Source: Cycloclasticus sp. symbiont of Poecilosclerida sp. N (GTDB taxonomy: Bacteria; Pseudomonadota; Gammaproteobacteria; Methylococcales; Cycloclasticaceae). Taken from it: a DNA stretch of 64,000 bases. The stretch's first letter is position 1. Each line of letters starts with the position of its first letter. The notes under the pieces were generated by a model. The model worked only from the letters and a program-made list of their open reading frames with translations, made no database searches and had not been told where the DNA came from. Below are positions 1 through 64,000 of this stretch, one piece after another. The stretch covers positions 1-64,000 of the forward strand of contig LWTM01000076.1 in the NCBI GenBank assembly GCA_002101205.1, read 5' to 3'. A program made the translations under genes and the position numbers.

Positions 1-125
1 AACTTATCTCGGGTCTGTTGTGAACTATAAGCAGCATCCGCATACAGTGCACTCTCATCACCTAACAATAAGGTGTCACGTTCTTGAGAATCGTGAACAT
101 TACCGGCCGTCACACTTTGGCGAGG
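1..125 (-). pseudogene. IS5-family transposase fragment (internal part)
   Basis: The minus strand reads SVTAGNVHDSQERDTL followed by LYADAAYSSQQTRDK, the pattern around the second catalytic region of IS5-family DDE transposases. The fragment runs off the window at base 1 and stops abruptly on its N-terminal side where the GC-rich repeat begins. It has no start and is a dead remnant unless more exists outside the window. The C-terminal fragment at 17378-17530 could derive from a similar element. Confidence 0.6.
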
Positions 126-244
126 TCTCAACAAAATTCATGCAGATTTGTTGGGTTATACCGCCGGCGCAGGTACTGTCAGCACTAGCACCGCCAGTGC
201 ACGTACCTCCGGCCAGTGCTGGCGGTGCACACGTGCTGAGGTCT
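122..244 (-). repeat. GC-rich dispersed repeat, copy 1 (IS5-like end)
   Basis: Read on the minus strand this begins AGACCTCAGCACGTG and continues through alternating GGCGGTGC and GCACCGCC blocks to CCGGCGG. The same opening and GC-rich body recur at 17194 and 41248, and the opening alone at 14142. It contrasts sharply with the AT-rich surroundings and is full of short palindromes. It abuts an IS5-type transposase fragment, so it is probably the terminal region of an IS5-family element. Confidence 0.55.
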
Positions 245-283
245 AATAATTTACGAATCACTGCGTTGAGTCGTACTGGTTAG

Positions 284-388
284 GTGTGAACACTCATTCT
301 GGAAATAAACAGAAATCGTTCACGGCAAAACCAGAATCGGTGTTCACACTAGTCCAGAATAGGTGTTCACTTTGAGCCAGAATATGCA
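284..388 (+). mobile_element. Solo IS21-family terminal repeat array
   Basis: Three spaced units of the form GTTCAC-N6/7-CCAGAAT occur about every 22 bases (from about 318, 340 and 362), ending AATATGCA. An inverted unit, GTGAACACTCATTCTGG, lies at 286-302. Arrays of this kind are the IstA-binding ends of IS21-family elements. No istA or istB reading frame is adjacent, so this is a relic end. A similar relic lies at 16085-16182. Confidence 0.55.
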
Positions 389-525
389 TTTGCCAAATAA
401 TGATCTAATTCAGTAGTGATAGCCGCTTCTGTTAGCTGTTTTATCAACGGTATTAAAATGCCATCTTTACCTGTTAAATCTTTTCCTGCCTGTTAAATCT
501 TTTGGGGCTTCATCGAAATTAAATG
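388..525 (-). pseudogene. IS256-family transposase N-terminal fragment
   Basis: The minus strand reads FNFDEAPKDLTG, then after a break LTGKDGILIPLIKQLTEAAI and TTELDHYLAN, the N-terminal pattern of IS256-family transposases. A duplicated AAAAGATTTAACAGG tract (about 482-513) destroys the frame, and the fragment ends at the IS21-type end near 388. Bases 526-671 between this and the next gene show no recognisable feature. Confidence 0.45.
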
Positions 526-671
526 AGTTGGACAGAATTGCTCACTCCTTAGTGCTTGCGCATTAATGTTGAAGGAATGACCTGGGGTTTTGAACACTAC
601 CAACTATGCAACAAAGGAAACGAATTAATGATTTCAGTATCCGATGCCGGTCCTCGCCTTAGACTTTAAAA

Positions 672-1616
672 CTATCTTGGTAGCGCCAAAAATGTTCCGC
701 CATTACGCTTCGTTACTTCGCGCATTAAAATACTAAACCGATTCGTTGTGTAGTTTGAACTAAAACCGACTGCATGGACTTTTAAAATTGGCTTCCCAGT
801 AACTCTATTTTTATTTAATCGGTCTAGCGTATTAATAACCGTATCATACGACGAACCCGTATAGTCATCGCCAAAAACATAAATAGAAACACTTGCTCCT
901 GCTCTTGAATATGCCCTAAGCGCGACCTCTAAGCCCTCTACAGGGCTGCTATTTGAAAACGAGCTCCAGGTGCCCAGAACGCCTAAAACATTCTTACGTT
1001 GCTTAGCTGTGTCCTTAATCCATTTCCCAGCATAACCAGAAACCAAATAAGTACCATTGTCATTAAGAATTTGAAACCCTTTTACTTTTGGATGAATATC
1101 CAAGATATTACTTAGCACCTTCATAACACGCCCCCATATCGCCTTCATACTTCCTGATGTATCGACGATAAATATTACATAATCACTATCGACTGGAATG
1201 CCCCCTACTTCAACATCTCGTTCTTTAGCCGTATTACGTGATATAGACGCTGTTGAAATAGGCTTTGCAACCATATTCAAACCATCAACATCTTCTTTCA
1301 GTTTCCTACCAAGTGCCTCTGTGCGTTTTAAAGTCGAATTTTTAGCTGTCTCGATACTAGTAAGAGCACCTAAAAACGCTTTTTGATTTTCCAGCGTCTT
1401 ATTCGCCTTATTAAGTGCCTCTGTCGTATTCAAGAACCTCTGTTCGACCATTCGAACCTGTTTTAATAAATCAGATATAGCGTTCGTATCATCGACAAGT
1501 TCGGCATCTGAAGTCTTAGAGATTAAGACCAGCAACACTATCGCTCCAAAACCGCAAGAAATTATATCTAAAAAAGATATATTAAATATTTCAAATGCTC
1601 TCCTTGAAACCTTCAT
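672..1616 (-). CDS. VWA-domain protein with ExbD/TolR-like membrane anchor (short paralogue)
   Basis: A 314-residue protein. One N-terminal membrane helix (about residues 8-33) follows a basic tail and carries FNISFLDIISCGFGAIVLLV. Its Asp sits where ExbD and TolR carry their proton-path aspartate. A coiled-coil stretch (about 45-110) follows, then a von Willebrand A domain from about 145 with the MIDAS signature DTSGS in FIVDTSGSM. The ATG at 1616 is preferred over an upstream in-frame Met because it forms an ATGA overlap with the preceding gene. It is last in the operon and paralogous to the 357-residue gene before it. The role is inferred: a periplasmic VWA sensor or effector coupled to the MotA/ExbB-type subunit encoded upstream. 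Confidence 0.8.
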   Translation of the reverse strand: MKVSRRAFEIFNISFLDIISCGFGAIVLLVLISKTSDAELVDDTNAISDLLKQVRMVEQRFLNTTEALNKANKTLENQKAFLGALTSIETAKNSTLKRTEALGRKLKEDVDGLNMVAKPISTASISRNTAKERDVEVGGIPVDSDYVIFIVDTSGSMKAIWGRVMKVLSNILDIHPKVKGFQILNDNGTYLVSGYAGKWIKDTAKQRKNVLGVLGTWSSFSNSSPVEGLEVALRAYSRAGASVSIYVFGDDYTGSSYDTVINTLDRLNKNRVTGKPILKVHAVGFSSNYTTNRFSILMREVTKRNGGTFLALPR

Positions 1617-2686
1617 GGCCAAGATGGAGCAGGACTGATGAGTAAACCACCCGTGTAAGACGTCCACTCCCAAAACGCCGGCGCAGCTTCGGGGTCACCT
1701 TCTAAAGGAAGTAAAATTACATTCACTTTGACGCTAGGGTTTAGATTGGCATCTATAACAGATTGTCCAAAAAGCTGCTTCCTACAATCCCCTGAAATAT
1801 TTGAAGACTTACCAAGCAAAGATGAGCACTGAGAAAATGGGTTTAGCGACGCATAATTCGATGTGCCGGCCGTTGGCAACCCATCTGTAATAATATATAA
1901 ATCAGTAATGCTTGGGCTTAAGCTCTTAATTTTCTCTAAGCCCTTCTGTAAATTCGTCGCACCTGTCGGTACAATTTTATCAATACTAGAATATACCTTC
2001 TCGATTTCGCTAGAATTGTTCCCACTAAACCACGGTGAATCCCCCATAAAACGGGCTTTGTGATTAAATGCAACGACTGATGCTTTAGCCGAACTCGGCA
2101 ATCGTGCTATAAGCCAGCGCATAACCTTTTTAGACCTTAGCCATTTAGCCCCTTTTTGTTTTAAACTATCTGGGCTTGATTTTAATCGTATGATTTGAAT
2201 TAACTTCTCAGCTGTCATCGAAGCACTACTGTCCAGCAAAAAGCCAATATGCGACCCCTCAACTTTCAGGCCAAGGAGGTATTCTTCTTCTCCGACGTGT
2301 TTATCCTGTGCGAAGTCATTTGAACCTTGCACAGGGATTTCCTTTAACTTTTTTTCAAGACTTGATAACTCAAGCTGCTTACTTTTGTTGATGCTTTTTA
2401 TTTTCTCCAAAGTATCATTGATTTTTTTTATTTGAAGTCGTAATGCGTCAATATTCCCTGACCTCTCATCATTTAAGCCTTGAGTCGTGAGCAACAGTTT
2501 TTTTAAACTGACCTCCTGCTCAGTTATCTCTAGTATTTCTTCTTGAATTCTGGACTTTTCAACGGAAGAAGCATTCCCGGAATTGAATTTCACAAGCATG
2601 AAAACTAAAATGATAGCTCCTAGCCCACAAGACATAATATCTAAAAATGCGAGGTTAAAGCTCTCCGTTTTTCGACGAGCAATCAA
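1613..2686 (-). CDS. VWA-domain protein with ExbD/TolR-like membrane anchor (long paralogue)
   Basis: A 357-residue protein. The N-terminal anchor FNLAFLDIMSCGLGAIILVF (about residues 10-29) closely matches the anchor of the next gene and again places an Asp at the start of the helix as in ExbD/TolR. Residues about 40-120 are strongly helical (coiled coil). A VWA domain starts near 140 with a MIDAS-type DSSAS in FLLDSSASM, and YIITDGLP later matches the conserved VWA strand. The apparent start is TTG (ATTGCTCGTCG context) with a weak ribosome site, eight bases after the upstream stop. Probably membrane-anchored with the VWA domain in the periplasm. Function is unknown. Confidence 0.8.
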   Translation of the reverse strand: MIARRKTESFNLAFLDIMSCGLGAIILVFMLVKFNSGNASSVEKSRIQEEILEITEQEVSLKKLLLTTQGLNDERSGNIDALRLQIKKINDTLEKIKSINKSKQLELSSLEKKLKEIPVQGSNDFAQDKHVGEEEYLLGLKVEGSHIGFLLDSSASMTAEKLIQIIRLKSSPDSLKQKGAKWLRSKKVMRWLIARLPSSAKASVVAFNHKARFMGDSPWFSGNNSSEIEKVYSSIDKIVPTGATNLQKGLEKIKSLSPSITDLYIITDGLPTAGTSNYASLNPFSQCSSLLGKSSNISGDCRKQLFGQSVIDANLNPSVKVNVILLPLEGDPEAAPAFWEWTSYTGGLLISPAPSWP

Positions 2687-2694
2687 ATTAGTAA

Positions 2695-3450
2695 TTAATT
2701 TCCAATACGATTAAGTAAGAACTTTTCACAGTAATCCCGCGTATCGACTACGCAAGAGTCTTGCAAATTTTGCAACTGGTGCAAAAAGAACATCATGAGG
2801 ATGCTTATCAACAAAGCCACCAATGTCGAATTAAATGCAACGCCTAGACTATTTGTCATACCAGCAATATCCCCCGCTAAAGCCTCATCAGCCATCGATA
2901 AAGCTTGCCCAATCCCCCGAACAGTCCCTATAAAGCCGATAGATGGTATAGCCCAAATGAGATACCTTATCATCGAGTTTCCCGCCTCCAGTTTCACCGC
3001 AAGCGACTCGACACTTGTTTCGATTGCATCTGAAGTGTTTTGAACGTCATTTGTAATTAAAAAGCGCCTGACACTTCCTATTAAAGTTTGAACTAATGGG
3101 CTTTCTTTAACTTCGGCGGGTAACTCCTCTAAACTTATCAGTGCATCTTTCAATTCACCTTCACTGTCATGAATTTTTTCTAAAAAATCAATATTAAACA
3201 AATAGCGTTCATTCAATAATACGATGCATTTCGTGGCCATTAAATACCCGCCCCAAAACATCAGTATTAAGCAAAGTTCTTGTTCAAAATCTTTTAATAT
3301 TATGAATATATTTCTTGGTGTCGACTGACCCGATATGGCTGCTTCTTGAATAGACGCTGTAGCTGCTGGAATGATATAACCACTATAGACCGTATGGACC
3401 ACTACAACACTTAATGCTAAAGCAACTAAACTTTTAATTAGCTGTGTCAT
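2695..3450 (-). CDS. MotA/TolQ/ExbB-family proton-channel subunit
   Basis: A 251-residue membrane protein with predicted helices near residues 5-30, 48-75, 158-180 and 203-225. The segment WAIPSIGFIGTVRGIGQAL followed by NSLGVAFNSTLVALLISI is the hallmark of MotA/TolQ/ExbB channel proteins: a helix ending in IGFIGTV, then a helix that packs against the partner Asp helix. Known relatives use ion flow to move a partner protein. Here the only candidate partners are the two VWA proteins downstream, whose anchors mimic ExbD/TolR. This supports an energised trans-envelope complex, which is an inference from family and context. Confidence 0.85.
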   Translation of the reverse strand: MTQLIKSLVALALSVVVVHTVYSGYIIPAATASIQEAAISGQSTPRNIFIILKDFEQELCLILMFWGGYLMATKCIVLLNERYLFNIDFLEKIHDSEGELKDALISLEELPAEVKESPLVQTLIGSVRRFLITNDVQNTSDAIETSVESLAVKLEAGNSMIRYLIWAIPSIGFIGTVRGIGQALSMADEALAGDIAGMTNSLGVAFNSTLVALLISILMMFFLHQLQNLQDSCVVDTRDYCEKFLLNRIGN

Positions 3451-3451
3451 T

Positions 3452-3601
3452 TCAAATATCCACGGGGAAAGTTGCCGGAGTATTTAGACTAATAGATTGC
3501 AGTGGGCCTTTAGAAAACGCAACCCCTACAACCACTAGGCAAAGAATACTTACCATTATCAAAACATATTTTAATTTAATGTTCCTGTCTCGCTTATTCA
3601 T
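3452..3601 (-). CDS. Small single-pass membrane protein (49 residues)
   Basis: The reading frame starts MNKRDRNIKLKYVLIMVSIL and continues CLVVVGVAFSKGPLQ, ending FPVDI. It has a basic N-terminus, one hydrophobic helix (about residues 12-30) and a short outside tail. It fills the gap between the PEGA/SUMF1 gene and the MotA-like gene almost exactly: the next ATG begins one base after its stop. That tight packing and the sensible topology argue for a real gene. I know no family for it. It may be a small accessory subunit of the channel. Confidence 0.6.
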   Translation of the reverse strand: MNKRDRNIKLKYVLIMVSILCLVVVGVAFSKGPLQSISLNTPATFPVDI

Positions 3602-3611
3602 CTGTTATCCC

Positions 3612-5609
3612 TTAATGTAAGTAACGTGCCACTCTAAACCCTATATCATCCTTCCCATCGAATGCGCTATCACGGTATGACGCTCTCAAATTAGTCAACG
3701 TACCTGAACGCCAACCGGCACCTTTCACCACGTGTTTGTACCCGAGCATATCACCCAACGGGTTATATTCAGACAGGTTATCATTACGAGGTGGTATCAA
3801 AGAATAAAAATCATGCACCCATTCACGGACATTGCCATCTAAGTCAAATATCCCATCCCTATTTGCTTTAAAACTCCCTGCTGGAGACACTGATGAAAAC
3901 CCATCACCTGGGTTATTTGATTCGAACCGAATACCCGAGCCAGAAAGAACATTTGATAGGTTTGCCACCCCTGTAGGGATCACCGGTCTATTACCCCAAG
4001 TAAATACAGTCTGCTTGTTTTTCCCTGACTTTCGAGCTAACCACTCCCACTCAGCTTCACTCAATAGACGATAACCAGTAGATGACGCATTAAAACCAAC
4101 ATACTGACCACCTTTAAATTCGTAAAAAGGTTCTTTAACCCCATCTACCTTACTAAGCCAATTGCAAAAACTTACCGCCTCAATCCAGCTTATATTTGTT
4201 ATTGGTAAGTTTGCAACACCTTTTCCCTTTTGAAATTTTAAATATTGCTCATTCGTAACCTCGTACTTACCCACATAAAAAGCTTTATTTAAAACAACTT
4301 TTCTCTGAAACTCGTTAGCTAGTTGTCCACTTTCATGCCGAGGTGAACCCATTGAAATTTTATTAGGCCTAAACAATTTAAGCTCAATACCTGATTCATG
4401 GACATAGTTTTCTTTTGCCTGACTGAGCGCAAGTTCTTTTTCTGATTGTAATTTCACATCAAGCTTCTTAAGTTCCGAACTTGATGGGGTTATCGTCTGT
4501 TCAACCGACTCGTACCCATTTAGTTTAAACTCAACTCTATGTTGAACAGCTGGCAGCTTAATCTCAAGTGGTGTTAACCCGTAGGGACGCCCATTTATCA
4601 AAACGTTGGCTGCTGGGTGTGAAATCAGCTTAACGATACCCGTTTCGGGTTTTAGCTTAAAAACGATTTCTTTTTCCTCACTGGACTCAACCCTAAAGTT
4701 AACAGTCCCTGCGAAGTAACCTTTTTTATGATACGTCGAAATATTGTTTTTAAATGCTGTTACTGACAATGACTGGCCTGCAGACACCTTCTTACCATTT
4801 AATAACAACACACCGCCTGGAGGGTTCGCAATAATGCTCACGAATCCCCTTTCAAGCTGAAGTTTATAATTTCGAGATAGCTCTAGTTTCTTATTCGTTA
4901 TACGAATTTTCTCCACTATAGTTTCATACTTAGGGAGGCCTATTTCGATATTATAAGCTCCCCCAAGCATCCTTTTAGTTATGGGTGTTTTACCAATAGA
5001 CTTACCATTGATAGAAACTTCGGCGCCTAAAGGGCTCGAAGACAGAGCAAGGCTACCAACAATTGGATTTAACTTTAGCCGTGCATGTTTAGTTTCCCCC
5101 CTGTTCAAACTAATACTTTGAGTGCTAGGTTCATAAAATGGGTTTTCAGCAGTTATTTCATGGGCCCCCGCTTCAACTTCAACCGATAGGCCGGCCCCTA
5201 TTGATTTCAGCTTTCCATCAACAAACCAATGGGTACTTTCTTCCGCAATTTCGGTTGTAGCAATCACCTTTCCAGGCAACGGGGTTAATTGAATTAATAA
5301 AGGCCCGTCACTATTTTCAGGCACTTCTTTATTGACAGTATAAAAACCCTTAGAGGCCACGGATACTAAAGCTTTATCAGAGATAGAATAAAGTTTACTT
5401 CCTATTACAAAACCCAACCCTTCATTTAAACCTATTGTTTGATTTAATCTGGCTTCTTCTGGAATAACCTCAATAGTAATAACCCACATTTTAACCATTA
5501 AGAGGAAAAGAGTAGCCGCTACAACCGTGACAAGACATGCCGTTACAACATAAAATTGTCTTTGCTGCGTTTTTGCTTTGTCAATTTCTTTATTAAATTC
5601 GTTCATCAC
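3612..5609 (-). CDS. Membrane-anchored PEGA-repeat protein with C-terminal SUMF1-type domain
   Basis: A 665-residue protein: one N-terminal membrane helix (about 20-42), a beta-rich linker, three successive PEGA-type modules (about 180-250, 250-320 and 325-395, with GAEVSINGKSIGKTPI and AANVLINGRPYGLTPLEI), then a formylglycine-generating-enzyme/SUMF1 fold (about 410-665; YKVGKYEVTNEQY-like opening, SWIEAVSFCNWLS, GYRLLSEAEWEWLAR, FDLDGNVREWVHD, DDIGFRVAR). Bona fide FGE has two reactive cysteines near the end. The matching stretch here (KGAGWRSGTLTNLRASYRDS) has none, so sulfatase maturation is unlikely and the domain is probably for binding or structure. Its start overlaps the upstream gene by 17 bases. 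Expected to face the periplasm. Confidence 0.8.
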   Translation of the reverse strand: MMNEFNKEIDKAKTQQRQFYVVTACLVTVVAATLFLLMVKMWVITIEVIPEEARLNQTIGLNEGLGFVIGSKLYSISDKALVSVASKGFYTVNKEVPENSDGPLLIQLTPLPGKVIATTEIAEESTHWFVDGKLKSIGAGLSVEVEAGAHEITAENPFYEPSTQSISLNRGETKHARLKLNPIVGSLALSSSPLGAEVSINGKSIGKTPITKRMLGGAYNIEIGLPKYETIVEKIRITNKKLELSRNYKLQLERGFVSIIANPPGGVLLLNGKKVSAGQSLSVTAFKNNISTYHKKGYFAGTVNFRVESSEEKEIVFKLKPETGIVKLISHPAANVLINGRPYGLTPLEIKLPAVQHRVEFKLNGYESVEQTITPSSSELKKLDVKLQSEKELALSQAKENYVHESGIELKLFRPNKISMGSPRHESGQLANEFQRKVVLNKAFYVGKYEVTNEQYLKFQKGKGVANLPITNISWIEAVSFCNWLSKVDGVKEPFYEFKGGQYVGFNASSTGYRLLSEAEWEWLARKSGKNKQTVFTWGNRPVIPTGVANLSNVLSGSGIRFESNNPGDGFSSVSPAGSFKANRDGIFDLDGNVREWVHDFYSLIPPRNDNLSEYNPLGDMLGYKHVVKGAGWRSGTLTNLRASYRDSAFDGKDDIGFRVARYLH

Positions 5610-7026
5610 AAATCACGTCAAAAGTTATTGATTTTATTCCAGCTGGAACTTTAGCCTCCACAATAACTGATCGAAAGCCACGCCTTTTCCCCTCAATAGT
5701 GTAGCTATTAGGATACAACTGGAGCACCTTATACTTACTGTATCCAACTTTACCAAGGCCCTTTATTGAAATGCTCGTTCTATTATCCGAAACAATAGTT
5801 ACACTTACTTTGGTTTTGTATGCAAGTAGTAACTCGCTAAGGCGCATTACCTTTTTTAATAATAACTCACTCCTTTCGGAGTAAGTTATTGAAGCCTTAA
5901 TTGCCTGCTCAGCCTGAAGGTATACCTTGTTCGAAGAAAGACGCTCATGCTTTCTAATGAAATTGGATAATACTGCTATTTGGTGCAACATATCTTTTGC
6001 TAAGGCATTCCTTGAAAGTAAAACATCATTTTTCAAATGCTCTTTCAAGGCTTGGTCAGTTATTAGCACAAGCCCTGCCCAGTTTTCATTATTTAATGCC
6101 GCTAATGATTTTTTTAATGCTGAAGTTAAGCTAACCCTTTTTTCGTACTTATTAATTAAGCCTTCCAGCAAATTTAACTCTTCACTAACCGATCTTACTT
6201 CTTTTGCCGCCTTATAACGCGACCTTGCCTTATTCAACTCACCCTTTTTAATATGCCTAATTCCTTTTTCAATATAAGCAGAAAAAATCAAATCATTTTC
6301 ACTTTTTTCAAGACGCTTAAGCTGAGGCAGTAACTCAAGTCTTTTGGGGTCAACTTTCAATATTTTACGTATTAACTCTATTTCTTTAGCCGTGTTATTT
6401 TCAACTAATGCAACTTTCATTTCTTCAAAAAGCTCAGTCACTAAAGGTAAGGTTTCAATACGCTCATGAAGCATCTTAGCAAGAGCATCATCAGGTTTAA
6501 GTGCTAATGCTTGATTGATATGCAGTTTGGATTTTGAATAAGAAAACTCAGCAAAGAATTCTTTGGCCTTCTTTAAAGAAACATCAAATAAATTATCTTG
6601 CTCTTGTAAAATATTTTCTGCTTTAGACCGCGCTTTTCTTAGCGTATTAACGGCTTCAACATAGTTCGCAGATGAAAATTGTTTTAATGCACTCTTTTTT
6701 AGTTCTAATAGCTTCTCTTTCAACCCATATTCAATAAGTTGCCAGTTCAACCCAATTAAACGAGGCTCTGTTACTTCTTCATAAATTTGCAAAAGCTCAA
6801 TGAAATTGTCTCTATAGTTATTGTCTGAACCGACAGGGCCATCAGCGCCACTAAGAGTCACTGCTTGTACAGGTAAGTCTTGTTTAGAAATTGACGGTGA
6901 AGTAGTAAGGCTCACCCCTGAAATAAACACTAAAACCAATAAACCCAGGCCAAATATAATTATTAAATTTTTCCGCCTAGCCCTATAAGCTTCCTTGTTA
7001 GCTCTTGCAAGATCCTCTCTCAACAT
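5593..7026 (-). CDS. Membrane-anchored helical-repeat protein with PEGA-like end
   Basis: A 477-residue protein. After a basic tail, one membrane helix (about residues 22-42, IIIFGLGLLVLVFISGVSL) is followed by a long helical region rich in Lys, Glu and Leu with TPR-like hairpins (for instance FAEFSYSKSKLHINQALALK at about 170-190). A beta-rich end (about 400-477, TVVSDNRTSISIKG... to FDVICDERI) resembles a PEGA module. It lies five bases after the upstream lipoprotein gene and overlaps the next gene, so the three are probably co-translated. I assign no enzyme activity. The build suggests a periplasmic scaffold of the same complex. Confidence 0.7.
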   Translation of the reverse strand: MLREDLARANKEAYRARRKNLIIIFGLGLLVLVFISGVSLTTSPSISKQDLPVQAVTLSGADGPVGSDNNYRDNFIELLQIYEEVTEPRLIGLNWQLIEYGLKEKLLELKKSALKQFSSANYVEAVNTLRKARSKAENILQEQDNLFDVSLKKAKEFFAEFSYSKSKLHINQALALKPDDALAKMLHERIETLPLVTELFEEMKVALVENNTAKEIELIRKILKVDPKRLELLPQLKRLEKSENDLIFSAYIEKGIRHIKKGELNKARSRYKAAKEVRSVSEELNLLEGLINKYEKRVSLTSALKKSLAALNNENWAGLVLITDQALKEHLKNDVLLSRNALAKDMLHQIAVLSNFIRKHERLSSNKVYLQAEQAIKASITYSERSELLLKKVMRLSELLLAYKTKVSVTIVSDNRTSISIKGLGKVGYSKYKVLQLYPNSYTIEGKRRGFRSVIVEAKVPAGIKSITFDVICDERI

Positions 7027-7031
7027 TGTTC

Positions 7032-8288
7032 TTAAAGCTGAGCTTCCGGTGTTTCCTCTTGTAGGTACATCTTTTTAAGAAAAGCCCGCCATTGTGAAAA
7101 TTGTTGACTAGCATCACCGGTTAATTTAACCGTTTTTTGCTCAAATGCAACGACTTGTGGCGCAACTTCAAGATCAATAGATCTACCTAATTCTTCTAAT
7201 GCGTCCCGATGGATCTTCGCTTCAGCTGATGTTTTAAAACTCTCATTGATTAAAACCGCCCCCCCGACAGCACCCGCAATCGCGACCAAATCCTTACCTG
7301 AACCGAGGTTACCCTTCGAACTTGAGCCAGAGACGAGAGAAGCAATAGAAAGCCCTACTGCCAATACGCCAAGTACAGCTTGACCAACTGCTTTATTTCG
7401 CGCCTCACCAGCTGCTATCGACTCCAACATACTTTCTTTTTGCCATATCGAATAGCTGTCATTCATACTCGAATTGAATAACTCATACTCATCTTGCAAG
7501 TGGTCTACAAAAAGTTGGTCACGGACCCTAATTGCTTTTGTTCTTATAAGCATAGGGTCATCTTTACTTGGGAGACCTAATAATTCAACATGTTCCCCAT
7601 CAATCTTTAAATACTCTTTAAACGCATCATCCGAAAAGCTAGCCGCAAACCGTAAATCAGTTAAACTTTTTAAGGTGTTTAATTCAACAGCAGAGAAACC
7701 ATCGAGCTTATCTACAATATATTCTGCAGCCTCCGCAAAAACAGGAATATAAGGGTCTTTACCACTATTTCTATATCCGTCATAAAATGCTTCGTCAACC
7801 TCATGGTCAAAATCTTTACTAAACCATCGGTCCCCAGAGATATCATAAAGTTCGAGATTTATTTCAACCGTCCTACCATCAGACTCCTCAATAGAACCCA
7901 AAATATAAATATCTCCAGTTGCATCTTGATTTGGAGTGACCCTAATAGCTCCAAAGCGATTTGTCTTTATTAACTCTTCTTTTAATATAAGCGCAAAACG
8001 GTTGGCTTCCGCACGCCTTAGCTCAGGCCAAACACCATCTTTTACGTAATCTACATTCTTAGATAACCCAGGGTTAAATGTTGGAATAATAATATCCAAT
8101 CTTGGCTTGTTATCACTGTAAGTAACAATCCCATTTTCATCAACCTCTGAAGATAGCTTGGGCCCGACACCGCCAAAATTGCCACGACTTCCAGGAATTA
8201 CGCAAGCAGAAAGAAAGAAAGTGCTAATCATAAAAACCAACAATGCTTTTTTGAAGCACTTGTTTTTATTTAAAAAAATATTACTCAT
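7032..8288 (-). CDS. Outer-membrane-type lipoprotein of the VWA/MotA operon
   Basis: A 418-residue protein with a signal peptide ending in the lipobox LSAC (Cys near residue 29), so a lipoprotein. The next residues are not Asp, consistent with transport to the outer membrane. The region around 95-190 (LKEELIKTNRFGAIRVTPN, YILGSIEESDGRTVEI, ELYDISGDRWFSK) resembles the folds of CsgG-like or LPP20-like lipoproteins that compute combined 'activity' terms. Residues about 300-350 (VGQAVLGVLAVGLSIASLVS, IAGAVGGAVLI) are a glycine-rich hydrophobic stretch of glycine-zipper type. The family call is tentative. It would supply the outer-membrane end of the proposed machine. Confidence 0.65.
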   Translation of the reverse strand: MSNIFLNKNKCFKKALLVFMISTFFLSACVIPGSRGNFGGVGPKLSSEVDENGIVTYSDNKPRLDIIIPTFNPGLSKNVDYVKDGVWPELRRAEANRFALILKEELIKTNRFGAIRVTPNQDATGDIYILGSIEESDGRTVEINLELYDISGDRWFSKDFDHEVDEAFYDGYRNSGKDPYIPVFAEAAEYIVDKLDGFSAVELNTLKSLTDLRFAASFSDDAFKEYLKIDGEHVELLGLPSKDDPMLIRTKAIRVRDQLFVDHLQDEYELFNSSMNDSYSIWQKESMLESIAAGEARNKAVGQAVLGVLAVGLSIASLVSGSSSKGNLGSGKDLVAIAGAVGGAVLINESFKTSAEAKIHRDALEELGRSIDLEVAPQVVAFEQKTVKLTGDASQQFSQWRAFLKKMYLQEETPEAQL

Positions 8289-8297
8289 ATCAAACCT

Positions 8298-8890
8298 CTA
8301 ATCCATTCCCTTATATTTACGATATTCATTCCAGAGTTTTTTACGAACAATTTCATCTGACTCGTTCATCGCTGCATTACGAATTTGCGCTTCAAACACA
8401 CTATCATTATCAGCCGGAGGTATATCATCCGGAACCTTTCCATTTGTGAATGCACCTGTTTGACCCTTTGCATCTGAGTTGCCTTCTAAGCCATCTGTAC
8501 GATCATTATCAGCTTGGTTCCCCTCTATTAAACTTTCAGAATCTAGCGCGCCTGAGTTAGATGTAGAGTGGCTACTATTACTGTTGATTGGCTACTATCT
8601 GTTGATTGGCTACTATCTGTTGATTGGCTACTATCTGTTGATTGCGTTGTTTGACAAACATCGAATTTATTTAAAGCTTTAAAAAAAGAGCGTTCCATAG
8701 ATTCCAGCTTTTCCGCACGGGTTAACTCCTCTTCGTCTTTGTAATCTATATACGCGTGTGTACAATCTACCTTTGGCTTGTCAGGAAGTCCAGTAGCATT
8801 AACTGCCCCAGTATAACAATTTCCTATCACACAAAATATTATTATAGATTTGTATATCACAGATACTTTACTCGCAACTGTTTTCAACAT
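8298..8890 (-). pseudogene. Exported repeat-containing protein split by a +2 frameshift in its repeats
   Basis: The first frame (8890 to 8543) encodes a hydrophobic export signal, a Cys-containing segment (KPKVDCTHAYIDYKDEEEL) and SQSTDS repeats, then runs out of frame as TVIVATLHLTQAR. The frame offset by two continues sensibly as SNSSHSTSNSGALDSE, EAQIRNAAMNESDEI and KLWNEYRKYKGMD, stopping at 8298, ten bases before the lipoprotein start. The break coincides with an extra TA in one 18-bp repeat copy (ACTATTACT instead of ACTATCT). Repaired, the protein is about 196 residues. It is the first gene of the envelope operon. The break is either a real mutation, slippage-based phase variation, or a sequencing error. 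Confidence 0.6.
8570..8644 (+). repeat. 18-bp tandem repeat inside a coding region
   Basis: GTTGATTGGCTACTATCT is repeated exactly three times (8583-8636), with a partial fourth copy after it and a degenerate copy before it that carries two extra bases. On the coding (minus) strand each unit encodes six residues (SQSTDS in rotation), so unit gain or loss keeps frame, but the two-base insertion does not. Confidence 0.9.
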
Positions 8891-8985
8891 TATGTCTCAC
8901 CACACATTAATTCAGAACAAGCCATTCAAATACAAACAAAAAGAACCCTCTCATTCTTAATCCTTTTTGAATCGAACCGATCCTA

Positions 8986-9711
8986 CTAGACACTCAACTG
9001 TTTCATAAAATAGTTATATTCAAACCGCCTAGGCGATAGGTCATCTCTGTTTCCATGTCGCCGAGTCGCGTTATAAAACAACTCAATGTAATTAAAAATA
9101 TCTTGCTTACCATCTTCTCGTGTTTGGTAAACCCTTTGCTTAATTCATTCACGTTTTAACAACTGAAAGAAGCTTTCAGCGTGTTCAGCCAGCCATAGCT
9201 TGTGTACTGGCATCCTCGATCAGAATGCACAATGATTTCACCTTTAGGCTTACAACGCCAACAAGCCATTGTAAGCGCATTAAGTGCCAAGTCTGTATTA
9301 ATTCGTTCACTCATCGGCCAGTCAACAACTTGTCTTGAAAATAAATCAATAACCATAGCAAGGGACAACCAGTCCTCGTAGGTTGTAGGTAATGTCTGTT
9401 ACCCAAACTGTATTTGGGTTTTCAACATTAAACGCTCGGTTTAAATGGTTTGGTGCTGCAACTGAGACTTCGCCACTGCGGTAGTGTGCTTTCCGTCTGT
9501 AGCCACGTTGTGATGCAATGCCAGCCTCATGCATACGCCGATAAACACGGTTCCTTCCACAACGCTCACTAGCAGCTAGCATGCCCTTATAGATCTTTCG
9601 GCAGCCATAAATACAGCCACTTTCAAGCCAAAACTGTTTGATATAACCTAGATTCGCATAATAAGCACTCATCACGATTCTATTGGCAAAAACATTGTGC
9701 CTGCAAGGCAT
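8986..9711 (-). pseudogene. IS3-family transposase (orfB) pseudogene
   Basis: The minus strand reads, in shifting frames, FWLESGCIYGCRKIYKGM, NPNTVWVTDITY, a displaced TYEDWLSLAMVIDLFSRQVV, GEIIVHSDRGCQYTS, and finally LFYNATRRHGNRDDLSPRRF, ending KQLSV. These are the integrase-core blocks (D, D and the C-terminal E region) of IS3-family orfB. At least two frameshifts and a stop interrupt it, and orfA is missing. It separates the envelope operon from the ATPase gene. Confidence 0.75.
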
Positions 9712-9822
9712 GAGAGAAGCGAGCGAAGAGCTGTTAAACGAAGGCCTAAACCCTTTGCATTATTAATCGTGCCCAGACATGAAGGAGATAAGATATCGAA
9801 GTAAATATACCACTAAGAAGGA

Positions 9823-9846
9823 TTAACTTAGTGCCATTCGGGTCAG
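9823..9846 (+). repeat. 24-bp sequence shared with 41499-41522
   Basis: The 24 bases beginning TTAACTTAGTGCC and ending GGGTCAG are identical to 41499-41522. This has the look of a transposon end. It overlaps the stop codon of the large ATPase gene (9843-9845), so that stop may be supplied by the element. Confidence 0.7.
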
Positions 9847-12800
9847 CCCTTTAATTTATAAGATACAGAAAAATCTTTAGGTTCTATTCTGAATTGATCT
9901 TCATCCTCTAAATTAACAGGATGTATTCTTTTAATTTCATCCCCTACTAAAAATATTTTGTATTTATCCTTGTGTTTTTTTGCGAAGTCTAGCTCATTCT
10001 TGCTAATATAAAACATATCATTGGCAAGTGTTTTTACTTCAACGTACCACCATTTATTGCCATCTTTATATTTAAAATCATGGTTGGCATATTTATTTGT
10101 TTCAGAAACCCATTGTACATTTTCCTTTCCATATTCTTTTACCAAAAACTGATTGACGCTAGCCTCTGATCGCATCCCTGATTTTTGTTTATTCTTTTGT
10201 TGCTGATCACCATTGCCCCCATGTTTTGTTACACCACTTTTCTCTGACCGCTTTTCTGGTGTCTCTAAAATTGCATCGCTTATTTCTAGAGTTGGTGTCT
10301 CTTTTTTAGTTTTTTGATTTCCTATTTGTTTTTGTTCTTGCTCTTTTTGATTTTTTATTTCTTTTTCTAAGGCCTGCTCATTGTTTGGAAAATACAACAG
10401 ACTTTCTTTTTTTCCGCCGTCTTCTATGTAAGTAAAATCAGCGCCTAACCCTCTTTTGCGACTACGATATAAATCATGAAAGTCTAAATAATTATTGAGT
10501 TCTAACAGTTTGAATCCAAATGTTTTTTTGACAAAAAGATCATATTCAGCTTCGTAATCCACCACTAATTTTGTTGAGCAATCAGTAACTGGTGCTTTAT
10601 ATTGATTAACTTTTGTTAAAAATTCTGATTCTTGCGATTTATCAATGCAGTCTTTATGTAAATTTCGTCTAAATTGATAATTATTATCACTAAAACATTC
10701 TTCTAATTTTTGTTGATGATAGCTTGATAAGCTAATTTTATTGGTTTGCCCATTATTAAAATCTGAAATCTTAATTTTTAATCGTTTAAAAATATCAATA
10801 ACAACTTCTGCATTTTTCTTATCCGTTAAATCCCCATACTCAATTTGACCATTTTTAATATCAATCTCTAATTCTTGGTTAATAAGCTCTAAATTATTGT
10901 TGTGATTACCCGTATATTCTTTCTTTTTTAATTCATATATCTTGTGCCAAAAATTATAAAAATCGCTGGCAATCCCTAGCAAATCTTGGGCTTCATTGAT
11001 AGCATCACTACCGATATGGTCTTTAATATCTCGCTTAATATTATTTTCACTGTCTTTAATGCAATTTTTAAATTTATCTGTATTTTCTAACCCAAATATT
11101 AGGCCAACAATATCACCAAAAACCGTATAAAAATCATATTCTTGCTTTATGTAGCCTAATCTTTCATTTGGAATTTTGATTAAATAATCGTTGTCACCAA
11201 TTAAATAATCATAATCCGATAATTCATAGTCTTCATCCTCAATTTTACAACAGATTTTTTGGCAAAGTTTTATGCTCAACTTATCAATCTTTTTAGCCTC
11301 AGCCTCACCATCTCTATTTTCCAAACCCCCAACTCGATAAGCCAAAACATAAGGTTTAATTCTTTCAAAAAACTCTTGAAAATCATCATTGATACCTGAT
11401 AATTCTTGCTTGTTAATTTCAGGTTCAAATCGACTTAAATCTTTAATGTCAAAAAAACCAATAACCGCCTCTGTTCTCTTTTTAGGGAAGTCAAAAATTG
11501 CTAGCCTATCGGTACATTTTTTTGGCAATTTAACGCCACCTGCATAATAAACTTCATCTTGAGGAAAATAGCCAAGGTCATCACCTTTTTTAGCAAATAA
11601 AGTAATTTTATGGGTTAAAGAAGAATTGGTTTTGTTTGTTTTAAAGCTTTCTAAGTATGTTTTTTGTGCCAACTTACCCTGTGGGTCTTTTTCTGGCAAA
11701 GAATTTAAAACCTCTTCAATTTTTGGAAACGATAATTCACTAAACTTGTCAACTGCCCCCCATTTTAATAACAAACTTTCAATGTCAGCTTTATTGAAAT
11801 TATTTGACTTAAATAATGAATGATCATAATCAACACATTTATCATTTACCAAATTATTAACTTTATTGTTACTACTAATTAAACGATTTTCAAATAGACT
11901 TTTAAGTTGGAGTGGAACTTCATTTTCAACAGGGATTTCTTTCGGTCCATTCTGTGTCCTTTCATCTGAAAGGAGCCAAGTGATAATATTTTCAATAGGT
12001 AGTTTTCGAATCTCATCAAATCTTTCAATTTTTATTAAATTGACTGACTTAGATGATGTTGTTTTATTCTCAACAAATTTGGCGTATTTATTAACCCCTA
12101 GCCATATAAAAAAATTCTCGATTCTTTTCTTGTCATCGCCTAACTTATAAATGCTAATGTCTGCCAAAAAATCATTGTCCTCAAAAATATCGCCAAACAA
12201 TTCTTCAGTTAATCCCCCTGATGGATAAGTCTTAGATAAATAAAGATTTTTAGCACTTTGTGATTTTTGTATTTTGTCTAATAATTGTATTTTTTGTTCT
12301 GATATTGGTATAGAATCTGAATAGTTTTTATACAAGAAGCTTATCGTCGACTTTATTAAATCTGTTGGTTTTTCATCTCCTTTTTCTAACTCTGAATTAG
12401 TGCTAGTAATTACCTTACTAAATATTTCAAGCTTGTCATGCGGCTTGAGTTGAGTAAACTCTTTCCAATTTTCGTTAGGCTCCTCATGTTCATTCATAAG
12501 CTCAAATAATTCTTGGCTTATAATTTTTATATCCACATAATTAGGCAATGAAAATTTTTCTGTCGCTGGTGCGTAAATATCACCTAAACCAACCAATTTT
12601 CCATTTTCATCTGTTAATAATGGATAATTATATTCATAATTATTCTTTATTAAATGATAAATAAACTTTACTCTAACAACGTTTTTTTTGATTTCCTGAT
12701 TAACTAACTTTATACCTTCTATATTTATCCTATCAAATTCATTCAACTCTAATTCGCTTAGTAATTCTTGCTTGTAGGATGGTTTTAATAAATAAGGGGT

Positions 12801-14024
12801 GTGTTCGATAAAATTATTGTTATGAATAAAATTTGTAAAATCATTGTTATAAACAATGTCTGCTTTCTTTCGATATTCGTTATCAAGACAAGGATAAATT
12901 TCGCTTTCTTCAATGGCTGTATCTATTTCCCTATAAAAACCTAACCCATCCAAAATCTCATTCCGGTGTTCGTATTGCAAAAAAATTAAGGCTTGATAAT
13001 TAGCTTCGTCTTGCTTTAAATTTAATGCAGTTTCAATAATAAACTCTACCAACTTCTTAATAATAAACTTGTTTTTAGGATTATCAGTTAGTTGGTTTCT
13101 TGAGCTATCTAATTCAAAAGTACCATGCACAATAAAGGGCAAATCAACCTTTATTTTTGTTGGGAAATAAGCAAATAAACAATTATTCCCATTGTTTGTT
13201 AATTCATCGTTATAAGCAATTTTTAATTCATATTTATTATTTTTATCATTTTCCCCTAAGTATTCATTTGGCACTTCTCCAGAGGCATCTTTAATTGTCC
13301 ATTTGGTCACTGGACTTTTGATGGTTTTTATCTCGCCATCGATATCTATTTCAATGCTTTGCAAATGATTTAAATACAATAAAACCTCCTCTTTTATTGT
13401 ATTTATTTGATTTTTAATGTCCTCTAAGAAATTTTCTTTGTATTGGATATTAATAGCAGTTGTCCAATGCTTGCCGTCAAATTCTTGTATTTCTGGAATG
13501 GCTAAAACTGCCATTGGTATTTCATCATCCAATAAATTTCGTTTTTGCTTTATTTCTTCTCTTTGCTCTAGTTTTGTTAAATCTATATAATATTTTTTTA
13601 TGATTTCTTGAGAAAAGCAAATTTTAACGCCGTTAGTCAATATGGATATTTCATCAGCCCAATTAATAATAGAACGAAAGCCTAAGCCTTTGTTGCCAAT
13701 ATATTGATTTTGATTATTGGTTTTTGAACTTAAATTAGCATACATAATTGATTTAACACCTTCAACGCTAAACGAATCACAATTCTCCCCATTATTGCTA
13801 ATGGTTAATACTTTCTGTTCAGTGTCTAATTTAATTGAAACTTGTTGAGATTGAGCGTCATCAGCGTTTTGTAGCAATTCCAATAATTGCCTACCGTTAT
13901 ACTCTTTTACAGTTTCCTTTTCGGTGCCGTAATTAGAAGGTATTAGATTAGAATCCGCTCTGTATCCTTCCTTTCTTTGTTGAATTAGACCTTCAACTTC
14001 TGTCTTAAAATCTTGTGTTTGCAT
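9843..14024 (-). CDS. Giant sacsin/HSP90-type ATPase with C-terminal DUF3883 nuclease-like domain
   Basis: A 1393-residue soluble protein. The N-terminus (about 1-200) is a GHKL/HSP90-type ATPase of the sacsin N-terminal kind: LLELLQNADDAQ (N box), ISNNGENCDSF and IGNKGLGFRSIINW (glycine-rich lid). A long undefined middle follows. A charged Gln/Lys-rich linker (about 1225-1290) leads to DUF3883 (about 1295-1380), with GMRSEASVNQFLVKEYG, NHDFKYKDG and WWYVEVKTL, a D...EVK pattern of PD-(D/E)XK nuclease-like folds. Proteins pairing these two ends are often found in defence islands, and here it lies beside a methylase ruin and toxin genes. The gene is intact and far more AT-rich than the core genes, implying transfer. 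The anti-phage role is an inference. Confidence 0.8.
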   Translation of the reverse strand: MQTQDFKTEVEGLIQQRKEGYRADSNLIPSNYGTEKETVKEYNGRQLLELLQNADDAQSQQVSIKLDTEQKVLTISNNGENCDSFSVEGVKSIMYANLSSKTNNQNQYIGNKGLGFRSIINWADEISILTNGVKICFSQEIIKKYYIDLTKLEQREEIKQKRNLLDDEIPMAVLAIPEIQEFDGKHWTTAINIQYKENFLEDIKNQINTIKEEVLLYLNHLQSIEIDIDGEIKTIKSPVTKWTIKDASGEVPNEYLGENDKNNKYELKIAYNDELTNNGNNCLFAYFPTKIKVDLPFIVHGTFELDSSRNQLTDNPKNKFIIKKLVEFIIETALNLKQDEANYQALIFLQYEHRNEILDGLGFYREIDTAIEESEIYPCLDNEYRKKADIVYNNDFTNFIHNNNFIEHTPYLLKPSYKQELLSELELNEFDRINIEGIKLVNQEIKKNVVRVKFIYHLIKNNYEYNYPLLTDENGKLVGLGDIYAPATEKFSLPNYVDIKIISQELFELMNEHEEPNENWKEFTQLKPHDKLEIFSKVITSTNSELEKGDEKPTDLIKSTISFLYKNYSDSIPISEQKIQLLDKIQKSQSAKNLYLSKTYPSGGLTEELFGDIFEDNDFLADISIYKLGDDKKRIENFFIWLGVNKYAKFVENKTTSSKSVNLIKIERFDEIRKLPIENIITWLLSDERTQNGPKEIPVENEVPLQLKSLFENRLISSNNKVNNLVNDKCVDYDHSLFKSNNFNKADIESLLLKWGAVDKFSELSFPKIEEVLNSLPEKDPQGKLAQKTYLESFKTNKTNSSLTHKITLFAKKGDDLGYFPQDEVYYAGGVKLPKKCTDRLAIFDFPKKRTEAVIGFFDIKDLSRFEPEINKQELSGINDDFQEFFERIKPYVLAYRVGGLENRDGEAEAKKIDKLSIKLCQKICCKIEDEDYELSDYDYLIGDNDYLIKIPNERLGYIKQEYDFYTVFGDIVGLIFGLENTDKFKNCIKDSENNIKRDIKDHIGSDAINEAQDLLGIASDFYNFWHKIYELKKKEYTGNHNNNLELINQELEIDIKNGQIEYGDLTDKKNAEVVIDIFKRLKIKISDFNNGQTNKISLSSYHQQKLEECFSDNNYQFRRNLHKDCIDKSQESEFLTKVNQYKAPVTDCSTKLVVDYEAEYDLFVKKTFGFKLLELNNYLDFHDLYRSRKRGLGADFTYIEDGGKKESLLYFPNNEQALEKEIKNQKEQEQKQIGNQKTKKETPTLEISDAILETPEKRSEKSGVTKHGGNGDQQQKNKQKSGMRSEASVNQFLVKEYGKENVQWVSETNKYANHDFKYKDGNKWWYVEVKTLANDMFYISKNELDFAKKHKDKYKIFLVGDEIKRIHPVNLEDEDQFRIEPKDFSVSYKLKG

Positions 14025-14141
14025 TATTGAAAAATTCCTTTGGGGTCAAAACTTATTTTAATTGCTTTTCAATTTGTTGGTTCGGAAATTTCACAAAATA
14101 CAGATAGCCATTGTTTGCATCAGTATGGTGATTTACTCCCT

Positions 14142-14162
14142 GAGACCTCAGCACGTGTACTT
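14142..14162 (+). repeat. IS5-like end, partial copy
   Basis: GAGACCTCAGCACGTGTAC followed by TT matches the opening of the copies at 41248 and (with two changes) 17194. Only the end is present. It lies just before the 5'-truncated methylase, so insertion or deletion at this end could have removed the methylase start. Confidence 0.6.
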
Positions 14163-14209
14163 AAGGAAGGAAAAGAGGAATAGCCAAGCACACACTTCCC
14201 CCTTTTTCA

Positions 14210-15044
14210 TCAGATATAAACTGCTTAATTGAACCTTTTTGTGGTGCGAGTGCTAGAACACTGCCTGCTTGTGCATATGGATTAATGAAAAAAGCAGTTA
14301 TTAATGACTTAAATGAGCCATTAATGAATTTGTGGCAACAAATATTGGAAAACCCTGAGAATCTAGTAAAACTGTATGAGCAGTTATGGAATGAGCAACA
14401 TACAGATAAAAAGGCATACTTTTTTAAAGTGCGTGAACAGTTTAATCAAATACATCAACCCCACCACTTATTATATTTGTTGGCAAGAGTAGTGAAAGGA
14501 TCAGTAAGATACAACTCAACAGGTACTTTTAATCAAAGTGCTGATAACAGACACTGTGGCATGCGTCCTAGCACAATGAGGAAAAACATTATCAATGTTT
14601 CTTCTTTACTTTTGGGCTGTACAGAACTTTCGTCTGTTGATTTTAGTGAGGTTATAAAAAAAGCGAATAAAAACGACCTTGTATATGGACCCACCTTATC
14701 AAGACACGTCCTTCACAAGAGATCATAGATATTTAAATGGTCTGTCTTATGATGGTTTTGTTGATGCCCTAAAAATAATGAACAGTAAAAACACTTCATA
14801 TATTATTAGTTACTATGGAAAAACAGGCAAAAAGCCACATGGTAAGTCGTTGCCAAAACCCTTATCACTTAAACATTTACATGTTAAAGCAAGGGATTCA
14901 AGCCAAGCTCCTTTATTGGGTGGAAATGATGAAACAATAGAATCACTATATTTGTCCGCAACCTTAGTTGACCGTTTAAATAATCAAGAGCAATTTGCAC
15001 CTGAGATTCAGCAAGAAATACGGAAGAAGCTAATGTTTGCATGA
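14210..15044 (+). pseudogene. D12-class N6-adenine DNA methylase (Dam-like) pseudogene
   Basis: Frame 1 reads LIEPFCGASARTLPACAYG (the FxGxG AdoMet motif region), NDLNEPLMNLWQQI and SVRYNSTGTFN. After a small deletion near 14690 the next frame continues YMDPPYQDTSFTRDHRYL and SYIISYYGK. DPPY is the catalytic motif IV of adenine methylases. The N-terminal FxKWxGGK block is missing, replaced by an IS5-like end upstream, and the frame is broken at the catalytic motif itself (VYGPTL in place of VYMDPPY). A functional enzyme would be about 280 residues. It is almost certainly dead. Confidence 0.8.
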
Positions 15045-15109
15045 GTAACACAAATTATCCAAAAGAATTTATTCGGAGTTTAGTCGTGCTTGGCGCTGAT
15101 TTTCACTGA
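15041..15109 (+). pseudogene. Stub ORF coupled to the methylase (possible lost restriction gene)
   Basis: An ATG overlaps the methylase stop (ATGA) and reads MSNTNYPKEFIRSLVVLGAD before stopping after 22 residues. Translational coupling to a methylase is the usual arrangement for a restriction enzyme gene, so this may be the first piece of one. The stub is too short to assign to a family. Confidence 0.3.
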
Positions 15110-15183
15110 AATATACTTGAATGCAACTGGCACTGGGCAATGAAAATTGGTGGTTCAAGCATGGAAGTGAAACACCTCACAAA

Positions 15184-15200
15184 GGTTGCGTATTGCAACC
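15184..15200 (+). promoter_or_regulatory. Palindrome upstream of the toxin-antitoxin pair (possible operator)
   Basis: GGTTGC-GTATT-GCAACC is a perfect 6-bp inverted repeat 47 bases before the antitoxin start. Type II antitoxins usually repress their own operon through such sites. The assignment rests on position and symmetry only. Confidence 0.3.
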
Positions 15201-15246
15201 ATTAGCGTAAAGTTGCTCTTAATTCATACTCAAGAGGATTTTTATT

Positions 15247-15465
15247 ATGGCCACAGCGGTTAAACTTTCTAGTGAACTTGTTAGGGATGCTTCAATCAAC
15301 GGAAGAGCGCAACACAGAAGCACCCCCAAACAAATTGAGTATTGGGCTAGAATTGGCAAAATTGCCGATGAAAACCCAGATCTTCCATTAGGCTTCATCA
15401 AGGGCATTTTAGTTGGCATGGAAGAGGCAAAGGCGGGTGATGTCTCCGAGTATACATTCGAGTGA
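15247..15465 (+). CDS. ParD-like antitoxin
   Basis: A 72-residue protein opening MATAVKLSSELVRDASINGR, then RSTPKQIEYWARIGKIADEN and PDLPLGFIKGILVGMEEAKAG. This is the pattern of the ParD-like antitoxin family (ribbon-helix-helix-type DNA-binding protein that neutralises and represses with its toxin). An AGAGG ribosome site precedes the ATG. Its stop overlaps the GTG start of the toxin gene by four bases. The pair is intact, unlike most accessory genes nearby. Confidence 0.8.
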   Translation: MATAVKLSSELVRDASINGRAQHRSTPKQIEYWARIGKIADENPDLPLGFIKGILVGMEEAKAGDVSEYTFE

Positions 15466-15734
15466 TAGTTAAGCAATCAGGTAGCTTTAAACGTGCTGTT
15501 AAAAAGATGCATAAATCCGAAAAGGTGGCGCTCGATGCTGCTGTAAAAGAAATTAGTGTTCACCCTGAAGTGGGTGATGCAAAAGTTGGTGACTTGACAG
15601 GTATCCAAGTGTTTAAGTACAAGCATAACACTCAATTATATTTGCTAGCCTATGAGTACATGGAATATGAACTTGCTTTAACTTTAATTAAACAAGGTAC
15701 GTATGAAAACTTTTACTGGGATTTAAAACAATAG
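15462..15734 (+). CDS. RelE/ParE-family toxin
   Basis: A 90-residue basic protein (SFKRAVKKMHKSEKVALDAA, DLTGIQVFKYKHNTQLYLLA, ALTLIKQGTYENFYWDLK) with the compact alpha/beta plan of RelE/ParE toxins. These act either as ribosome-dependent mRNA endonucleases or as gyrase poisons; the sequence alone does not decide which. It starts with GTG inside the end of the antitoxin gene, so it is translationally coupled. Length is normal for the family. Confidence 0.8.
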   Translation: MIVKQSGSFKRAVKKMHKSEKVALDAAVKEISVHPEVGDAKVGDLTGIQVFKYKHNTQLYLLAYEYMEYELALTLIKQGTYENFYWDLKQ

Positions 15735-15918
15735 GGGGCAGACCCGAATTAATCCCAATTCGTATCTATAATATCCATACTTGCTTGGCATTTTTGCTCT
15801 CCTTAGCAAGGAACCTTCCTTTACTTAACCCATGGGGTGAGTGTCGATTGATTTAAAAACTCCAAGAATATTTTATTTTGCCAAAAATAACGAATAGAAA
15901 ATATGCTAACATCTGGCT

Positions 15919-16080
15919 ATGAATTTTGAGTGGGACATAAATAAAGAAAAACTTAACCTTCAAAAACATGGCGTAACATTTGAGCAAGCATCTTATGTAT
16001 TCTCAGATCAGTTTGCACTTAGCATATATGACAGTGAACATTCTGATGCCGAAGATAGGTGGGCCCATACAAGAGATTGA
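15919..16080 (+). pseudogene. Truncated BrnT toxin gene
   Basis: A 53-residue frame, NFEWDINKEKLNLQKHGVTF then EQASYVFSDQFALSIYDSEH and SDAEDRWAHTRD. It matches the first 60 percent of BrnT ribonuclease toxins, which are about 90 residues. It stops exactly where IS21-type end sequence begins (16083), and no BrnA antitoxin follows. The conserved C-terminal strands with catalytic residues are gone, so it should be inactive. Confidence 0.7.
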
Positions 16081-16084
16081 GAAA

Positions 16085-16182
16085 TGTGAACAGTTTAGTT
16101 AAAAATAGGTCTAGCCCAATACGTTGAATTTACGTGTTCACGCTAAAACCGGAATCAGTGTTCACTTTCACCGGAGTATGCA
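16085..16182 (+). mobile_element. Solo IS21-family end, second copy
   Basis: TGTGAACAG near 16085 and GTTCAC-GCTAAAA-CCGGAATC followed by GTGTTCAC-TTTCA-CCGGAGTATGCA (16136-16182) repeat the design of 284-388 in the same orientation. It truncates brnT. No transposase genes accompany it. Confidence 0.55.
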
Positions 16183-16295
16183 CCGATATTAGGTATGTTA
16201 ATATCTTAAACACATGGGAGTGCCACCTGCCGTATTTAGAGCTAATCTGGTAGACACCCCTTTCACGTTGTTAACGCTTTTCAGCAGGAGAGAGC

Positions 16296-16835
16296 ATGGC
16301 AAAACTTAGAGGTTTAATAAATGGACAAGATGTTGCCTTCGATACTCATCAGGCAGGAGATGCTCAAAATGTAAATTGGAGTGCCTTACATTTAGAAAAA
16401 CGGCTTCATGGTGGACGTGGGAAAGCTAGGTACCCACTGTTTGGAAATGAAAAAGAATCAAGTTCAGGTATGAATCAAGATGATTTTGAGCGCATCACGA
16501 GAGAAGTAAAAAAAGCACTGAAGAAAAACGAACAGCTTTTAAAAGATTTAGCAAAAACTATTGCAGTTGAACTTGAAAGGTTTAGTAATGGAGAGGCTAC
16601 TTCTAAAGATGCCAGAGAAGCGGCTAGAAATATTTCCGGATATTTTGACCTTGACCCTAACTTTCTAAGAGTGGTTGAAGAGTATTCAAATAAACACCTT
16701 TCATCTATTACAACGATACATTTTAATCCTGTAGAGAAGACGCTTCATGAAATACACCAAACTAAAGGTGAAGTTGTTATTCAAAAACCTCGCTTACATA
16801 ATTCATTGCGTCGCATTTTCCCTCGGACTGGTTAG
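16296..16835 (+). CDS. Hypothetical protein, 179 residues
   Basis: I do not recognise this protein. The start MAKLRGLINGQDVAFDTHQA is preceded by a good GGAGAG ribosome site. Residues about 60-110 are highly charged and helical (DDFERITREVKKALKKNEQL, LKDLAKTIAVELERF), followed by a second helical part and a Pro/Arg-rich end. It has no membrane segment or signal peptide. It sits between a BrnT stub and an HNH-like remnant, so it belongs to the accessory island. Its codon use looks ordinary for a real gene, and it is uninterrupted. Confidence 0.55.
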   Translation: MAKLRGLINGQDVAFDTHQAGDAQNVNWSALHLEKRLHGGRGKARYPLFGNEKESSSGMNQDDFERITREVKKALKKNEQLLKDLAKTIAVELERFSNGEATSKDAREAARNISGYFDLDPNFLRVVEEYSNKHLSSITTIHFNPVEKTLHEIHQTKGEVVIQKPRLHNSLRRIFPRTG

Positions 16836-16837
16836 AA

Positions 16838-16927
16838 TTGAGCTATAGAATTGTACTGTTAGCTCTTTTATCTTGCTCTCTGTCTGCCTTTACCAAAGAT
16901 GAGCCTACTACTAGTTGGTGTAATTAA
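16838..16927 (+). CDS. Possible tiny exported peptide (29 residues)
   Basis: A TTG-initiated frame, SYRIVLLALLSCSLSAFTK then DEPTTSWCN, lies two bases after the preceding stop. It looks like a signal peptide with a lipobox-like LLSC. It may be the start of a lost exported gene or a chance frame. Confidence 0.2.
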   Translation: MSYRIVLLALLSCSLSAFTKDEPTTSWCN

Positions 16928-17115
16928 TTAACGCATTCATTGAAAATGACAACCGCCTCGAGTCTCAATGGCGAGCCTTAATATTATTTGGCAAGAACTC
17001 TGCAGCTTATAAGTTTGCATTTGCCCGAGCATTACTAGATTTAGCTAGTCACGAGAAAACATCAATAACTCTCGATGAACTTTCATCGCCATACTCTAAT
17101 ATAGTCAACCCTTAA
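16924..17115 (+). pseudogene. Remnant resembling the N-terminal part of an HNH endonuclease family
   Basis: The frame reads FIENDNRLESQWRALILFGK, NSAAYKFAFARALLDLASHE and ends at a stop after SSPYSNIVNP. The pattern 'W+.LILFGKN.A.YKFA.A+ALL+LA' is one I associate with N-terminal domains of HNH-type endonuclease proteins of mobile and defence loci. No start codon and no HNH motif are present. Confidence 0.4.
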
Positions 17116-17193
17116 AACCCACTCAATGTATGAGTACACCACAGTGCAATATGTGGTGGACTCATACAGGGGCTTGAGTCATTTTATTTTATT

Positions 17194-17345
17194 GAGACCT
17201 CAGTACGCGTACTTACAGCACCCGCTACGCTTGTGCTGGCAGTATAACCAACAACTTTATCCACCTTCATGAGACTTCTCCTATTTTTCCGTCAATTGCG
17301 CTGCTTTTAGGTCATTTAATGCCTAAAAAACCGAGCTCATTCCTG
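17194..17345 (+). repeat. GC-rich dispersed repeat, copy at 17.2 kb
   Basis: It opens GAGACCTCAGTACGCGTAC and continues CAGCACCCGCTACGCTTGTG, then a tail (CCAACAACTTTATCCACCTT and CTCCTATTTTTCCGTCAATT) shared with 41380-41445. The tail leads into a transposase C-terminus on the opposite strand. Bases 17116-17193 hold nothing recognisable. Confidence 0.65.
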
Positions 17346-17377
17346 TTTTTAGTGCTTTTCCATGATTTTTGACACAG

Positions 17378-17530
17378 TTACCCCGCATAACTTGGCTCTG
17401 GTATACCGTAGAGCGTTAAAAACTTAGCTCCTTTGCGAATGTTCGCAGCCATGGCAGCTAAACCATAAACGGTTGCATTTTTGGCAAGCCCCATAAATCG
17501 TGTTCTGCCAAGCCCATAATGTCTCTTATA
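17378..17530 (-). pseudogene. IS5-family transposase C-terminal fragment
   Basis: The minus strand reads YKRHYGLGRTRFMGLAKNAT then VYGLAAMAANIRKGAKFLTL, ending at a stop after GIPEPSYAG. The YGLGRTRxMGLxKN block is the conserved C-terminal E region of IS5-family transposases. The frame breaks upstream of 17530. Its position directly inside the 17.2-kb repeat ties that repeat family to an IS5-type element. Confidence 0.65.
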
Positions 17531-17584
17531 CGTGCTGAGCAGGCGTTTGTTCTGTCACCTGGTTTCATTAAATGAGGTTGCAGC

Positions 17585-18040
17585 GTGATAAAGGTAGGTA
17601 TTGTAGGTGGTACAGGGTACACCGGAGTTGAATTACTCAGGTTGCTGGCTATGCACCCGAAGGCAAGCGTTCAAGTGGTGACGTCTCGCGCGGAAAAAGG
17701 CTTGCAAGTTGACGCGGTGTATCCGAACCTGCGTGGATTTAACGATTTATGCTTTGTCGAACCTATCATTGAAAATCTTACGACTTGCGACGTGGTGTTT
17801 TTTGCCACGCCCAATGCAACGGCTATGTATATGGCGAAAAATCTATTGGATGCAGGTATCAAAGTCATTGATTTATCCGCAGACTTTAGGCTAAAAGATG
17901 TTGCTGAGTGGGAGAAATGGTACGGTGCGAGCCATGTTTGTCCAGAGTTATTGGAGCAGGCTGTTTATGGTTTGCCTGAAACAAACCGCGAGGCAATAAA
18001 AGGTGCGCCGCTGAAGGAAAAACGCTTCTGCTCCATTTAG
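17585..18040 (+). pseudogene. argC: N-acetyl-gamma-glutamyl-phosphate reductase, C-terminally truncated
   Basis: ArgC reduces N-acetylglutamyl phosphate in arginine synthesis. The GTG-started frame carries the NADP-binding start ([20 protein letters not shown]), [14 protein letters not shown] and [12 protein letters not shown], all typical. It diverges after [13 protein letters not shown], just before the NPGCYPT motif with the catalytic Cys, and stops at 151 residues instead of about 345. The catalytic and C-terminal domains are absent, so this copy cannot work. Transposase debris lies directly upstream. Another argC elsewhere is likely if the cell makes arginine, since argB at 60.5 kb is intact. 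Confidence 0.85.
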
Positions 18041-18109
18041 CTATAACAACCTCAGCGCAGAGCCTTGTAAAACTGGATAGTGCTGAGGCAAGGTAAATAA
18101 AGACAACAA

Positions 18110-18138
18110 AAAAAAGGGCGCCATAGGCGCCCTTTTTT
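18110..18138. terminator. Bidirectional Rho-independent terminator
   Basis: GGGCGCC-ATA-GGCGCCC is flanked by A8 on one side and T6 on the other. It serves amtB on the minus strand and would also stop plus-strand transcription from the argC fragment. Confidence 0.85.
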
Positions 18139-18158
18139 ATTACCACTTAAAAGCGAGA

Positions 18159-19448
18159 CTACTTATTAGTAAACTCTGGGTATGCTTCCAGACCACATTC
18201 ACTAAGGTCAACGCCTTCGTATTCTTCTTCTTCTGATACGCGTATCCCCATAACCGCTTTCAGAGCGCCCCAAACAATAAAGCTAGATACGAACACCCAT
18301 CCAAAGATAGTCGCCGCACCAATCAATTGCCCAGAGAAGCTCACGGCGTCGTTTGTTAAAGGTACTAATAAAAGGCCTAACAAACCACATGTGCCGTGAA
18401 CTGAAATCGCACCAACAGGGTCATCGATTCTCATTTTATCTAATGCAAGAATAGAGAACACGACTAATACACCGCCAGCGGCACCAAACAAAGTAGCTTC
18501 TAATGCAGTCGGTGTTGAAGGTTCAGCGGTAATCGCGACAAGACCAGCCAATGCGCCGTTTAGTAGCATCGTTAAATCAGCTTTGCCAAACATTATACGA
18601 GCAACGATTAATGCCGCCATCGCACCACCGGCCGCCGCCGCGTTTGTGTTTAAGAAGACCATCGCTACTGAGTTTGCACTAGCGATATCGCCCAGTTTAA
18701 GCACAGAACCACCGTTAAAACCAAACCAACCCATCCATAGAATGAATGTGCCTAATGTCGCTAACGGTAGGTTTGCACCTGTAATTGGTGTGATTTCGCC
18801 ATTTGGGCCATACTTGCCTTTACGTGCGCCTAGCAAAATAACACCCGCTAACGCAGCTGCCCCACCTGCCATATGCACAATGCCTGAACCAGCAAAATCT
18901 GAGAACCCAAGGTCGCCCAAGTTATACAAGCCAAAAACGTCCTCGCCATTCCAAGTCCACGCCCCCTCCATTGGGTAGATAATGCCTGTCATCACAACAG
19001 CAAACGCCAAGAAAGACCAAAGCCTCATGCGCTCTGCAACCGCGCCCGAAACGATAGACATCGCTGTGGCAACGAACACCACTTGGAAGAAAAAATCTGA
19101 TGCGTTTGCATAAACAGAGCCGCCATCGAATCCAGCTTCTTGTGATTCTGCTAAAACAGTCGCTGTTAACGCATCTGCTGTTGCCGCGCCATCAAGCTCA
19201 ATACCACTTAACATAACACCGCCGCCGTACATGACTTCGTAGCCGTATACCAAATACATGATGCAAGAGATTGCGAATAGCGCAACGTTCTTGGTTAAAA
19301 TCTCGGCTGTGTTCTTTGAACGAACCAGTCCTGCTTCTAACATTGAAAAGCCGGCTGCCATCCACATTACTAACGCGCCGCAGACCAAAAAGTAAAAGGT
19401 ATCGACCGCATATTGTAGTTCTAATATATTATTCGCGTTTATATCCAC
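18159..19448 (-). CDS. amtB: Ammonium transporter Amt
   Basis: A 429-residue inner-membrane protein with about 11 helices. It shows the Amt signatures WMAAGFSMLEAGLVRSKNTA (N-terminal), DFAGSGIVHMAGGAAALAGV (with the first pore His), FILWMGWFGFNGGS and GAISVHGTCGLLGLLLVPLT (second pore His). It moves ammonium or ammonia into the cell. The gene follows glnK with a 21-base gap and shares its nitrogen-controlled promoter. In this arrangement GlnK blocks the pore when nitrogen is plentiful. Length is normal. Confidence 0.95.
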   Translation of the reverse strand: MDINANNILELQYAVDTFYFLVCGALVMWMAAGFSMLEAGLVRSKNTAEILTKNVALFAISCIMYLVYGYEVMYGGGVMLSGIELDGAATADALTATVLAESQEAGFDGGSVYANASDFFFQVVFVATAMSIVSGAVAERMRLWSFLAFAVVMTGIIYPMEGAWTWNGEDVFGLYNLGDLGFSDFAGSGIVHMAGGAAALAGVILLGARKGKYGPNGEITPITGANLPLATLGTFILWMGWFGFNGGSVLKLGDIASANSVAMVFLNTNAAAAGGAMAALIVARIMFGKADLTMLLNGALAGLVAITAEPSTPTALEATLFGAAGGVLVVFSILALDKMRIDDPVGAISVHGTCGLLGLLLVPLTNDAVSFSGQLIGAATIFGWVFVSSFIVWGALKAVMGIRVSEEEEYEGVDLSECGLEAYPEFTNK

Positions 19449-19469
19449 GTTTATATCCTCTATCTAAAT

Positions 19470-19820
<351 letters not shown>

Positions 19821-19853
19821 TTATTCTAAAATGTCTTATTGACACCATCTATC

Positions 19854-19870
19854 AAGCAAATAACATGCCA
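19854..19870 (-). promoter_or_regulatory. Sigma-54 promoter of glnK-amtB
   Basis: The minus strand reads TGGCATGTTATTTGCTT: the invariant GG and GC are separated by exactly ten bases, matching the -24/-12 consensus TGGCAC-N5-TTGCT. It lies about 46-62 bases before the glnK start. This is the expected promoter class for a P-II/Amt operon. Confidence 0.8.
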
Positions 19871-19944
19871 ATCTAATAATCAGCATATATTTCAATATCT
19901 TAGTATCTTTTTAAATTTCCGTTCTTTTAAATTTATGATTTTCA

Positions 19945-19959
19945 GCACCATAATGGTGC
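19945..19959. promoter_or_regulatory. NtrC-type binding site upstream of glnK
   Basis: GCACCATAATGGTGC is a perfect palindrome that fits the NtrC consensus (TGCACC...GGTGCA core). It lies about 75 bases upstream of the sigma-54 promoter, an ordinary enhancer distance. Confidence 0.7.
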
Positions 19960-20004
19960 CGATGGCTAAACCCTCATTTATCTTAATATTTTTACTGCTC
20001 GCAT

Positions 20005-20037
20005 AAAAAACGCCCCTCTGTAAAGAGGAGCGTTTTT
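20005..20037. terminator. Rho-independent terminator after the porin gene
   Basis: A stem of CGC-CCTCT against AGAGG-GCG with a single bulge on each arm and a GTAA loop, flanked by A and T runs, lies 20 bases after the porin stop (minus strand). Confidence 0.75.
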
Positions 20038-20056
20038 ACACAAATGGCCGCTTAGC

Positions 20057-20725
20057 TTATAAAGACTTAGAAACAGTCAATACCAAGTTAGGATCATCAT
20101 TCCTATCTTCATTTGCGTTATCAACATCTGAGTACGCCACTTCCCAATCAACACCAAACAGACTTGTTGAAGCCGCTAGCCTCCAGTCCCAATAGTCGTC
20201 TGACCCACTTTTACGATCGTAATGACCAGCGTGCACAGCCAATGTAATACCATTGTATTCACCAAGGTCCAAGCCCAGATCTGTGTAGTTGCCAAAATCT
20301 ACATCGCCGATGTCATCACTGCCAGCATCAAAACCAAAATATTGCGTTAAAGAAGCGGGACCATAAGATAAGCCTGCATAAGCTTCAGTAAAGTCGGTGT
20401 CAGGTGCAGAAGTTGGGTATGCATAATGTAAAACACCGATATCAACACCAACACTTTTGAACTCACCAGCCCAACCAGCATACACGTCTAACTCCATGCT
20501 TTCATCACCGCCAAAGTCAACATTTGAAGCCCAAATGCCGGTGTATAAACCATTGCCGAAGCCCGCATCAAAGCCACCTTGAATAGCAGGTGAACCGTCT
20601 GTTTGTGAAATACCACGCCATACATAGTCTGTTGTTAAAGCAACGTTGCCGCTGATTTCTACAGCACTTGCTGCGCCGGAAGCTGCTAATAAGCTAGCAA
20701 TTGCCGTTATTTTTAATAATTTCAT
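20057..20725 (-). CDS. TorF-family putative porin
   Basis: A 222-residue outer-membrane beta-barrel protein. It has a cleavable signal (MKLLKITAIASLLAASGAAS) and then SGNVALTTDYVWRGISQTDG, the defining opening of the TorF/Gcw_chp putative porin family. Repeating short amphipathic strands rich in Gly, Asp and aromatic residues follow, and it ends SKSL with a C-terminal strand. Related proteins are often found beside amt-glnK genes, as here, although their cargo is not established. It is transcribed separately from glnK, about 250 bases upstream, and has its own terminator. Confidence 0.85.
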   Translation of the reverse strand: MKLLKITAIASLLAASGAASAVEISGNVALTTDYVWRGISQTDGSPAIQGGFDAGFGNGLYTGIWASNVDFGGDESMELDVYAGWAGEFKSVGVDIGVLHYAYPTSAPDTDFTEAYAGLSYGPASLTQYFGFDAGSDDIGDVDFGNYTDLGLDLGEYNGITLAVHAGHYDRKSGSDDYWDWRLAASTSLFGVDWEVAYSDVDNANEDRNDDPNLVLTVSKSL

Positions 20726-20960
20726 TTTTAACCCTTTTAATTAGTTTCGTTTATGATATGTTTTATGCGGTACAAAGTACCAACACGCAACGTGAATAAT
20801 CATGTTGCTAGAATAACACAAATAACTGATTAATGATTGCTTTACTGGTAATAAAACAACAAAACATGCACTGAATTAAGACAAACGCGCTTCATTTTGC
20901 ACCAAATAGCTTCGTTTCATAAATTAACCAACATTTACACTCCAAAGTATTGAAAAAACA

Positions 20961-21206
20961 GTGATTGACACAAACGACATAGAAAAACTCGCCAAAGTTT
21001 TCAGCAAACAACTTCCTGAAGGGCTCAGCAATATGAAAGGAGAGCTTGAAAAGAACTTTAAAGTTGTTTTGCAACAACAATTCTCGAATTTTGATTTGCT
21101 CACGCGAGAAGAGTTCGGTACGCAAAGTGCTGTTCTTGCAAGAACCCGTGAAAAATTAAATATGCTTGAAAAGTCCATTAAAGAGTTAACAACTGTAAAA
21201 AAATAA
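20961..21206 (+). CDS. ubiK: Ubiquinone biosynthesis accessory factor UbiK
   Basis: An 81-residue protein starting with GTG: IDTNDIEKLAKVFSKQLPEG, then LLTREEFGTQSAVLARTREK and a terminal leucine-rich coiled coil. This is the BMFP/YqiC (UbiK) family, a small membrane-associated trimer that helps assemble the Ubi complex for aerobic ubiquinone synthesis. Size is typical. In many gammaproteobacteria ubiK precedes comM, and here a ruined comM follows. Confidence 0.9.
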   Translation: MIDTNDIEKLAKVFSKQLPEGLSNMKGELEKNFKVVLQQQFSNFDLLTREEFGTQSAVLARTREKLNMLEKSIKELTTVKK

Positions 21207-21246
21207 GCTTAGCCTTTTTTGGATCAATAATAAGGCAAGGATTCCA

Positions 21247-21800
21247 GTGTCTCTGGCCACATTGAGTCACGTAGCACCGCTGGGATTAATGCGCAGTTGG
21301 TTACTGTCAAGGCACAGTTTGCTAATAGCTTGCCCGGTTTATCTGTCGTCGGCTTATCGTGAGCGGCCGTTAAGAAAAGCAAAGACCGCGTGCGCAGTGT
21401 CATTATCAACGGTCAATTTGCATTTTCTACGAAGCGAATTCCCATTCATTTAGCGCCGGCCGACTTGCCAAAAGCAAAGAGAGCTATCGTTAGGCGGTGA
21501 GGCACGTGCCATTCAAGGTGCATTGCTGGTCGCGTTAGCGTGTCAAAAAAGCCAACGTACATTGTGCATTCGTGGCAAAACCAACCAGAAGAACCACTTG
21601 ATCTCTAAGGCTGAAATTCTTGCTGTGCCGCATTTCTTGGGTGTTTGTGCCCACTTAGGTGGACAAGCAGCCTTTAACTAGCTCTACACCTTCTGGCGCT
21701 TTAAATAAAAGCAGCGCAGGCATAAAGCTGGCTTTGCTGACGTTTCTGGTCAAAGACACAGTAAAACGCGCTTTAGAACTAGAAATCAACCTAGAGCTAA
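21247..21800 (+). pseudogene. comM: comM (YifB, Mg-chelatase-like) pseudogene
   Basis: Across shifting frames one reads SLATLS, GINAQLVTVKAQFANSLPGL then SVVGLS, a stop, KDRVRSVIINGQFAFSTKRI and PIHLAPADLPK, then RAIQGALLVALACQKSQRTL, EILAVPHFLGVCAHL and FADVSGQ. These follow the order of ComM, an AAA+ helicase (about 500 residues) that drives branch migration during natural transformation. The gene has several frameshifts and stops and ends before the Walker A motif, where an IS30-like scrap is fused. Confidence 0.8.
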
Positions 21801-21853
21801 GGCAAATCGTTATTGAAGAGCTACAATTAAAATGCTCGCCAGAGCAAATATAA
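21780..21853 (+). pseudogene. IS30-family transposase scrap
   Basis: The frame reads LEINLELRQIVIEELQLKCS then PEQI. The 'ELR..V.E.L...WSPEQI' pattern is a conserved stretch of IS30-family transposases. It is fused to the end of the comM remnant and stops at once. Confidence 0.45.
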
Positions 21854-22197
21854 GGTTGGCATAAGGTTGAATATTTTAGACAAATAGTTTGCTCCTAACA
21901 CTATTATCGTTCTCACGATAGCTTGGATTTAGTGGCGTTAATGGTGTATTATCAACACATCACAGAGGCCGCCTAAATGTCCTAGATATAGTGAACCCGA
22001 TCGCTTTATTGCTTGCCCTATGGTATTTGCCACCATGGTTTATCAAGCGTCGTCGGCTCTTAGATGGTTTTAGCGACCTTGTTTTTATTTTGGGCCGATG
22101 TCTGAAGCACACAAATATTGTAGGGCCATTGTGCTAATGCTTATCGTTTCACTCTTGGTCGCTATCAGCCCTGCAAACAAACAGTGTGAGGTGAAAA
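21854..22197 (+). other. Non-coding or decayed stretch
   Basis: No intact gene is present. Near 21888-21915 a short match (TTTGCTCCTAACACTATT) resembles the end of the repeats at 22578 and 24968. Hydrophobic pieces in broken frames (for example VLMLIVSLLVAISPANKQC just before 22198) may be a dead small membrane-protein gene. Confidence 0.35.
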
Positions 22198-22419
22198 ATG
22201 AGTTCCGACACCACCTTGGAATCAACCATCAACTGTCCATCGTGCGGACATAGCGAACTAGAAATCATGCCAACAGATGCTTGCCAATGGTTTTACGAGT
22301 GCAAAGCTTGCGCCGAGGTCCTAAGGCCTACAGAGCTGGATTGCTGTGTCTTTTGCTCCTTTGGCACAGTACCTTGCCCTTCCGTTCAAGCCGGCAGCAA
22401 TTGCTGCGACTCGGACTGA
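22198..22419 (+). CDS. GDCCVxC-domain-like small cysteine-rich protein
   Basis: A 73-residue protein with CPSCGH near the start, CKAC in the middle and LDCCVFCSFGTVPCPSVQ near the end. The last block is the signature of the small 'GDCCVxC' family often found with heavy-metal (mercury) resistance genes, here with Leu in place of Gly. Ten cysteines suggest metal binding. A GAGGTGAAAA ribosome site precedes the ATG. No mer genes are adjacent, so its role is open. Confidence 0.65.
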   Translation: MSSDTTLESTINCPSCGHSELEIMPTDACQWFYECKACAEVLRPTELDCCVFCSFGTVPCPSVQAGSNCCDSD

Positions 22420-22577
22420 AATTCCCTTTATCTATTTAATGCTTCTCTAGGCTAATAGTTTTATGCTTTACAGCATGAAGCAACTGTTTCAATGTGTTTA
22501 GCGCGGTATGGCATCGCTTACTTTAGCTTGCTCATTCGTCGCTAGAACTTGCGTTAACCGTTTGTTGTTATACCCCT

Positions 22578-22725
22578 CATAATGCTTATTCAAATCTCAT
22601 CCGTTTTAATCTCTAGTGAAAATCCCCCCAGCCCATTCTTTACACCTATAATAGGGACACAATAAATCAGGACCGGTCACGTGTGAATTAATAGGGCAGA
22701 TAATTCACCCCTAACACTAAAGTCG
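22578..22725 (+). repeat. Diverged 148-bp dispersed repeat, copy A
   Basis: Clearly related to 24968-25115: shared blocks include TTATTC.AA.CTCATC.GTTT, GTGAAAAT, GG.CACGTGT.AATTAATA and CAGATAATT.AC.CCTAAC in the same order and spacing. There is no coding frame in common. It is probably the end region of an inactive transposable element. The remaining bases of 22420-22798 show nothing recognisable. Confidence 0.6.
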
Positions 22726-22798
22726 TGTTCGTACTGGCTTTTTTACGCTTTGTCATGCACCATAAACACTTCATTCAATCGGTCACTTATCGCTTTAC

Positions 22799-23236
22799 AT
22801 GTCTAAACGACTATTCGCATTTACGTTTTTAGTGTTTTGCCTTTTCTTAAACGGGTTAACATTCGCATCTAATATGGAACGCGAACAGCGTGTCGCAGAA
22901 AACATTAAAAAAAGCATTATCGTTGGCGAAGTGATTAGTTTGGAAGCTGATGGCGACGGTTTTATCTGTCTAGTCAATAATGAAGAGCCTGAACATTTAC
23001 GTGGCACCATTCCTATTTTTGATGTCTATGGTACTCAGGATTTAGACAGCGTTAAAAAGCGGCCGTCTACAAGAAAGTTAACCATTAAGAAAAACAACCC
23101 CCTCCTCCGGCAAATTGAAATTTTAGGTGCTGATCACCTTTTTACAGGTTTAGAAAGCACCTTGGTTCGTTCAATACACAACCGGCTCATGTCTGCTTTT
23201 GAGCAGGCCAAACCAAACCATAAGGAATATGTATGA
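22799..23236 (+). CDS. DUF3530-family protein with the central domain deleted
   Basis: A 145-residue exported protein (signal to about residue 24). The C-terminal half, IPIFDVYGTQDLDSVKKRPS through RQIEILGADHLFTGLESTLV, matches the end of DUF3530 alpha/beta-hydrolase-like proteins, including the Asp and His that would belong to a hydrolase triad. The N-terminal half, REQRVAENIKKSIIVGEVIS and LEADGDGFICLV, matches their start. The 100 or more residues between, with the nucleophile, are missing through an apparent in-frame deletion. It is readable but probably not functional. It overlaps the next gene by four bases. Confidence 0.6.
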   Translation: MSKRLFAFTFLVFCLFLNGLTFASNMEREQRVAENIKKSIIVGEVISLEADGDGFICLVNNEEPEHLRGTIPIFDVYGTQDLDSVKKRPSTRKLTIKKNNPLLRQIEILGADHLFTGLESTLVRSIHNRLMSAFEQAKPNHKEYV

Positions 23237-23697
23237 TCCCTCTTGCTATTAGTCTACACGCACTGTCTGCTACTATTTGGGTCGGCGGTATGTTTTTCGC
23301 CTACCTTGTATTACGTCCCATTGCTGCTTTGCAATTTGAACCGCCGCAACGGCTCACCTTGTGGTCGAATGTGTTTGCAAAATTCTTCCCGTGGGTTTGG
23401 GCGTCCGTTGTCCTTTTAATTGGCACGGGTTTCTGGCTTATTTGGAATAAATTTGGCGGCATGAAAAATGTGGGCGTGCACATTCACATCATGATGAGCA
23501 CGGGCATTATTATGGCGCTTATGTTCATGCACTTATTTTTCGCCCCTCGCAAACGCTTAACCCAGGCTGTTATTGAACATGACTGGGAAGAGGCTGGCAG
23601 AAACCTCGCTCAAATTCGCATGATTATAGGCGTCAATTTGATTTTAGGTTTGGCCGTCGTCGTTATTGCAACGGGGGGGCGTTACTTGTTCGTTTAA
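23233..23697 (+). CDS. CopD-family membrane protein
   Basis: A 154-residue inner-membrane protein with four helices. The start MIPLAISLHALSATIWVGGM, with a His and WVGGMFF, and HIHIMMSTGIIMALMFMHLF are typical of the short CopD-family proteins. Relatives are linked with copper handling or haem-like cofactors, but function is not settled. The ATG overlaps the preceding stop, so the two are translated together. Confidence 0.8.
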   Translation: MIPLAISLHALSATIWVGGMFFAYLVLRPIAALQFEPPQRLTLWSNVFAKFFPWVWASVVLLIGTGFWLIWNKFGGMKNVGVHIHIMMSTGIIMALMFMHLFFAPRKRLTQAVIEHDWEEAGRNLAQIRMIIGVNLILGLAVVVIATGGRYLFV

Positions 23698-23723
23698 CGC
23701 AACCGTCTTTGTTGCAAATCTTT

Positions 23724-24434
23724 ATGAATAAAAGCCTATTAACCAACCTCGTCGCTATCGCCATTATCGTAGCGAGTTTCTTTGTAATGCAATTCGCCGA
23801 AAACATCCAAGCCATTGGTGTGTTTGCTCTATCTGGCGCTGTCACAAATTGGATTGCCATTTACATGCTATTCGAACGCGTGCCATTTTTATATGGTTCT
23901 GGCGTTATTCCCGCGCATTTCGAAGAGTTTAAGCGCAGCATCCAAGATCTCATCATGCGACAGTTTTTTACACAGGGAAACATCGAGCGTTTTTTACAGC
24001 GCGAAGAAGATTCCGCTCAAAAGCTATTTAATATCGAGCCACTTTTAGACCGCCTCGATTACGATAAACTGTTTAAAGGTTTGGTCGACACCATTGCCGA
24101 GTCATCCTTTGGCAGCATGCTTGCAATGGTCGGCGGTGTTGAAGCACTCGAGCCACTTAAAGAACCCTTCTGCAAAAAAATTCGTCTTACTTTAATTGAT
24201 ATGACCGAAAGCGAGGCTTTTAATGAAGCCATACACGAAGGTATCAACGCGCATCAAATCAGCGGTGACTTGGTTGACGATATCGAAGAAATCGTTGAAA
24301 AGCGACTCGACGAATTAACCCCCGACATGGTGAAAGAAATTATTCAACGGATGATTAAACAGCACCTCGGTTGGCTCGTTGTTTGGGGTGGCGTATTCGG
24401 AGGTTTGATTGGTTTGGGGTTTAGCCTTCTGTAA
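23724..24434 (+). CDS. DUF445-domain membrane protein
   Basis: A 236-residue protein. A TM pair at the N-terminus (LTNLVAIAIIVASFFVMQFA, then GAVTNWIAIYMLFERVP, the DUF445 hallmark) is followed by a long helical cytoplasmic or periplasmic part (FEEFKRSIQDLIMRQFF) and a final helix, WLVVWGGVFGGLIGLGFSLL. An in-frame TTG five codons earlier is possible, but the ATG at 23724 is preferred. Function of the family is unknown. Confidence 0.75.
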   Translation: MNKSLLTNLVAIAIIVASFFVMQFAENIQAIGVFALSGAVTNWIAIYMLFERVPFLYGSGVIPAHFEEFKRSIQDLIMRQFFTQGNIERFLQREEDSAQKLFNIEPLLDRLDYDKLFKGLVDTIAESSFGSMLAMVGGVEALEPLKEPFCKKIRLTLIDMTESEAFNEAIHEGINAHQISGDLVDDIEEIVEKRLDELTPDMVKEIIQRMIKQHLGWLVVWGGVFGGLIGLGFSLL

Positions 24435-24498
24435 TACGCCCTTAATTTTCCATGGCCCGGCATAGCTTTGCCACTTTAAAGCTTTCTTTTTATATTAC

Positions 24499-24638
24499 GA
24501 GACCTCAGCATAACTGGGGACGGATAAAAAAAGGATGGAATTTTTCAGGTTTTAGCCAATAATCAAGAGTAATAGTGAGCTATTGCACGTTATTTTGGCT
24601 GACCTTCTTTACCCGTTCATGAGTCATGCTGAAGTCTC
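24499..24638. mobile_element. 140-bp MITE-like element
   Basis: Terminal inverted repeats GAGACCTCAGCAT and ATGCTGAAGTCTC (12 of 13 pairs match) bound a 140-base unit with no reading frame. ATTAC lies directly on both sides (24494-24498 and 24639-24643) as a target duplication. The ends match the dispersed GAGACCTCAGCA ends elsewhere in the window, so an IS5-type transposase could mobilise it. It sits 65 bases after the DUF445 gene. Confidence 0.75.
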
Positions 24639-24749
24639 ATTACAAAGGACGCCTGTTAGGAGTCAATAGAACTATCGAGATAACTAACACGGCATCTGTC
24701 CGTTTTTATTAACTTTGTTCTAGACGTTGTGAAGCGCAATGATGCAGCG

Positions 24750-24941
24750 TTAGCCTTGACGAATCATCATGCTAGGTAATGCACTCGCTAGACGTTTTAT
24801 ACGGTGAGGCCCCGGTTGACTGCATTTAGTAACCAGTTTGGCTTTTAGGGGGTGGTTTTTAACCCAACTGTAACTGCATGAACCATCATATTCGCGCTGA
24901 TACCAACGGTGAAAGTGCCGAACGTTCCAGCCGTTATATCG
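24750..24941 (-). pseudogene. ISNCY-type transposase N-terminal fragment
   Basis: The minus strand reads RYNGWNVRHFHRWYQREYDG then SCSYSWVKNHPLKAK and, before a stop, RLASALPSMMIRQG. The pattern 'RY.G.NV+HFH..Y...+....SY.WVK..L...G...' is that of ISNCY-family transposases just after their helix-turn-helix. Only this piece remains. Confidence 0.5.
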
Positions 24942-24967
24942 ATTGAAATATAGGTCTGCTAAAGGAC

Positions 24968-25115
24968 CCTTTATATGTTTATTCGAACCTCATCTGTTTG
25001 AATTTCTCGTGAAAATTTGTCGGGTTCAGTCTCAAGCCCCCCTAACAGGGATAGAACAAACCTGGACAGGTCACGTGTTAATTAATAAGCCAGATAATTT
25101 ACTCCTAACGCCGAG
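24968..25115 (+). repeat. Diverged 148-bp dispersed repeat, copy B
   Basis: The partner of 22578-22725 (see there for the shared blocks). It lies next to the ISNCY-type fragment and ends about 100 bases before tkt, so it could be the end region of that element. Confidence 0.6.
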
Positions 25116-25215
25116 AATACTAGCTGTTTCTCTTCCTCGTCGTTCAGTGTAAAATGTTGATTTTCGAATCGATGCAAAGCACATTGGTTTCAAACTCACT
25201 AACCAAGCTATTACA

Positions 25216-27219
25216 ATGAGCCAATCACCTTCTTGTCAAACGCTGGCTAACGCCATTCGCGTCCTCAGCATGGATGCTGTTCAACAGGCTAATTCAGGTC
25301 ATCCTGGTGCACCGATGGGCATGGCAGACATTGCCGAGGTGTTATGGAATGATTTTTTATCACATAACCCTGCAAACCCACATTGGGTGAATCGTGATCG
25401 ATTTATTTTGTCGAATGGCCACGGTTCGATGTTGCTGTATTCCCTATTGTATTTATCTGGTTACGATTTAGATATTGAAGAACTACGCAACTTCCGCCAA
25501 CTACATTCAAAAACGCCTGGACACCCTGAGTACGGTTATACGCCTGGCGTTGAAACAACGACGGGCCCTTTAGGTCAAGGCGTTGCCAATGCCGTGGGTA
25601 TGGCATTGGCTGAGAAAGTTCTAGCCGCGCAATTTAACCAACCTAATTTTGATGTTATCGATCACTACACCTACACATTTATGGGTGACGGCTGTTTGAT
25701 GGAAGGCATTTCGCACGAAGCGTGTTCGTATGCGGGCACGCTCGGCTTAGGGAAGCTCATCGCATTTTGGGATGACAACGGTATCTCTATTGATGGCGAT
25801 GTGGAAGGCTGGTTTACCGACGATACCCCGGCGCGTTTTGAATCATACGGCTGGCATGTGGTGCGTGATGTTGACGGGCACGATGCGGCAAATATTAAAC
25901 AGGCGATAGAGCAAGCGCAAAAAGAAACTAATAGGCCAACGCTTATTTGTTGTAAAACAATCATTGGCTCTGGCGCACCGAATAAAGAAGGCACGCACCA
26001 TGTTCACGGTGCACCTTTAGGTGCTGAGGAGATCGTCGCCACGCGAAAAGCATTGGGCTGGACTGCGCCGGCATTTGAAATCCCTAGCGATGTTAAAAGT
26101 GCGTGGGATGGTAACGATAAAGGCGAGCGAGCAGAGGCAAAATGGAATGAATTATTAGAAGCCTATGTAGCATCATACCCAGAATTAGCGGATGAGTTAT
26201 TACGTCGTTTATCGGGCGAATTAGGCGATGATTGGGAAGAGAAATCATCAGCCTTTATAGCGGGGGCACAGGCGACGGGCGAAACGATTGCCTCGCGTAA
26301 AGCCTCGCTTAACACGCTAAATGCCTATGGGCCACTATTGCCTGAGTTCTTAGGCGGGTCGGCAGATTTAACGAGTTCAAATTTAACCGAATGGGCAGGT
26401 TGCACCACTGTAGATGGCGGCAATGCCAACGGTAATTACTTGCACTACGGCGTACGTGAATTCGGCATGACTGCGATTCAAAATGGTATTGCTTTACATG
26501 GTGGCTTTATCCCTTACGGCGCAACGTTTTTAATGTTCTCCGACTATGCGCGTAACGCGGTACGAATGGCGGCGCTAATGAAGTTGAGGAACATTTTTGT
26601 CTACACGCATGACTCCATTGGTTTGGGCGAAGATGGTCCGACACATCAAGCGGTTGAGCACGTATCAAGTCTACGCTTAATTCCTAATCTAAATGTATGG
26701 CGCCCGTGTGATACGGTTGAATCTGCGGTGTCTTGGAAGTGCGCGGTGGAAAGTGAAGGTACGCCGTCAGCGCTGATCTTTACGCGCCAAAATGTGCAAC
26801 ACCAAGAGCGTACGGCTGAACAAGTGTCGGTTATTTCAAAAGGTGGTTACATTCTTAAAGACTGCGACGGCGAGCCGCAAGTTATTTTAATGGGAACAGG
26901 CTCGGAAGTTGAATTGGCAATAGAGGCGGCACAAAAGCTGTCAGCTGGGGGCATCAAAGTTCGTGTGGTTTCCATGCCGTGTACGGATGTTTTTGATGCG
27001 CAAGACGTCGTTTATAAAGAATCCGTGCTGCCAGCATCAGTAACAGCAAGAGCAGCCATTGAAGCGGGAGCAACGGGGCTTTGGTACAAATATGTTGGCC
27101 TGAATGGCACGGTTATTGGGATTGATTGCTTTGGCGAATCTGCACCGGCTAAAGAACTATTCGAGTACTTCGGTATTAGCGCAAACAAACTTGCTGATGC
27201 CGCAAAAGCGTTATTGTAA
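25216..27219 (+). CDS. tkt: Transketolase
   Basis: A 667-residue cytosolic enzyme that moves two-carbon units between sugar phosphates using thiamine diphosphate and a divalent metal. The TPP-binding stretch [20 protein letters not shown], the N-terminal [20 protein letters not shown] and the pyrimidine-side motif [17 protein letters not shown] are all present, with the family's usual length. pgk follows 25 bases after. The gap (epd) gene commonly placed between tkt and pgk is absent here. It feeds the pentose phosphate route together with rpiA and rpe in this window. Confidence 0.97.
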
Positions 27220-27244
27220 GCGCCCTTAATTAAAGAGCTAAACG

Positions 27245-28420
27245 ATGAGCATTTTAAAAATGCGAGACATTAACTTATCTGGCAAGCGTGTTCTAATTAG
27301 GCAAGATTTAAACGTGCCAATAAAGGATGGGAAAGTAACGAGTGACGCTAGAATTCGCGCTAGTTTAGCGACCATTCGACAAGCGCATGCGGCAGGTGCA
27401 ATGCTGATGCTGATGTCACACATTGGTCGCCCGACCGAAGGGCAGTACGACGAAGCGTTTAGTCTAAAACCTGTGGCAGAACATTTGTCGAGCTTGCTTA
27501 ATTTGCCTGTTCGATTAGAAAAGAATTGGATAGATGGAATTAAAGGTAAGCCGGGCGACATTGTTTTGTGTGAGAACGTTCGTTTTAACGTAGGCGAGAA
27601 AAAGGACGACGAGACTCTATCTGAAAAAATGGCTGCCCTATGCGACGTTTTTGTGATGGATGCCTTTGGCACTGCGCATCGTGCGCAGGCGTCTACTCAT
27701 GGTGTTGCTAAATTTGCGCCGATTGCATGCGCAGGGCCACTATTAGTAGCGGAGTTGGATGCGCTAGGAAAAGCACTATTTGAACCTGCTAAGCCATTGT
27801 TGGCCATTGTTGGCGGCGCGAAAGTATCGACCAAATTAGCCGTACTTGATTCAATGCTTGATAAAGTTGATCAGCTGATTGTTGGCGGCGGAATTGCGAA
27901 TACGTTTATTGCTGCACAAGGTCATTCGGTGGGAAAATCATTGTACGAGCCAGACTTAATTGATAAGGCGAAAGCGTTGATGCTTAAAGCTGAAAAAAAT
28001 GCCGCCCGTATTCCTGTGCCGATAGATGTGGTGTGTGGAAAAGCGTTTTGCGAATCAGCGAAAGCGACTGTAAAATTAGTGGCAGATGTTGACGAAGACG
28101 ATTTGATTTTGGATGTAGGCCCACAAACAGCAAAACAATATGCAGGCATGGTCAAAGCAGCCGGCACAATCGTGTGGAACGGCCCTTTAGGTGTGTTTGA
28201 GTTTAATCAATTTGCTGAGGGGACCAAAATTTTATCGCAAGCTATCGCTGACAGTGGCGGTTTTTCGATCGCCGGCGGCGGCGACACTTTGGCCGCTGTT
28301 GATAAGTACAATATCGTTGATAAAGTGTCTTATATTTCAACAGGTGGTGGTGCGTTTCTTGAATTTCTTGAAGGTAAAAAGTTGCCTGCAATTAGTGCTC
28401 TGCAAAGCGCTAAGGCATAA
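27245..28420 (+). CDS. pgk: Phosphoglycerate kinase
   Basis: A 391-residue glycolytic kinase converting 1,3-bisphosphoglycerate plus ADP to 3-phosphoglycerate plus ATP. The substrate motif [26 protein letters not shown], the hinge and nucleotide loop [16 protein letters not shown] and the C-terminal [11 protein letters not shown] are complete. It directly follows tkt and is probably co-transcribed. The pyk and fba genes that often come next are not here; an unrelated SulP gene lies tail to tail. Confidence 0.97.
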
Positions 28421-28529
28421 AAACGTCTTCTCAATAGTCGAGATTATTAACGCGGTACCGCCCCTGTTTTCTATGGAAACAAGGCTTTAAGCCGAAAAGG
28501 GTATAGATTTTAAAGAGACTGCTTCCTTT

Positions 28530-30251
28530 TTACGATAATGGCTGTTGTGAGCTTTTTAAAGCTTGCATGGCTTGGTGTGTACTCAAAAAGATGCTGTTTT
28601 TGCTGAGGTTATTTAGAAACTCGGTGCCTTTAAGTCTATCCATAACGGGACCTTTGACTTCTGCTAGGTGCAGTTTCACGCCGACTTTTCTTAGTCGAAA
28701 AAGAATATCCTCCAAAGACTCTAGGCCGCTTGTGTCTATGACACTGACAGAACTACAGATAAGCACAATGTGGTTAACGGCGCTATTGTCCGCAACGATT
28801 TGCATAATGGTATCTTCTAGAAAATTTGTATTGGCGAAATATAAGTTCTCATCAATACGTATGGCAATAATTTTATCGTCAGTCTTGACGTTGTGGCGGT
28901 CTATATTTCTGTAATGCTCAGAGTTCCCAACTTGACCAACAATAGCAATATGAGGCTGACTACTTCTATAAAGGTATAAACAGACCGACATGATAACGCC
29001 TGCAATAATGCCGCTTTCTACGTCAATAATAAGCACGGTAAAGAAGGTACCTAGCAGTGAAAAAGCATCTGCTTTGTCATAAGCTAAAGCACGTTTAAAG
29101 GAGTGTGTGTCAATTAGGGGCAATACGGCAAATACAATAATCGCGGCCAAAGTGGCTTTGGGTAAAAAGAAAAACAAAGGCGTAAGAACAAGCAGGGTTA
29201 AACCCACAAGGCCTGCGCTAATGATAGACGCAAGAGGTGAATTGGCGCCCGCGGTGAAGTTGACCATTGAGCGGCCAAACCCGCCCGCAACAGGGTAGCC
29301 GCCACTGATAGCAGACGCGATATTAGCTGTGCCAAGGCCAATTAACTCTTTATTTGAATCAATTTTTTGGCGTTTCTGGCTAGCCATTGATTTTGCGATA
29401 GAAACACTTTCAAGATAGCCAATTAAGGCGATGAGAAAAGCACTTGGCAAGAGTTTTAAAATGAGTGCTTTATCAAGACTGGGTAATATTATTTCAGGTA
29501 GACCTGGAGGGATTTTGCCGATAATAGAAACCTGGTGTTGGGTATCTAAATTTAAAAAGTAGACGATAGAAGTACTAATAGCAACAGCAACCAGGGGGCC
29601 TGATTTTGAAATCAGCTGAGCGACCCCCTCGCTAATAGATGTTTTACTTAAGAAACTCACAAGTGGTGCTTTAAAGGCCCATAAAAGCACAAGGCTGCTT
29701 ATTCCAATAACGCTTGCGGCTAAATCACTCTGAGGAAGTTGGATCAGAAGTTGCGCAAGGGTCTCGTATGCGGGTAGTCCAAGAGAAATGTTAAGGCCAA
29801 AAATATGCTTCATTTGACTTAACGCTATGATGATGGCGGATGCGCTGATAAAACCAGATATAACAGGGTGGCTGAGAAAGTTGATAACGACGCCAAGGCG
29901 AGCTAGCCGCATCAGTAGCAAGATGGTTCCAACCAATAAAGCAAGTGTATGAGCGGCGCTGATCATTCCAGGAAGGTCGTTAATGCCAAGTTCAATAAGT
30001 GTGGCCCCCGTCATTAATGACATAAGGCCTACAGGTCCAACAGCGAGAGTTCTGCTGCTACCAAACGCAGCATATAAAATAAGGGGCAGCACAGATGAAT
30101 ATAAAGCGACTTCTGGTGGTAACCCAGCCAACAGACCGTAAGCCATGGCTTGAGGAACTAACACGACAGCAACGATGATGCCGGCGATTAAATCACCGTT
30201 TAATTGACCTTTTTCGTAGTGCTTTAACCAGTCAGGCAGAAACATAACCAA
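28530..30251 (-). CDS. SulP/SLC26-family anion transporter with STAS domain
   Basis: A 573-residue inner-membrane protein. Its opening (WLKHYEKGQLNGDLIAGIIV, VVLVPQAMAYGLLAGLPPEV) is the SulP signature, with about a dozen helices to residue 420. A cytoplasmic STAS domain (about 445-555, IRIDENLYFANTNFLEDTIM, VIDTSGLESLEDI) completes it. Relatives carry sulfate, bicarbonate or dicarboxylates; the substrate cannot be read from sequence. The next base feature upstream is the IS1595 copy, whose target duplication begins 28 bases before the start codon, so its promoter may be affected. Confidence 0.88.
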   Translation of the reverse strand: MVMFLPDWLKHYEKGQLNGDLIAGIIVAVVLVPQAMAYGLLAGLPPEVALYSSVLPLILYAAFGSSRTLAVGPVGLMSLMTGATLIELGINDLPGMISAAHTLALLVGTILLLMRLARLGVVINFLSHPVISGFISASAIIIALSQMKHIFGLNISLGLPAYETLAQLLIQLPQSDLAASVIGISSLVLLWAFKAPLVSFLSKTSISEGVAQLISKSGPLVAVAISTSIVYFLNLDTQHQVSIIGKIPPGLPEIILPSLDKALILKLLPSAFLIALIGYLESVSIAKSMASQKRQKIDSNKELIGLGTANIASAISGGYPVAGGFGRSMVNFTAGANSPLASIISAGLVGLTLLVLTPLFFFLPKATLAAIIVFAVLPLIDTHSFKRALAYDKADAFSLLGTFFTVLIIDVESGIIAGVIMSVCLYLYRSSQPHIAIVGQVGNSEHYRNIDRHNVKTDDKIIAIRIDENLYFANTNFLEDTIMQIVADNSAVNHIVLICSSVSVIDTSGLESLEDILFRLRKVGVKLHLAEVKGPVMDRLKGTEFLNNLSKNSIFLSTHQAMQALKSSQQPLS

Positions 30252-30286
30252 TGATGAAATTTCTTTGACGTTTAAGAATTTTTAAT

Positions 30287-31014
30287 GGGGCTGACACCTA
30301 ATAAGTCTCTTTTAATAGTTGCAGGTCTATTAAAAGCTCATTTAGTGTACCTGTGTTAAACCGCCATTCACATTCTTTTAAGAATAAATGGAAGTGCTCT
30401 TTAGGGGTACCGTTAAATTTTCTCATGTGCCTTTTCGCCTGATTCCACTCGTTTTAGTACCCCCTTGAGGGGTAGAAGTTTTCAATATCATTTATATGGT
30501 TTTGTTTTTTAGCAAATAAGCGGCTGTGGTTAATTCGGTAATGCTTAAACTCAGGTACATCTAGTACATTATATGACTTCCAACAATCAGTATAAACAAT
30601 GCTGTCCGGCACCACCTCGCGCCGTATGATCGACATTAAGCTATTTGCTTTGGCATCAGACTATTTACATATAGACCTTGCCACCTCTTTTAAGGATGCC
30701 AAAAACAGCAACCCTTCCTGCGGCGCCTCTACCGCGCTTACCTTTGCGTACGCCACCAAAATAACTGTCATCTAATTCATAATACCATTGAATGGCTCGT
30801 TACGACTTAGTTGAACTTGAGCAACTTTCTCTCGTAGTTTACGGCAAAATCTTACTGCGGTATTGCGATGTATACCGACTAAACTTGCTACTGTTCTTGC
30901 AGTCGTACCGGCAACAAAGTATTTCATTAATTCTAACGGCTTGTTTATTCTTAATTTACAATGCTTTATATGCATTTACAAACCCTAACGTTTGATATGT
31001 TAGGTGTCAGCCCC
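30287..31014. mobile_element. IS1595-family insertion sequence, full length
   Basis: A 728-bp element with perfect 15-base terminal inverted repeats (GGGGCTGACACCTAA at 30287-30301 and its complement ending at 31014) and an 8-base target duplication TTTTTAAT at 30279-30286 and 31015-31022. Both are typical of the IS1595 family. The transposase inside is broken, so it can move only with help. Confidence 0.9.
30298..30975 (-). pseudogene. IS1595-family transposase, multiply frameshifted
   Basis: Pieces in order: MHIKHCKLRINKPLELMKYF and TARTVASLVGIHRNTAVRFC, then after a shift ELDDSYFGGVRKGKRGRGAA, GILKRGGKVY, then MSIIRREVVPDSIVYTDCWK, HINDIENF, and after an insert WNQAKRHMRKFNGTPKEHFH, FLKECEWRF to the stop. 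Breaks fall near 30772, 30668 and 30650. A 27-base insert containing TACCCC-TCA-AGGGGGTA and a stop codon splits IENF from WNQAKRH. All catalytic blocks of the ISXO2-like DDE domain can be recognised. Confidence 0.85.
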
Positions 31015-31029
31015 TTTTTAATGATACCC

Positions 31030-31044
31030 GAGACCTTTGCGTGA
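31030..31044 (+). repeat. IS5-like end, isolated
   Basis: GAGACCTTTGCGTGA resembles classic IS5-family termini (GAGACCTTTGC...). It lies 15 bases beyond the IS1595 copy. I found no matching opposite end nearby. Confidence 0.35.
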
Positions 31045-31369
31045 TCAGCGCGCGGAGCCTGTGAAACTAAAAACGATATTTTTTCAATTAAAAAATGCGT
31101 TGTTCCCGCTATATTTCATCAGTTCATTCTTGATTTTCATTTTTTAGGCACAACTCTTTTGTCGAGTCGATAACCCCGATTGAGTTTTTGATGAAAACGC
31201 CAAAAAGGACTGTGATCAGAAATAGACTCAGATAAAAAACTTAGGCTTGTTTTTGAGGGCCTAAACAAAAAGGCTGTGTCATTTGAATAAAAAGGTTGTT
31301 TTTATGCATTGCTTTTATTGCAATGCAACAATAGTTTAAATAAATCAAATACTTAGAGAAAAATATTTG

Positions 31370-31397
31370 TTGCATTTATGCAAAAAATGCGTATTAT
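31370..31397 (+). promoter_or_regulatory. Candidate sigma-70 promoter for a small RNA
   Basis: TTGCAT (31370-31375), a 16-base spacer and TATTAT (31392-31397) lie upstream of a stretch with no reading frame that ends in a strong terminator. Confidence 0.45.
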
Positions 31398-31403
31398 TGA
31401 TTT

Positions 31404-31496
31404 CAAGAACAAGGAGAGGAGAAGCCGGTTTTTATAAATTGGCGGTTTAATAAATAATAATAATAATAATTAGGGGGCTTTTAGCCCCTTTTTTTT
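31404..31496 (+). ncRNA. Candidate small RNA, about 93 nucleotides
   Basis: A short unit between a plausible sigma-70 promoter and a good intrinsic terminator, with no ORF. It contains AAGGAGAGGAG (two GGA motifs of the kind CsrA binds) and a (TAA)n tract. It is convergent with rpiA. It fits no family I can name, so this is a prediction from signals only. The rest of 31045-31369 shows nothing recognisable. Confidence 0.4.
31472..31496 (+). terminator. Rho-independent terminator
   Basis: GGGGCT-TTT-AGCCCC followed by eight T residues. It closes the candidate small RNA. Confidence 0.85.
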
Positions 31497-31620
31497 GCCT
31501 GTTAGAAAGAGGAAAGTTACTTTGGCGGTAAGCGTGCTCCTTTTAAAGCTGAATTAAGCTTAAGTTTTTAAAGCCCGTATCGAAGGTATGAGTTTTGTCT
31601 AACTCGGTAAAACAGTAAGG

Positions 31621-32295
31621 TTAATTTATTTTTAAGTTCGTATGCGACAAAGTTTGAGTGCTGTTTTTACCGACTAAAAGCACGACATCAGCGGGCCTTT
31701 TAGCAAATAGCCCAGTGGTTACAACGCCGGTTATGTTGTTAATCTTATTTTCTAAATCTAATGCGTGCTGAATATTTAATTGGTGCGTGTCTAGAATTAT
31801 ATTGCCATTATCGGTCATAAAATTTTTACGCCAAACCGCTTGTCCACCTAACTCAGTAAGTTCGTCGGTAACAAACTGTCTTGCCATCGGTATAACTTCA
31901 ATAGGCAGGGGGAATTGGCCGAGTGTTTGTACGAGTTTGCTTTGATCTGCGATGCAAACAAATGACTTACTTGCCGCAGCTATTATCTTTTCGCGGGTTA
32001 ATGCCCCGCCCCCCCCTTTTATTAACTCTAAGTTAGAATTAACTTCATCTGTGCCATCGACATAAACATCCAAATAACCGACGTCATTTAAATCAAGAAT
32101 AGGAATACCAATGGCGAGCAGTTTTTGTGTGCTGGCATTCGAACTGGAGACAGCGCCCTCAAATTGCTCTTTCAACGGTTCAAGCGCATTAATAAAATGG
32201 TTCACGGTGGAGCCTGTCCCCACGCCCAAAATGCGACAGTCTTTAATGTAAGGAAGGGCGGCTTCAGCCGCTTTTTTCTTTAAATCGTCTTGCAT
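31621..32295 (-). CDS. rpiA: Ribose-5-phosphate isomerase A
   Basis: A 224-residue cytosolic isomerase interconverting ribose 5-phosphate and ribulose 5-phosphate. The [15 protein letters not shown] phosphate loop, [20 protein letters not shown] (catalytic Asp and Asp/Glu region) and the late [18 protein letters not shown] are typical, and length matches. It lies downstream of fau on the same strand with an 86-base gap, as in many relatives. It works with Tkt and Rpe encoded in this window. Confidence 0.96.
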
Positions 32296-32381
32296 TATTT
32301 TGATGAATATTAGCTTTAGGTGGTGAGACTATAATATATCGAACAGGCTGGTTGGCAACTAGTTTTAACTGCCTTTGCTGT

Positions 32382-32993
32382 TTAACGATGAGAGTGTAAA
32401 AGCTGTTCAGCAGTTGATGAAAAACACGTCAAGCCTTTTTCAGTGATAACGGCATCTAAGGAAACGTCCCAGTTTTGCCGAATGATATTTTTTACTTGTT
32501 GGCAGCTATAAGCTATGCCGATTAATAAGGGTTTCTTTTTGCAAGACGAAGCGAGGGTAAAGCTAAGAGAACGGTCATAGTATCCACCGCCCATACCCAA
32601 TCTGTTTCCCTGACTATCGAAGCCCACTAGAGGCATCAATATTGTCGATAAAAACTGGCTTGGCAGACTGTGCTGATTTGCTGGTTGTGGAATATTGAAA
32701 ACGTTGTTTTGTAAATCATCACCCCATTTATATAGACAAAAGCGCAGATTTCGTTTGTTTATAACGGGTAAATAGAATGCTAGATTTCTTTCACCGCAGA
32801 TTTGCATGAGTAAATCGACGGCCGGTTCACCGTTGTTTGAAAAGTAGCCGGCGATGCGATTCGAGCGTAATAAAATGCCTGACTTGATAAGGTTTTGATG
32901 GATGCAGTAGTCGAAGTGCTCGCGTTCTTTTTGCGAAATACTACGGCGTTGCAGTTGTAGAGATTGTCGTAATGAATAAGTAGCTTGTGACAT
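32382..32993 (-). CDS. fau: 5-formyltetrahydrofolate cyclo-ligase
   Basis: A 203-residue enzyme (also called ygfA) that converts 5-formyl-tetrahydrofolate to 5,10-methenyl-tetrahydrofolate using ATP. The N-terminal LRQSLQLQRRSIS helix and the hallmark RLGMGGGYYDRSL are present. It directly follows the 6S RNA gene, the conserved ssrS-fau order of gammaproteobacteria, so the two are probably made from one transcript. Confidence 0.93.
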   Translation of the reverse strand: MSQATYSLRQSLQLQRRSISQKEREHFDYCIHQNLIKSGILLRSNRIAGYFSNNGEPAVDLLMQICGERNLAFYLPVINKRNLRFCLYKWGDDLQNNVFNIPQPANQHSLPSQFLSTILMPLVGFDSQGNRLGMGGGYYDRSLSFTLASSCKKKPLLIGIAYSCQQVKNIIRQNWDVSLDAVITEKGLTCFSSTAEQLLHSHR

Positions 32994-33000
32994 GATGAAA

Positions 33001-33180
33001 ACGTTCCCCGCTAGCGCCGCATTCAGGTTTCTACCTTAAACCAAAGAGTTTAAGTGGGAGTCGGACATTTGCATTAGGCTTCTCTAAAAGAGCTTGCGCA
33101 CCAACAAAATGATCTGTCTTCCCGAGTAGGATATTAGGTCCAAGGGTAATTCGCCTTATCTCGAACACCGCAGGGAACGC
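33001..33180 (-). ncRNA. ssrS: 6S RNA
   Basis: The stretch between zapA and fau, the standard ssrS position. On the minus strand the 5' part GCGTTCCCTGCGGTGTTCG can pair with the 3' part ending GCTAGCGGGGAACG. The interior has GGTGCGCAAGCTC, AGAGAAGCCTAA and an ACTTAAAC...GGTTTAAG hairpin, then ACCTGAATGCGGC, block by block like known gammaproteobacterial 6S RNAs. At about 180 nucleotides the length is right. It would bind sigma-70 RNA polymerase in stationary phase. Confidence 0.85.
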
Positions 33181-33199
33181 ACTTACAGTGTATACCTAA

Positions 33200-33690
33200 G
33201 TGTGCGAATAAACAGTTAATTAATACACCCAAATTCCCAGATAGGGCTTAAGTCAGCATTTCAAAAGCACCAATAAGCTTTTTAAGCCGCGTCTTTAACC
33301 GATGCAGCTTATGGCAAAGAGATTGAGCCAAACCTGTTCCTCTGCGTCTTATCGTCGGCAATCAGCGCTTAACTGAGTTATTTTGCTACAAATCTGTTGT
33401 TTTTGTTCGGCTTTAGGTTAAATAGGTGGTAGTTAAAACACCTTCAGTGCAACAAGTCATGGTTTCAGTAATGTTCGATGTTCTCCCTGAGTTTTACAAA
33501 TAGCTGCCGTCCTGTTTTGACCACTTTTGCCGCCATCGAATAGAGTCGCCGGTGAGATATTGTCTTTGCGAAAGCCAACGCCACAACATTCCCCACCATC
33601 GCGGCATAAAGCCTTCGTTTTAGAGGCTTCTATCTGGGGATTAGGGGTACGACGTTAAGGAATATAGACAGGCGGCGCTATTATGTAAAG
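33200..33690 (-). other. Intergenic stretch with a probable transposase ruin
   Basis: Minus-strand pieces such as NVVALAFAKTISHRRLYSMA and AKVVKTGRQLFVKLRENIEH (about 33465-33600) resemble C-terminal ends of IS1380- or IS4-type transposases. They are in a broken context with no start. The insertion separates zapA from the 6S RNA gene, which usually lie close together. Confidence 0.35.
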
Positions 33691-33993
33691 CTATTTACCA
33701 AATGCGTTGAAGGCAAAATCGAGTTTATTTTGCAAGGCATTGATTTTATCGCTGATATCCAAAGACGTGCCTGTTTTCTTTTGCCCTTCGGTTACAAAAT
33801 CGTGGGCAATATTCAAACCCGCCATGACGGCAATACGCTCTAGACCAACAATACGACCAGACTGCTTTATGCTTTGCATTTTTTCATTTAAAAGACGCGC
33901 GGATGATTCGAGACCTTCACGTTCATTCTCTGAGCAACTTACGCGGTATTCTTTACCTGAGATATTAAGCGAAACCGTGGTTGGCGTTGTCAT
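33691..33993 (-). CDS. zapA: Cell division protein ZapA
   Basis: A 100-residue cytosolic protein that bundles FtsZ filaments at midcell. TVSLNISGKEYRVSCSENER followed by LLNEKMQSIKQSGRIVGLER and the helical VMAGLNIAHDF are the ZapA pattern. The gene lies one base after the small coiled-coil gene and in the conserved neighbourhood of 6S RNA and fau. Confidence 0.93.
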   Translation of the reverse strand: MTTPTTVSLNISGKEYRVSCSENEREGLESSARLLNEKMQSIKQSGRIVGLERIAVMAGLNIAHDFVTEGQKKTGTSLDISDKINALQNKLDFAFNAFGK

Positions 33994-33994
33994 A

Positions 33995-34240
33995 TTAGGC
34001 CTCCATTAGCTTGAGCCGAGAAATCATCGACTCAACACGTGACCGAGCTTTTTCTGTTTTATCCGTTAAAGCACTACGCTGTTGGACGAGGTCGGTTTGC
34101 TGATGCTTGAGCTGCTGATTTTCCTCGTGCAATCGTTGGCACACTTGTACAAGTGCATCAATTTTTTGCTCAAGGGTTTGTAAAGTAGCCTCTGGATTTT
34201 CTTCTTTATTCACGAGGTAGATATTAGGTGTGATTGGCAT
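33995..34240 (-). CDS. TIGR02449-family small coiled-coil protein (ZapB-like)
   Basis: A short, almost entirely helical protein (ATLQTLEQKIDALVQVCQRL, HEENQQLKHQQTDLVQQRSA, VESMISRLKLME). Its sequence and place just before zapA match the TIGR02449 family of ZapB-like coiled coils, probable partners of ZapA. A TTG at 34255 and a GTG at 34213 are alternative starts; the ATG at 34240 is preferred. The family core begins at about residue 20. Confidence 0.8.
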   Translation of the reverse strand: MPITPNIYLVNKEENPEATLQTLEQKIDALVQVCQRLHEENQQLKHQQTDLVQQRSALTDKTEKARSRVESMISRLKLMEA

Positions 34241-34351
34241 TAAGGTCAATACCAATTCTATTTAACGCAGTATATTTGTGGTGTCTACGCCGCACGATGA
34301 TAGCATAGCAACATTAATTTATGGGTTATGACAAGTTAAGTTTGGGTACTA

Positions 34352-34387
34352 TTATGCTAAGGTATTGTTACGCTAAGGTATTGTTAT
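34352..34387 (+). repeat. Short tandem repeat
   Basis: The unit GCTAAGGTATTGTTA occurs twice, 17 bases apart, in the intergenic stretch before rpe. Confidence 0.7.
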
Positions 34388-34618
34388 GATTATAAAAAAC
34401 AAGTATGCGAACCGTTCCCACATCGCAGAAAAGTTGTGAGGGAACTTGTTCGGAACTTTTCTATCGACTTAAACGCCAGCCAAAAACAGCGCGGGTTTAG
34501 ATTTAATAATCGAGAGCAAGGTCTATACAATATTTTGCTCAAAATGTTCAAAAAGAGCCGCTTAACTAGGCATGACCCTAAGTTTTATTGGGGTTGCACA
34601 CCGATTCAGATGAAATAA
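34386..34618 (+). pseudogene. Internally deleted IS1595-family transposase
   Basis: An N-terminal piece, KYANRSHIAEK then (frame shifted) RELVRNFSIDLNASQ, matches the start of IS1595-family transposases. It is joined directly to FRFNNREQGLYNILLKMFKK, which matches their very end. The whole catalytic core is missing. It is a different subtype from the copy at 30.3 kb. Confidence 0.6.
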
Positions 34619-34666
34619 TTCACGATTTCGGGTAACCTTCATTTTTACCGAATAATTACTCATCTC

Positions 34667-35404
34667 ATGAAAACACCATTACAGCCACAGGACATAAGTC
34701 TCACTGAAGCGGAAGATAAAGCGCTGCCACCTCATTCGGCTTTAATAGCGCCGTCAATTTTATCTGCGGATTTTGCGCGTTTAGGCGAAGAGGTTGATAA
34801 CGTTTTAGCCGCGGGTGCAAACGTTGTGCATTTTGACGTAATGGATAACCACTATGTGCCAAATTTAACGATTGGCCCTTTGGTCTGTGAGGCTTTACGT
34901 AATCACGGAATAACAGCGCCTATAGACGTGCATTTGATGGTTAAACCGGTGGATAAAATTATTCCTGATTTCGCCAAGGCGGGCGCTAGTATTATTACTT
35001 TTCACCCTGAAGCATCCGAGCATATTGACCGAAGCTTAGGTTTGATTAAAGAACTGGGCTGCCTGTCTGGTTTGGTTTTTAATCCCGCAACACCGTTGAG
35101 TTATTTGGATCATGTGATGGATAAGCTAGACGTTATTTTGCTGATGTCGGTTAACCCGGGCTTTGGCGGGCAGAGCTTTATTCTGTCAACATTGGATAAA
35201 TTACGTCAGGTTCGTCAACGCATTGACGAGAGTGGGTTTGATATACGCCTAGAAGTAGATGGTGGCGTCAAAATTGATAACATTGGTAAAATCGCCGCCG
35301 CAGGTGCAGATATGTTCGTTGCAGGATCAGCTATTTTCAACACCAACGATTACGCAAAAACAATAACAGATATGCGTGAGCAAATCGCCAAGGCCATCGG
35401 TTGA
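34667..35404 (+). CDS. rpe: Ribulose-phosphate 3-epimerase
   Basis: A 245-residue TIM-barrel enzyme interconverting ribulose 5-phosphate and xylulose 5-phosphate. [20 protein letters not shown], the metal-site [23 protein letters not shown], the [13 protein letters not shown] loop and EVDGGV are complete. There is an N-terminal extension of about 27 residues before the usual start, with no internal Met to replace it, so the extension seems genuine. The stop overlaps the TTG start of gph, indicating coupling. Confidence 0.95.
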
Positions 35405-36093
35405 ACGCGTTAAGGAACAATTGCCAAGCTAAGTTGGTAGCGTTTGATTTAGATGGGACGCTACTCGATAGTGTGCCCGATTTAACAAAAGCAGTGCAAG
35501 CGACAATGGCGGAGTTAAATTTGCCAGAGTATAAACAAGATGTGGTGCGCGGGTGGATTGGCAATGGTGCGCAGCTTCTTATTAAGCGAGCACTAGCGGG
35601 TGATATGCAAGGCGATGTGCCCGCAGATATTTTTGAGAAAGCGTATCCGATATTTTTAGATAATTATGCCAAGTATCTATATTGTGAGAGTGCGTTATAT
35701 AAGGGCGTTAAGAGCACACTGAGTTTACTGAAAGAAGAAGGTGTTCTTTTAGCATGCATCACGAATAAGCCAGAGAAATTCACATTGCCACTACTCGAGC
35801 AAATGGGGCTTAATCAGTTCTTTGATAAAGTGGCATGTGGCGATACGTTTGATGAAAAAAAACCTCATCCTATGCCGCTATTACAAGTTGCTGCCGAGCT
35901 TAATGTATTGCCAAGTGAGTCCATTATGGTCGGTGACTCAGTGAATGATATAAAAGCGGCTCAAGCGGCCGGTTTTTATTCTATCTGTGTGGATTACGGT
36001 TACTGCGGCGATTATGATGTGCATCAATTAGGTGCTGATATTGTGATCAGTCATTTTTCAGATATTAATCAGTTATTTCAACAAGCAGGATAG
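35401..36093 (+). CDS. gph: Phosphoglycolate phosphatase
   Basis: A 230-residue HAD-family hydrolase removing phosphate from 2-phosphoglycolate. [20 protein letters not shown] has the nucleophile Asp and the general-acid Asp, [19 protein letters not shown] is motif 2-3, and [15 protein letters not shown] gives the metal-binding Asp pair. The start is TTG in a TTGA overlap with rpe, the conserved rpe-gph order. Usually trpE follows, as here. Confidence 0.93.
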
Positions 36094-36200
36094 TAGGTTT
36101 CAAATGGGCACGTTAGTTTTAATGAAAAATAGATGGCGACACGGTTGGCAAGTTTAGACAGTTGAACGAAATCTATTGACGAAGTAATTAAGAGAAAATA

Positions 36201-37715
36201 ATGACACCCGAACAATTCAAGCAATACGCCGAGCAGGGCTACAACAAAATACCCCTGATGCGAACCATTCTAGCTGATTTAGAAACGCCGCTGAGTGCCT
36301 ATATGAAGTTGGCGAATAAGCCCTATAGTTATCTATTTGAGTCGGTGCAAGGCGGCGAAAATTGGGGCCGATACTCCATTATCGGACTGCCGTGTAAAGA
36401 CGTGCTGAAAATCACCGGCAACACCATCAGCTTGGAATCGAGTGGTGTCGTAAAAAATACGATGACTCATGAGGCGCCTTTAGATTGGGTGCGTGAATAT
36501 GCGTCAACATTTAACACACCAGAAGTTGAAGGTTTGCCACGTTTTAGTGGCGGCTTAGTCGGTTATTTTGGTTACGAAACCATTCACTATATTGAGCCGA
36601 AGGTAGCGCAATACAGCGCACAAAAACTGAAACACGACCCACTAGGGTCGCCAGATATTTTGCTGATGATATCTGAGGATGTGTTGGTGTTCGACAATGT
36701 GAATAATCAATTGATGATTGTCACGCACGTTGATCCTGCGGATGATAATGCGTATCAGCAAGGCTTATCTTATTTGGATAAGTTGGTGAGCAAGTTGCAA
36801 ACAACGCGTGTAACATCATCGTTTGGCCAGAGTAAAACAGCGGCTGTCGATGAGGCGGATTTTGTATCTGGCTTCACCCAACAAGGTTTTCAAAATGCTG
36901 TAAAGCGCGTAAAGGAATACATTGTTGAAGGCGATGTGATGCAAGTCGTGCTGTCACAACGTATGACGATTCCTTATGCAGAGCCCGCCGTCGATTTATA
37001 CCGCGCATTACGTTGCCTGAACCCTTCTCCGTATATGTACCATATGAATTTGGGTGATACGGATATTGTTGGCTCATCGCCAGAAATTTTAGCCCGATTA
37101 GAAGATGATCAAGTGACCGTCAGACCAATTGCGGGGACGCGGCCAAGAGGCGCAACACGCATAGAAGACGAAGCTTTGGAAAAGGAATTACTCGCGGACC
37201 CTAAAGAGTGCGCCGAACATTTGATGCTGATTGACTTAGGCCGTAATGACGCCGGGCGCGTCTCGAAAACAGGAACCGTTGAATTAACCGATAAGATGAT
37301 TATTGAGCGTTATTCACACGTGATGCATATAGTCTCGAATGTGACGGGCGAATTACAAACAGGGCTCGATGCAATTGATGTATTGGAGGCAACCTTCCCT
37401 GCAGGTACAGTGAGCGGCGCACCTAAAATCCGCGCGATGCAAATTATTGGTGAGCTAGAACCCGTAAAGCGAGGCGTTTATTCAGGTGCAGTGGGTTACT
37501 TATCGTGGTCTGGGAATTTAGACACGGCGATTGCGATTCGTACGGCGGTTATAAAAGATGGGAAATTAAACATTCAAGCGGGCGCAGGAATCGTACATGA
37601 TTCGGTACCCGAGAAGGAATGGGCAGAAACAATGAATAAAGGCCGCGCAATTTTTAGAGCCGTGGCCATGGCGCAACGTGGCTTAACAGAAGGTAAAAGC
37701 AATGGCTGCAAATAA
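36201..37715 (+). CDS. trpE: Anthranilate synthase component I
   Basis: A 504-residue enzyme subunit making anthranilate from chorismate with ammonia from TrpG. The feedback-site element is present as [19 protein letters not shown], and the catalytic block runs [20 protein letters not shown] through [32 protein letters not shown] and [20 protein letters not shown]. Its end overlaps trpG by 14 bases. I see no leader peptide or attenuator in the 107 bases before it. It heads trpE-trpG-trpD-trpC. Confidence 0.97.
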
Positions 37716-38295
37716 ATTAGTGATGATCGATAACTACGATTCGTTTACCTATAATTTGGTGCAATATTTTGCTGAGCTAGGCGCGGATGTGCACGTTGTT
37801 CGTAATGATCAATTAAGCATTGATGATGTGGCTGCCATGCGACCCGATAAATTGGTCGTTTCACCAGGGCCTTGTACGCCAACTCAAGCGGGTATATCGC
37901 TTGAGCTAATTAAACAAATGGCGGGGCAGGTACCGATATTGGGTGTCTGTTTAGGCCACCAAAGTATTGGTGAAGTGTTTGGCGGTAAAGTAGTACACGC
38001 AAAGCAAATCATGCACGGTAAAACGTCGGCCATGTATCATAATAATAGCGGTGTTTTCAAAGGGTTAAATAAGCCGTTTAAAGCGACGCGTTATCACTCT
38101 TTGGTGGTCGAAAAAGAGTCGTTGCCAGACTGTCTGGAAGTGACGGCGTGGACGCGGCTAGACAATGGCGATATAGATGAAATTATGGGTTTTAAGCACC
38201 GCGAATTTGATGTCGAAGGCGTGCAGTTTCATCCCGAGTCAATTTTGACAGAGCACGGCCATGATTTATTGCAAAATTTCTTAAATAAAGGCTAG
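37702..38295 (+). CDS. trpG: Anthranilate synthase component II (glutamine amidotransferase)
   Basis: A 197-residue class I amidotransferase supplying ammonia to TrpE, and probably also to PabB for folate. [20 protein letters not shown], the nucleophile Cys in [17 protein letters not shown] and the His-Glu pair in [13 protein letters not shown] are present. It overlaps trpE and abuts trpD, so translation is coupled. Confidence 0.96.
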
Positions 38296-38297
38296 TG

Positions 38298-39335
38298 ATG
38301 GATATTCAACAAGCGCTTGAAAAGGTGATTAATCGAGAAGATTTATCAACGCAGCAGATGACCTATGTCATGCGCCAAATGATGACGGGCGATGCAACGG
38401 ATGCGCAAATTGCTGGTTTCTTGATAGCGCTACGAATGAAAGGTGAAGCACTGGACGAGATAGAAGGCGCTGCGATTGTTATGCGTGAACTCGCTACGAA
38501 AGTTAACGTGTCTGGCGATTTTCTGGTCGATACCTGCGGAACAGGTGGCGATGGTTCGAATTTGTTCAATGTCTCAACTGCCAGTGCCTTTGTTGTGGCA
38601 GCAGCCGGTGGGCAAGTGGCAAAGCACGGGAACCGATCCATATCTAGCTCAACCGGTAGCGCGGATCTTTTAGAGGCCGCCGGCGTTTATTTAAGCTTAA
38701 CGCCTGCGCAAGTTGCCGAGTGTGTGGCTGAGGTGGGTGTCGGTTTTATGTTTGCTCCGGCGCACCATAGTGCGATGAAACACACAATGGGCCCACGAAA
38801 ACAATTAGCACAACGAACCATCTTTAACATGTTAGGACCCATGACGAACCCCGCAGGTGTTCAACGGCAGGTGATTGGCGTGTTTGATCAAGCCTTATGC
38901 CGGCCAATTGCCGACGTATTGCAGCGTTTAGGTAGCGTGCATGTATTGGTTGTTCATTCAGATGATGGCTTGGATGAGATCAGCATAGCGGGTACAACGC
39001 ATATAGCCGAACTAAAAAACGGAGAAGTGCGAGAATACGACATCAATCCAAACGATTTTAGTATCGAATGCCAGACGTTAGAAGGCTTAACCGTTAATAA
39101 CGCCGAAGAGTCGCTTGATTTGATTAACGATGCACTAACGAATGTGGGCGCTTGTGTGGGCAATAAAGCGGCAGACATTATCGCTTTGAATGCTGGCGCG
39201 GCTATTTATGTGTCAGGGCTAACAGCGACACTACAAGAAGGCGTTGATAAAGCTGTTGAGGCGATAAATTCCGGCGCAGCGCATCAAAAAATGCTGTCTT
39301 TAAAAGAACAAACACAAAAATATAATAATGAGTGA
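38298..39335 (+). CDS. trpD: Anthranilate phosphoribosyltransferase
   Basis: A 345-residue enzyme joining anthranilate to phosphoribosyl pyrophosphate. The PRPP site [20 protein letters not shown], the following [21 protein letters not shown] and the anthranilate-site [20 protein letters not shown] are intact. An ATG three bases after the trpG stop is chosen over an overlapping GTG at 38295. The gene overlaps trpC by eight bases. Confidence 0.96.
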
Positions 39336-40125
39336 TACACCCGATGTTTTAAAAAAGATCCTGGCAAGAAAGCAAGTAGAGATTGCTGAAAGGTCGGCGC
39401 ATACGTCTATTGAAGACTTAAAAGAACGAATACAGAACGCCTCGCCGGTACGTGGTTTCATTCAATCAATTCAAAATAAATTGGATAAGGGTGAAAGCGC
39501 TGTTATTGCAGAAGTAAAAAAAGCGTCGCCCAGTAAAGGTTTATTGCGCGAGAATTTCGTCCCTGCGGATATTGCCAAAAGTTATGAGGCAGGTGGCGCG
39601 GCGTGTTTGTCTGTTTTAACGGATAAAGACTTTTTCCAAGGTTGTGATGCCTATTTAGAAGAGGCACGAGCAGCGTGTGGCTTGCCGGTTATTCGCAAAG
39701 ACTTTATTGTTGAGCCTTATCAAGTGTACGAAGCACGCGCGATGGGTGCGGATTGTATTTTGCTCATTGTTGCTGCCTTAAATGATAGTGCTTTAAGTGG
39801 CCTTCATGAGTTGGCTAATGAGCTCGATATGGATGTTCTTGTCGAGGTGCATGATGCAGATGAGCTGGAGCGAGCCTTGCGTTTAAATTTAGCCTTAGTG
39901 GGCATTAATAATAGAAATTTACGCACATTTAAAACATCGTTACAAATAACAGTAGATTTGTTAGAACGTATTCCGCAAGGGGTGATTGTTGTGAGCGAAA
40001 GCGGCTTGAATAAGAAAGATGATATTGCGATGCTAAAGCGCCACAACGTGAATACGTTTTTAATTGGTGAAGCATTTATGCGGTGCGATGACCCTGGAGA
40101 GGCGTTAAAAAATTTAGTTGCTTAA
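39328..40125 (+). CDS. trpC: Indole-3-glycerol-phosphate synthase
   Basis: A 265-residue TIM-barrel enzyme. [20 protein letters not shown] carries the Lys and Ser catalytic region, and [48 protein letters not shown] and [12 protein letters not shown] are standard. It is the monofunctional form (not fused to TrpF). trpF, trpB and trpA are not in this window, so the pathway is split. Its last bases overlap a crp-like remnant on the other strand. Confidence 0.96.
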
Positions 40126-40260
40126 CACGTTCCGAATAACAAGGAGGGCTTTACCGCCTACTTTAATCAGCCCTTCTGCGCCCATTGTTTTTAGAACACG
40201 GCCGACCATCCCATCAAGGTCCCGATGAGTGGTTCTAGGAAGCGTAGCAGAGATTGTAGA
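40114..40260 (-). pseudogene. Crp/Fnr-family regulator, C-terminal remnant
   Basis: The minus strand reads LPRTTHRDLDGMVGRVLKTM then GAEGLIKVGGKALLVIRN. This fits the helix-turn-helix end of Crp-family proteins (..RVLK.LE..GLI...GK.I.V), with a few residues lost in the recognition helix. Nothing of the cAMP-binding domain remains upstream. Crp commonly lies near trpC and an OsmC gene in relatives, which supports the reading. Confidence 0.55.
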
Positions 40261-40343
40261 AAGGAGGCAGACCGGTTTTGTAGGCGATTAAAAAACCGTG
40301 GTGTGATATTCTTCGTTACTTACTGGCAGTGAAGGCGACGAAG

Positions 40344-40769
40344 ATGGATGTGCGAATAAAGTGGGTTGAAGGCGCGATGTTTTTAGGTGAGTCGGGCAGT
40401 GGGCATGTCGTTGTTATGGATGGCGCGCCAGAAAATGGCGGTAGAAATTTAGGTTTACGTCCAATGGAGATGTTGCTAGCGGGCATGGGCGGTTGTACAG
40501 CATTCGATGTAAAAAATATTTTGGACAAGGCACGTCAAAATATTGTCGACTGTGTGGCAGAGATTCATGCGGAGCGAGCCGATACGGTGCCAGCAGTGTT
40601 TACTAAGATCCACGTGCATTTTATTATTTCAGGCAAGGGGTTAACGGAAAAAGTCGTTGCGCGTGCAGTCAATCTATCGGCTGAAAAATATTGCTCGGCG
40701 TCTATTATGTTAAGTAAAACGGTAGAAATAACACATGACTATGAAATTATTGAGACGGATGTTGAATGA
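40344..40769 (+). CDS. OsmC-family protein
   Basis: About 141 residues (146 if a GTG at 40329 is used). RIKWVEGAMFLGESGSGHVV, the conserved RPMEMLLAGMGGCTAFDVKN with its reactive Cys, and LSAEKYCSASIMLSKTVEIT with the second Cys match the YhfA branch of OsmC proteins, some of which reduce organic peroxides. Both cysteines are present. It overlaps the following VOC gene by four bases. The physiological substrate is unknown. Confidence 0.85.
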   Translation: MDVRIKWVEGAMFLGESGSGHVVVMDGAPENGGRNLGLRPMEMLLAGMGGCTAFDVKNILDKARQNIVDCVAEIHAERADTVPAVFTKIHVHFIISGKGLTEKVVARAVNLSAEKYCSASIMLSKTVEITHDYEIIETDVE

Positions 40770-41167
40770 AACGCCCTAATCCAACAACAGGCCTACGACA
40801 TATTGCGTTGAATGTTCGCGACTTGGCTGCTGCAGAACACTTTTATGTTGAGTTAATGGGGATGTCTGTTGAATGGCGACCCGATGCTGATAATGTGTAC
40901 CTCACTTCCGGCAATGATAATTTGGCTTTGCACGTTGTGGCAGGTAATGAACCAGGTGTTTCAAGGGTGGATCATATTGGTTTTTTCCTGGCGAAACAAA
41001 GTGATGTCGATGACTGGTTTGAGTTTCTTCAGCATCATGGTATTAAGATGAAAACAAAACCGCGCAAGCACAGAGATGGCGCGAAGAGTTTTTATTGCTA
41101 TGATCCAGAAGGCTTAACGGTGCAGCTTCTTTGTCACCCACCGCTGCTCGACAGCGTAGAGGTTTAA
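40766..41167 (+). CDS. VOC/glyoxalase-superfamily protein
   Basis: A 133-residue protein with the two beta-alpha-beta-beta-beta modules of the vicinal oxygen chelate fold: LRHIALNVRDLAAAEHFYVE and VDHIGFFLAKQSDVDDWFEF, ending FYCYDPEGLTVQLLCHP. The His and Glu positions suit metal binding. Members include glyoxalases, ring-cleaving dioxygenases and resistance proteins, and I cannot choose among them. It is translationally coupled to the OsmC gene. Confidence 0.8.
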   Translation: MKRPNPTTGLRHIALNVRDLAAAEHFYVELMGMSVEWRPDADNVYLTSGNDNLALHVVAGNEPGVSRVDHIGFFLAKQSDVDDWFEFLQHHGIKMKTKPRKHRDGAKSFYCYDPEGLTVQLLCHPPLLDSVEV

Positions 41168-41247
41168 CACTCTCGAATGAATCTGTAATTTATAGAGGGC
41201 GTAAAGCAAACTGTGTCACTACACCTCTGTTCAATTAATTATAGGCT

Positions 41248-41450
41248 GAGACCTCAGCACGTGTACTTACACCGCCGGCGCAGGCAGCACCCGCTACGCT
41301 TGTACTTACACCGCCGGCGCAGGCAGCACGCGTGCACCGCCCGGCACTGACCGGAGGTGCTAGCGCTGACAGTGTAACCAACAGCTTTATCCGCCTTCAT
41401 TAGGCTCCCCTATTTTTTCGTCAATTACGCTGTTTTTAGTGCGCGGATTA
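41248..41450 (+). repeat. GC-rich dispersed repeat, copy at 41.2 kb
   Basis: It opens GAGACCTCAGCACGTGTACT. A 28-base block (41263-41290) is repeated at 41302-41329, separated by CCGCTACGCTT. GCACTGACCGGAGGTGCTAG and the tail CCTTCATTAGGCTCCCCTAT (shared with 17.2 kb) follow. It resembles copy 1 in inverse orientation. Flanking bases 41168-41247, 41451-41498 and 41523-41802 hold no gene I can recognise. Confidence 0.65.
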
Positions 41451-41498
41451 TCGCATAAAGGGCCTATTTCGACCTTAAATATTAGACGTTAAACGGGC

Positions 41499-41522
41499 TT
41501 AACTTAGTGCCATTCGGGTCAG
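41499..41522 (+). repeat. 24-bp sequence shared with 9823-9846
   Basis: Identical over 24 bases to the sequence at the end of the large ATPase gene. It lies just beyond the GC-rich repeat and is presumably a transposon end. Confidence 0.7.
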
Positions 41523-41802
41523 ATACAAGAGTAACTTGATTTTATGCATACCTTCATTGCACAAAACCCCAACCAAGAATGCCGAGACAACCAAGGCTGT
41601 TACGAATAGAGATAAATAACTGGGGTAACACGAGATAATTGTACTAGCGAGTTGAGCCCGCGCTGGAAAAGATTGAACTCTATTACTTTCCATGTTTTCC
41701 AGAATGTTACTTTAAAACGATAAGGTTTTAAAAAGCAAGGTGTTGTATGAGTTCACCATATATTGTACTGTGGTTTGTTTTCAATAATATACTACTGCAT
41801 AG

Positions 41803-42284
41803 GTGTCTTTAGCTCTAAACCTTTATAAGAGCCTGGCCAGTAGTTTGTTGTTTGACGAGACGGGTATTAGCGACACAGTGATGCTCGATGGGCCGTACGG
41901 TTTAGCTTATTTGAAGCCAAAGATTAAGCGTGATATTGTTTGCGTCGTTGGTGGTTCAGGCTTGTCGCTAGAAATGACTATTGTTAGAGTAGCCGCGCAA
42001 GAAAAAGGTTTAGACGACCGTAAAATAGGCCTTTTTATGGCGGTAAAGTCCCTAGTGATATTTGCACGTCGGGCTTGCTTAAGGAATATGTTGAGGCGGT
42101 AGAAGATGAATAATGGACAGGCGAAGTCGGCTTTGTTCATGAATTATTGGCAAAACAACTGGCTGATACCCTAACGGAACACGGATTTTATATTGGTGGT
42201 CCACCGCCAATGACCGATGCATTAATGCGTATGCTGACAGTGGAGCACAAAGAGCCCTTAGTGCAGATAGATTTTATTGAGTAA
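41803..42284 (+). pseudogene. Aromatic-oxygenase-type NADH:ferredoxin reductase, remnant of the FAD/NAD part
   Basis: The first frame has VMLDGPYGLAYLKPKIKRDI and VCVVGGSGLSLEMTIVRVAA. After a shift near 42035 it continues FYGGKVPSDICTSGLL, hits a stop, then WTGEVGFVHELLAKQLADTL, FYIGGPPPMTDALMRMLTVE to the end at 42284. These are the NAD-binding blocks of the Fe2S2/FAD reductases that serve toluene/phenol-type oxygenases. The N-terminal ferredoxin and most of the FAD domain are gone. A Rieske ferredoxin gene follows 16 bases later, so they once formed one electron-transfer unit. Confidence 0.75.
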
Positions 42285-42300
42285 TTAACAAGAGAAAATA

Positions 42301-42621
42301 ATGAGTGATTTAATGATCTTATGTAAAACCGATGACGTAAAAGAGGGAGCGCCGATTTCTATTTCACCGGAAAACTTTCCTATGCTGGCAGTATATGAAT
42401 ACGACGGTGAATACTTTGTAACAGATAATACGTGTACCCACAGTATGGCGGTGTTAACAGATGGCTATCAAGACGACGCCGAGATAGAGTGCCCTTTTCA
42501 TGGGGGTGCCTTTTCGATTAAAACAGGCGAAGCAACAGCAGCGCCTTGCGTGCTGCCAATTAACACTTACCAGGTAACGCTTGTTAACGGCAATATTTGT
42601 ATTCCTGCGGTGAGCGGTTAA
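42301..42621 (+). CDS. Rieske-type [2Fe-2S] ferredoxin
   Basis: A 106-residue protein. The cluster ligands are in CTHSMAVLTDG and IECPFHGGAFS (Cys-X-His and Cys-X2-His), and the ending PCVLPINTYQVTLVNGNICI is that of the small ferredoxins of ring-hydroxylating dioxygenases (BphF/TodB type). It would carry electrons to an oxygenase. The partner reductase gene upstream is broken and no oxygenase lies in the window. The gene itself is intact, so it may serve enzymes encoded elsewhere. Confidence 0.88.
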   Translation: MSDLMILCKTDDVKEGAPISISPENFPMLAVYEYDGEYFVTDNTCTHSMAVLTDGYQDDAEIECPFHGGAFSIKTGEATAAPCVLPINTYQVTLVNGNICIPAVSG

Positions 42622-42771
42622 AAACAATTATTTTTATAAGGTGAAAAATTAGCAAACGGCAATGTAAATTCAAGCAATTTTAGCAAACAGATTCCAGACC
42701 AACTTTTAACGCAATAACTAAGACGTGAGAAAAATGTTAAAATCAGCGGCTTATGTCTAATAGTTAGAGTT

Positions 42772-44646
42772 ATGCAATATCCAAAAAAGTTTGATGTCAT
42801 TATTGTGGGCGGTGGTCATGCGGGAACCGAAGCGGCGCTTGCGGCAGCGCGAGCGGGTGCGAACACGCTGTTGCTGACACAAAATATAGAAACGTTGGGG
42901 CAAATGAGTTGTAACCCAGCGATTGGCGGCATTGGCAAAGGACATTTGGTGAAAGAAGTTGATGCCTTAGGTGGCATGATGGCTAAAGCTACAGATAAAG
43001 CGGGCATACAATTTCGTATATTAAACTCCAGCAAAGGTCCTGCGGTTCGCGCAACACGTGCTCAAGCAGACCGCTTATTGTATAAACACGCTATTAGAGA
43101 AGCCTTAGAAAACCAGCCAAACCTTAGCTTATTTCAGCAAACCGTTTCAGACCTTGTTGTTGAAAACCACTGTGTTCAAGGTGTTGTGACACAAATGGGT
43201 TTGACGTTTCAAGCGCCGACCGTTGTGCTCGCGGTGGGAACATTTTTAGGCGGTAGAATTCACATTGGTTTAGAGAACTACGAAGGCGGTCGCGCGGGAG
43301 ATGCGCCGTCGAATGCACTATCGGAACGGTTACGCGCCTTGCCCTTTAAGGTTGATAGATTAAAAACGGGCACGCCGCCGCGCATAGATGGCCGTAGCAT
43401 TGATTTTAGTGTGATGGAAGAGCAACCAGGCGATACACCGTTACCCGTTTTCTCATTTATGGGTTCCGTTCGGGACCACCCCGCACAAATTAGTTGTTAC
43501 ATGACAAGAACTAATGAGCAAGGCCATGACATTATTCGTTCAGGCTTAGATCGTTCGCCGATGTACACGGGCGTAATAGAAGGCGTTGGCCCACGTTACT
43601 GCCCGTCTATTGAAGACAAGGTGATGCGTTTTTCAGATAAGAATTCGCACCAAATTTTTGTTGAGCCAGAGGGCTTAACAACAACGGAAGTTTACCCGAA
43701 CGGGATTTCAACGAGTTTACCGTTTGATATTCAGCACGCCTTTATTAAAACCATAAAAGGTTTTGAGAACGCGCATATAGTGCGCCCAGGCTATGCGATT
43801 GAATATGATTTTTTTGACCCTCGCGCGCTTAAATCATCGTTGGAAACAAAGCACATGCGGGGCCTGTTCTTTGCGGGGCAGATCAATGGCACAACAGGCT
43901 ATGAAGAAGCGGCGGCACAAGGTTTGATTGCGGGCTTGAACGCGGCACGCCAATCACAAGAGTTGGAGCCGTGGTGCCCACGGCGATCTGAAGCTTATAT
44001 TGGCGTGATGATTGATGATTTGGTCACAAATGGTACGCTAGAGCCGTACCGAATGTTCACCAGTAGAGCCGAATATCGCTTATTGCTAAGGGAGGATAAC
44101 GCTGATTTAAGGTTAACGGAAATAGGCCGTCAGATGGGTTTAGTGGGTGATGAGCAGTGGAAAGCCTTTAGTGTAAAGCGCGAAGCAATAGAAAAAGAAC
44201 AGGGGAGACTAAAATCAACCTGGATACAACCCGGCACAGAAGCAACAAAGCAGGCGAGTAAGTTTTTAAAGAGACCCCTGCAAAAAGAAGCCAATATTCT
44301 GGATTTATTGCGACGCCCTGAGGTGAAATACGAAAATATTGCTGGCTTAGCGGGCGCTGAAAGTACCGTAAAAGACCCGTTAGTTAGTGCGCAGGTTGAA
44401 ATTCAGGCTAAGTATGCAGGTTATATTGACCGCCAGAAAACAGAAATTGCGCGGTCGCTTCGTTACGAAGACTTTGCCCTATCATCTACGTTGAATTACC
44501 GGCAGGTGAAAGGCTTGTCCAGTGAGGTTATTGAAAAACTGGATTGTCATAAGCCAGAAACACTGGGTCAGGCTGGGCGTATTCAAGGCGTTACGCCAGC
44601 GGCGGTATCTTTGCTATTGGTCTATTTGAAAAAGAAAAGCGCCTAA
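42772..44646 (+). CDS. mnmG: tRNA uridine-5-carboxymethylaminomethyl synthesis enzyme MnmG
   Basis: A 624-residue FAD protein (GidA) that with MnmE modifies the wobble uridine of certain tRNAs. The dinucleotide site [66 protein letters not shown] and [19 protein letters not shown] are complete. It starts the mnmG-rsmG-parAB-atp block. mnmE, usually near the same origin region, is not in this window. Confidence 0.97.
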
Positions 44647-44649
44647 GTT

Positions 44650-45273
44650 ATGTTTAATGAGTCTCATTGCGCTCAATTAGAACGCGGCCTCAATGCAATG
44701 GAAATATCGTTGCCCCAAAAGAATCTGCAAACCCTGATGGCTTTTTTGGCGATGTTGCTGAAGTGGAATCGTGTTTATAATCTCTCGGCAATTAAAGAGC
44801 CTGAACAAATGGTGACATTGCACTTGTTAGATAGTTTAGCGGTATTGCCGCATCTACACGGCAGGCGCTGTATTGATGTTGGTACGGGGGCAGGTTTACC
44901 TGGAATACCGTTGGCGATTGCGCGGCCAGATATTGAATTTGTATTATTGGACAGTAATTCTAAAAAAACGCGTTTTATTCAGCAAGCTTGCATAGAGTTA
45001 AAGCTAAAGAATGTTTTTCCATTGCACGAGCGGGTAGAAATGTATCAGCCAGAACAAAAATTTGATACGGTGACCGCTCGCGCGTTTACGGCCATGTTGG
45101 ATTTATTAACAAAAACGCGGCACCTATTAAGAGAAAATGGGCAGTTGTTGGCATTGAAATCGTCAGAAACAGACGCACCGAAACATGGTCGCTATCGGTT
45201 TGAACGAGTAGAGCCCTTGGTCATCTCAGATCTTGATGCGGCGCGAAATCTCGTTATTTACACTGCGATTTAG
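44650..45273 (+). CDS. rsmG: 16S rRNA (guanine-527-N7)-methyltransferase RsmG
   Basis: A 207-residue AdoMet enzyme (GidB). WNRVYNLSAIKEPEQMVTLH, LLDSLAVLP, the glycine-rich DVGTGAGLPGIPLAIARPDI and FVLLDSNSKKTRFIQQACIE are typical, and VTARAFTAM is the family's active-site loop. It lies three bases after mnmG, hence co-transcribed. It methylates G527 of 16S rRNA. Confidence 0.95.
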   Translation: MFNESHCAQLERGLNAMEISLPQKNLQTLMAFLAMLLKWNRVYNLSAIKEPEQMVTLHLLDSLAVLPHLHGRRCIDVGTGAGLPGIPLAIARPDIEFVLLDSNSKKTRFIQQACIELKLKNVFPLHERVEMYQPEQKFDTVTARAFTAMLDLLTKTRHLLRENGQLLALKSSETDAPKHGRYRFERVEPLVISDLDAARNLVIYTAI

Positions 45274-45303
45274 CGGTTCGACATAATAATAAAGGTAAGA
45301 CTA

Positions 45304-46068
45304 GTGGCAAAAATCATAGCGGTTGCTAATCAAAAAGGCGGCGTTGGGAAAACGACAACCAGCATAAATTTAGCGGCATCAATAGCGGAATTGGGTCGGC
45401 GAGTTCTGTTGGTTGATATGGATCCACAAGGCAACGCAACGATGGGCGTGGGTGTTGATAAAAGCACTGTGGAATTGTCTTGTTATGACGTATTGCTTGA
45501 GGGCTGTGAGCCGGCTTTGGTGATTGTCAGCCCAGAAAGAACAAAGTTAGATGTTCTACCCGGCAATATTGACCTTGCCGCAGCCGAAGTTCATTTATTG
45601 GAAGCGGACAATCGTGAAAGCCGCTTAAAAGAAGCGCTTAGCCAAATCGCTAATGATTATGATTACGTGTTTATAGACTGCCCGCCTTCGATGAATATGC
45701 TGACGGTTAACGCACTTGTTGCGGCAAATAGTGTGTTGGTTCCGATGCAATGTGAATACTTTGCGTTAGAAGGCTTGTCCTCTTTAATGGACACGCTCAA
45801 GCAAGTACGCGAGTCAGTTAACTCCGAGTTGACTTTAGAGGGTTTATTAAGAACGATGTTTGATGGTCGGAGTCGATTAACGCGAGATGTGAGCCATCAA
45901 TTGATGACGCATTTTGCCGACAGGGTTTTTCAAACAGTGGTGCCGAGAAACATTCGTTTAGCAGAAGCGCCGAGCTTCGGCTTGCCAGCGATTGTTTATG
46001 ATAAGAGTTCACGAGGGGCGATCGCTTATATGGAGCTGGCTCGAGAATTAGATAAAAAATATTATTAG
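45304..46068 (+). CDS. parA: Chromosome partition ATPase ParA
   Basis: A 254-residue Soj-type ATPase starting with GTG. The deviant Walker A KGGVGKTTTSINLAASIAEL, Walker A' VDMDPQGNATMG and Walker B YVFIDCPPSM are all present. It pulls ParB-bound origin DNA apart during the cell cycle. It lacks the N-terminal DNA-binding domain of plasmid ParA, as expected for a chromosomal copy. parB follows after six bases. I found no parS palindrome close by. Confidence 0.95.
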   Translation: MAKIIAVANQKGGVGKTTTSINLAASIAELGRRVLLVDMDPQGNATMGVGVDKSTVELSCYDVLLEGCEPALVIVSPERTKLDVLPGNIDLAAAEVHLLEADNRESRLKEALSQIANDYDYVFIDCPPSMNMLTVNALVAANSVLVPMQCEYFALEGLSSLMDTLKQVRESVNSELTLEGLLRTMFDGRSRLTRDVSHQLMTHFADRVFQTVVPRNIRLAEAPSFGLPAIVYDKSSRGAIAYMELARELDKKYY

Positions 46069-46074
46069 GATTAG

Positions 46075-46923
46075 ATGATGGCAATAAAAAGAGGTTTAGG
46101 CAGAGGTTTAGATACGTTATTAAGCAAGCCAAATAAGCAGAGTAATCAAAAACCAATGAGCACGTTGCCCGTTGATTTGTTGCAGCGAGGAAAATATCAG
46201 CCCAGAACGGAGTTTGACGCCGTCTCATTACAAGAGCTGGCAGACTCTATTAGTGCTCAAGGCATTATCCAACCTATTGTTGTGCGCCCCATTAGCAAGA
46301 ATAAATATGAAATACTAGCGGGTGAAAGGCGCTGGCGTGCAGCGCAATTGGCGGGTTTGCAAGAAGTTGTTGTCGTTATCAAACAGGTTGATGATCGCTC
46401 GGCTATTGCTATATCGTTAATTGAAAATATTCAGCGCGAGGACTTAAATACACTGGATGAATCAGAGGCGCTGCAAAGACTAATAAGTGAATTTGAGATG
46501 ACGCATCAACAGGCGGCAGATGCGGTAGGTCGTTCTAGAGCGGCGGTTAGCAATCTTTTGAGGCTATTGGAATTGAGTGCCGATGCGAAAGGGTTACTTC
46601 GTGAGGGAAAGATTGAAATGGGACATGGTAGAGCGTTATTAGCGTTGCCTGAAAGCGAGCAAAAGTCCGCCGCTAATAAAGTGGCAAGTCAAGGCCTGTC
46701 AGTCCGTGCGACGGAAGCGATGGTTAAAAAATTACTGAAAGGCGAATTAGAAAGACCAAAGCAAGCAAGCAAAGACCCAGATGTCGAGAGGTTGCAACAA
46801 AGCATCTCAGAAAAACTAGGCGCGAAAGTAGATATCAACCATTCAAACAAGGGGTCGGGAAGAATAATTATTCACTATTCAACACTAGATGAATTAGAGG
46901 GAGTTTTAGAACACTTGAAATAG
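46075..46923 (+). CDS. parB: Chromosome partition protein ParB
   Basis: A 282-residue CTPase and parS-binding protein. LPVDLLQRGKYQPRTEFDAV and IQPIVVRP lead to the CTP-binding GERRWRAAQLAG and ENIQREDLN, then a helix-turn-helix (HQQAADAVGRSRAAVSNLLR) and a C-terminal dimer domain. The opening AIKRGLGRGLDTLLS is typical of chromosomal ParB. It partners with ParA just upstream. Confidence 0.95.
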   Translation: MMAIKRGLGRGLDTLLSKPNKQSNQKPMSTLPVDLLQRGKYQPRTEFDAVSLQELADSISAQGIIQPIVVRPISKNKYEILAGERRWRAAQLAGLQEVVVVIKQVDDRSAIAISLIENIQREDLNTLDESEALQRLISEFEMTHQQAADAVGRSRAAVSNLLRLLELSADAKGLLREGKIEMGHGRALLALPESEQKSAANKVASQGLSVRATEAMVKKLLKGELERPKQASKDPDVERLQQSISEKLGAKVDINHSNKGSGRIIIHYSTLDELEGVLEHLK

Positions 46924-46925
46924 AT

Positions 46926-46954
46926 TTGACTGTGCAACGCAACAAAATTATAAT
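46926..46954 (+). promoter_or_regulatory. Sigma-70 promoter of the atp operon
   Basis: TTGACT, a spacer of exactly 17 bases, and a perfect TATAAT. It begins right after the parB stop and 59 bases before atpI. Confidence 0.8.
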
Positions 46955-46984
46955 TGCGCAGATAACTGGGCTGAAGTTTAAAAA

Positions 46985-47347
46985 ATGAAGGCTCAAATAA
47001 AAATTCTTGTTTATCAATTAGCGATGATTTCATTGATCGCTATAGTTTACAAAAGCATCACTTTAGGGTGGGCTGATTTATTAGGGGTTCTTTACGGAGG
47101 CTCTATTTCGATTGCTGTTACTATTGTTATGGCGTGTCGAATAAATCAGGCAACAAAGAAAATGCTAGCGGGTAATCAACGAGGAAATTTATATATTTAT
47201 TTGGGCGCGATGGAACGATTGTTTGTTTCGATTGTGCTTTTTGGGCTGGGCTTTATGTATTTAGCGTTACACCCCTTGCCCATAACAGTAGGATTAGTTG
47301 CTGGTCAAATCGGTTTTGCGATTGGCGGGTATAAAGCAAAAGACTAA
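46985..47347 (+). CDS. atpI: ATP synthase accessory protein AtpI
   Basis: A 120-residue membrane protein with four helices, encoded first in the atp operon. LVYQLAMISLIAIVYKSITL, GVLYGGSISIAVTIVMACRI and the final GLVAGQIGFAIGGYKAKD fit the AtpI (I protein) family, which assists c-ring assembly or magnesium supply. Weak sequence conservation is normal for it; position gives most of the support. Confidence 0.85.
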   Translation: MKAQIKILVYQLAMISLIAIVYKSITLGWADLLGVLYGGSISIAVTIVMACRINQATKKMLAGNQRGNLYIYLGAMERLFVSIVLFGLGFMYLALHPLPITVGLVAGQIGFAIGGYKAKD

Positions 47348-47352
47348 AATAG

Positions 47353-48186
<834 letters not shown>

Positions 48187-48201
48187 GTTTCACAAATTTA
48201 A

Positions 48202-48471
<270 letters not shown>

Positions 48472-48511
48472 CAAAAACCTAATAGCGAATTAATAAAGGT
48501 AAGGTGCAAAA

Positions 48512-48991
48512 ATGAATATTAATGCGACCCTGATTGGTCAAACAATCGCGTTTATCATGTTTGTCTGGTTCTGCATGAAGTACGTGTGGCCACCGATTAT
48601 TGCTGCTTTAGAAGAACGCAAAACTAAGATAGCCGAAGGTCTAGCAGCAGCGGAACGTGGTGAAAAAGAACAAAAACTAGCTGAAAAGAAGGCTACGAAA
48701 GTTATGCACGAAGCGCGCATTGAAGCATCCGATATCATTGATCTAGCGAATGTACGTGCTGGGGAAATGATTGAAGAGGCCAAAGGCAAAGCAGTTGAAG
48801 AAGTAGCGAAAGTTAAAAAAGGTGCTGAAGTAGAAATAGAGCAAGAAGTTGCGAATGCACGTGAAGCGTTGCGCGAAGAAGTTTCAGTGCTAGCGCTTTC
48901 AGCTGCAGAGAAAATTATCAAAAGCGAAATTGATGCGAATAAGCATAAAAAGCTTATTGATGATGTGAGCAAGCAGTTGGGCGCAGCCTAA
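48512..48991 (+). CDS. atpF: ATP synthase F0 subunit b
   Basis: A 159-residue peripheral stalk protein: one N-terminal membrane helix ([20 protein letters not shown]) followed by [20 protein letters not shown] and a long charged helix rich in Ala, Glu and Lys that dimerises. It links subunit a to the F1 head through delta. One base overlaps the start of atpH. Confidence 0.96.
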
Positions 48992-49524
48992 TGGCAGGGA
49001 TAGTAGCACTGGCGAGACCCTACGCAGAAGCCGTTTTTTTAATGGCTGAAGAAAAGGACCAAGTTGACAAATGGTCGGACACGCTTAGTTTTTTAGCGCA
49101 AGTTACGTCAGACGAGCTTCTTAAGAATATTGCGAACAACCCGAAGGTATCTAAAGGTGCACTTGAAGCAGCAATGATTGATATTTGCCAAGGGCAAATG
49201 GATGATGAGGGCTTAAATTTAATTAAGCTACTGATTAAAAATAACCGTTTGCAGTTGGCTGATGAAATTGCTAGGCAATATGAAACTAAAAAAGCTGAAA
49301 AAGACGGTCAGCTTGAAGTGACTGTTACCTCAGCGTTTCCAGTATCAGATGAAGATAAGAAAGACTTAGAAAAATCTTTATCAAGCTCTTTCGGTAAACA
49401 AGTAAAAATTAGTGTTGAAGAGGATTCAGACTTAATTGGTGGCATGATTATTCGTGCTGGCGATAAAGTGATTGACGGCTCTTTGAGTGGACAGATTCAA
49501 CAATTAGCTAAACAACTTAAATAG
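48991..49524 (+). CDS. atpH: ATP synthase F1 subunit delta
   Basis: A 177-residue stalk subunit. It opens with the family's [20 protein letters not shown], has [20 protein letters not shown] in the middle and ends [32 protein letters not shown], the standard delta C-terminus. It caps the alpha subunits and holds subunit b. It is coupled to atpF by a one-base overlap. Confidence 0.96.
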
Positions 49525-49538
49525 CAAAGGTAAAAACG

Positions 49539-51080
49539 ATGCAATTAAATCCATCCGAGATAAGTGATCTTATCAAGAAAAAAATCGAAAACTTCGATAC
49601 AGGTATAGAAGCTAAAACAGAGGGCACTATCGTTTCATTGACAGACGGTATTGCTCGAGTTCATGGCTTGTCAGACGCCATGCAGGGTGAAATGCTAGAG
49701 TTCCCTGGTGGAACATTTGGCATGGCGCTTAACTTAGAAAGAGATTCCGTAGGTGTTGTTATTATGGGTTCTTACCTTCACCTTTCTGAAGGCGACAGTG
49801 TTAAATGTACGGGTCGTATTCTTGAAGTTCCAACAGGCGAAGCTATGTTGGGCCGTGTTGTTGATGCGCTAGGCGCTCCGATCGACGGCAAAGGCGCTAT
49901 TGATGCTGAGTCATCTTCTCCAGTAGAACGTATCGCACCGGGCGTTATTGCTCGTCAATCAGTTGATGAGCCAGTGCAAACAGGCCTTAAGTCAATTGAC
50001 GCCATGATCCCACTAGGCCGCGGCCAACGTGAGTTGATTATTGGTGATAGACAAACGGGTAAAACAGCGATAGCGATTGATGCGATTATCAACCAAAAAG
50101 GTACAGGCATTAAATGTATCTACGTTGCGATTGGTCAAAAACAGTCTTCAATTTCAAACGCTGTAAGAAAGCTTGAAGAGCATGGTGCTATGGATCACAC
50201 AATTGTTGTGAACGCGGGCGCAGCTGACTCTCCAGCGCTACAATTTATTGCACCTTATGCAGGTTGTGCAATGGGTGAATACTTCCGTGATAAAGGCGAA
50301 GATGCCTTAATTGTTTATGATGATTTGACTAAACAAGCTTGGGCTTATCGTCAAATTTCATTGCTACTTCGTCGTCCCCCTGGTCGTGAAGCGTATCCTG
50401 GTGATGTTTTCTACATTCACTCAAGACTGCTAGAACGTGCAGCAAGAATTAACGTTAATGAAGTTGAAAAATTAACAAACGGTAAAGTTAAAGGCAAAAC
50501 AGGTTCTTTAACCGCGTTACCCATTATTGAAACGCAAGCCGGTGACGTATCAGCTTTCGTTCCAACTAACGTTATTTCTATTACAGATGGTCAAATTTTC
50601 TTAGAAACTGATTTGTTTAACGCGGGCATTCGTCCAGCTGTGAACGCGGGTTTATCTGTGTCACGAGTAGGTGGCGCAGCACAAACCAAATCAGTTAAAA
50701 AATTAGGTGGCGGTACACGTCTAGATTTGGCTCAATATCGTGAGTTGGCTGCGTTTGCTCAGTTTGCATCCGATTTGGATGCAGCGACGAAAGCACAGAT
50801 TGACCGCGGTATTCGTGTGACAGAATTGATGAAACAAAACCAATACACACCACTGAGTGTGCCGCAAATGTCGATTTCATTATTTGCCGCTAATGAAGGC
50901 TTTATCGATGATGTAGCCGTGGATAAAGTGCTTGATTTTGAAGCCGCTCTTCACAACTATATGGAAAGAGAAAAAGCGGACTTAGTCGCATCAATTGGTG
51001 ATGAGGGCAACTATAACGACGACATCATTGCTGGTTTAAAAGCAGCTATCGAAGAGTTCAAAAAAACTCAAACCTGGTAA
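49539..51080 (+). CDS. atpA: ATP synthase F1 subunit alpha
   Basis: A 513-residue regulatory nucleotide-binding subunit of the F1 hexamer. The P loop is in [20 protein letters not shown], and the signature [18 protein letters not shown] includes the conserved Arg finger region. Length and domain order (beta barrel, nucleotide fold, helical bundle) are normal for proteobacteria. Confidence 0.98.
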
Positions 51081-51092
51081 GCGAGAAAAGCT

Positions 51093-51956
51093 ATGGCCGT
51101 CGGAAAAGAGATAAAAACCAAAATCGCGAGCGTACAAAGTACGCAGAAGATTACTCGCGCGATGGAAATGGTTGCTGCAAGTAAGATGCGTAAAACGCAA
51201 GAGCGCGTAATGGCCGCTCGTCCTTATGCAAAAAAGATGAGCCAAGTCATTCGTCACCTTGCACAAGCGAGTTCAGAATATAAGCACGCTTATCTATCTG
51301 AAAGAGACGTTAAACGCGTTGGCATCATTCTTATTAGCAGTGACCGTGGATTATGTGGCGGCTTAAACTCGAATTTGTTCCGTAAATTTGTAGGGCAATT
51401 AAAACAGTGGAATGATGCAGGGACTGAAGTGGCAATGGCCTCTATTGGCTCAAAAGGCGAAGGCTTTTTAGGTCGTTTAGGCGGCAAAGTGCTAGGTTCA
51501 GTTACGCACCTAGGTGAATCACCTTCAATTGAAGATTTGATCGGCGTTGTGAAAACGATGTTAACTGAATACGACGAAGGTAAGATTGATCGTTTTTATA
51601 TAGCGCATAACGACTATGTAAATACCATGACGCAATCGCCTAAAATTGTGCAGTTGTTACCGGTTTACACAGAAGAGTTAGAAGAGGAATTAACGCATCA
51701 TTGGGATTATATCTATGAGCCTGATGCAAAAGATGTGCTTGATCAACTCTTGGGTCGTTACATAGAGTCATTGGTTTACCAAGGTGTGCTAGAGAACAAT
51801 GCTTGTGAGCAAGCGGCTCGAATGGTTGCTATGAAAAGCGCATCAGACAATGCGGGCACATTGATCGATGAATTGCAGCTGATATACAACAAAGCAAGAC
51901 AGGCATCAATCACACAAGAATTATCGGAGATTGTTGCTGGTGCAGCAGCAGTTTAA
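51093..51956 (+). CDS. atpG: ATP synthase F1 subunit gamma
   Basis: A 287-residue rotor shaft subunit. The N-terminal helix [20 protein letters not shown] with [15 protein letters not shown] and the C-terminal helix [20 protein letters not shown] with [20 protein letters not shown] form the coiled coil that turns inside the hexamer. [15 protein letters not shown] is the conserved central motif. Confidence 0.97.
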
Positions 51957-51982
51957 ATAAGAATTTAAATTAAGACTATTGA

Positions 51983-53374
<1,392 letters not shown>

Positions 53375-53390
53375 TTTAAAAGGTAATCAA

Positions 53391-53807
53391 ATGAGCATGA
53401 CAATCCATGTAGACATTGTAAGTGCAGAAGCTTCTATTTATTCTGGTCTTGCGGAAATGGTTTACGCACCGGGTGAAATAGGCGAGTTAGGAATAGCGCC
53501 TCGTCACGCACCACTTGTTACACGCTTAAAGCCGGGTGAAATTCGTGTTGATACGGGTAAAGAAGAATTAGATTTCTTCATTTCTGGTGGTATTCTTGAA
53601 ATCCAACCGCACGTTGTCACTGTTTTAGCTGATACAGCTATTCGAGCTGACGATTTGGATGAAGCGAAAGCATTAAAAGCGAAAAAACGTGCGGAAGATG
53701 CGCTAGCGGATAAAGCATCTGATATTGATTTTGCAAAAGCTCAAGCGGAACTTGCTGAAGCTGCCGCGCAATTACAAGCGATAAGCAGGCTTAGAAAAAC
53801 GCGTTGA
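53391..53807 (+). CDS. atpC: ATP synthase F1 subunit epsilon
   Basis: A 138-residue inhibitory subunit with an N-terminal beta sandwich ([60 protein letters not shown]) and a C-terminal helical hairpin ([20 protein letters not shown]). It is last in the atp operon and followed by a terminator 22 bases on. Confidence 0.96.
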
Positions 53808-53828
53808 AGCCTCTTATTTATAAAAAAT

Positions 53829-53855
53829 AAACCCGCTGAATGGCGGGTTTTTTTA
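53829..53855 (+). terminator. Rho-independent terminator of the atp operon
   Basis: ACCCGC-TGAATG-GCGGGT followed by seven T residues, just after atpC. Confidence 0.88.
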
Positions 53856-53895
53856 TACCTGTTAGACTATGTAGAACAAACGTATATAGAAGCTG

Positions 53896-55254
53896 ATGAA
53901 AATAAAAACGATCATATTGGCGGCCGGACAAGGTACGCGGATGAAATCCCAAAAGGCTAAAGTTCTGCATAAAATTGCAGGCAAGTCTATGTTGCGCCGG
54001 GTGGTTGAAACAAGCCAAGAATTGCAAAGTGAGATTATCGTCGTTTATGGGCGCGGTGGCGAACAGGTCAAACAATCGTTAGCTGATTTACCGATAAAGT
54101 GGGTGCAGCAGGAGGAGCCGTTGGGTACAGGGCACGCAGTTCAGCAAGCGATTAGTCAGGTGAGCCAGGATGAGGTTGCTTTAATTTTATACGGAGATGT
54201 TCCGTTAATTAGAAGCGAGACACTTGGCAAAATAATTGAGGGTCTGAGCGATGAGTCGCTGTCGTTATTGACGGTGAAGCTTCGTGATCCAACAGGATAC
54301 GGACGAATCAAACGAACCGATGGCGTAGTTGAAAAAATTGTAGAGCAAAAAGATGCAAATGAAACCGAGTTGGCAATAAACGAAGTTAATACGGGGATTA
54401 TGGCGGTTAATGGCGGTGCACTCGCAACGTGGTTGTCAGCACTTAAAAACAATAACAGCCAAAATGAATACTACTTAACAGACGTAATAGAAATGGCCGC
54501 TAAACAAGGCGTTCCAATTAATACGTTTCATCCGCATGATGCCTTCGAAGTCGAAGGGGTGAACTCAAAGCAGCAATTACATGCCTTAGAAAGGCACTAC
54601 CAAATGCAACAAGCCGAGTCGTTAATGGCGGCAGGCGTTACGCTGGCAGATAAAAACCGAATAGACATTAGAGGTGATTTGAATATCACTGGTGGCGATG
54701 TATTTATTGATGTAAATAACGTATTCGAAGGGAGCGTAAGCCTTGGCGAGGGTGTTGAGGTTGGGCCGAATTGTGTTATTAAAGATGCAACAGTCGGTGC
54801 TAATACGGTGATAAAGGCAAATTCAGTACTCGAAGATTGCACCATAGGCAGTAACGTAAGTGTGGGACCTTTCGCAAGAATTAGGCCGGGAACGGTATTA
54901 GAAAATAGCGCACGTGTCGGAAATTTTGTAGAGATTAAAAAAACGACTGTGGGTGAGGGTTCAAAAGTTAGTCACCTGAGTTATATTGGCGATGCAGAGG
55001 TCGGCAAAGGTGTCAACATAGGCGCCGGCACAATCACGTGTAATTACGACGGCATTAATAAACTTAAAACGATAATTGAAGACGGCGCGTTTATAGGGTC
55101 AGGCACACAGTTAGTGGCGCCAGTAACAATAGGTGCAGGCGCAACCATTGGCGCGGGTACAACGCTGTCAAAAGATGCCCCTAAAGATACCTTGACGGTA
55201 ACACGGGCAAAACAAATAACACTCGAAGGCTGGAAAAAGCCAACAAAGGAATAA
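53896..55254 (+). CDS. glmU: Bifunctional GlcN-1-P acetyltransferase / UDP-GlcNAc pyrophosphorylase
   Basis: A 452-residue cytosolic enzyme making UDP-GlcNAc for peptidoglycan and LPS. The N-terminal uridylyltransferase site is IILAAGQGTRMKSQKAKVLH, with YGDVPLI as a metal site. The C-terminal half is a left-handed beta helix of hexapeptide repeats (VGPFARIRPGTVLENSARVG, GAGTITCNYDGINK). It sits two bases before glmS, so both steps of the pathway are co-expressed. Confidence 0.97.
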   Translation: MKIKTIILAAGQGTRMKSQKAKVLHKIAGKSMLRRVVETSQELQSEIIVVYGRGGEQVKQSLADLPIKWVQQEEPLGTGHAVQQAISQVSQDEVALILYGDVPLIRSETLGKIIEGLSDESLSLLTVKLRDPTGYGRIKRTDGVVEKIVEQKDANETELAINEVNTGIMAVNGGALATWLSALKNNNSQNEYYLTDVIEMAAKQGVPINTFHPHDAFEVEGVNSKQQLHALERHYQMQQAESLMAAGVTLADKNRIDIRGDLNITGGDVFIDVNNVFEGSVSLGEGVEVGPNCVIKDATVGANTVIKANSVLEDCTIGSNVSVGPFARIRPGTVLENSARVGNFVEIKKTTVGEGSKVSHLSYIGDAEVGKGVNIGAGTITCNYDGINKLKTIIEDGAFIGSGTQLVAPVTIGAGATIGAGTTLSKDAPKDTLTVTRAKQITLEGWKKPTKE

Positions 55255-55255
55255 T

Positions 55256-57088
55256 ATGTGCGGGATTGTTGGTGCGTTAGCTAAAAGAGATATTACCCAG
55301 GTTTTGCTTCAAGGCCTACAACGCCTCGAATATCGTGGATACGACTCCGCGGGTGTGGCGGTTATCAGTGAAGAAGGCGCAATACAACGAAGAAGAACGA
55401 AAGGGAAAGTTAAAAAATTAGAGGCGTTAATAGGGCAACAACCAATATCGGGTTATTGTGGAATATCACATACTCGATGGGCAACACACGGAGCACCATC
55501 CGAAGCGAATGCGCACCCTCATTTATGTAAAAGTGATATTGCGTTGGTACACAATGGCATTATTGAAAACCACGAGGTTTTACATAAACAACAATCTAAA
55601 AATGGCCATGAGTTTGACTCGCAAACCGACACAGAAGTTATCGTACACGCTGTTTATGATGCATTAAAAGCTACAGGCGGCTTACTAAAGGCGGTACAAG
55701 AAACGGTAAAAATGCTTGAAGGAGCTTATGCGTTAGGTGTTGTGGAAGCCAACAAAAACAACCGGTTAATTGCAGCAAGGAACGGTAGCCCGCTTGTTAT
55801 AGGACTTGGAGACAATGAATACTTTATTGCGTCTGATGTGTTTGCTTTGTTGGGAGTGGCCACCCATTTTATTTATTTAGAAGACGGTGATATTGCAGAC
55901 ATCACCTTAGATGGAATAACTATTTACGATGAGTCTGGTGAAAAAGTCACAAGAACTATCAATGAAACAGAATTAAAAGCCGATAACATTGGTTTAGGAC
56001 GATATCGCCATTACATGCAAAAGGAAATATTCGAACAAGCAGCAGTGTTGAAAAACACCATTGAAGGACGAATTGGAGATGGTCAATTATTGGAAGATTG
56101 TTTTGGGGCTGAAGCAAGTGAAGCATTTAAAACAATAGAAGAAGTGCAAATCGTCGCCTGCGGAACCAGCTACCATGCAGGTGTTGTTGCAAAATACTGG
56201 TTCGAATCATTGGCAGGTATTCCTTGCCACATAGAGGTGGCCAGCGAGTTTAGGTACCGCCCGCATATTGTTAATAAAAAGACATTGTTCGTAACCATTT
56301 CGCAGTCGGGTGAAACAGCAGATACCTTAGCTGCATTGCAAGTGTCTCAAAAACTGGGTTACGCGCATACATTGTCCGTTTGTAATGTGCCAGAGAGCTC
56401 GCTTGTTAGAGGCTCGCAGTGGTGTTTAATGACGAAGGCAGGGCCGGAAATAGGTGTAGCTTCAACAAAAGCATTTACAACGCAATTAGCCGCACTTTTA
56501 TTGTTGGTTATTGCGCTGGGCAAACATCATTTATTAACAAAGAAACAAGAAACAAATATTGTTCGTCAGTTAGAAGTGCTGCCTGAAAAAGTGGCTGAGG
56601 TTTTGCGGTTAGAACCAGAGATTGTTAAATTTGCTGAACAGTTTGATGATGCACACAATGCTTTGTTTTTAGGTCGTGGTGAGCAATACCCCGTGGCGAT
56701 GGAAGGAGCGCTAAAACTAAAAGAGATTTCTTATATTCATGCAGAAGCGTACCCGGCAGGCGAATTAAAACACGGGCCGTTAGCTTTAGTTGATGAGGAT
56801 ATGCCGATTGTTGCGGTAGCACCTAATAATGACTTGTTAGAGAAATTAAAATCTAATTTACAAGAAGTTCAAGCAAGGGGCGGAAAACTGTTTGTATTTG
56901 CTGATAAGAAAGCACCTTTTAAAGAGGCTGAGGGTTTGAGTATTATCCGGGTATCTGAAATAGACGATGTGATATCTCCTATTGTTTACACAGTCCCATT
57001 ACAGTTATTGGCATACCATGTTGCCGTGATTAAAGGTACCGATGTAGATCAGCCAAGAAATTTAGCAAAATCCGTGACCGTCGAGTAG
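55256..57088 (+). CDS. glmS: Glutamine-fructose-6-phosphate aminotransferase
   Basis: A 610-residue enzyme making glucosamine 6-phosphate from fructose 6-phosphate and glutamine. The N-terminal nucleophile Cys2 starts CGIVGALAKRDITQVLLQGL, TRWATHG follows, and two SIS domains carry ACGTSYHAGVVAKYWFESLA and TISQSGETADTLAALQVSQK. The end, QPRNLAKSVTVE, is the conserved tail recognised by Tn7. No glmS ribozyme is expected in this group and none is seen. Confidence 0.97.
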   Translation: MCGIVGALAKRDITQVLLQGLQRLEYRGYDSAGVAVISEEGAIQRRRTKGKVKKLEALIGQQPISGYCGISHTRWATHGAPSEANAHPHLCKSDIALVHNGIIENHEVLHKQQSKNGHEFDSQTDTEVIVHAVYDALKATGGLLKAVQETVKMLEGAYALGVVEANKNNRLIAARNGSPLVIGLGDNEYFIASDVFALLGVATHFIYLEDGDIADITLDGITIYDESGEKVTRTINETELKADNIGLGRYRHYMQKEIFEQAAVLKNTIEGRIGDGQLLEDCFGAEASEAFKTIEEVQIVACGTSYHAGVVAKYWFESLAGIPCHIEVASEFRYRPHIVNKKTLFVTISQSGETADTLAALQVSQKLGYAHTLSVCNVPESSLVRGSQWCLMTKAGPEIGVASTKAFTTQLAALLLLVIALGKHHLLTKKQETNIVRQLEVLPEKVAEVLRLEPEIVKFAEQFDDAHNALFLGRGEQYPVAMEGALKLKEISYIHAEAYPAGELKHGPLALVDEDMPIVAVAPNNDLLEKLKSNLQEVQARGGKLFVFADKKAPFKEAEGLSIIRVSEIDDVISPIVYTVPLQLLAYHVAVIKGTDVDQPRNLAKSVTVE

Positions 57089-57115
57089 TATTCGCTATAT
57101 AGATTATTTGTTTAG
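57050..57115 (+). other. attTn7-type site at the end of glmS (unoccupied)
   Basis: The last codons of glmS (PRNLAKSVTVE) conserve the TnsD recognition region, and Tn7-type elements insert about 25 bases beyond the stop. No Tn7 end sequence follows. Known biology applied to the site; not tested. Confidence 0.5.
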
Positions 57116-57164
57116 AGCCGTATTCTTCTGGACTCAGTTATAATGACCTAAAAGGAGTCGACTT

Positions 57165-57212
57165 ATGGGAGGTATATTACACGCTAACGCCACCATAAGA
57201 TTGTGGGACTAA
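57165..57212 (+). CDS. Possible 15-residue peptide ORF after glmS
   Basis: ATG at 57165 reads GGILHANATIRLWD and stops. AAAGGAG lies eight bases upstream and TATAAT at 57139-57144. The signals are good, but the peptide is too short to judge, and it may be chance. Confidence 0.2.
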   Translation: MGGILHANATIRLWD

Positions 57213-57232
57213 ACAATATCGCTTTATCGGAA

Positions 57233-57265
57233 ATAAAAAAAAGCTCGTCATAAGACGAGCCTTTT
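57233..57265 (-). terminator. Rho-independent terminator of rpmB-rpmG
   Basis: On the minus strand GCTCGTC-TTAT-GACGAGC followed by a run of eight T residues, 22 bases after the rpmG stop. The opposite side also has CTTTT, so it may act for glmS too. Confidence 0.85.
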
Positions 57266-57286
57266 GCAATTATTCTTTTGTTGAAG

Positions 57287-57442
57287 CTATTTGATTTTAG
57301 CTTCTTTATACATAACGTGCTTTCTAATGGTTGGATCAAATTTTTTGATTTCCATTTTTTCAGGCATGCTACGTTTGTTTTTAGTCGTTGTGTAGTAGTG
57401 GCCTGTTTTCGCACTAGAAACTAATTTTATTTTATCTCTCAT
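57287..57442 (-). CDS. rpmG: Ribosomal protein L33
   Basis: A 51-residue basic protein: [20 protein letters not shown] then [20 protein letters not shown] and [11 protein letters not shown]. This is the usual L33 sequence for gammaproteobacteria (the cysteine-free form, hence zinc-independent). It lies 12 bases after rpmB on the same strand. Part of the 50S subunit near the E site. Confidence 0.96.
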
Positions 57443-57454
57443 TTTATTCAGTCC

Positions 57455-57691
57455 TTAAACTTTTTCGCCACGTGAACGAATGTCAGCCAATATGGCATCA
57501 ATGCCTTTTTTATCAATTGTGCGCATGCCATTTGCAGAAACGCGTAGACGAACGAAACGGTTTTCGCTTTCTACCCAAAAACGATGGCGGTGCAAGTTTG
57601 GCTCAAAGCGACGACGCGTTCTGTTTTTCGCGTGAGAAACGTTGTTTCCTGACATTGGACGCTTGCCAGTGACTTGGCATACTTTAGACAT
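57455..57691 (-). CDS. rpmB: Ribosomal protein L28
   Basis: A 78-residue basic protein: [40 protein letters not shown] and [20 protein letters not shown]. Standard L28 length. It is first of the rpmB-rpmG pair, with a TATAAT promoter upstream. The usual upstream neighbour radC is present as a ruin. Confidence 0.96.
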
Positions 57692-57746
57692 AATCGAACC
57701 TCAGCATAAATTAATGGGGTTAGCAGTTACTGCTAAACGGTGCGGT

Positions 57747-57775
57747 ATTATATCAGAATACATTGTTTGAGTAAA
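57747..57775 (-). promoter_or_regulatory. Sigma-70 promoter of rpmB-rpmG
   Basis: On the minus strand TTTACT, 17 bases, TATAAT, about 55 bases before the rpmB start. Confidence 0.6.
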
Positions 57776-57817
57776 TTAAACGTCAAATTTTGCATAAAAC
57801 GATGAGGCCTCAATGAC

Positions 57818-58065
57818 TTAGATGTGACCGCGTTCAGCAAGCGATGTGACGCAGCCTTTACCAATAATAAGGTGGTCTAAGACTCTAACGTCAATGAGTT
57901 TTAGTGCGTTTTTAATTACCGCGTTAGATCAATGTCTGATTGACTCGGTTCAGGATTTCTAAATGGATGATTGTGGACGAAGATAATTGCGGCAGCATTG
58001 TGCTTTAAAGGGCTTCTAACGACTTCACGAGGGTGCTCTTGTTCGGGTCAATCGGTAATAGACAT
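57818..58065 (-). pseudogene. radC: radC (UPF0758) C-terminal remnant
   Basis: The minus strand reads [20 protein letters not shown], then [19 protein letters not shown], a stop, and [27 protein letters not shown]. HNHPxGxxxPSxxD is the JAB/MPN metal motif of RadC, here with Phe for the first Gly. The N-terminal half and the start are missing and the frame is broken twice. Place and direction (beside rpmB, opposite coaBC) match radC in relatives. Confidence 0.75.
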
Positions 58066-58159
58066 TATCATTCCTTGAGTATGTTATGAGACCATGACAT
58101 AAGTCTGAAGCATGTAGAAAATGGCGGTCTCTACTGTAACGGAACTTATGACCTTTCGG

Positions 58160-58165
58160 TATAAT
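58160..58165 (+). promoter_or_regulatory. Probable -10 element of coaBC
   Basis: A perfect TATAAT 34 bases before the chosen coaBC start. No good -35 match was found. It lies inside the longer possible reading frame, which supports the later start. Confidence 0.4.
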
Positions 58166-58198
58166 AGGGGTTTAGTTTCAAAAATGTTAAATTTTATT

Positions 58199-59407
58199 AT
58201 GAATAAACTCCAACATCGGCGTGTTTTGCTGGGCGTAACAGGTGGTATAGCAGCTTATAAGGCGGTAGAAATATTGCGGCAATGTCAACGCTTAGGAGCA
58301 CAAGTGCGCATTGTTATGACGCCCGCGGCGACGGAGTTTATTACGCCGTTAACGTTTCAAGCTTTATCGGGCTCGTCTGTGCATACTCAGTTACTGGATG
58401 CTGAAGAAGAGGCAGGTATGGGGCATATCAATCTTGCGCGTTGGGCAGATGTGATTTTAGTTGCCCCGGCGAGTGCTGATTTTATTGCACGCTTGGCCTG
58501 CGGTATGGCGAACGACTTGTTAACAACATTGTTGCTGGCTACTGAAAAACCGGTGATGCTCGCGCCGGCTATGAATCGCGCAATGTTTGATGACCTTCAT
58601 ACGCAACAGAATATTCAGAAACTAAAAAGCCAAGGCGTCGTTATCTTAGGCCCAGGAGAAGGGGTTCAAGCGTGCGATGAAGTAGGTTTAGGACGAATGC
58701 TAGAGCCTGAAGAATTAGTGCAAGCAGTAACGGAACATTTTCAAACGGGCGAACTGGCCGGGCTTAATGTTTTATTAAATGCAGGTCCGACACGAGAAGC
58801 GATAGACCCCGTGCGCTATATCAGTAATCATAGTTCGGGTAAAATGGGCTTTGCGCTTGCCCAAGCTTGTGCAGAAGCGGGTGCGCAAGTCACTTTGGTG
58901 GCTGGCCCTGCGCAGCTTCAAACGCCTTCAGGTGTGGAGCGAATTGATGTTGTTAGTGCGAGTGAAATGTCTGAAGCGGTGATGGAAAAAGCTAAAGAAG
59001 CCGATATTTTTATAGCGTCGGCGGCGGTGGTGGATTACACGCCTGTTGAAGTTGCTGAAAAGAAAATTAAAAAAAATGCTTCGGAAATGCAATTGAAACT
59101 TATTAAAACGAACGATATTTTAACGAATGTAGCAACGCAAGATGATACGACTTTTTGCGTTGGCTTTGCAGCCGAAACGGATAATTTAGAGCAAAACGCA
59201 AGAGCAAAGTTAGAGCGAAAATCCTTAGATATGATTGCCGCTAACTGGGTGGGGCAATCACGAGGTGGGTTTAATAGCGATTACAACGCATTGTCGGTGT
59301 ACTGGAAAGACGGTGGACAAGAAATAGACAGTATGCCAAAGCCAGAATTGGCCAGAAAATTAATCGCACTCATAGCAAAAAGATACCATGAAAAAAATAC
59401 AACTTAA
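58199..59407 (+). CDS. coaBC: Phosphopantothenoylcysteine synthetase/decarboxylase
   Basis: A 402-residue bifunctional coenzyme A synthesis enzyme. The flavin decarboxylase half has [20 protein letters not shown] and [11 protein letters not shown]. The CTP-dependent ligase half has [40 protein letters not shown] and [11 protein letters not shown]. The ATG at 58199 gives the family's usual start; an upstream frame to 58121 would include the promoter. It overlaps dut by 20 bases. Confidence 0.95.
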
Positions 59408-59843
59408 ATTACTGGACGATCGCTTAGGCCGGTCCATTGAATTACCAGAATACGCAACCGCCGGCTCGGCTGGCTTGGATTTGCGAGCCTGCTTAGACGA
59501 AACTTTACTGCTAAAACCAGGTGAAACAAAGCTGATTCCGACCGGAATGGCGATTCATATTGCGGATGAGAGTTTGGCGGCGATCATTTTACCGCGCTCA
59601 GGGCTTGGGCATAAGCATGGCATTGTTTTGGGTAACCTTGTGGGGTTAATTGACTCTGATTATCAGGGGGCACTTTTTGTTTCGTGTTGGAATCGAGGTA
59701 GTACAGAGTTCACGATTGAAATAGGTGACCGTATTGCCCAGTTGATTTTTGTGCCCGTTGAGCAAGTGGAGTTTGAACAAGTAGATAGTTTTGATGAAAG
59801 CCAGCGAGGTGAAGGCGGATTTGGACATACAGGGAAAGGATAA
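59388..59843 (+). CDS. dut: dUTP diphosphatase
   Basis: A 151-residue trimeric dUTPase that removes dUTP and makes dUMP. All five motifs are visible: [45 protein letters not shown] and [11 protein letters not shown]. The coaBC-dut overlap is the classical arrangement. algC, which usually follows, is ruined. Confidence 0.96.
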
Positions 59844-59844
59844 T

Positions 59845-60428
59845 GTGACGTCGAAAAGTCTTTTGATATCAATTCTGTTGATGACAGTTGCTGGTATTAC
59901 TGGCGTTAGTTTTTACCTTAAAAAAGAGCGCACAAACTGTTGAAAAATGGTTGGTTAAGTCTATTTCGTTGAGGGCATGCTAAAAACTCGTGTTGTTCGC
60001 CCTACTGGTTAACCTATGTAGAAAAAAGATTATTGTGAAAAGTTGAGTGAGCCGATTAAAACAATAATAAGTAAAAAGAAGTGTGTGCTTATGGTTGAAG
60101 AAAGTAGCTCGCTTTTACGCGAGGATATGGTTGAGAACGAGACAAAAATGGACGTACCGCAATCAATATTCAGGGTTTATGATATTCGTGGCAATGATGC
60201 TATACGCAATGGATGTCTAGACAAGCCGGTGCGGACATTATTTTTGACGTAAAATGTACGCGCAATTTGGCGAAAGTTATTGCTAAGCACGGCGGTAAGC
60301 CTGTGATGTCGAAAACAGGACATTCGCTGATTAAGGCGAAAATGAAAGAAACAAATGCTGAACTGGCGGGCGAAATGAGTGGGCACATTTTCTTTAAGGT
60401 ATTTTCAAAGAAAAAATGTTACAAATAA
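59845..60428 (+). pseudogene. algC: algC-type phosphomannomutase/phosphoglucomutase ruin
   Basis: A GTG frame gives a membrane anchor (KSLLISILLMTVAGITGVSF) then stops. Later [18 protein letters not shown] is the start of the catalytic region of AlgC-type mutases. A large deletion joins it to [40 protein letters not shown] and [12 protein letters not shown], the sugar-binding domain 3 region. The catalytic phosphoserine loop and domain 4 are lost. Position between dut and argB is where algC lies in Pseudomonas and relatives, including the N-terminal membrane extension. Confidence 0.8.
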
Positions 60429-61382
<954 letters not shown>

Positions 61383-61529
61383 CGACTTAATGGGTTAAAG
61401 CTTTCGATAGTTTTCGTTAATCTATTTGTAAAGCTCTCCAACGGTGGAATAATAGGGTTGAAAAGATATTTTTTGCATAATATTTTGTGCCTGCATTATC
61501 TAATTAAACACTCGTTTAATTTAGATAAT

Positions 61530-61688
61530 GACCTCTGCATAACGTAGCGAGCACAGGCAAGACACCAAAAGTAGGCGTCTTAGACGAGGCAAAAATTGGA
61601 GAAAAAGCGTAGTTTATTGATGTAAATGAGTATTTTGAGCCGATTTTTAGCGCCGAATTGTCTAGCACGGTAGTTATGTTGAGGTCTC
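61530..61688. mobile_element. MITE-like element between argB and aceE
   Basis: GACCTCTGCATAAC at the left and GTTATGTTGAGGTC at the right are inverted copies (12 of 14 pairs), related to the GAGACCTCAGCATAAC end at 24.5 kb. The 159-base interior has no reading frame. GATAAT occurs just outside each end, possibly a target duplication. It lies about 210 bases before aceE. Bases 61383-61529 and 61689-61896 hold no gene; an insertion here may have altered the aceE promoter. Confidence 0.6.
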
Positions 61689-61896
61689 GGATAATGTATA
61701 ATTTTTTCGAAATAAAAAAGACCATTTTAAAATCAAACTTTCAAAGGCATTATTCATTTTAATGGCAGGCTAAGTATAGTTCAGAATAAAGCCTTTCGTG
61801 TGCTATTAGGTCAGCGAAATAACATAAGTGCTGGTCTAAACTTAAGGCGATGAAAATTTTTTTTGAGCGAATAATATTAGATAATCTGGAGTATAC

Positions 61897-64000
61897 ATGG
61901 CAACTAATCAAGCTTTCCCTACCCTCGATGCTGGTGACAGCGACGCACAAGAAACGCAAGAATGGCTGGATGCGCTCGAGGCGGTTATCGAACATGAAGG
62001 CGGAGAGCGCGCTCATTATTTACTCGAAAAGCTCATTGAGAAAGCGCGTTTAGCGGGTGCAGTTATACCTTTTAGCGCAGCGACGGCCTACATCAACACC
62101 ATCGAAATTTCGCAACAAGCTAAATATATTGGTGATACGTCACTGGAGCATAAAATTTGCTCGTACGTTCGTTGGAATGCAATGGTGATGGTTCTTCGCG
62201 CGAACAAAGAGACCAATGTGGGTGGGCATATTGCCAGTTTTGCCTCGTCGGCCACCTTATATGATGTGGGTTATAACCACTTTTGGCACGCGGCCAGTGA
62301 AACACACGGCGGTGATTTAGTTTATGTACAAGGCCACGTAGCAACAGGGATTTACGCACGTGCTTTTATGTTGGGACGTTTAAGCAAAGAACAAATGGAC
62401 AGTTTCCGTCAAGAAGTGGACGGTGGCGGTCTTTCGTCTTATCCGCACCCTTGGCTAATGCCTGATTTCTGGCAATTCCCTACCGTGTCGATGGGTTTGG
62501 GGCCGATTATGGCGATCTATCAAGCGCGTTTCATGAAGTACGTTGAAGATCGCGGCTTTGCGCAAACAAGCGACCGAAAAGTATGGGCATTCTTGGGTGA
62601 TGGTGAAACAGATGAGCCTGAATCATTGGGCGCTATCGGTATGGCGGGGCGTGAGAAATTAGATAACCTTGTTTTTGTTGTCAACTGTAACCTGCAACGT
62701 TTAGATGGCCCTGTTCGAGGTAATGGCAAAATTATTCAAGAACTGGAGTCTGAATTTAGAGGCGCTGGCTGGAATGTCATTAAAGTTATTTGGGGTAACC
62801 GTTGGGATGCGCTTTTAGCCCGCGATACAGAAGGTCATTTACGTAAACGCATGATGGATTGCGTGGACGGCGATTACCAAACCATGAAAGCAAAAGACGG
62901 CGCGTATGTGCGTGAAACCTTCTTTAATACGCCAGAGCTTCAGGCAATGGTAGCGGATTGGTCAGATAAAGATATTTGGGAATTAAATCGTGGTGGGCAC
63001 GATCCTGCCAAAGTATTTGCCGCATATACAGCGGCTTGTAAAGAAACAGAAAGACCTACCGTTATTTTGGCGAAAACCATTAAAGGTTATGGCATGGGCG
63101 AGTCTGGCGAAGCGCAGAACACCACGCATCAACAAAAGAAAATGAGCCATAACTCATTGCTTCACTTTAGAGATCAGTTTGATTTGCCCGTGTCAGATGA
63201 AGAGGTGGATAACTTAGAGTACTTAACATTTGAAGAAGGCTCGCCAGAACAAGAGTATATGAAGAAAAAACGTGCGGACTTGGGTGGTTACCTGCCTGCG
63301 CGTCGTGAGAAATCAGATTCGTTACCGATACCTGATTTGTCGGTTTTTGAGCCGATGATGAAAGGCACGGCAGAAGGCCGTGAAATTTCAACGACCATGG
63401 CGTTTGTGCGTATTTTGAATATCTTATTAAAAGACAAAGAAATTGGTAAACGTATCGTGCCGATTGTGCCGGATGAGTCTCGCACCTTTGGTATGGAAGG
63501 CTTATTCCGTCAACTGGGTATTTGGTCGCACGTGGGGCAGCTGTATACACCACAAGATTCAGATCAGTTGATGTTCTACAAAGAAGACAAAAACGGTCAA
63601 GTCTTGCAAGAAGGTATTAACGAGGCCGGGGGTATGTGTGATTGGATCGCTGCAGGGACATCGTATTCCACCAGCAATGTGCCGATGATTCCGTTTTACA
63701 TTTTCTACTCTATGTTTGGTTTTCAACGTGTTGGAGATTTGATTTGGGCAGCGGCCGATCAGCGGGCGCGTGGTTTCCTATTAGGCGGCACAGCAGGGCG
63801 CACAACACTCAACGGCGAAGGCTTGCAACATGAAGACGGGCATAGTTTATTATGGGCATCGTCTGTACCGAACTGTATTTCTTACGATCCAACCTTTAAT
63901 TATGAGTTGGCGGTCATTGTGCATGATGGTTTAAAACGCATGTTCACCGAGCAAGAAGATGTCTTTTATTATCTCACCGTGATGAATGAAAACTATGCTC
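61897..64000 (+). CDS. aceE: Pyruvate dehydrogenase E1 component (partial, runs off the window)
   Basis: The first 701 codons of a homodimeric E1, normally about 885 residues. DPETQEWLDALEAVIEHEG-like opening (QETQEWLDALEAVIEHEGGE), SSATLYDVGYNHFW, the thiamine diphosphate motif GDGETDEPESLGAIGMAGRE ending in VNCNLQRLDGPVRGNGKIIQ, and PDESRTFGMEGLFRQLGIWS identify it. It decarboxylates pyruvate for acetyl-CoA formation. A CTGGAG ribosome site precedes the ATG. aceF and lpd presumably follow outside the window. Confidence 0.97.
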   Translation, partial: MATNQAFPTLDAGDSDAQETQEWLDALEAVIEHEGGERAHYLLEKLIEKARLAGAVIPFSAATAYINTIEISQQAKYIGDTSLEHKICSYVRWNAMVMVLRANKETNVGGHIASFASSATLYDVGYNHFWHAASETHGGDLVYVQGHVATGIYARAFMLGRLSKEQMDSFRQEVDGGGLSSYPHPWLMPDFWQFPTVSMGLGPIMAIYQARFMKYVEDRGFAQTSDRKVWAFLGDGETDEPESLGAIGMAGREKLDNLVFVVNCNLQRLDGPVRGNGKIIQELESEFRGAGWNVIKVIWGNRWDALLARDTEGHLRKRMMDCVDGDYQTMKAKDGAYVRETFFNTPELQAMVADWSDKDIWELNRGGHDPAKVFAAYTAACKETERPTVILAKTIKGYGMGESGEAQNTTHQQKKMSHNSLLHFRDQFDLPVSDEEVDNLEYLTFEEGSPEQEYMKKKRADLGGYLPARREKSDSLPIPDLSVFEPMMKGTAEGREISTTMAFVRILNILLKDKEIGKRIVPIVPDESRTFGMEGLFRQLGIWSHVGQLYTPQDSDQLMFYKEDKNGQVLQEGINEAGGMCDWIAAGTSYSTSNVPMIPFYIFYSMFGFQRVGDLIWAAADQRARGFLLGGTAGRTTLNGEGLQHEDGHSLLWASSVPNCISYDPTFNYELAVIVHDGLKRMFTEQEDVFYYLTVMNENYA

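Follow-up and report, generated by a model that had tools for sequence, protein, structure and literature searches.

The head gene of a predicted envelope motor operon is split by a two-base offset among 18-bp tandem repeats in a Cycloclasticus symbiont contig

The analysis of the window, the whole 64,000-nucleotide stretch of contig LWTM01000076.1, revealed an operon on the minus strand whose first gene, called here the head gene, is one gene split by a two-base offset in an array of 18-bp repeats. This could be explained by a frame-breaking indel at the edge of the array, in a disordered linker of the head protein, and we consider this account of the split gene probable. The parts of the split gene are as follows.

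8570-8643, minus strand: tandem array; the frame changes in its 20-nt unit (8570-8589), which adjoins three exact 18-nt units (8590-8643)
8543-8890, minus strand: N-terminal frame of the head gene, 115 aa; a hydrophobic N-terminus is followed by the conserved N module and three repeat units, and about a dozen residues foreign to the family precede the TAG stop
8298-8591, minus strand: C-terminal frame of the same gene, covering what remains of the linker and then the conserved C module

A frameshift inside 18-bp tandem repeats at the head of the operon had been proposed in an earlier note on this DNA, and TRF, which lists two arrays in the window at its default score, placed this one at 8569-8644 with 4.1 copies, 96% matches and a score of 134. 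The exact units occupy 8590-8607, 8608-8625 and 8626-8643; the chance expectation for three exact copies is 0.00, and three were reached in 0 of 100 shuffles. The copy with two extra bases, also described in that note, is the 20-nt unit that follows them and is the only unit out of step. As had been reasoned there, 18-bp units alone keep the frame, being six codons long, and it is the two-base offset that breaks it.

The second frame runs for 97 codons without a stop, from 8591 to the TAG at 8300-8298. Of these, 81 lie beyond the stop of the first frame, which bears out the expectation of about 80 further sensible residues, and the C module was found in this frame with a match of 6.2e-23. The N module matched the window's first frame at 2e-11 and 1.9e-06 in a six-frame search of the loci. 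The C-terminal frame was correctly said to end just before the lipoprotein gene; the distance between its TAG and the lipoprotein ATG at 8288 is nine bases, not ten. Residue blocks of both frames were scored against the linker composition of relatives. First-frame residues past the last exact unit (VIVATLHL) scored poorly; in the second frame PINS and NSSH were slightly negative, LIEG and TGAF were negative and the other blocks were mostly positive. These scores locate the shift to the fourth unit or immediately before it.

The two halves can be recognised as N and C modules of one protein because relatives hold both in one frame. In the first two relatives the ORF directly before the lipoprotein is unbroken (222 and 216 aa) and consists of conserved modules at the N and C termini joined by a low-complexity linker. 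Named genomes were scanned and yielded 55 loci; a six-frame search found the head gene in 52 of them and in L062, a fragment from the order-wide scan. The search gave no head-gene match in L011, L024 and L037, where hardly any sequence precedes the lipoprotein match. The resulting set of 53 leaves out the window's own locus (L001, L002, L060) and duplicates of L005 and L040 (L003, L004, L061); it holds 52 distinct head proteins, those of L012 and L013 being identical. In all 53 loci the head gene is in one open frame of 157-388 aa, counted from stop to stop or to a contig edge. Both modules were detected in one frame at 45 loci, the N module reaching only E 0.003-0.007 in L008, L044 and L045. 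The C module alone was detected at the other eight, of which L017 starts at a contig edge and L049, L051 and L054-L058 have diverged.

A class-wide sample extended this comparison: the lipoprotein was present in 27 of 369 genomes, the window's included, and the 26 other loci were examined. At 23 loci the C module lies in one frame of 195-441 aa, with the N module detected in some only; L081, L084 and L085 repeat proteins already counted as L019, L045 and L044. No head-gene match was obtained in L083 and L095, both cut by contig ends. Of the 24 further class-wide loci, 23 were thus in one frame. The exception, L107, comes from a complete, single-contig genome (G494) in which a TAG interrupts the lipoprotein and the gene after it appears in pieces; the N module of its head gene was not found at E < 0.05. 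Judged by its sequence, the L107 operon appears to be decaying as a whole.

The operon is widespread in bacteria. Its lipoprotein was found in 3 of 61 sampled genomes (60 relatives besides the window's own) and in 4 of 311 genomes of the order, the window's included in both counts; it was not found in any of 17 genomes of the same genus, 9 of them at least 90% complete, and repeating the search with a profile gave the same result. The same head protein is present in G019, of the window's order, and in DRLZ01000141.1 (L040), a Crenotrichaceae MAG placed by NCBI in Methylococcales, Gammaproteobacteria. That the operon is split here, decayed in L107 and not found in the 17 same-genus genomes suggests that it may be dispensable in some lineages. 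A second intact copy of the head gene was not found in the same genome. Pfam gave no match for the head protein beyond a stray RhlB match at 0.0043 in one of 36 relatives, and a PDB sequence search gave none for the head-protein profile or for the lipoprotein. The head protein is small and probably exported.

In 40 relatives whose two linker borders matched our search patterns, the linker measures 68-222 aa (median 86), and its composition in relatives is richest in G, S, A, T and E. Tandem repetition within the gene was seen in 17 of 53 relatives (TRF score of at least 30). The best-scoring arrays have periods of 63, 21 and 18 bp, all multiples of three, with a few weak ones of 8 and 11 bp. 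An AlphaFold2 model of the head protein of Methylophaga aminisulfidivorans, encoded in one frame at L034 (mean pLDDT 63.7, pTM 0.29), has helices at 9-15, 52-81, 178-189 and 193-207, and its linker lies around or under pLDDT 50, so that the linker is predicted to be poorly ordered. A whole-codon change in the length of a repeat array within such a linker is unremarkable, and the linker appears to be hypervariable and to tolerate in-frame repeat change.

The head gene is followed on the same strand by genes for the lipoprotein, a TPR-like protein, a PEGA-SUMF1 protein, a MotA/TolQ/ExbB-family protein and two vWA proteins.

7032-8288, minus strand: lipoprotein-like protein, 418 aa, open; fold weakly like PelC and TolB
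5593-7026, minus strand: TPR-like protein, 477 aa, open; all TPR matches below the Pfam threshold
3612-5609, minus strand: PEGA + FGE-sulfatase (SUMF1) protein, 665 aa, open
2695-3450, minus strand: MotA/TolQ/ExbB-family motor protein, 251 aa, open; MotA_ExbB E 8.2e-14
1613-2686, minus strand: first vWA protein, 357 aa, open; VWA_2 7.8e-07; N-terminal helix with FLDIMSCG
672-1673, minus strand: second vWA-like protein, 333 aa; N-terminal helix with FLDIISCG

The vWA match of the last protein is under the Pfam cut-off (16.7 of 27 bits, E 0.011). Inspection by eye also showed a possible small ORF (3451-3611, minus strand) in the gap that separates the SUMF1 gene from the motor gene; it has about 50 codons and includes a hydrophobic stretch. 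Among 56 loci searched, relatives were found for the lipoprotein at 55, TPR at 50, SUMF1 at 49, the motor protein at 46, the first vWA at 42 and the second at 36, counts in which many loci are cut by contig or flank ends and some vWA matches share one ORF. The N-terminal helix motif (FLDIMSCG/FLDIISCG type) was matched at 23 of the 56 loci, many of which end before or within the vWA genes. The structure model of the lipoprotein (mean pLDDT 72.8) gave weak Foldseek matches, the best to PelC (E 0.0038) with TolB next and none at or below 0.001. Relatives of the lipoprotein were not found in the viral contigs or plasmids searched. PADLOC gave no match for the seven operon ORFs except weak ZorA-type matches to the motor protein (5.6e-4); these are explained by the general MotA/ExbB family, and an anti-phage system was rejected.

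If the sequence is translated as it stands, the product would be the N module with about a dozen wrong residues, and the conserved C-terminal helical module would be lost. Independent translation of the C half is unlikely, as its frame contains no ATG, GTG or TTG before 8399. The stop of the first frame lies 254 nt from the lipoprotein ATG. In relatives, by comparison, the first candidate lipoprotein start mostly falls between slightly inside the head gene and tens of bases past its stop, although true starts may differ. A polar effect on the next gene is therefore possible: 254 nt left untranslated before the lipoprotein start might lower its expression.

A number of other irregularities were observed near the operon. 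Just upstream of the head gene is an IS3-type remnant (9156-9836, minus strand) with HTH_21 and rve in separate ORFs in two frames; a partial copy with 82% identity is present on contig C67. A D12-class adenine methyltransferase (14285-15044, plus strand) is out of frame, its DPPY motif continuing in a different one (14679-15044). Its well-matched part is separated from that motif by a run of seven A (14656-14662), which might make this gene a better candidate for slippage than the head gene. At 17585-18040 (plus strand) there is a 151-aa argC fragment comprising the NAD-binding domain. Contig C75 of the window's genome carries a nearly identical second copy (about 98-99%) and, elsewhere, a full-length argC with an open frame of 346 aa (near 176430 and 196871), and the fragment appears to be a partial duplication. 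The region of about 300 bp upstream of the fragment (17229-17534) recurs on contigs other than C75 in eight further copies of at least 270 bases with 79-95% identity, and there are many shorter copies; it is perhaps a MITE-like family of this genome. The same part of the window encodes a 1393-aa sacsin/NO VEIN-type protein (9843-14024, minus strand), which matches the TmtA defence model PDLC03964 with 1028 bits, is encoded in DNA with a G+C content of about 30% and had no counterpart in the 20 other genomes searched, and a ParD-like/ParE-like toxin-antitoxin gene pair (15247-15734, plus strand). A 6S RNA (33001-33179, minus strand) is the sole Rfam match at gathering score in the window.

Twelve housekeeping proteins in the window align with almost the full length of their Pfam families: ammonium transporter, transketolase, phosphoglycerate kinase, sulfate permease, ribose-5-phosphate isomerase, ribulose-phosphate epimerase, HAD hydrolase, anthranilate synthase I, GidA, flavoprotein/DFP, dUTPase and amino acid kinase. 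They were drawn from 20 ORFs, among which only the D12 and argC fragments were judged besides these; a DUF445 protein matches part of its profile. Lesions nearby together with twelve intact-looking housekeeping genes favour real lesions over a generally poor assembly.

Overall, the most likely explanation is early decay in a hypervariable linker, with sequence error ranked next. The array would grow and shrink by whole codons, so that the linker evolves fast without harm, until one event that was not a multiple of three split the head gene. This is consistent with the single frame in every one of the 53 relatives, with decay across the operon in the one broken relative, L107, with the variability of the linker, with broken genes nearby, with the failure to find the lipoprotein in the 17 same-genus genomes and with the near-complete Pfam matches of the twelve housekeeping proteins. 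Against it, the 97 codons of the C half contain no stop and the remaining six genes of the operon are also open, which leaves the one event as the only sign of decay; in addition, tandem repeats are sites where assemblies and genomes both go wrong. Function has presumably been lost, through an indel that is presumably recent.

The alternative that survives best is an error of assembly or consensus in the odd unit, the gene being intact in the organism. We regard this as a real but clearly lesser possibility. The site falls among tandem repeats, the rest of the gene is well preserved, all 53 relative loci have it intact, and the assembly consists of 77 contigs. However, the array spans only about 76 bp and common read lengths are longer, the change is not in a homopolymer, and the intact look of the twelve housekeeping genes indicates that errors are not widespread. 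Either a fixed indel or a sequence error accounts for all the data.

The earlier note had suggested phase variation, and this suggestion found no support. Unequal exchange of the single 20-nt unit would switch the head gene and perhaps change how the next genes are expressed. The frame of the C half has stayed open, and the 20-nt unit alone in the array would shift the frame when gained or lost, but the offset does not fall in a simple repeat of non-triplet units, gain or loss of 18-nt units leaves the frame unchanged, and the 53 relatives share the same frame whatever their linker repeats. With one odd unit only, its loss would be hard to reverse, and we consider such switching very unlikely. 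In a search for same-species variants, the exact double unit was not found in viral contigs. Slightly less probable still is a compound switch, in which 18-nt units would tune the length of the linker and unequal exchange of the 20-nt unit would flip the frame, turning the head protein on or off. If true, it would mean that the head protein of a proton-driven envelope motor is toggled, with lipoprotein translation lowered in the off state. Finally, programmed ribosomal frameshifting or transcriptional slippage that joins both frames in expression was rejected as highly improbable: the frames do overlap by 49 nt (8591-8543) and both encode conserved modules, but the overlap contains no homopolymer of four or more and no X XXY YYZ heptamer, and no relative seen requires such a shift.

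As a lesion, the split is ordinary. It points to a conserved protein of two modules that belongs to no Pfam family and has a hypervariable, disordered linker, heading a predicted proton-driven envelope motor operon.

The closest known counterpart of the operon is a family predicted in section 8 of PMC12204202 (Mol Biol Evol 2025), in which TolQ-like genes are accompanied by paired vWA proteins and no tolR. The vWA partners there have a transpore helix (TPH) carrying an aspartate, which is predicted to insert in the TolQ-like pentamer and to couple proton flow to force. In the window a TolQ/ExbB-family gene likewise lies beside two vWA proteins, each with an N-terminal helix containing an aspartate, and no ExbD/TolR match was found among the operon ORFs scanned (ORFs of at least 60 aa). 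On sequence grounds the operon thus appears to fit these predicted motor clusters. It differs in that the head gene is split; moreover, section 8 describes no head protein, lipoprotein or PEGA-SUMF1 protein for the TolQ/paired-vWA family and names a TPR gene for another vWA family. No paper on the whole operon was recognised in a literature search; in the parts seen, PMC12204202 deals with the motor and vWA part and PMC7159879 with other systems. Simple-sequence contingency loci, such as those of Neisseria meningitidis treated in PMC5084427, share with the window a tandem repeat inside a coding sequence and a change of frame. That paper, in the part concerned, treats repeat units of 3, 6 and 9 nt as frame-preserving; the window's unit of 18 bp is likewise a multiple of three, its gain or loss does not shift the frame, and the frame change comes from one irregular unit. 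The split gene also resembles frameshifted pseudogenes, in which a conserved gene is split by a short indel while orthologues are intact and other broken genes lie nearby; here the orthologues run uninterrupted across the break at 53 of 53 and 23 of 24 further loci. It differs from them in that the downstream part shows no damage and the other operon genes are open, which indicates that the event is either recent or not real.
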